25,221 nt of DNA from a virus: positions 1 through 25,221 of the IMG/VR virus record IMGVR_UViG_3300020478_000059; one strand, written 5' to 3'. Under the pieces are notes generated by a model that was not told the origin of the DNA, did no database searches, and saw nothing but the letters and a program-made list of their open reading frames with translations. Every line of letters begins with the position of its first letter. Within the stretch, counting starts at the first letter, position 1. This document shows, in pieces, positions 1 to 25,221 of this stretch. The translations under genes were made by a program, and so were the position numbers.

Positions 1-296
1 TGAAATGGTTACTGCTCCCACTACTAGTTCTCTCTACGACTGCCGCACCAGCGTCAGCGTTGACTTGGGAGGAGTTCTGGGAGCCGTTCACTGAAGAGCA
101 CCACCACCATTACCACCGACCTCATAGACCTTATAAGAACTGGCGTCCTCATCCAGCACGTCGTTACTGTTTAGAAACGATTGAGCATGAAGAGTACATC
201 CCAGGTGACTACAGTAGGTCAGGTAGATGGAGACCTGGTTGGGTAAGACGATGGACTGAGCGTGTGCCTGTCCCATGCTACCACCGTCATCACTAA
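1..296 (+). CDS. Small secreted His/Arg/Tyr-rich protein (5' end cut by one base)
   Basis: The reading frame enters at the first base. If the missing base before the window is A, the gene starts ATG AAA TGG and encodes 98 residues. The N-terminus then reads as a good signal peptide: Lys at position 2, a Leu/Val-rich core (LLLPLLVLS), and an A-P-A-S-A stretch ending in an AxA-type cleavage site. The mature part of about 78 residues is rich in His, Arg, Tyr, Trp and Pro, with an HHHHYH run near its start. It has no domain I recognise. It is the last gene before a strong terminator and converges on the leftward operon to its right. A periplasmic or envelope role is inferred from the signal peptide only. 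The TTG at base 60 is a possible internal start, but it would discard the signal peptide, so I prefer the upstream ATG. Confidence 0.65.
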   Translation, partial: KWLLLPLLVLSTTAAPASALTWEEFWEPFTEEHHHHYHRPHRPYKNWRPHPARRYCLETIEHEEYIPGDYSRSGRWRPGWVRRWTERVPVPCYHRHH

Positions 297-324
297 AGCG
301 TATATTATTTCGACTTTTAATACT

Positions 325-359
325 AAAATACCCTGAAAAAAAATTCAGGGTATTTTTTT
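325..359. terminator. Intrinsic terminator between convergent genes
   Basis: A perfect 13-base inverted repeat (AAAATACCCTGAA at 325-337, TTCAGGGTATTTT at 344-356) has a six-A loop and is followed by more T residues to 359. On the plus strand this is a textbook rho-independent terminator for the secreted-protein gene ending at 296. Its A-rich left arm gives a U-tract on the other strand, so it may also stop the leftward operon that ends at 379. Confidence 0.9.
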
Positions 360-378
360 GTCTATAGGGATTTTTGTG

Positions 379-630
379 TTATGCCGATTCTTCTTCTTTC
401 TTGGTATTAGCGTTTATTCCCTTTTCAGCAGCATATAGGGCAAATGTCTTTGTTGCTAATCCTTGCATTAATTCCTTGATATTGTCACTGTCATTTTCGT
501 CGCAGGTGCCAGTTTCGAAGCATCCTACAACTGTTCCTGCTACTATAGCAAGTTCTACGACAACAACGGCAAATACTAGTCTAAATGCCCATTGTCCTGT
601 ATTTAATCCTTTCCTTAATAGTCCAGCCAT
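379..630 (-). CDS. Small single-span membrane protein, unknown function
   Basis: The product is 83 residues. Residues about 15-37 form one clear hydrophobic segment (FRLVFAVVVVELAIVAGTVV) preceded by basic residues, which suggests a single membrane span with the N-terminus inside. Two cysteines follow directly (GCFETGTC), then an acidic stretch and a charged C-terminal tail rich in Lys and Glu. The start codon shares one base with the stop of the upstream 112-residue gene (TAATG), so it is probably translationally coupled and is the last gene of the gp48-gp53 operon. I do not recognise the family. Its place beside baseplate genes might suggest a virion or lysis-related role, but nothing in the sequence shows this. 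Confidence 0.7.
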   Translation of the reverse strand: MAGLLRKGLNTGQWAFRLVFAVVVVELAIVAGTVVGCFETGTCDENDSDNIKELMQGLATKTFALYAAEKGINANTKKEEESA

Positions 631-968
631 TAGTATCCTCCGTAGGGGTCGTTAAATTCGTCATATATCTGTTCCTCTGGTCTAGGAGGAACATGCCATG
701 CAGCCTCAGACCCACCAGTAGGACAATCAATGTCAGCATGGCAGTTCTCTGAACCACCTATAGAGAATGGATTGTATCTAGCAGTTGCCATTCGATACAT
801 TTTCTCATGCATCGATACCTCTTTTGCTGGATCTTTAGCGATAGGCATACTATCTAGAGGATTTTCAAACCTCGCATCTGGAGGTTCATATGAGGATGGT
901 GCTAAATCGGGTGGTTCGTCTGTGAACCAATCATCGTGTGGTACCTTGTCGGGTGCTGGATATGTCAT
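630..968 (-). CDS. Hypothetical acidic, proline-rich protein
   Basis: The product is 112 residues, rich in Pro, Asp and Glu, with no hydrophobic segment and no recognised domain. The N-terminal third has repeated Pro-Asp/Glu pairs (DEPPDLAPSSYEPPD) and looks disordered. Two cysteines lie close together (CHADIDC), and the C-terminus is Tyr/Gly/Pro-rich (DPYGGY). It lies eight bases after gp53 and overlaps the next gene by one base, so it belongs to the same leftward operon. A small structural or assembly accessory role is only a guess from the location. Confidence 0.65.
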   Translation of the reverse strand: MTYPAPDKVPHDDWFTDEPPDLAPSSYEPPDARFENPLDSMPIAKDPAKEVSMHEKMYRMATARYNPFSIGGSENCHADIDCPTGGSEAAWHVPPRPEEQIYDEFNDPYGGY

Positions 969-976
969 ATTGATAG

Positions 977-1816
977 TTAGTAACCTGAATCTTGTGTTCC
1001 AGCGGCAACGCCAGAATCATTTACAGTGCCAGATTGCTGTTCTGCTACGTTGAAGAGAACAGCACCACTAGCAGCAGTCGTGGTAAACTCCCTATCTGCA
1101 TAATCTGCTTGATCTGCTTTCTTCGTAACTGGAGATCTACCAATGTCTGTACTATATGTAGTTTTAGTGGTAAGGTAGTTCTCATCAATTATTGCGAAAG
1201 TTTTCTTAATCTGTTTTACGTCTAATTCGTCATGTGGTAGATATTCGCATAAATCTTCAAATTCCGATACAAAGTCAGTTAGGTATTCTGGTTTTAAAAG
1301 GTAAATATTGCGTTTATAGTCATTTATTGAGACTTCGTACTCAAAGTTAGTTATAGGAATTACCATATCTGCATATATGGTTCCTTCTGAGTCAGTATAC
1401 GTATAATTGTGATTTACCTCGGTTCCTGCAGGAATCACTACGTCACCAGATTTGTTTTTTATCTCTAAGGTCTCATAATGGTGAATTCCTTCAGGATTGT
1501 CATATTTCCTTTGAGTGTAATCCATCATCTCTTGTTCATGCATGGGCCACTCCTCATACATGTTGATGATGTTATTTGATATAAGAACAACCCAATCAAG
1601 TTGCATATCACCATATGCTTTTATTGCGACTTGATCTGGTCTTTCATTTTGACCAATACTGTATTGTTGGAATCCCAGAGATGCATCCTTTAAACTATCC
1701 CGTATTTTGATACGACGGAAAAGGTTTTTAGCAACAATATACGGATCTACACCTTGTCTACGAAAACTGTCTAGACGTACGTATGTGTCTGGTAAGTAAG
1801 AAAAATAAATGCTCAT
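977..1816 (-). CDS. 53: Baseplate wedge subunit gp53
   Basis: In T4, gp53 is a wedge component that helps join wedges around the hub. Here the N-terminal half carries the family pattern: the MSIYFSYLP start, FRRIKIR around residues 30-40, a Q-R-P-D-Q-V-A-I-K-AYGD stretch, and D-W-V-V-L-I-S-N-N-I-I with MYEEWPM after it. The last 60 or so residues are Ser/Thr/Gly/Ala-rich and look like a phage-specific tail. I chose the ATG at 1816 (279 residues) over one six codons upstream, because it gives a TAATG overlap with the gp48 stop and an N-terminus that fits the family. Coupled translation with gp48 is likely. It is the second gene of the leftward operon. Confidence 0.85.
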   Translation of the reverse strand: MSIYFSYLPDTYVRLDSFRRQGVDPYIVAKNLFRRIKIRDSLKDASLGFQQYSIGQNERPDQVAIKAYGDMQLDWVVLISNNIINMYEEWPMHEQEMMDYTQRKYDNPEGIHHYETLEIKNKSGDVVIPAGTEVNHNYTYTDSEGTIYADMVIPITNFEYEVSINDYKRNIYLLKPEYLTDFVSEFEDLCEYLPHDELDVKQIKKTFAIIDENYLTTKTTYSTDIGRSPVTKKADQADYADREFTTTAASGAVLFNVAEQQSGTVNDSGVAAGTQDSGY

Positions 1817-2841
1817 TAGAAGAATGACCCCCATCCTGGTTCCGATCCACCCATACTTCTTTGAACCATATCCTTCGTAATGAATGCTGTTTCATTGAAC
1901 GATAGGGTCATGTTATATGCAGCAGGACCATAATCATATTCATTATTATCACCACTCGCACCTTCTCTTAAAGTAGTTAACTGACCATCAGGAGTTAGGT
2001 CTACTGACATCGAGGATAATACACATTTGGTTGGGAATTGCATTAGGAATGATAGAGTTTCAGGTTTTGACATCCTATCATTGACTTCTTGCTGTGATCC
2101 CTTATACCTCACTATACTTAATTGGAAGAAATCGGGGATTGTTAACCAACGGTCTCCTCTACCTCTACCACTGTCTATTTGGGAGAATATATCTTGTCCA
2201 CCCATATTTGAACTTGAGTTCTTACCAGGAAGCATAGATGTACGAAGAACATGGATAATTTCCTTGATATCCATTGAATCTTCTGGACTTTTAGGCACCA
2301 TTTTGAATGTAAAGTTATGTTGCCTATACTTCACTCCTTGGAAAGTAGTTTCCTCATAAGGGTTCATTATTGCTCTTTTGGTGAGTGCAGCAACATCTCT
2401 TCCAGTTACGTCACTATCACCAAAGTTAGCAAGACTAACAGCATCAGCGGCAATTTGACCAGCGAGTGTACTTTTTGCTGCTTCCGCTGCTTTTGATATA
2501 TCTACACCAATACCTTCTGTAGTTCCCCTCGCTGCTGCTGGCAATAATCCAACACCACTAGCACCAACTTTAACTTGTCTGTAGTCTGTTACGTAGTCTT
2601 CCTTCAAACCTGCAGGAAGATATAAGAATAAGGTTTCTTTGGTACGACCACCCCTTACTCTACCTGTACTGGCACCACCGCCACCTACATAGTTATACGG
2701 ATTATTTTGCTTGGAATCAAATATATCAATTTTCAGGTAATCCATCGATTTCGTAGGATACGATGCATCGTAACCGATTGCCTGTCTTTGTCTTGATGAA
2801 CGGGTGCCAAGCGGTTTTACTCTTGGAAATACTAACGTCAT
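1816..2841 (-). CDS. 48: Baseplate tail tube cap gp48
   Basis: In T4, gp48 sits on top of the hub and, with gp54, forms the platform on which the tail tube polymerises. This 341-residue protein matches the cyanophage gp48 pattern: an N-terminal PRVKPLGTR, then DYLKIDIFD, a Gly-rich loop, LFLYLPAGL, and in the C-terminal half the tube-like strands TFQGVKYRQHNFTFKMVPKS and the region around MLPG. A central Ala-rich segment of about residues 95-150 may be helical. The ATG at 2841 follows an in-frame stop by one codon, so the start cannot lie further upstream. An internal Met at residue 33 is a weaker alternative. The start overlaps the divergent gp4 start by two bases, so its promoter must lie inside gp4, where an exact late box is found (2905-2912). 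Confidence 0.85.
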   Translation of the reverse strand: MTLVFPRVKPLGTRSSRQRQAIGYDASYPTKSMDYLKIDIFDSKQNNPYNYVGGGGASTGRVRGGRTKETLFLYLPAGLKEDYVTDYRQVKVGASGVGLLPAAARGTTEGIGVDISKAAEAAKSTLAGQIAADAVSLANFGDSDVTGRDVAALTKRAIMNPYEETTFQGVKYRQHNFTFKMVPKSPEDSMDIKEIIHVLRTSMLPGKNSSSNMGGQDIFSQIDSGRGRGDRWLTIPDFFQLSIVRYKGSQQEVNDRMSKPETLSFLMQFPTKCVLSSMSVDLTPDGQLTTLREGASGDNNEYDYGPAAYNMTLSFNETAFITKDMVQRSMGGSEPGWGSFF

Positions 2842-3277
2842 GAGCTACCGAGGAAAATTTAGACCATCACATCCTGCAAAATATAAAGGTGATCCTACAA
2901 ACATTATTTATAGGTCTTTGTGGGAAAAGAAATTTATGGTATGGTGTGACAAGAATACAAACGTTTTGGAGTGGGCAAGTGAAGAAATCGTTATTCCTTA
3001 TAGGTCTCCCATGGATAATCGTTTCCATCGTTATTATCCCGACTTTTATGTTAAGGCAAGGACAAAGGACGGTAAGTCCTCAAGGAGAGTCATCGAGATC
3101 AAACCTAAGCATCAAACTGCTCCACCGAAACGCACAACTAAAAAGTCCAAGCGGTTATTGATCAAAGAGACCATGACCTATGGTATCAATAAGGCAAAAT
3201 GGAAAGCAGCAAGGCAATATTGTAGACAAAGGGGTATGGACTTCGTGATTCTCACAGAAAAAGAATTAGGGGTATGA
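2840..3277 (+). CDS. 4: Head completion protein gp4
   Basis: T4 gp4 completes the DNA-filled head before tail joining and has an endonuclease-like fold. This protein shows the family signature near the start (MSYRGKFRP, then YKGDP and IIYRSLWEKKFM). It also has a PD-(D/E)xK-type core: YYPDFYV with Asp near residue 73, followed by a strand ending E-I-K (VIEIKPK) near residue 93. A basic segment rich in Lys and Arg follows. The frame extends back to a GTG at 2804, but the ATG at 2840 (145 residues) gives the family N-terminus. No clear ribosome binding site is seen. The start overlaps the divergent gp48 start. The stop overlaps the next gene by four bases (ATGA). Confidence 0.88.
   Translation: MSYRGKFRPSHPAKYKGDPTNIIYRSLWEKKFMVWCDKNTNVLEWASEEIVIPYRSPMDNRFHRYYPDFYVKARTKDGKSSRRVIEIKPKHQTAPPKRTTKKSKRLLIKETMTYGINKAKWKAARQYCRQRGMDFVILTEKELGV
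2905..2912 (-). promoter_or_regulatory. T4-type late promoter box for gp48-gp53 operon
   Basis: The plus strand reads TATTTATA, so the minus strand reads TATAAATA, the exact T4 late promoter -10 box. It lies inside gp4, 63 bases upstream of the gp48 start on the correct strand. A leftward promoter must lie within gp4 because the divergent starts overlap. An AT-rich 8-mer can occur by chance, so the support is position plus exact match. Confidence 0.6.
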
Positions 3278-3750
3278 GTGTTTACAAAGATGTATTAGAC
3301 TTCGCTGGAGGGAAGAGGCATCCTAAAGATTGGTATAGGGTACAGGTTATGCAGCTTTTACAACCTGTAGAATTATTTGATTTAAGGAAAGGAGATGTTA
3401 TCTTCTATCCATACCAAGCAGAAACAGCAGAAAAGTTACCATGGTGGGATAAATTTCCACTCATGATGATCACATATATTAATTTTTCGAATAACCAACT
3501 ATCAGGTGGTAATTTACACTATTTAAGACCTGAGGTTGCAGTAAGTATTGGTGCTAACTGGAAAGCAGGTGCGAGATCATTTCCTATGCGGTGCTATCAT
3601 AAATACTTCTTGAGTAATGCTGGTACTGCATATAAGGTACCAAAAGATGAACTTGATTCTATTGGAAAATTACCATTAGAACAATTTACAACCACCACTG
3701 GTGGTTACAATGTTGATATACCAAGCTCATTTGTCTGGAGTAGAATGTAG
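3274..3750 (+). CDS. Conserved phage protein of unknown function, with NLHYLRP motif
   Basis: The product is 158 residues and starts at an ATGA overlap with the gp4 stop, so translation is probably coupled. The central part looks like a compact beta-rich domain: L-R-K-G-D-V-I-F-Y-P-Y, PWWDKFPLMMITY, then GGNLHYLRPEV. A similar 'G-x-NLHYL' pattern occurs in other phage proteins of unclear role. There is no signal peptide or membrane segment. It lies between head completion gp4 and the gp54-like tube protein, so a virion or assembly role is likely. T4 places gp2 (DNA end protector) beside gp4, but I see no sequence reason to call this gp2. Confidence 0.6.
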   Translation: MSVYKDVLDFAGGKRHPKDWYRVQVMQLLQPVELFDLRKGDVIFYPYQAETAEKLPWWDKFPLMMITYINFSNNQLSGGNLHYLRPEVAVSIGANWKAGARSFPMRCYHKYFLSNAGTAYKVPKDELDSIGKLPLEQFTTTTGGYNVDIPSSFVWSRM

Positions 3751-3753
3751 GTA

Positions 3754-4503
3754 ATGGCTTTTACAACCCCAAACTCGTTTACCGAGTTTATGGATTGGGT
3801 ACGTACAGGAGGTGCGGAACCGTCTAGATCAAATTTATATTCAGTCTTCGTAGGTATGCCACCCATCCTGCGAGATAATGAGGTGTATGAATTTCGTAAG
3901 TGGTTTCAATACGTTAATTTCGCAGCAGATGATGTAACGGTACCTAGTAGAAATGTTACTACATCGACTGTAAAGGATTTTGGTGTACAGCGTACATATG
4001 CTACTGGGCAGTCAGTTTCAAATATTACTATTTCATTCTTAGTGACCAAAGACTTGTTTATGAGGAACGTCTTTGAGCATTGGTTGAATGAGATGGCAGG
4101 AGATCAAGAGAATAGAGTAGGATTCTACGATCATTACACTACAAATTTATTAATTCAGAAATGGGAAGTTGGTAGTAATATAGTTTATAGAGATCATAAA
4201 AACCCTAAGGCAAAGTCAAGACTTAATAGGGTAACAGGAGTATGGCAGTTATTTGGTGCATATCCTACTAATATTAGTACGATGACATTGAATAACGAAG
4301 CAACAAGTCTTATGAAGATGGATGTTGACTTCCAGTATGAGAGATATAGGTTCGATCACGTATTAGAGGCAGTAGGTTGGGCAAATATGCCTGATAAGTA
4401 TATTGATCTGTTTACACAGATAGGTAAGCAAATTGGAATTTTGGATGAGATTGGTATTGAACAAGACGCAAACCAAGGAGAGGTTAACGATTACGGAATT
4501 TAA
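3754..4503 (+). CDS. 54: Baseplate tail tube initiator, gp54-like
   Basis: In T4, gp54 binds gp48 on the hub and starts tail tube polymerisation; it shares the tube-protein fold with gp19. This 249-residue protein has tube-like features: an N-terminal FTEFMDWVRTGG, a strand pair around W-F-Q-Y-V-N-F-A-A-D-D-V, a central V-S-N-I-T-I-S-F-L-V-T-K-D with F-E-H-W-L-N-E, and a Tyr/Phe-rich region ending FQYERYRFD. The start is three bases after the preceding stop, with TAGGTA just upstream. Length and position before gp26/gp51 fit gp54. Another tube-fold baseplate protein is possible. Confidence 0.7.
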   Translation: MAFTTPNSFTEFMDWVRTGGAEPSRSNLYSVFVGMPPILRDNEVYEFRKWFQYVNFAADDVTVPSRNVTTSTVKDFGVQRTYATGQSVSNITISFLVTKDLFMRNVFEHWLNEMAGDQENRVGFYDHYTTNLLIQKWEVGSNIVYRDHKNPKAKSRLNRVTGVWQLFGAYPTNISTMTLNNEATSLMKMDVDFQYERYRFDHVLEAVGWANMPDKYIDLFTQIGKQIGILDEIGIEQDANQGEVNDYGI

Positions 4504-4506
4504 CCC

Positions 4507-4525
4507 TCTAAATACCAACTAAATA
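4507..4525 (+). promoter_or_regulatory. Tandem late-promoter-like boxes before gp26
   Basis: Two CTAAATA boxes lie in the 45-base gap: TCTAAATA at 4507-4514 and ACTAAATA at 4518-4525. They end 34 and 23 bases before the gp26 ATG. Each differs from T4 TATAAATA at two positions. The gap has no other obvious content, and no ribosome binding site is seen before 4549. Confidence 0.45.
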
Positions 4526-4548
4526 ACTACATCATATAATGTTAAATT

Positions 4549-5253
4549 ATGGCATTACCAAAGCTTGCAATTCCTGAATATGAATGTGAATTGCCCGTGT
4601 CCAATCTCAAGGTCAAATATCGACCGTTTCTCGTAAAGGAAGAGAAATTACTGTACCTTGCCATGGAATCTCAAAAAGAGAAGGAAATGGTGAATGCAGT
4701 AAAGACTATCATTAAGAACTGTACTGATCTTAAGGTTAATCTCAATAAAATTCCTACATTCGAGATCGAATATCTATTCCTTCGCATTCGTGCTAAGGCA
4801 GTAGGTGAAATCAGTGAATTTACAGTCACCTGTCCTGATGATGAAAAAACTACTGTAGATGTTAAGTTACCTCTAGAGAGTATTGAAATACAACAGGATG
4901 AGAATCATTCCAAAGAAATAAAATTGGATGATAAAGTTGGTATTGTCATGCAGTATCCATCATTGGATTTATTTGTCGATCAGAATTTACGAGAGGATCC
5001 TAATATAGAGGACATGTTTAAACTCGCTGCTCAGTGCATCGAGAAAGTTTATGATGAAGAAGAGGTCTATGACAAATTTACTTTAAAGGAGGCATTAGAC
5101 TTTATTGGTGAATTAAACTCGGAACAGTTCCAGAAGATTCAAGACTTCTTTGATACTATTCCAAAACTAAGGCATGAACTTACGGTGACAAATCCCAAGA
5201 CTAATGTTGAGAGTACTATTCCATTGGAGGGCTTAGCCGCTTTTTTCGGATAG
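4549..5253 (+). CDS. 26: Baseplate hub assembly protein gp26
   Basis: T4 gp26 is needed to assemble the central hub and belongs to the T4 baseplate-protein family. This 234-residue protein has the family features: an N-terminal PKLAIPEYECELPVS, KYRPFLVKEEK near residue 25-35, the middle LF-LRIRAKAVGE with a small C-P-D-D-E loop, and the C-terminal LEGLAAFFG. The last codons contain an in-phase slippery heptamer, T_TTT_TTC, two codons before the stop (see 5226-5253). The gene may therefore make both this product and a longer gp26-gp51 fusion. It sits immediately before gp51 and the tape-measure-like genes, the usual place for tail-assembly chaperones. Confidence 0.87.
   Translation: MALPKLAIPEYECELPVSNLKVKYRPFLVKEEKLLYLAMESQKEKEMVNAVKTIIKNCTDLKVNLNKIPTFEIEYLFLRIRAKAVGEISEFTVTCPDDEKTTVDVKLPLESIEIQQDENHSKEIKLDDKVGIVMQYPSLDLFVDQNLREDPNIEDMFKLAAQCIEKVYDEEEVYDKFTLKEALDFIGELNSEQFQKIQDFFDTIPKLRHELTVTNPKTNVESTIPLEGLAAFFG
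5226..5253 (+). promoter_or_regulatory. Candidate programmed -1 frameshift site joining gp26 to gp51
   Basis: GGAGGG (5226-5231) is followed by the heptamer T_TTT_TTC (5241-5247), read in gp26 phase as GCT TTT TTC GGA TAG. A one-base backward slip would continue with CGG ATA GCA CTC ATG and run into gp51 without a stop, giving 233 + 64 = 297 residues. The Shine-Dalgarno-like sequence ends about 10 bases before the heptamer, near the spacing of the stimulator in E. coli dnaX. A 6-bp stem (CCTTAT 5270-5275, ATAAGG 5284-5289) lies downstream, but at 22 bases it is farther than usual, so its role is doubtful. Slippage itself is inferred. Confidence 0.7.
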
Positions 5254-5258
5254 CACTC

Positions 5259-5441
5259 ATGCATGATTCCCTTATGAACATGTATAAGGTGAATTTCGCG
5301 TTAATGCAACATCATAAGTACAGTCTTACAGAATTGGAAAATATGATGCCTTGGGAACGAGATGTGTATGTGAATTTGCTTCTTGCTCATCTACAAGAAG
5401 AGGAAAGAAGACAAAAGGCTCAAGAACGTAAATCTCTATAA
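5259..5441 (+). CDS. 51: Baseplate hub assembly protein gp51 (short form)
   Basis: This 60-residue protein has the gp51-type core YSLTELENMMPWERDVYVNL and then a short Glu/Arg-rich helix. The pattern also resembles the second, frameshifted part of tail chaperones in other phages. T4 gp51 is considerably larger (from memory), so this is a minimal version or only the C-terminal part of a fusion. The frame is -1 relative to gp26 and is open back through the gp26 stop. Possible starts are ATG at 5259, 5274 and 5280, and none has a visible ribosome binding site. Expression by frameshifting from gp26, or by coupling, is therefore likely. The stop overlaps the next start by one base (TAATG). Confidence 0.7.
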   Translation: MHDSLMNMYKVNFALMQHHKYSLTELENMMPWERDVYVNLLLAHLQEEERRQKAQERKSL

Positions 5442-8005
5442 TGGCGAAGTTAAAAGTCAGAGAATATAAGCCCGTGCAGGCACCTAGTGACCGCACAGGG
5501 TTTTCTACTGGCTTCGTAACTAGCGTCAAGCAGATTAATAACCTTGGTATATCTGTAACTGGTATAGCACGTTCTGCTTCATCTATACACACATTGCATG
5601 AGTTTCAGAATGAATATCTGACAGATAATGCAGATAAAAGAGTTAAGGTTATTAATAAGACTGCGAATGATTCTCAAAGACGATATTTAGAACGTAAGAG
5701 AATAGAGAAAAAACTTCTTGGTAAAAAAGCAGATGAAACTGCTGAGTTAACTGCTGAGAAGACTGAACCAGATGCAGTTGATCAAAAGGCAGTAGAGGAT
5801 AAGGTAGCAAAGGAAAAAGATGGACCTTTAGGAGGTTTCCTCAAATTCTTTAAGGTATTAGGTAATATATTAAGACCTCTAGTAGTTAAACTTGGTGCAT
5901 TCGTTGCATTAGACTGGATTGCTAAGAACCCAGAGAAAGTACAAGCGATAGTTAACTTTGTAACTGGGTGGTTCAAGTTTGGTGCTGCAATAGCAGGGTT
6001 CGGTATTAATAAGATTATGGATGGTCTCTCCATGTTTGGGGATGCCACCGATCCAGATAAGAGTGTAATTGAGAGAGCATTCGCTGGTGTTAAGGGGATT
6101 GGTCAATTATTTGTTGGTTTGGGTGGACTCTGGGCAGCATCCAGAATATTCATGCCATGGAAACTTATAGGTGATTATAAGAAGTTTAGAGCATTATTCG
6201 ATATATTTGATCAGGATAAGCACGAAGAGAATAGACAGAAGAATCAGAAGAGACAAAACAAGAGGACTAGAGAGTCAAGTAAGAAAGCACGTAAGAGATA
6301 CGAGAAGAGATACGGTAAGAAAGCAGCAAAGAATAGGTTTAAGGGTAAGATAAAGGGCAGGAGTCCTTGGAAAAAGTTTAGTAGAAATATTGGTAAGCAA
6401 GTTAAGAAGTTTAAACCTCTTAATAAAGCGAAGAAGTTAACTTCTAAGTTAGGTAAGATGAAAGGTCTTACCAAATTTGCTAAGATCGGTGCTGGTGTTG
6501 GTGCTGTATTTTCTGGTGTTAGTGCATATCAAGACGCAATAGCAGCAGGTAAGACTAATGCACAAGCAGTAGGTCTTGGTGTAGGTAAAGCAGCAGGTGG
6601 TATGGCAGGTGCAGCAATTGCTACTGCTGTATTAGGTCCATTTATTGGTCCATTTGCACCTATACTGGGTAGTATTGTTGGTGAATGGGTAGGTGGATGG
6701 GTTGGAGAGAAATTAGGTCCACTTGTTGAAAAAGGATTTAAGACTTTAACTTCATGGTTGAAGACTGCAAGGGAGTGGGTTAAGAAGACTATTAATAGTA
6801 TAGTTGATAATTTCCTCAACTTTATAAAACCAGGATTAGACTTCTTCTTTATGTTTGTCGATTGGATTAAGAAAGGAATCGACATGATAGCGAAGTTTAA
6901 TGACTTCATTATGAGTGCTGCTATTGATGGTATAGTCAGTCTTATTATGAATATTGTTTCGAAGGCAGAATGGATAAAAGAAAAAGCAGGAGCAGTCACA
7001 GGAGCAGCGAAGAAGACATGGGACTTCATAAGTGGTCCTTTCAGAGCTGAAGGTGGTCCTGTAGATCAGAAGAGAGATTTAAGAGCAAATGCTGCTGCTA
7101 TATCTCAACGAAATAGGGCATTAGAATCCTTATATGGAATAGAAGATTTTGTAAATCAGGCAACTGACTTCCAGACATGGAGTAAGGAAGGTTGGAGTGG
7201 ATATGCTGCTGGTGGTTTATATGAGAAGTATAAGAATGGATATGTTCCTAAGACTGAGTTGTCTCCAGTCCACGGATATCAGGGATGGGGTCAAGCAGGA
7301 AAAGGAATGTTGCATAAGTCTGTAGCAAGACAAGCACAGGCAATGCTTAATGCTGCTAAGAAAGATGGTCATCCTATAGGTATCAATTCCACTTATAGAT
7401 CATATGCTGATCAGGTCAGAGTCAAGAAGGAAGAGGGTTATCTAGCAGCAACACCTGGTACTTCAAATCATGGTTGGGGTCTAGCAATGGATCTTAATTA
7501 TTTTGATGCTGGTTATAGATGGTTATGGGAAAATGCAGATAAGTTTGGATTTAATCCATTATCAGGATGGGGATTAAGTCCTAATACACCAGGTAAATCA
7601 GAAGCATGGCATTGGGAGAATTTAAAAGGACAAGGTAATCCTGGTGCAAAGACTTCAAATGTAACTAGTAGTACACCTCAATCTCAGGTAGTAAAAGCGA
7701 AGTTGAAGGGTGTAGAAGGATATCTTGATAAGAGTACTGGTGAATGGACAAAGGGTGCATGGAAAGATGAAAAACCAATAGAAATCAAACCAACAACCCC
7801 TAAAATTACGCAAGGTGATCTAAATAAGGGAGGTGATGTATCAAAACTTTCACTGGTATCTAAAGGTAGATCATTTGATCGCAAACTTCAAGGTGGCAGT
7901 GCAATCGTAATGCTACAACAATATGTACAACAGGGTAACAAATCTACTCAGGAGATTATTCTCACAGATCCAATAAGATCACCCATGGTCTATTCTAAGT
8001 GCTAA
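5441..8005 (+). CDS. Tape-measure-like hub protein with M15 peptidase domain
   Basis: This 854-residue protein directly follows gp26/gp51, where T4-like phages keep the tape measure/hub gene (T4 gp29). Residues 1-125 are charged and probably coiled. Residues 130-240 are hydrophobic/amphipathic, with the block ALDWIAKNPEKVQAIV that recurs in the next gene. Residues 258-345 are strongly basic, and 345-535 are Gly/Ala-rich and hydrophobic, as in tape measures. Residues about 620-730 form a VanY/M15-type D,L-peptidase: STYRSYADQ, SNHGWGLAMD (H677, D684) and SEAWHWE (E721, H724), so the zinc ligands and catalytic Glu look intact. It probably cleaves the peptidoglycan stem peptide during infection. 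The tail after 740 is unknown. The TAATG start implies coupling with gp51. Confidence 0.75.
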   Translation: MAKLKVREYKPVQAPSDRTGFSTGFVTSVKQINNLGISVTGIARSASSIHTLHEFQNEYLTDNADKRVKVINKTANDSQRRYLERKRIEKKLLGKKADETAELTAEKTEPDAVDQKAVEDKVAKEKDGPLGGFLKFFKVLGNILRPLVVKLGAFVALDWIAKNPEKVQAIVNFVTGWFKFGAAIAGFGINKIMDGLSMFGDATDPDKSVIERAFAGVKGIGQLFVGLGGLWAASRIFMPWKLIGDYKKFRALFDIFDQDKHEENRQKNQKRQNKRTRESSKKARKRYEKRYGKKAAKNRFKGKIKGRSPWKKFSRNIGKQVKKFKPLNKAKKLTSKLGKMKGLTKFAKIGAGVGAVFSGVSAYQDAIAAGKTNAQAVGLGVGKAAGGMAGAAIATAVLGPFIGPFAPILGSIVGEWVGGWVGEKLGPLVEKGFKTLTSWLKTAREWVKKTINSIVDNFLNFIKPGLDFFFMFVDWIKKGIDMIAKFNDFIMSAAIDGIVSLIMNIVSKAEWIKEKAGAVTGAAKKTWDFISGPFRAEGGPVDQKRDLRANAAAISQRNRALESLYGIEDFVNQATDFQTWSKEGWSGYAAGGLYEKYKNGYVPKTELSPVHGYQGWGQAGKGMLHKSVARQAQAMLNAAKKDGHPIGINSTYRSYADQVRVKKEEGYLAATPGTSNHGWGLAMDLNYFDAGYRWLWENADKFGFNPLSGWGLSPNTPGKSEAWHWENLKGQGNPGAKTSNVTSSTPQSQVVKAKLKGVEGYLDKSTGEWTKGAWKDEKPIEIKPTTPKITQGDLNKGGDVSKLSLVSKGRSFDRKLQGGSAIVMLQQYVQQGNKSTQEIILTDPIRSPMVYSKC

Positions 8006-8008
8006 TAA

Positions 8009-10498
8009 ATGGCAAATCAAGCAGTTCCAAAAGCTAAGTTATTTAAGATGGTCTCCTTTAAGGGGGTCGATAAGAATAAACTCGCCAGTACAGATTTTGG
8101 TGGACTTGTTAAAGCTCAGAATTCTGGGTTTCAACAGATGGGTAAAGCACTTAATAGTATTGGTGCATCTGTCAATAGTTTGGCAACGACTGTAGAGAGT
8201 ATGAATCAGTCCTTTAAGGAATCGATTAACTCACAGATTAAGAACCAAGATAGGATTCAGACTGCACAGGATAGAGCAGCAGATAGATTAGCGGATAGAG
8301 AGAAGAGAGAGAATAGAGAAAAGATAAAGGATCAGAATAGAGCAGAAGATGCAGCAGCAGAAGATGCAGCAGAAAAACCGAATCTAGCAGCAAAATTAGG
8401 ATATACTGCTGGATTTGTGACTGGTAAGATTGCCAATGGAATGATGGCATTCCTATCCAGACTTGGTGGTCTATTCTTGAAACTGGTTGGATTTAAAATG
8501 CTTGACTGGATGGCAAAGAATCCAGAAAAGATACAGAAGATAGTCGATACTATAGGACGTATAGGTAAGTTTATATTCAATGCTGCTACATGGTTAGCAG
8601 GGTTTACTCTTGGTGGACTCTCCGATTTCATGGAGAATCCTATATCATTAAAGGGTATACTTGGATTTGGTAAGTTCTTATTAGGTCTTGCTGTTGTCTT
8701 TGCTCCTGGAGCAATGGCAAAACTTGGTCTTGGTTTAATCTTTAAGGGTGGCAAGGCATTATTGAAACCAGCAATGCTTCTATTGAAGAATGTTGGTAAA
8801 TTGATATGGAGTATGGGAAAGGTTGCCGCTAAGGGAATCTTCAAGACTGGTAAGTTCTTGATGAAGAATCCTAAGGCAGCACTTATCGCAGGTGGTGTAG
8901 CACTTGGTGCATGGGGTGTCAGTAAACTCATGAATCGGGAGGAGGGTGAACCCGATGTAGATGAGTCTGATACAATGGAAGGCGAGATGGAGGAATTAGA
9001 CCTATCTGCCTTCGGTCTTACTCCTGGTCAAATGCCTGATGATGACCAATTGGCAGGCATCAATCAACAACGAGAGATGGCAGGACAACCTCTTCTAACA
9101 AAAGAGCAAGTCCAAGCAAGTGCGTTAGACATTAAGGCACAAGTAGAAAAAGATTCAGCGGAGGGAACTAAAAAACTTAAGCAAGGTGGTAAAGGACCAA
9201 TAGCAAAAGCATTCGATTTCATTATGAAACCCATTCTTGGGATGTGGGATCAGATCAAGAATATTTTTGGTAAGGTAACAGGGTTCTTTAGAGAGCAATT
9301 CGAAGGATTTATGGGATTCTTTGGTGAATTATTCACTAAAGTTGGGGGTTTCCTCAAACCATACATAGACAAGTTAAAAGGACTAGGTAAAGCATACCTT
9401 GACATGCTACTTGCACCGTTTTTCAAAATGTTTGATGCGGTGAAGAGAGTGATGGAGGTTTTCAAAGGTAAAGAAGGCGAAGACAAGAAGAACGAGAAGG
9501 AGTTGGAAAACAAGATGTTTGGTGGAAGAGTTATTGCTGCTGCTATGGCAGCGGGTGGATGGATTAATGGACCACAGTCAGGGTACGCAGTCTCAATGGA
9601 CGGTACAGGTATAGATTTTATAGGTCACGGATTAGAGTACGTAGCACGTAAGTCAGCAGGTGGATTTGTAGTCCCATTTGATACTCCTGCGACTAGAAAG
9701 GATCCAGGTTTAACAAGTAGACGTCTAGCAGAAGCAGCAGCAGGAGGGTTTAAACTTCCTGGTTTTGAAGCAGGTGGTGCTTTCGGTTTTGCTAAGGAGA
9801 TGATCAAAGTCCATGAAGGACTGAGACTGAAGAAGTATACTGATAGTGAAGGGCATCTTACTATTGGTTATGGTCATTTGGTAAGAGCAAATGAATCGAT
9901 GCCTGATCAGATCAGTAAGGCAACAGCAGATAAGATATTTGATCAAGACTTTGAGCATCATAAGAATGCTGCTACGAAGATTCCTGGTTTTGATAAGGCA
10001 AGTGCTATGCAGAAGGCAGCACTTATTGACCTTACCTTTAATATGGGACCATCATGGTATAGGGAGTTCCCTAAATTTGTTAAGGCATTCCAAGCAGGTA
10101 ATTTTGATAAAGCAGCGGATGAGTTAGTAGATAGTCAATGGTATAAACAGGTTAAACGTAGAGGACCAACTATTGTAGATCTGATCAGAGGTAAGGGTAA
10201 TAATGCTTCTTATCTTAAAGATCTTAAACCACCTACACAGGCAACTGACAAAGGTGAGAAGATCACACAGTCACAGCGTAGGCAAGATGAACGTGTAGAA
10301 TCCTCTACTAAGAAGGGTGCTGGTATTAGTACTGCTGTTGAGACATTACCACCTATTACTGCGGGTGGTGGTGATGAGGATCCAGGTCCACCATTATTGA
10401 TTGAACAACCTAAGAAGAAACAAGCAGCAGCAGACTACATGATCCCTAGGTTTGGTTTGATGCAGGAAATTACTACACCGTCAGCATTATTGAGTTAA
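8009..10498 (+). CDS. Tape-measure-like hub protein with T4-type lysozyme (GH24) domain
   Basis: This 829-residue protein starts four bases after the previous gene. Its N-terminal part has a charged coil (residues about 75-125, many Arg/Asp/Glu), then hydrophobic tape-measure-like segments (140-310) with MLDWMAKNPEKIQKIV, clearly related to the upstream protein. An acidic stretch follows near 310-345. Residues about 590-735 form a GH24 lysozyme: HEGLRLKKYTDSEGHLTIGYGHL places E603, D612 and T618 at the same spacing as T4 lysozyme E11, D20 and T26. Later conserved parts are also present (ALIDLTFNMG and SQWYKQVKRRG). It probably cuts the glycan strand during DNA entry. In T4 this activity is in gp5, so the domain has a different host protein here. 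The C-terminal 90 residues look flexible. Confidence 0.78.
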   Translation: MANQAVPKAKLFKMVSFKGVDKNKLASTDFGGLVKAQNSGFQQMGKALNSIGASVNSLATTVESMNQSFKESINSQIKNQDRIQTAQDRAADRLADREKRENREKIKDQNRAEDAAAEDAAEKPNLAAKLGYTAGFVTGKIANGMMAFLSRLGGLFLKLVGFKMLDWMAKNPEKIQKIVDTIGRIGKFIFNAATWLAGFTLGGLSDFMENPISLKGILGFGKFLLGLAVVFAPGAMAKLGLGLIFKGGKALLKPAMLLLKNVGKLIWSMGKVAAKGIFKTGKFLMKNPKAALIAGGVALGAWGVSKLMNREEGEPDVDESDTMEGEMEELDLSAFGLTPGQMPDDDQLAGINQQREMAGQPLLTKEQVQASALDIKAQVEKDSAEGTKKLKQGGKGPIAKAFDFIMKPILGMWDQIKNIFGKVTGFFREQFEGFMGFFGELFTKVGGFLKPYIDKLKGLGKAYLDMLLAPFFKMFDAVKRVMEVFKGKEGEDKKNEKELENKMFGGRVIAAAMAAGGWINGPQSGYAVSMDGTGIDFIGHGLEYVARKSAGGFVVPFDTPATRKDPGLTSRRLAEAAAGGFKLPGFEAGGAFGFAKEMIKVHEGLRLKKYTDSEGHLTIGYGHLVRANESMPDQISKATADKIFDQDFEHHKNAATKIPGFDKASAMQKAALIDLTFNMGPSWYREFPKFVKAFQAGNFDKAADELVDSQWYKQVKRRGPTIVDLIRGKGNNASYLKDLKPPTQATDKGEKITQSQRRQDERVESSTKKGAGISTAVETLPPITAGGGDEDPGPPLLIEQPKKKQAAADYMIPRFGLMQEITTPSALLS

Positions 10499-10499
10499 T

Positions 10500-11897
10500 A
10501 TGGCAGAAGCAAGAGCATATTCACTAAGAGATCTTTCGATTACTCTTCCGAAGGATGGGAGTCGTATGGCTTCGGGTGATCTTGCTAAACAGTTTAGGAA
10601 GGATAATAAGAACACCTTCGATATTCGTAGCATTGCTGCTGAATTTGTATGGTACGAATCTATAGATGCACCATTCTGTAGGTTAGACGTTGCTATTATT
10701 GAATCAGCAGACTTCTTGAATATCCTTCGTGGTGGTGAGATTATTCATTTAGAACTGGAGACTGATGCTGCAAAGGGTGAGAAGTTAAAGTGGGATGGTC
10801 AAGTATTTAAGATAGGTGCCGTAACTAAGGCAGAGAGAACATGTTCATACATTCTCCACTGTGTAAGTACAGAGTCATTCAATAATGAGGTTAACAGGAT
10901 ATTTGGTGCATTTGGTCCTGCTGCTAAGTCAAGTGAGAATAAACAGAGTTTGGCAAAGTGGGCAATTGAAGAGCAATTGAAGGGTGGAGACAAGATTAAA
11001 CATCCTGGTGCTATTGAACCATGTTCCAAAATTAATTTCGTATCATCAAACTGGAGACCAGTTGACTTTATCAACTACATGTGTGATAAGGTAACTAGAT
11101 CCAATGCTGGTAGAGGTTCAGATACACAGTCAGGATTTATCTTCTATGAAAATCGTAAAGGTTTCAATTTCCAGAGTATCGACTGGTTATGTGAACAACA
11201 AAAACTCCCCTATGAGTACACCTATGAACAGTCGAACGTTGGGGACTCAGATACAGAGAAAAATTACTATCTCATCAACAACCTCGCTTTCCCAGACCGC
11301 ACAAACGTGCTGGAAAAACTAAGGACTGGTGTTATTAAGAATGTCACTGCTGGTATTATGCTACCAGCAATAACTCGTTCAGCGATTGCAATGGATACCT
11401 CTGGTGGAGGAGGTGGTACAATAACTGGACCTAGAGAATCGACTTTTAGTGGGCAGTTCGGTAAGATGTCTACCCTAGAGAAGAAGAATCCTCTAACATA
11501 TATGAAGGAGTACGAGGAATATTTCCCAACTCGTGCTAAACTTAGAATACTTCCAGGATTGAAGGATCAGAAAGAAGTAGATGGTAAACCAGCGGGTGAT
11601 CCCAATGCTGGTGCTGCTACTGCTGATGCAGATACATTGGAGGTGGGTACTTACGCTATGTCTAGGTATCAAATGATCCGTAGTGTTCAACTTCGAATAG
11701 AAGTTCCAGGTAATACTGGTGTTGGAGCAGGTGATTTAATTGATGTCTTGATACCCCTAGGTAAATCTGATAATGGTAAGGTTGCAGAAGATAAGACCTA
11801 TTCAGGGAAATACTTGGTTGCAGGTGTCTCCCATACATGGACTAAAGATGGTGTAACCACAACATTAGAATTAACAAGGGACAGCGTAAAGAAATAA
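10500..11897 (+). CDS. 27: Baseplate hub protein, gp27-like
   Basis: In T4, a gp27 trimer forms the ring between the tail tube and the gp5 spike. This 465-residue protein fits by length, position and pattern. The N-terminal half has FDIRSIAAEFVWYESIDAPFC-type tube-domain strands, a hub-like L-E-L-E-T-D strand and SYILHCVSTESFNNEVNRIF. The middle has FVSSNWRPVDFINYMCDK and GFIFYENRKGFNFQSID, typical of gpD/gp27 hub folds. The C-terminal 100 residues resemble the second tube domain, with GAGDLIDVLIP and GKYLVAGVSHTW. It starts one base after the lysozyme-domain gene stop and has no visible ribosome binding site, so coupling is likely. A late box overlaps its stop codon and serves the next gene. 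Confidence 0.75.
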   Translation: MAEARAYSLRDLSITLPKDGSRMASGDLAKQFRKDNKNTFDIRSIAAEFVWYESIDAPFCRLDVAIIESADFLNILRGGEIIHLELETDAAKGEKLKWDGQVFKIGAVTKAERTCSYILHCVSTESFNNEVNRIFGAFGPAAKSSENKQSLAKWAIEEQLKGGDKIKHPGAIEPCSKINFVSSNWRPVDFINYMCDKVTRSNAGRGSDTQSGFIFYENRKGFNFQSIDWLCEQQKLPYEYTYEQSNVGDSDTEKNYYLINNLAFPDRTNVLEKLRTGVIKNVTAGIMLPAITRSAIAMDTSGGGGGTITGPRESTFSGQFGKMSTLEKKNPLTYMKEYEEYFPTRAKLRILPGLKDQKEVDGKPAGDPNAGAATADADTLEVGTYAMSRYQMIRSVQLRIEVPGNTGVGAGDLIDVLIPLGKSDNGKVAEDKTYSGKYLVAGVSHTWTKDGVTTTLELTRDSVKK

Positions 11898-11900
11898 ATA
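11893..11900 (+). promoter_or_regulatory. Late-promoter-like box AATAAATA
   Basis: AATAAATA matches T4 TATAAATA at seven of eight positions. It overlaps the gp27-like stop codon and ends 22 bases before the chosen ATG of the next gene, close to the spacing of the other boxes in this window. Confidence 0.45.
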
Positions 11901-11922
11901 GTAAGGTTAACGGAGTGTGTAT

Positions 11923-12156
11923 ATGTCATACGCAACAATTGAAGATCACATCGAAGCAGATAAAGCACTTGTTGATGATCCTACAATAAATCCTGCTGCA
12001 CGTCGTCACTACAAGGAAGAACTACATGACCTTGTAGAATACGAAGAGCATCATCACGAGGAGATCGTAGCAGGTGATCATCATGATCCTAATTGCTTAG
12101 AGTTATTCTGCGATCAGCATCCAGAGGAACCTGAGTGTAAGATTTTTGACGAATAA
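11923..12156 (+). CDS. Small acidic His-rich protein, unknown function
   Basis: The ATG at 11923 has GGAG seven bases upstream, so I prefer it to the GTG two codons earlier. The 77-residue product is rich in Asp, Glu and His (YEEHHHEEIVAGDHHDPN). It ends with a compact two-cysteine pattern, CLELFCDQHPEEPEC plus an acidic tail; C-x4-C and a third Cys near the end suggest a small folded or metal-binding unit. No catalytic family is recognised. It is separated from gp27 by a late box and from the oxygenase by 15 bases. Similar small acidic proteins are common in cyanophages, but its role is unknown. Confidence 0.65.
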   Translation: MSYATIEDHIEADKALVDDPTINPAARRHYKEELHDLVEYEEHHHEEIVAGDHHDPNCLELFCDQHPEEPECKIFDE

Positions 12157-12171
12157 AATTTAACCTTTGTT

Positions 12172-12813
12172 ATGTTGCCACTTATTGAGATTGACTCACC
12201 AAAGAGTTTTATTGCTGGTGCAAAGATACCAGAAGAGGTATGTGACGGACTCTTAGAGTTCTATGAGGATTGTACATATCTTGAAAAGGAACCTGGTAAA
12301 ACAGGTGGAGGTATCGATAAGTCGGTTAAGGATTCTCTTGATTTATCCATCCCCGTTCACTTACGTGACCAAAGGGTAGTGGATTTTATTGAGCAATTGG
12401 GAGAGGCAACTATGACCTATATTGACAGGTATCCCGCCTTTGGTCGGATACAGTGGGATCTTATATCCGAATTTAATATACAAGAGTACCCTCCTGGTGG
12501 AGGGTTCTTTAGTCTTCACTGTGAAAAGATGAGCAATGCACAAATCTCCTCGCAGAGAGTTATGGCATGGATGACTTATCTAAATACGGTTGAAACTGGT
12601 GGTCATACTTTCTTTCCAATGCAGAATGCAAGAATTAAACCTGTTAAGGGTTTAACTCTGATTTGGCCAGCAGATTGGACACATATGCATCGTGGAGAAC
12701 CAGCACCAGTTGAAGTGAAAACAATTGCTACAGGATGGTATGATTATACAGATCCCCCCTTGGCACAGTCTGATTCAGGGGAAGTACGAGAACAAAAGAC
12801 AAGCACAGAGTAA
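12172..12813 (+). CDS. 2-oxoglutarate/Fe(II)-dependent oxygenase, prolyl-hydroxylase-like
   Basis: The product is 213 residues. The double-stranded beta-helix core of this enzyme family is seen in residues about 95-190: FNIQEYPPGGGF, SLHCEK (H116, with E118 where HxD is usual), YLNTVETGGHTFFP, GLTLIWPADWTHMHRG (H171 and H173 as distal His candidates) and VKTIATGWYDY, with K183 or R174 as possible 2OG-binding basic residue. Such enzymes hydroxylate proteins or other substrates using O2 and 2-oxoglutarate, and cyanophages often carry them, commonly near structural genes. The natural substrate cannot be read from sequence. The last 20 residues after GWYDYTD are probably non-conserved. The gene overlaps the next by 74 bases; see the C-run at 12754. 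Confidence 0.8.
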   Translation: MLPLIEIDSPKSFIAGAKIPEEVCDGLLEFYEDCTYLEKEPGKTGGGIDKSVKDSLDLSIPVHLRDQRVVDFIEQLGEATMTYIDRYPAFGRIQWDLISEFNIQEYPPGGGFFSLHCEKMSNAQISSQRVMAWMTYLNTVETGGHTFFPMQNARIKPVKGLTLIWPADWTHMHRGEPAPVEVKTIATGWYDYTDPPLAQSDSGEVREQKTSTE

Positions 12814-13216
12814 TCCTTCTGAATGGCCCCATATCATCGTTAAGAATACTTTAGTAGAAGATGGTATAATAGAACTTAAGTCGTGGTACAAATATAAGGG
12901 TGAAGCAGATCCATATGGGCAGTTTCATTTGTCATATAGATATGATGACGATGGAAACTGTCATACTACCTCAGTTAATACATTAACTGGAGAACCAACC
13001 AACTGTCCGTGGCATTGGGGGTTTTATAATGGTTGGTGGTGGGGTGAACCTGCCCAGGATTGCCTGCTAAATGGTGCCTTAGTTCAATCACATGTACGAT
13101 TCAATGGTCAAGAGTATAGATCTCGTGATACTGGAGTCGATCCTGAGACTAAGGAGTTTAAATGGGGTAATCAGGTTGAGAAAGGAGAGTTCTATTTTAC
13201 ACGGATAAATACATAA
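12740..13216 (+). CDS. Conserved hypothetical protein overlapping the oxygenase gene
   Basis: I placed the start at the ATG at 12740 (158 residues), preceded by AGGA at a short spacing of four bases. A TTG at 12725 is the only earlier option, because an in-frame stop lies at 12716-12718. No start codon exists in this frame between 12740 and the recognisable protein body, so a long overlap with the oxygenase or a frameshift fusion is needed. The body begins near SEWPHIIVKNTLVEDG. It is rich in Trp, Tyr and Gly (HWGFYNGWWWG) and ends with KGEFYFTRI. No family is recognised, and its beta-rich look could suit a small structural domain. A fusion to the oxygenase through a +1 slip at the C-run is possible. 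Confidence 0.6.
   Translation: MIIQIPPWHSLIQGKYENKRQAQSNPSEWPHIIVKNTLVEDGIIELKSWYKYKGEADPYGQFHLSYRYDDDGNCHTTSVNTLTGEPTNCPWHWGFYNGWWWGEPAQDCLLNGALVQSHVRFNGQEYRSRDTGVDPETKEFKWGNQVEKGEFYFTRINT
12754..12760 (+). other. Six-C run with following T at gene overlap, possible +1 slip site
   Basis: The oxygenase frame reads GAT CCC CCC TTG. A one-base forward slip on CCC-T would continue as TGG CAC AGT, which is the frame of the following gene. This would join the oxygenase directly to the next protein after GWYDYTDPP. CCC-U is a known class of +1 frameshift site, but chance occurrence and a sequencing indel in the run are also possible. Confidence 0.3.
13204..13211 (+). promoter_or_regulatory. Late-promoter-like box GATAAATA
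   Basis: GATAAATA matches T4 TATAAATA at seven of eight positions. It overlaps the end of the preceding coding region and ends 24 bases before the gp5-like ATG. A weak ribosome binding site (AGGGAT, around 13219-13224) lies between the box and the start, at about 11 bases. Confidence 0.5.
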
Positions 13217-13235
13217 CGTAGGGATACTTTAATTA

Positions 13236-15980
13236 ATGGAAACGCTTCAAGGTTATAAAACTGACTTTGCTGGAAGAGATGGTTTCATCTGGTGGGTTGG
13301 TGAAGTGGAAAATATTGACGACCCATCCGAACTAGGTAGGGTCAAAGTTCGTATTATCGGTTGGTATACTGGTAATAAGTCGAATAAGGGTGCGGACGCA
13401 TACACGAAGACGTTACCTACGGAAAATCTTCCATGGGCAACTGTTCTACTACCAACTGACAAACCACAGACAAAGAACGCAGGTACAACAACAGAACTGC
13501 AACCTGGTGCTTTCGTTTTAGGATTCTTCCTAGACGGTGAAGAAGCACAACTTCCTGTTGTCATGGGTTCATTCCGTGGATTCCGTCAGGCAAGTGATCA
13601 GAAGTCTGCTACTGGTAAGGAGAAGGGAGCACAGGAGACAACTAAAGCAACAACCATTGCTGCTATTGATAACGCAGAGAAACATGCTACCGATACACCA
13701 CAGCAAAAAACTTTAACTGGACAAAAAAATTACGGTGGTGGTCAGTTCGTCAAGGATCAATCAAAAGCACCAGCAACACCTTCAGGTGGACAAGAGGAAT
13801 CAAGAGGTGCAGGTCTAAGTTCTGCTGAAATTATTACTCCAGGTAACGCTGTAACCAATCCAATCAAACCTCCTACTGAATCACAAGAGGTTGCTGATGG
13901 TGCTGCTGGACCTGGTGGTGGAGGATTTGAGAAAGGTCTAACTCGTATGCTGACAGAGTTAGGTAACATGACTTCTAGTCTTGCTCAGTCTAGTGATGGT
14001 CAGTTCATCTCCATGATTACTGGTCATAAGGTGAACGGTGACAAGATCATGGAACACCTTGGTAATATCGCTAACTACATTTCGTCAGCAATATCCGCTA
14101 TTCTTGCACCATTGAAGGAATTTCTCGCAGAGATAATGGTCAAGATCGTTAATGCGGTCGTGAAAGCAATATCTTCATTCGTTCCTATTGGTGTTATCAC
14201 TGCTATATTGAGTCTGATCAGTGCAATTCTGGACATGTTCTGTATGCCGCACCCTGCATGGTTGGGTCTGGTACAGAGTGCATTAACGAATGTCACAGCA
14301 TTTGCTGACCAGATGGTAGGTATGGTAGCAAATAAGATTTCTACCATTACATCTCAGATCGCTTCTAAGGTTCAGGGTGTAACTGACAAGATCTTAGGTG
14401 GTATCACTTCTGCTATCGATAATGTTAGGAACATTGCAGACACAGTTGTATCAGGTATATCAGCAGTTAAGAATGCTATTGAGGGTATTGGTAAGTTAGG
14501 TAATACTCTTAAGACTATGATGAACATTGACTTCACCAAACTTGACTGGGGAAGTCTATTAGGTATTCTATTAGCAATCCTTGGAGCATTATTCAAGAAG
14601 GATTGTGGGAGGAAAATAAAACGACCGAAGACGAAACAGTGGTTCCCCTTATTGGGATCCACTGAATGCGAAGACGTAACAGAGTTTATTTCTGGTGGAG
14701 CACTTCCAACAGGATTAAAGGATTGGAGTGAAACTCCTGGTTCTCCTTCTGGTTATATTGACGGATTATTCAGTAGTATGAATTCTAGGGTGACTGAGGT
14801 TCAGTCATTCTTGGATGGTAGTCGTGTCATCCATAATGCTACTAAGGGTAAGGAGTTTAAGGCAGAGCAAGGTCCAGGTGGTGTATCGACTTTCCAAGAT
14901 AACCAAGGAAATGAGCACAAGAACGTACCTAACAATGAGACTAAGATCATTGCACGTGACTCTGCTACTAACGTCAAGAAGAATTTAATCGTTACGGTTG
15001 AGGGTGACTACAACCTTAAAGTCCATGGTAACTGGAACATTGAGGTTGAGGGTGCTATCAATAACAACCAAGGTAATGGACCTCAAGCGAAAGCAGAGGG
15101 ATCATCCAAGACTGCAACAGTAAATACTGATTCTGGAGCAGCAACCAGTGGTGGTAGTGATAGTAGTAGTAGCGATAGTGATAGTAGTTCTAATATGATT
15201 ATTCGTGGTAGTGATCTTGTTCAGATCCCTGCTATGAAGAAGCGTTTAGAAACCTTAGAAGAGAGGATACTGCGTGAGGATGATGAGTTCTACTCTAGTC
15301 TGAAACCCCTGAACCCACAGGGTGCTGGTAGGGTAAGTCCTCCAATGAAATACACAAATCTTAGTACTAGTACAGAGGATGATACTGAACAGCGTTCTGG
15401 TGATCGTAAAGCAGGTGACCATGATATAGCATATTCAGGTGACGTACGGATACAGGGTAACCAAGTCAGCATCAGTGCTATTACTAACCTTAAACTCAAT
15501 GGTAACCAGATTAAGATTGAGGGTAACAACATTACCAACTCAGCAGATGGTGAGATAGTCAACGAAGCACAGTGGATCACTTCATTCTTGAACTGTGGTC
15601 GTTTTGAGTTCGTTGCGCTGTTTAACCCTATGGCAACCATTGCAGGACAATATAGTATTGTGAAGGGTGCTATAGTCGATGTGACTACAGACCAACCCTT
15701 CCCAGGTGCAACCCCTGCTGCCCAGGTCAGGTTAACGCTGGCAAACACCATGCCAACGACCATCGCTGACATCATGACTGGTGGTCAACCAGCAGTCCAT
15801 TTCACGTTCGTGTCCACTCCTACAGGTGGCATAGGTGAAATTGTAACATGTGCTAGCGGTGCTATAATAAACCAGACTACAACAGGACTTTGCTCGTATG
15901 GTGTGAACACTGGATTTGCTGCATTTGGTTGCGCTGTAGGTCCAAACCAGGTCTATGGGTTGCCATTACTCCTCAATTGA
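13236..15980 (+). CDS. 5: Baseplate hub/spike protein, gp5-like, without lysozyme domain
   Basis: In T4, gp5 has an OB fold, a lysozyme domain and a triple beta-helix needle. This 914-residue protein keeps both ends. Residues 1-115 are OB-fold-like (DPSELGRVKVRIIGW, LPWATVLLPTD, LQPGAFVLGFFLDGE, LPVVMGSF). Residues about 580-610 show gp5/VgrG-type beta-helix repeats (VTVEGDYNLKVHGNWNIEVEG). Between them are a Gly/Thr/Gln-rich linker (115-235) and a long hydrophobic Ile/Ala/Val-rich helical region (275-460) with no lysozyme signature. A Ser/Asp-rich spacer (638-652) separates a second beta-rich C-terminal part. Lysozyme activity appears instead in the second tape-measure-like protein. It probably forms the membrane-piercing spike and contacts the gp27-like hub. 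An alternative is a phage-specific VgrG-like spike. Confidence 0.75.
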   Translation: METLQGYKTDFAGRDGFIWWVGEVENIDDPSELGRVKVRIIGWYTGNKSNKGADAYTKTLPTENLPWATVLLPTDKPQTKNAGTTTELQPGAFVLGFFLDGEEAQLPVVMGSFRGFRQASDQKSATGKEKGAQETTKATTIAAIDNAEKHATDTPQQKTLTGQKNYGGGQFVKDQSKAPATPSGGQEESRGAGLSSAEIITPGNAVTNPIKPPTESQEVADGAAGPGGGGFEKGLTRMLTELGNMTSSLAQSSDGQFISMITGHKVNGDKIMEHLGNIANYISSAISAILAPLKEFLAEIMVKIVNAVVKAISSFVPIGVITAILSLISAILDMFCMPHPAWLGLVQSALTNVTAFADQMVGMVANKISTITSQIASKVQGVTDKILGGITSAIDNVRNIADTVVSGISAVKNAIEGIGKLGNTLKTMMNIDFTKLDWGSLLGILLAILGALFKKDCGRKIKRPKTKQWFPLLGSTECEDVTEFISGGALPTGLKDWSETPGSPSGYIDGLFSSMNSRVTEVQSFLDGSRVIHNATKGKEFKAEQGPGGVSTFQDNQGNEHKNVPNNETKIIARDSATNVKKNLIVTVEGDYNLKVHGNWNIEVEGAINNNQGNGPQAKAEGSSKTATVNTDSGAATSGGSDSSSSDSDSSSNMIIRGSDLVQIPAMKKRLETLEERILREDDEFYSSLKPLNPQGAGRVSPPMKYTNLSTSTEDDTEQRSGDRKAGDHDIAYSGDVRIQGNQVSISAITNLKLNGNQIKIEGNNITNSADGEIVNEAQWITSFLNCGRFEFVALFNPMATIAGQYSIVKGAIVDVTTDQPFPGATPAAQVRLTLANTMPTTIADIMTGGQPAVHFTFVSTPTGGIGEIVTCASGAIINQTTTGLCSYGVNTGFAAFGCAVGPNQVYGLPLLLN

Positions 15981-15988
15981 TGTATACT
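15960..15988 (+). promoter_or_regulatory. Candidate sigma70-type promoter before accessory module
   Basis: TTGCCA (15960-15965) and TATACT (15983-15988) are separated by 17 bases, each one mismatch from TTGACA and TATAAT. The predicted start is within about ten bases of the ATG at 15998, so the transcript would have almost no leader. This differs from the late boxes elsewhere and could allow earlier expression. The match lies partly in the gp5-like coding end and may be chance. Confidence 0.4.
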
Positions 15989-15997
15989 GACTGAATC

Positions 15998-16195
15998 ATG
16001 TCTAATGAAACTACCTTGGAACACGTTTGGTTTTACGTACCCCAACGACGACTGGTCATCCAGGACAGTGAAGGGTACCAAGAAGAAATTCAATGGAAGT
16101 TCGATGAAGAGGGTGCCGAAGGGTTCCTTGAAACCATTATGAACGTTCGTGAAACTGTACCTGCCGAAGACATCTGTTTCGTGTATAATAAATGA
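15998..16195 (+). CDS. Hypothetical small acidic protein
   Basis: The product is 65 residues, acidic, with no membrane segment: LEHVWFYVPQRRLVIQDSEG, then a Glu-rich middle. It has no recognised domain and only a few hydrophobic strands, suggesting one small alpha/beta fold. The stop overlaps the next start by four bases (ATGA), so the two are probably coupled and may form a pair. The gap to gp5 is 17 bases and holds a sigma70-like promoter candidate. It is the first gene of the accessory module between the spike gene and the HNH gene. Confidence 0.55.
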   Translation: MSNETTLEHVWFYVPQRRLVIQDSEGYQEEIQWKFDEEGAEGFLETIMNVRETVPAEDICFVYNK

Positions 16196-16458
16196 ATAAC
16201 GTTATTGAAGTATCAGAAGAGGAAGCAGTAGAAAATCTACAGTTTTTAATTAACCTCGTTGATAGAGGTACCTCTGTTAAAATTATCCGTTCAGGAGGTA
16301 GACGGATAATGATGGTTCCACTTCCTTCTGTGCAAGAAGAAATTGCACCGAATGAAATTGATTCACTTCCAGTTGACACCTCCTTTGTGAACCCTACCGC
16401 AACTCAAAATTATGTCGCAGAGTCCTTATCGGAGATGTCGAGAGAATTTAACAATTGA
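16192..16458 (+). CDS. Phd/YefM antitoxin-like small protein
   Basis: The product is 88 residues. The first 50 match the general Phd/YefM antitoxin N-terminal pattern: NVIEVSEEEAVENLQFLINLVDRG, then VKIIRSGGRR and MMVPL, corresponding to the usual 'is-x-sea-x-x-n-l ... v-x-i-t-r-x-G ... vp' layout of this DNA-binding fold. Family members repress transcription and neutralise a toxin through their C-terminal part. Here the C-terminus is acidic and Ser/Asn/Thr-rich. No toxin (Doc or RelE type) is visible next to it; the neighbours are a 65-residue and a 71-residue unknown protein. It may be an orphan regulator or an anti-toxin defence factor. The start overlaps the previous gene by four bases. 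Confidence 0.5.
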   Translation: MNNVIEVSEEEAVENLQFLINLVDRGTSVKIIRSGGRRIMMVPLPSVQEEIAPNEIDSLPVDTSFVNPTATQNYVAESLSEMSREFNN

Positions 16459-16627
16459 CACAAAAATTTGGTACAGTGAACATGACTGCAAGTTCCATTG
16501 GACCTTGATTGCATATGAATCAGATATGCACACTGGTACTGCTGATCACATTGCACAAGCAATGATCGATATTGAACGTACCATTGATTATGTCATGTAT
16601 TCTACGAGTGGACAAAATGAGAACTGA
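16412..16627 (+). CDS. Hypothetical small protein overlapping the Phd-like gene
   Basis: The longest form is 71 residues from an ATG at 16412, which overlaps the previous gene by 47 bases. The sequence after residue 13 is the convincing part (IDTKIWYSEHDCKFHWTLI, then TADHIAQAMIDIERTIDYV), and the first 12 residues may be untranslated. No strong start codon is seen closer to the stop of the Phd-like gene, so the start is uncertain. No known family is recognised. The body could be a small alpha/beta domain with a C-terminal helix. Its position just after an antitoxin-like gene would fit a toxin partner, but nothing in its sequence supports a toxin family. Confidence 0.45.
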   Translation: MSQSPYRRCRENLTIDTKIWYSEHDCKFHWTLIAYESDMHTGTADHIAQAMIDIERTIDYVMYSTSGQNEN

Positions 16628-16659
16628 CCACTCAAGCGGGTGATTCTATATACATAGTC

Positions 16660-16665
16660 TATAAT
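16660..16665 (+). promoter_or_regulatory. TATAAT -10-like box before HNH gene
   Basis: A perfect TATAAT lies in the 59-base gap between the small gene and the HNH gene, 21 bases before the ATG. No acceptable -35 was found at 15-19 bases upstream. The gap is AT-rich, so the box is suggestive only. Confidence 0.25.
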
Positions 16666-16686
16666 TGATTCAGATCAAACAAGACT

Positions 16687-17235
16687 ATGAAATTGAATCC
16701 TAAGCAGACCTTGAAATCCTGTGTAACGGAAATTCTAGAACAGGATCCTGACTTCAATATTGTATTCTTCCTAGAGCAGGAAGGTATCGTGAAACCTAAG
16801 AGGAAGTTTAGAGAGTTGAGTGTAGCAGATCTATGTGACAAGTATGAGTTGAGAGAAGATGTCTGGGATACCAGTGTTGTACATCCTAAGTTCGGTAAAC
16901 TAGACAAGCGTTGCGTTGGCAACATCTATCGTAAGAAGGACAACAGACTGATGAAAGGTGGATGGGATGGTTCTAAGAGTTATCGTACCATTGCACTATC
17001 TGCAAAGAGTGTTGTAACAGGTGAGAATATCACACGCAATGTTCAATTCCACACCATCGCATTTGCTCTTTACAACAAGAGATGGAATGATTCCCCAGTT
17101 TTAGACCACAAAGATGATAATAAACTGAATAATACAGGTCCAAATCTGGTAGAAGAGACATATACAACTAACCAATGGCAACGCAAGGCAAACATTGCTA
17201 TGGGGTTAATTAAACGTACAGAATCATCTGTATAA
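16687..17235 (+). CDS. HNH-type homing endonuclease
   Basis: The product is 182 residues. The C-terminal half has the HNH layout seen in phage homing endonucleases: NVQFHTIAFALYNKRW, then DHKDDNKLNNTGPNL with H141 and Asp pair, and T-x-x-x-N near residues 158-162 where the last metal ligand is usually H or N. The N-terminal half, with a basic K/R region around residue 36-41, may be the DNA-binding part. Such free-standing enzymes cut DNA at or near their own insertion point and spread their gene. No intron is visible in neighbours. It lies between the spike gene module and the fibre genes and ends at an exact late box, which belongs to the next gene. Confidence 0.75.
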   Translation: MKLNPKQTLKSCVTEILEQDPDFNIVFFLEQEGIVKPKRKFRELSVADLCDKYELREDVWDTSVVHPKFGKLDKRCVGNIYRKKDNRLMKGGWDGSKSYRTIALSAKSVVTGENITRNVQFHTIAFALYNKRWNDSPVLDHKDDNKLNNTGPNLVEETYTTNQWQRKANIAMGLIKRTESSV

Positions 17236-17238
17236 ATA
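17231..17238 (+). promoter_or_regulatory. T4-type late promoter box TATAAATA
   Basis: This is an exact TATAAATA, overlapping the HNH stop codon and ending 30 bases before the GTG start of the fibre gene at 17269. It is the best plus-strand late box in the window and probably restarts late transcription after the accessory insertion. Confidence 0.7.
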
Positions 17239-17268
17239 AATATACGAGAACTTGTGTGAAGATCTGTA

Positions 17269-18603
17269 GTGGCAACTAAAAGAATATCCCAGTTAGACAC
17301 GATTGCAGATTCGTTAGTTACGGGTGAGGCAGTTTTACCCATCGTAATTTCCGATCCTCTAATCCCTAACCGAAAATCAAAAGTCAATCAATTATTCCGA
17401 GGAGTGTCAGCAGGATCGCAAACTGCTCCTGGAATGGCGTTCGATCTTGACCGAGACAGTGGTATATACCAATCAGCAGTTGATGAATTAGGTATCACTT
17501 TTGGTACTGCTGCTGTATATTATTCTCGTGTTGCAAACAACGATGGATCTAGCACCCTTAACAGTAGGGTAATTGATACTGCATCCGCTAACTCGAACTT
17601 CCAGGTGACCCCACAGGGATCTGGATTTTTTACTGTTAATGGTATAGCACAGTTTACAGACCAAAACACAATAGTACAGGGTGCACAGAACCCTGGCAAA
17701 AGATTTTACTTTAATGCCGACACAGTTTCCTCACAGACTGGTACACGTCGGATGGACATGCCTAATGTAGGTACGTTGACATCCACCACTCTGTTAGGAG
17801 ATAATACATTCCAGACTATTAGTAACAAAAGTATTGTTATTAAAGACCAAGACCTACAGATCACTGGTTCTACTGACATTACTAAGGTTGCTAAGTTTGA
17901 GACTGACGCATGGGAGTCTCCAGGTACACACACTTATAAGTTACCTGACTTTGGTGCTACACAAACACAGTCAACACTTCTGGACGACATTACAGAACAG
18001 AATGTTACCAATAAGAACATGGTTAACCCCACGTTCTCTGGTACTCCTTCTCTAGATCCAAACGATCCTACTGAGAAGATTATATTTGATCAAAGTTTAC
18101 TTACACAAGATAGGACGGTAACTTTTCCCGACTTGAATGTGATTGTTGTTGGTGAAGCATCAACACAGACTTTGACCAATAAATCATATGCTGGTGCAGT
18201 ATTTCAGGATACAGCAGACACCACTAAGAAGGTTAACTTTAACCTCACAAACTTAAATACTAACTCCACTTTAGACTTTACTTTCCCAGAGGGAAGTATC
18301 GCATTCCCTCTAAATAATGGAGGTAACAGTAATGTAATTGTTGCTGAACAAGCAACACAAATTGTCAATAACAAGATCTTACAGAACGCAAGTTTTGATA
18401 ACCCAATTGAGGTTGATGGTCGAGTTAACATTGATGTAAGTAACATTACTGAAACGGTTAACATCCAGTTCCCGAACGCAAGTGCAACACTACTTTCAAC
18501 TAACAATATAAGTGATGTTGCTATTAGTTTCGGTGGACCTTTATCAGCACCAGTATTATCGGGTGCTGTTCGACTACAATCCTATTTCCAAGCAGGTTGG
18601 TAA
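17269..18603 (+). CDS. Virion structural protein with short fibre-type repeats
   Basis: The product is 444 residues and starts at GTG (ATKRISQLDTI follows). The N-terminus resembles cyanophage structural proteins that begin with a short ATKRISQL sequence. Residues 183 to the end hold about four units of roughly 60 residues, each beginning with a T-x-NK-type motif (ISNKSIV, VTNKNMV, LTNKSYA, VNNKILQ at about 183, 245, 302, 365) and containing a hydrophobic FP strand. These look like beta-rich fibre units. It is probably a tail fibre or baseplate appendage with receptor-binding potential. No catalytic site is seen. The gene runs straight into the next structural gene (six-base gap), so both are likely on one late transcript. 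Confidence 0.65.
   Translation: MATKRISQLDTIADSLVTGEAVLPIVISDPLIPNRKSKVNQLFRGVSAGSQTAPGMAFDLDRDSGIYQSAVDELGITFGTAAVYYSRVANNDGSSTLNSRVIDTASANSNFQVTPQGSGFFTVNGIAQFTDQNTIVQGAQNPGKRFYFNADTVSSQTGTRRMDMPNVGTLTSTTLLGDNTFQTISNKSIVIKDQDLQITGSTDITKVAKFETDAWESPGTHTYKLPDFGATQTQSTLLDDITEQNVTNKNMVNPTFSGTPSLDPNDPTEKIIFDQSLLTQDRTVTFPDLNVIVVGEASTQTLTNKSYAGAVFQDTADTTKKVNFNLTNLNTNSTLDFTFPEGSIAFPLNNGGNSNVIVAEQATQIVNNKILQNASFDNPIEVDGRVNIDVSNITETVNIQFPNASATLLSTNNISDVAISFGGPLSAPVLSGAVRLQSYFQAGW
17815..18540 (+). repeat. Four degenerate ~60-residue coding repeats
   Basis: Four units start at about bases 17815, 18001, 18172 and 18361, spaced 57-63 codons apart. Each opens with an NK-type motif. The DNA is diverged, so the repeat is visible at protein level only. 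Confidence 0.5.
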
Positions 18604-18609
18604 TAACAA

Positions 18610-20823
18610 ATGACAGCAGGAAGACTTAAAGCGACAGATCTACCCGCTACTACAAATACGGTAGTTTATCAAGCAGATATAGACCACACTGCCAGTGTGC
18701 TCGTAACTGCTGCCAACCGTACGGCGGGTGCACTCGATTATCGTTTAGCGATAAGAGATTACGATCAAATACTAAGAATACAAGGACCACAAGTAAACTC
18801 AAATGGTGGTGTCGCTTCCACTCATAAGTTTGCTAAGGGTAATCCTATTAGTGCTTACAAGTTAGTGGTAAGTCCTGGTTTTACATTCCAGGATTCGGTA
18901 CCAGGTGCAACCATTACAACAACTAATGAGTCTAAAGCACAGTTATTGGACGTATTCAAACCCACTGACACCATCACTCAGTATGTTCAGTTTAAAGATA
19001 TATCTGACATACTATGGGATAGTGTAGTTGGTATTCCTATAGGTGGAGAAACAATCACAGGTGGTACGTCTGGTTTTACAGCAACACATCGTGGATATAT
19101 TGCTGGTACCACAACTTCTCATATTGAGATCCCTGATGTTGCTAGTAATGCTACTTCCATTAAGGTATCTCGTAACGCAGGTTTAGCAGACAATATGTAC
19201 CTTACTATTGGTACTGTTGATGCTGCTACGACAGAGATTGCTACCATTGATGTAGGTGGTATTAATACAGGAAATAATACACTCACAATTACTCGTGGTG
19301 CATTAGCAACAACAGCAAGAGCAGTTAAGGCAGGAGAATTTATTACTGCGTTTAGTGCATCTGCTACTACCACGACAATTAACGAGGGTGCAACATATGC
19401 TACTGGTGACGTAACTCTAACGTTAACAGATGCAACTGGTTTCTTAACTGGTTCATTCATTGTCATTGACAATGAAGTTCTTGAGGTTAATGATGTTAAT
19501 GGTAATGACCTCACTGTTACTAGAGGACGTTATGGTACTGCTGATGTAGACCATAATAATGGTGCTACTGTCACAGCATTGACAGATAACGGTCAATACC
19601 TCTTGAATTATTTCACTGAGGCAGAGGCAGTTACATTTGGAGGAAGTAACGCTACTGCTGCCTGCAACTTCGCTGTGGGTTCTTCTAGTATTGAGATTAC
19701 TTCTAGTTACATTCTGTCTCCAACTGGTGTTAACGCAACCGATCATGAGATAGTTGAACCAGTTGAAATTAATAATGAAAGAACATATAGATTTGATCAA
19801 GAGCACGCATCCAATGCTGGTCACCCACTGAAATTCTCTGGAGATAATGAAGAGGGTGCTAACTCACCAACTGGTACTGAGTACACTACGGGTGTTACTA
19901 AGGTTGGTACTGCTGGACAAGCAGGTGCATATAGTGAGATAACTGTCTCAGACACAATACCTACTACATTCTATGCATACTCTGACGCTGGTACTGCTGG
20001 TGGTCCTGCTGCTGATGAGGGTGCTGGTTTCACATTCAGTCCAATTCTTGATCCTTTTTACACTACAATTTACATATACAAATTATCAGGTGAACCATTT
20101 ACAGTAGCAGATACATTTACCATTGGTACTACTACTCAGACTATTCAGGCAAATGGTGTGATTGCTGGACCTTATGGGTATGTTCATGCATGGGATGCTG
20201 ATACTGCCTTACTTAAGGTATCGAAAGATATAGGATCCGCTGATTTTGCTGCTGGTGATTTCTTCTATACAACACCTACACGTAACCTATTAAGTAGGAC
20301 GCTTGTTGAGGTTGTTGATGGTAAGATTTTAACCATTGATAATATTGGTGCTGCTGATGCATCTCGTACACAGGGTACTTATAACTCTGTAGCGTGGTCT
20401 TCTGCTGCTTCTGGAGCAAGTGCAACATTTAATGTTGTAGTTGATGGTTCTGGTGCATGCACTGTAACTGTAGTTGATGGTGGTAAGAACTTTGCTGCTG
20501 CTGAAACTATTACAGTTGCAGACTCACAACTTGGTGCTGGTGGTGCTGCAAACTTTACGTTTAATGCTGCTACTGTTTCTACTGGTGTTCATGTAGGAAC
20601 AACTACAGTTGAAGATCATGACTGGATACATTATGATAAAGAAATTGCTGCTAATTCACAGCAACGTGATTCTGCTATTGTTGTTGGTCCAGGTCAGAAT
20701 TTGATAGCACACGGAAGTGGTGCTGATATATCTGTTGTGGTTCAAGGATTTGAAACTGTTTCTTCTGACTATACAATTATTCATCTTCCTAAGGATACAT
20801 CCGAAGGTGGTCCTGGTGGTTAA
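18610..20823 (+). CDS. Large beta-rich virion structural protein
   Basis: The product is 737 residues, low in Cys and rich in Gly, Thr, Ala and Asp. It begins MTAGRLKATDLPATTNTVVY, common to structural proteins of cyanophages. The N-terminal 130 residues look like a virion-attachment domain. Residues about 170-330 contain two Thr-Gly-rich domains with D-A-T-G-F-L-T-G-S-F-I-V-I-DNEVLEV and LTVTRGRYGT motifs, a pattern common in phage adhesin repeats. Residues about 395-455 carry YRFDQEHASNAGHPLKFS and EYTTGVTKVGTAGQAGAY, a cupredoxin-like or YHYD-type domain seen in phage structural proteins. The C-terminal 200 residues include another Gly-rich domain. A fibre or capsid decoration role is likely. 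It starts six bases after the previous gene. Confidence 0.65.
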   Translation: MTAGRLKATDLPATTNTVVYQADIDHTASVLVTAANRTAGALDYRLAIRDYDQILRIQGPQVNSNGGVASTHKFAKGNPISAYKLVVSPGFTFQDSVPGATITTTNESKAQLLDVFKPTDTITQYVQFKDISDILWDSVVGIPIGGETITGGTSGFTATHRGYIAGTTTSHIEIPDVASNATSIKVSRNAGLADNMYLTIGTVDAATTEIATIDVGGINTGNNTLTITRGALATTARAVKAGEFITAFSASATTTTINEGATYATGDVTLTLTDATGFLTGSFIVIDNEVLEVNDVNGNDLTVTRGRYGTADVDHNNGATVTALTDNGQYLLNYFTEAEAVTFGGSNATAACNFAVGSSSIEITSSYILSPTGVNATDHEIVEPVEINNERTYRFDQEHASNAGHPLKFSGDNEEGANSPTGTEYTTGVTKVGTAGQAGAYSEITVSDTIPTTFYAYSDAGTAGGPAADEGAGFTFSPILDPFYTTIYIYKLSGEPFTVADTFTIGTTTQTIQANGVIAGPYGYVHAWDADTALLKVSKDIGSADFAAGDFFYTTPTRNLLSRTLVEVVDGKILTIDNIGAADASRTQGTYNSVAWSSAASGASATFNVVVDGSGACTVTVVDGGKNFAAAETITVADSQLGAGGAANFTFNAATVSTGVHVGTTTVEDHDWIHYDKEIAANSQQRDSAIVVGPGQNLIAHGSGADISVVVQGFETVSSDYTIIHLPKDTSEGGPGG

Positions 20824-20831
20824 TGACCTCC

Positions 20832-20839
20832 AATAAATA
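20832..20839 (+). promoter_or_regulatory. Late-promoter-like box AATAAATA
   Basis: AATAAATA matches T4 TATAAATA at seven of eight positions in the 42-base gap and ends 26 bases before the next ATG. An AGGTAGGA stretch further on (about 20847-20854) may assist ribosome binding. Confidence 0.5.
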
Positions 20840-20865
20840 GTAAAATAGGTAGGATCCCGAAATAA

Positions 20866-23800
20866 ATGGCACTTACTCGTCTTAAAAATATCATCACGTC
20901 GAGGACTGGACGTATTATCTACGTCAACCCCGACGATTTCGATGCATCGGATGCATATGACAACCGAGGTAACTCTGCTTTGCGTCCATTTAAGACGTTG
21001 CAACGAGCATTTCTAGAGGTAGCAAGATTTTCATATAGAGTTGGTCTTTCAAACGACGAGTTTGATGCTTTCTCAATCTATCTCTATCCTTCAGAGTATG
21101 TGATTGATAACAGACCTGGTGTTACTGACTATAACAGTATTCAACCATTTGATGCCAATACAAACTTTGATTTAACTTCTTCCTCTAACGTACTGTATAA
21201 ATTCAACTCTGCTCAGGGTGGAATTGTTGTACCTAGAGGTTGTTCTGTTGTTGGATCTGACCTTAGAAGAACGAAGATTGTACCTAAGTATGTACCTTAT
21301 CCTACTACTTCTGGTAGTTTAGGTATTACTGCATCTAATGAACCAGGTGTATCTGCTATATTCAAACTAACTGGTGCTGCATATTTCTGGCAACAGTCAT
21401 TCTTTGATGGTGATAATAACGGTGTATATTATAAACCTGATGACGTTGCAACTATTGCACCAAACTTCTCACACCACAAACTCACTTGTTTTGAGTTTGC
21501 TACTAATGACGACCTAGATATCTATTATCAGAAGATATCCAAAGGTTATGCTACCATTCCTGATTCATCTGGTCTCGTTGCTCAGGATCAAATTCAGGCA
21601 AGGGTAGAGGAAAACAGAATTGTGGGTCCAATTTCGGACGAATTTGCTATATCACAGATCGTTAGAAATGGTCAGACTGCAACAGCATTTACTGTTGATG
21701 AACTAGGTAATCCTAAGAACCATGGTTTCTCAGTTGGTGTTGCTGTTAATATATCTGGTGTCACTGGTCCTACAGAACAAGACCAACTATTATATAATGG
21801 ATCGTTTTTGCTCACATCTGCTCAAGGTAACCAGTTTACCTATCAGATGGCAGCAGAACCGTCAGGTAATGCACTTGGTTCTAACATTTTAGTTAAAGTT
21901 GAGATTGATACAGTTGACTCTGCATCACCATACGTATTCAACTGCTCCCTACGTTCTGTATGGGGTATTAATGGTATGCATGCTGATGGTAGTAAGGCAA
22001 CTGGTTTCAAATCAATGGTTGTTGCTCAGTTCACTGGTATATCACTCCAGAAAGATGACCGAGCATTTGTTATATACAACCAATCAACCCAAGCGTATGA
22101 AGCACAAGCACAGGGTTCTGGTGCACACATTAATGGTCTAGCAAAATATAGAAAAGGTTGGCGAAGTAGACACATTAAGGCATCAAATGGAGCATTTATA
22201 CAAGTCGTATCTGTGTTCGCTGTTGGATTTGGAGACCACTTCTTCGCAGACAGTGGTGGTGACCTCTCTATCACGAACTCTAACTCAAACTTCGGTAACA
22301 CATCTTTACGGTCCAAAGGTTTTAGGTCTGACGCTTTCACAAAAGATAAAGCAGGATCCATTACCCACATCATACCGCCTAAGTCCTTAAGTGATGTATC
22401 TGAGGTACCTATTAACTGGGTATCATTAGACATTGCTAAGATACGTTCTGCTGCTGATTCATCTAAACTATATCTCTATGGTTATACTGCTGAGACAGCA
22501 AGACCACCAAGTAAAGTACAGGGATATACTATAGGTGCACGTCGTGATAGTGTATCTGAACCAGATAAGGTATATGTCTTATTGAAGGCATCTGGTGCAG
22601 ACAACCCAACTACTCACTACGCAAATATTAACCCTGCTGGTCCTGCTGTAACTGGTACTAAAGCAGGAGATGATGACAACCCAATTAAATGGGATCCATC
22701 ACAAAATAATTGGTATATACAGGTTGACCCTGCTGCTAATACAATCTATACAACACTATTAGCAAACAGTTTATACCAGAACTTAGCATTTACTCCACCT
22801 ACATTTGTAAGGAGACTACCTGACCCACGTAACTTGAGGGATAGGACATATCGTTTCCGCTATGTACTGGACAAGGATGCATTCCCAGTTCCACGTCAAC
22901 CAATAACAGGTTTCGTATTACAACCTAGATCATCTGAGACTAACTCACCTCAATACGCTAAGGTATATTATATCTTTGAGGTTGAGACATACATCCCATT
23001 TGAGAGAGGTGTGACTGATGGTGTATATTATCTGACGCTATTGAATGCTTCAGTATCACCATCAACGGATAACTTCAATGACTTCTCGTTCTCACAGAAT
23101 GCATCTGATGTTTATCCAGCATTTGACAGAGATAATCCTAATGCTGACCCTAATGCATCTGTATCTGTTGCAGATAACCAGATCTTAGGTAAGGTCACAA
23201 CTACTGACGGTGCATCTCCTACTCCTAATATCAATACACTACTCTCTACTACTAGAGAGTGTGCACAGTTCTTCTTATTGGAGACTGAGAACAACTTAGG
23301 ATATAATACAAATGATAATAAACTGAACCAAGTAGACGTTTCTGCTGGTCTAGGTGATGAGGAAGAGAGAAAGATTGCTCTCAAACTTAATGCTGACCTA
23401 TCAGTAGCACCATTGCTCATTGAGTTACGAAGATATTCAATTCTTAGAGCATCAGGTCATACGTTTGAATACCTTGGTTTTGGTCCAGGTAACTACTCGA
23501 CTGCATTCCCATCTACGCAGGTACAAGTTCTAACCAAAGATGAGGTTAGATTGTCACAGTCGTTGAAGGAAGAGGCGGGTGTTGCATACTACACTGGTGT
23601 TAACTCTGACGGTGAACTATTCATTGGTAACCAGGTTATTAACCCTGTTACTGGTCAGATTACATCCGAAGATATTGCACAATTGAATGTTGTTGGTGAA
23701 GAAGGTGAGATTGAGACATTCAATGAGATTGTGCTTACCGATAAGTTAACCGTTATCGGTGGTGCTTCTAACCAATTGGAATCTGTATTCTCTGGTCCTG

Positions 23801-24438
23801 TTACCTTCCAGAAGAAGATAACATCACAGGAGAATATCCAGACTATCAAGCAGACATTCTCTAACGATGATGGTACTGTATTGAAACAGTTCTTCCTTGC
23901 TGAAGAATTGGGTACTGGTCAACCAGATTTAACAGCAGGTGAAGCATTTAATAATGGTGATATTTGTTATAACATTGACTGGACTCCTGGAGTTCCGTTA
24001 GGTTGGATATATGATAATGGTATTTGGTATAAGTTTGGTGTATCTGACTCAGGTGAGATATACACTGGAAGATTTGGAGGTGTTACTCACTTCGGTCTAG
24101 GTGAAGCAGCAGATGCATCTAATAGATTGAGAGTTAATGGTAATACCACTATTACAGGTGATTTTGATGTTACTGGAAAATATGGTTGCTCAGATAAATA
24201 TGCTTTAGCAACAGGTATTGCCAACAGTAATAATGGTGTCATGTATTCTGGAGATGGTTCAACCACTTCATTTGCAGTCACAGCAGGTCATACAGCATAT
24301 TCGTTATTAGTATTCTTGAATGGTGTGTGTCAGGTTCCAGGTGTTGACTACACTGTAACTGGTAATGCTGTTGACTTTAGTGTTGGTACACCACCTGCTA
24401 CAGGTGATAATGTACAAATTCGTGAACTTGTAATCTAA
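20866..24438 (+). CDS. Giant virion structural protein with beta-helix-like N-terminus
   Basis: At 1190 residues this is the largest protein in the window. It begins MALTRLKNIITSRTGRIIYVNPDDFD, a start I associate with large cyanophage virion proteins. The N-terminal part has NRGNSALRPFKTLQRAFLE, the 'dG-x-S-x-x-PFkTiq-A' layout of right-handed beta-helix proteins. Long mixed beta-rich stretches follow. The C-terminal 65 residues carry GVMYSGDGSTTSFAVTAGHTA and FLNGVCQVPGVDYTV, a fibre-end module found in many phage structural proteins. It is probably a baseplate appendage or fibre that contacts host polysaccharide. No glycosidase or lyase catalytic pattern is obvious. It is followed by a short gap with a good ribosome binding site for the next gene. 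Confidence 0.7.
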   Translation: MALTRLKNIITSRTGRIIYVNPDDFDASDAYDNRGNSALRPFKTLQRAFLEVARFSYRVGLSNDEFDAFSIYLYPSEYVIDNRPGVTDYNSIQPFDANTNFDLTSSSNVLYKFNSAQGGIVVPRGCSVVGSDLRRTKIVPKYVPYPTTSGSLGITASNEPGVSAIFKLTGAAYFWQQSFFDGDNNGVYYKPDDVATIAPNFSHHKLTCFEFATNDDLDIYYQKISKGYATIPDSSGLVAQDQIQARVEENRIVGPISDEFAISQIVRNGQTATAFTVDELGNPKNHGFSVGVAVNISGVTGPTEQDQLLYNGSFLLTSAQGNQFTYQMAAEPSGNALGSNILVKVEIDTVDSASPYVFNCSLRSVWGINGMHADGSKATGFKSMVVAQFTGISLQKDDRAFVIYNQSTQAYEAQAQGSGAHINGLAKYRKGWRSRHIKASNGAFIQVVSVFAVGFGDHFFADSGGDLSITNSNSNFGNTSLRSKGFRSDAFTKDKAGSITHIIPPKSLSDVSEVPINWVSLDIAKIRSAADSSKLYLYGYTAETARPPSKVQGYTIGARRDSVSEPDKVYVLLKASGADNPTTHYANINPAGPAVTGTKAGDDDNPIKWDPSQNNWYIQVDPAANTIYTTLLANSLYQNLAFTPPTFVRRLPDPRNLRDRTYRFRYVLDKDAFPVPRQPITGFVLQPRSSETNSPQYAKVYYIFEVETYIPFERGVTDGVYYLTLLNASVSPSTDNFNDFSFSQNASDVYPAFDRDNPNADPNASVSVADNQILGKVTTTDGASPTPNINTLLSTTRECAQFFLLETENNLGYNTNDNKLNQVDVSAGLGDEEERKIALKLNADLSVAPLLIELRRYSILRASGHTFEYLGFGPGNYSTAFPSTQVQVLTKDEVRLSQSLKEEAGVAYYTGVNSDGELFIGNQVINPVTGQITSEDIAQLNVVGEEGEIETFNEIVLTDKLTVIGGASNQLESVFSGPVTFQKKITSQENIQTIKQTFSNDDGTVLKQFFLAEELGTGQPDLTAGEAFNNGDICYNIDWTPGVPLGWIYDNGIWYKFGVSDSGEIYTGRFGGVTHFGLGEAADASNRLRVNGNTTITGDFDVTGKYGCSDKYALATGIANSNNGVMYSGDGSTTSFAVTAGHTAYSLLVFLNGVCQVPGVDYTVTGNAVDFSVGTPPATGDNVQIRELVI

Positions 24439-24452
24439 TCACGGAGAGGTAG

Positions 24453-25221
24453 ATGACGACAAAAATTATTGGTAATCAGATTGATGCTGTTACTCGTGCA
24501 ATTATTACTGCACTGGACGTAACTGAACAGATCAACCTGCCTGATTTAAACCAGACACAGGTAAACTCGTTGGGTACTCCTGCATTTGGTACGTTAGTCT
24601 ACAACACTACTGAAGACCAAGCACAGATATACCTGCAAGATGCACAGTCAGGAAACCCAGGTTGGGCATCAGTTGGTGGGGGTGGTCCCTCAGTTGGTGA
24701 GAATAGTATAATCAGAACAAATGGAACTACTATTGCAGAGAACTTGACAGTTGGTGCTACTGCTAATGGTGGTGTAGAATTTACCAATGGATTCACTGCT
24801 GGTCCTGTGGAAATCGCAAATGGTTACACAGTTACAGTTGAAAATGGTGCTACATGGATGATTATGGGTCAGGACGACCTGAATATCATTGGATCAACAG
24901 AAATAACTACTCAACACTTGTACTCACATGGTACATTGATGTTCTCAGAGACACAGGAGAATATCACATACTATAGTGGATCAGGTGATATTACACATGA
25001 TTGGACAAATAACAACGTAATTTATCTAACGAAAACAGGGGGTGGTAACTTTACTCTGAATCTCAATAATGTTCCTGCGGAACAAATGGGTTATGGTGTA
25101 ACAGTCATCGTTGCAAATGGTGGTGGAACTGGTATCCCAAGTTCGTTAAATATCAATGGATCTAGTAACGATATTTACTGGGGTGGTGGTCAACCATCTC
25201 ATAATGATACGTACTGTGTAG
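24453..25221 (+). CDS. Virion structural/fibre-like protein, truncated by window end
   Basis: The frame is open from an ATG at 24453 to the end of the window (256 complete codons) and continues beyond. A GGAGAGG ribosome binding sequence at 24443-24449 supports this start. It begins MTTKIIGNQIDAV, followed by LPDLNQTQVNSLGTPAFGTLVYNTTED, a common N-terminal layout in phage fibre proteins. The region around GPSVGENSIIRTNGTTIAEN also fits a fibre shaft. The last 100 residues are Gly/Asn/Thr-rich with alternating beta strands. It is the fourth large structural gene in a row, probably on the same late transcript. Whether it is a receptor-binding fibre or a shaft protein cannot be judged from the part seen. 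Confidence 0.65.
   Translation, partial: MTTKIIGNQIDAVTRAIITALDVTEQINLPDLNQTQVNSLGTPAFGTLVYNTTEDQAQIYLQDAQSGNPGWASVGGGGPSVGENSIIRTNGTTIAENLTVGATANGGVEFTNGFTAGPVEIANGYTVTVENGATWMIMGQDDLNIIGSTEITTQHLYSHGTLMFSETQENITYYSGSGDITHDWTNNNVIYLTKTGGGNFTLNLNNVPAEQMGYGVTVIVANGGGTGIPSSLNINGSSNDIYWGGGQPSHNDTYCV

Follow-up and report, generated by a model that had tools for sequence, protein, structure and literature searches.

The question raised by this locus is whether a single gene, gp26, gives rise to two tail proteins. The initial annotation read gp26 and gp51 as the T4-family equivalent of the chaperone pairs that many phages make by -1 slippage. The window, by which we mean the whole stretch of 25,221 nucleotides that was analysed (IMG/VR record IMGVR_UViG_3300020478_000059), comes from a phage whose nearest named relatives are cyanophages, with 62-63% gp26 identity; the nearest IMG/VR contigs are 88-90% identical to its gp26. 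The features of the locus are collected in Table 1.

Table 1. Features of the gp26/gp51 locus and its neighbours, in window coordinates.
Feature	Position	Strand	Basis or remark
Tail-tube-like protein (gp54-type tube initiator position)	3754..4503	+	phrog_45 5e-36
gp26, predicted short tail-assembly chaperone (TAC-N, lambda gpG equivalent), 234 aa	4549..5253	+	PF12322 2e-65, phrog_150 2e-73
SD-like stimulator GGAGGG	5226..5231	+	9 bases 5' of heptamer
Slippery heptamer T_TTT_TTC	5241..5247	+	in phase, codons GC[T TTT TTC]
-1 frame tail, C-terminal part of predicted long chaperone gp26-gp51	5247..5441	+	phrog_634 2e-30
gp26 stop TAG	5251..5253	+	bypassed by shifted ribosomes (proposed)
Probable 3' stimulatory stem-loop	5265..5295	+	arms 5265-5276 / 5283-5295, one bulge; core 5268-5276 with 5283-5291
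Tape-measure-like protein, C-terminal VanY/M15 peptidase domain, presumed client	5441..8005	+	phrog_16823, phrog_167, phrog_794; PF02557 2e-11

The putative slip site and its conservation

It can be seen in the window that the heptamer TTTTTTC near the end of gp26 is followed by GGA TAG and that the gp51 frame is open through the gp26 stop. The arrangement first read from the letters, GGAGGG-n9-T_TTT_TTC-GGA-TAG with the heptamer in phase and gp51 in the -1 frame, is confirmed by coordinates, and the recomputed lengths of gp26 (234 residues) and of the fusion predicted from a -1 slip (297 residues) agree with those given before. The -1 ORF overlaps gp26 and stays open for 40 bases 5' of the gp26 stop; from 5247 it reads RIALMHDS..., and it ends at a TAA at 5439-5441. 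The locus thus has a slippery sequence of the form X_XXY_YYZ in the zero frame together with an overlapping -1 ORF, and U_UU.U_UU.C belongs to the efficient class of heptamers in E. coli (PMC4066793).

Both genes match the profiles of the T4 gp26/gp51 family (PF12322, phrog_150 and phrog_634), with one PF12322 match in the 25-kb record. In a profile search the -1 frame tail also matched positions 228-277 of the 282 in phrog_150, at its C-terminal end, which suggests that this family contains fused members. Mosig and Vibrio CZ01 carry homologues of the tail-tube-like protein under the annotation baseplate tail tube initiator, and in relatives the tube initiator gene is likewise followed by gp26, gp51 and the tape-measure gene, in that order. 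The following gene encodes an 854-residue protein from the ATG at 5441, and its profile matches bear out the earlier description of it as tape-measure-like. This ATG overlaps the gp51 stop (TAATG, 5439-5443), which suggests translational coupling of gp51 to the client tape-measure gene. We also observed that 5441-10498 encodes two tape-measure-like or coiled proteins in tandem, each with a cell-wall hydrolase domain, a VanY/M15 peptidase in the first and a phage lysozyme in the second.

The initial annotation had proposed, as a check, an alignment of the junction across T4-like phages. We drew gp26 ends from 21 close, 80 broader, 2 vibriophage and 18 Ackermannviridae-type IMG/VR relatives and from 14 named phages; setting the Ackermannviridae group aside leaves 115 gp26 loci, in 78 clusters under 80% DNA identity. 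T_TTT_TTN was present in phase at all 115 of these loci (last base C in 107, T in 6 and A in 2), and gp51 lay in the -1 frame, open through the gp26 stop, at every locus with a scorable tail, two early-ending contigs being unscored. The check was borne out for cyanophages and distant T4-like phages, across which the heptamer and its phase, the placing of gp51 in the -1 frame and the distance of GAGG are conserved, but not for the Ackermannviridae-type loci, where the heptamer was found at 0 of 21.

The first T belongs to an AGT codon at 55 loci, to TCT at 27, GCT at 14, GAT at 14, AAT at 4 and CGT at 1; this codon always ends in T though the residue changes (Ser by AGT or TCT, Ala, Asp, Asn or Arg). 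The first Phe was encoded by TTT in 78 of 78 clusters, against a TTC usage of 36% for Phe elsewhere in gp26. Codon usage alone would give this conservation with P ~1e-35 (log10 P -35), a value that takes the clusters as independent and is uncorrected for phylogeny, the true figure being weaker. The heptamer sites are invariant across several phage families. We conclude from these comparisons that the site is conserved at the synonymous level beyond codon usage and that conservation of the heptamer is far beyond chance, which confirms the observation.

Among relatives the gp26 stop lies 0, 1, 2, 8 or 9 codons 3' of the heptamer, the two largest distances being those in Pelagibacter phage Mosig (8) and Rhizobium phage RHph_I1_18 (9), both with the phase unchanged. 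Since the position of the stop varies and the phase is constant, it is the phase, and not the stop position, that is the kept feature. The slip region of RHph_I1_18 (locus L030, about 2199-2208) reads T_TTT_TTA_AAC, in which T_TTT_TTA and T_TTA_AAC form two overlapping slippery heptamers in one phase. In Aeromonas phage CC2 (L031, 2187-2354) and Agrobacterium phage Atu_ph04 (L032, 2196-2375) the gp51 tails are unannotated and were seen only as the -1 extension.

The peptide read after the slip is conserved from the first -1 codon onward; position 2 (I/V/L) was excluded from this evidence because the TA of the stop forces that residue. There is no ATG, GTG or TTG within the first 15 -1 codons in 10 of the 78 clusters, most of which keep [RL]-x-A-L-x-H-x-x-L-x-x-Y-Y. 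Among the other 68, an SD-like sequence was found 5-18 bases upstream of the early start in one. The statement that no Shine-Dalgarno (SD) sequence precedes the gp51 ATG therefore holds at 67 of 68 early starts in relatives as well as in the window, where none is seen upstream of the ATG at 5259, the start used in the annotation of gp51 in relatives. By the same rule, SD-like sequences precede only 30 of the 78 gp26 starts, and a missing gp51 SD is thus weaker evidence than missing start codons. Most relatives have an ATG 2-6 codons past the slip site, from which some gp51 may be translated on its own in addition to the fusion.

Elements flanking the heptamer

Selection on the upstream element was apparent from codon choice. 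In the Glu-Gly pair that lies 9-10 bases before the heptamer, GAG was used in 45 of 67 cases against 33% usage elsewhere (P=2e-8), and GGG was used at the Gly codon in 19 of 67 against 6% elsewhere. GAA-GG[TC], which breaks the purine run, was avoided (2 of 67 against 14 of 25 at other Glu-Gly pairs, P=3e-8). When the SD-like rule used in PMC4066793 was applied to the clusters, 60 of 78 conformed to it, compared with 39 ± 4.6 in synonymous shuffles (maximum 53, 300 shuffles), and so the spacing element, too, exceeds codon needs, as the proposed check had asked of it. The duplex energy of the region with the 16S tail gave a modest excess only (mean z -0.6), the codon tests being the stronger measure for such an element. 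We conclude, on the strength of codon choice, that the SD-like element is under selection beyond codon need.

Downstream of the heptamer, the segment 5248-5301 has a minimum free energy (MFE) of -13.4 kcal/mol (z -1.8). Across relatives, the MFE of the first 16 -1 codons had a mean z of -1.96 against synonymous shuffles, compared with -0.63 for the gp26 body and -0.5 and -0.4 for the later tail by the same measure; with stricter clustering (31 junctions) the values were -1.15 and -0.43 (P=0.007). Among the 16 nearest relatives, picked by protein identity, six of the nine core pairs were altered on both sides. The stems fall into lineage classes in which stem-loop sequence and spacing vary, with compensatory changes or covariation in three classes, some of the counts coming from sets chosen by pairing; in S-PM2 there is a 14-pair stem (z -6.6). 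RNAalifold on the nearest relatives gave no consensus hairpin, and we therefore rate the predicted stem-loop as a probable stimulator only.

Chaperone assignment, T4 and rival explanations

The gp26 model (AlphaFold, pLDDT 85) has an N-terminal domain (residues 1-95) for which VIA-align gave 3fgx (Z 7.7) and 2ob9 (Z 7.6), the HK97 tail assembly chaperone, ahead of the next match at 4.5. A Z under 8 can reflect a common arrangement and is alone no proof; these two matches stand well above the rest and cover the whole domain, and one is a tail assembly chaperone. Foldseek alone recovered the HK97 chaperone weakly, at probability 0.30, and PDB sequence searches with gp26 and tail profiles gave nothing convincing. 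A model of T4-type gp51 matched gp26 models in BFVD and gave no chaperone match in the PDB. The locus also lies just 5' of the tape-measure gene, with a long form that is the short form plus a tail. The modelled N-domain fold and this position support gp26/gp51 as a G/GT-type tail chaperone pair.

The gp51 of cyanophages has been described as about 20% of the T4 length with the first ~200 residues absent (Sullivan et al., 2010; PMC3037559), and the text of that study does not mention frameshifting. T4 gp26 (208 aa) is the gp26 domain alone, and in T4 gp51 (249 aa) a single ORF joins a homologue of gp26 (PF12322, 4e-52) to a phrog_634 tail. In profile-profile alignment, T4-type gp51 residues 7-200 align to gp26 13-233 and 207-244 to tail residues 7-45; it is colinear with gp26 plus the -1 tail, joined without a gap at the slip Phe. 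By residue counting, F200 is the slip Phe and residue 201 the first -1 residue, and 201-244 pair with the tail. T4 gp26 retains the Phe-Phe, coded TTC TTT, which, judged by its sequence, cannot slip as the cyanophage heptamer does. Given the fused T4 gp51 and a tblastn survey of 969 phage records that found one gp26 place per record, the genomes indicate that T4-type phages have a gene for each of the two forms, short and long, and that in frameshifting phages one locus serves for both. T4, which the initial annotation had wanted in the alignment, thus has the pair as gp26 and an in-frame fused gp51. The part missing from the short cyanophage gp51 would here be supplied by gp26 through the proposed slip.

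We consider it very probable that a programmed -1 frameshift at T_TTT_TTC makes gp26 and gp26-gp51 as short and long tail chaperones, and the colinear T4-type gp51 and the HK97-like N-domain support the initial proposal of a T4-family pair. Heptamer, phase, frame, conservation, SD-like selection and T4 gp51 colinearity are taken from the sequences, from which we infer the slipping itself, its rate and the chaperone function. A slip at 5241-5247 on one mRNA would yield a major 234-residue gp26 and a minor 297-residue gp26-gp51, two tRNA-Phe re-pairing from TTT/TTC to TTT/TTT. GGAGGG, by pairing with the 16S rRNA tail, would raise the slip rate, as would, probably, the downstream stem-loop. The part common to both proteins may coat the tape-measure protein encoded immediately downstream, and the long form may recruit tail-tube subunits through its gp51 tail. 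A literature search found no cyanophage ribosome-profiling study bearing on a gp26/gp51 slip.

A potential explanation that would not need to invoke frameshifting is that termination-reinitiation yields a short gp51 on its own, the heptamer being incidental Phe-Phe coding. The short stop-start distance (the ATG lies 5 bases past the gp26 stop in the window, and no more than 2-6 codons from the slip in most relatives) and the TAATG of Limestonevirus are in keeping with this. However, 10 of the 78 clusters have no start codon within the first 15 -1 codons, the peptide is conserved 5' of any ATG, even in Mosig where the gp26 stop is displaced and RIAL is retained, and an SD is lacking. Neither would incidental coding account for a first Phe that is always TTT after a base that is always T, nor reinitiation for the in-frame fusion in T4, and we regard this explanation as very improbable.

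Still less probable, to the point of being scarcely credible, is that the -1 product arises from transcriptional slippage on the T run. Runs of 7-8 T do occur in 5 of the 78 clusters, but the other 73 have exactly six T closed by another base, which is short for RNA polymerase slippage, and slippage by the ribosome is indicated by the phase of the heptamer relative to gp26, by the SD-like element before it and by the signal of structure 3' of it. Ribosomal slippage thus remains the preferred reading. It explains the truncated look of cyanophage gp51 noted by Sullivan et al. (2010); many cyanophage records annotate gp51 as stand-alone, and some miss it. T4 gp51 is needed for assembly and absent from the particle, and the hub roles of T4 gp26 and gp51 have long been unclear (PMC3004832); our analysis supports reading them as short and long tail-tape chaperones. 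It offers a clear case in which frameshift and gene duplication do the same job in related phages.

Ackermannviridae-type phages and known systems

The 21 Ackermannviridae-type loci (Salmonella, Klebsiella, Dickeya and Vibrio phages) have a homologous tail in the -1 frame and no heptamer. In its place stands GA[AG] ATT TTC AT[TC] TAA or TCA CTT TTC AAG TAA, and the junction reads GAGATTTTCATTTAATTTTTG. At the overlap some, such as Limestonevirus, read TAATG; most read TAATT and offer no start codon there. The DNA around this junction is highly conserved (L024, L034, L119-L136 and L033). No explained substitute for the heptamer was found at the 21 loci. We conclude that the T_TTT_TTN route is not universal. 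A tentative reading, which we rate a little below even, is that marine T4-like cyanophages would set the chaperone ratio by a three-part signal in the manner of dnaX and IS911, made up of a Phe heptamer, an SD-like element kept by selection 8-10 bases before it and a 3' stem-loop rebuilt in a different way in each lineage, and that Ackermannviridae would use another, undescribed route.

A 2016 review held G-T frameshifting to be widely conserved 'except T4' (PMC5009743). Vladimirov, Gautam and Davidson (2022, Virology 566:9-15), as cited in PMC10885494 and PMC12846349, identified T4-like tail chaperone genes and their poly-T slip sites; according to the same two sources, poly-T sequences are the -1 signals in T4-like short chaperone genes, and some T4-like phages dispense with frameshifting and encode the short and the long form in separate genes. 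The doubt in the initial annotation as to whether such slippage is described for T4-like phages is thereby settled as far as these accounts go: the -1 slip chaperone is already published for them, which makes the present case less surprising, and most phages with long tails are known to use the same device. The abstract of the Virology paper is said to report frameshifting as conserved in several T4-like groups. Possibly undescribed so far are the stimulators and the Ackermannviridae exception.

As those accounts present the T4-like pair of Vladimirov et al. (2022), the window shares its short/long logic and poly-T slip sites, and differs in coming from a new, unclassified cyanophage relative. 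HK97 gp13 (2ob9) and 3fgx have the same fold over the N-terminal ~90 residues with 11-12% identity, and gp26 has a further 140-residue region. With lambda G/GT and P2 E/E+E', to which no sequence homology of gp26/gp51 was detected, the locus has in common a slip into the -1 frame (here a proposed one) where the short gene ends, the tape-measure gene as immediate downstream neighbour, and a chaperone in two lengths. The lambda slip heptamer is G GGA AAG; the window has another, together with a dnaX/IS911-like upstream SD-like element. In dnaX, the -1 signal consists of an upstream SD-like element, a slippery heptamer and a downstream stem-loop. The IS911 signal is laid out in the same way (PMC4066793). 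The cyanophage junction has the first two of these parts and probably the third, but its heptamer encodes Phe instead of Lys and the sequence and spacing of the predicted stem-loop depend on the lineage.
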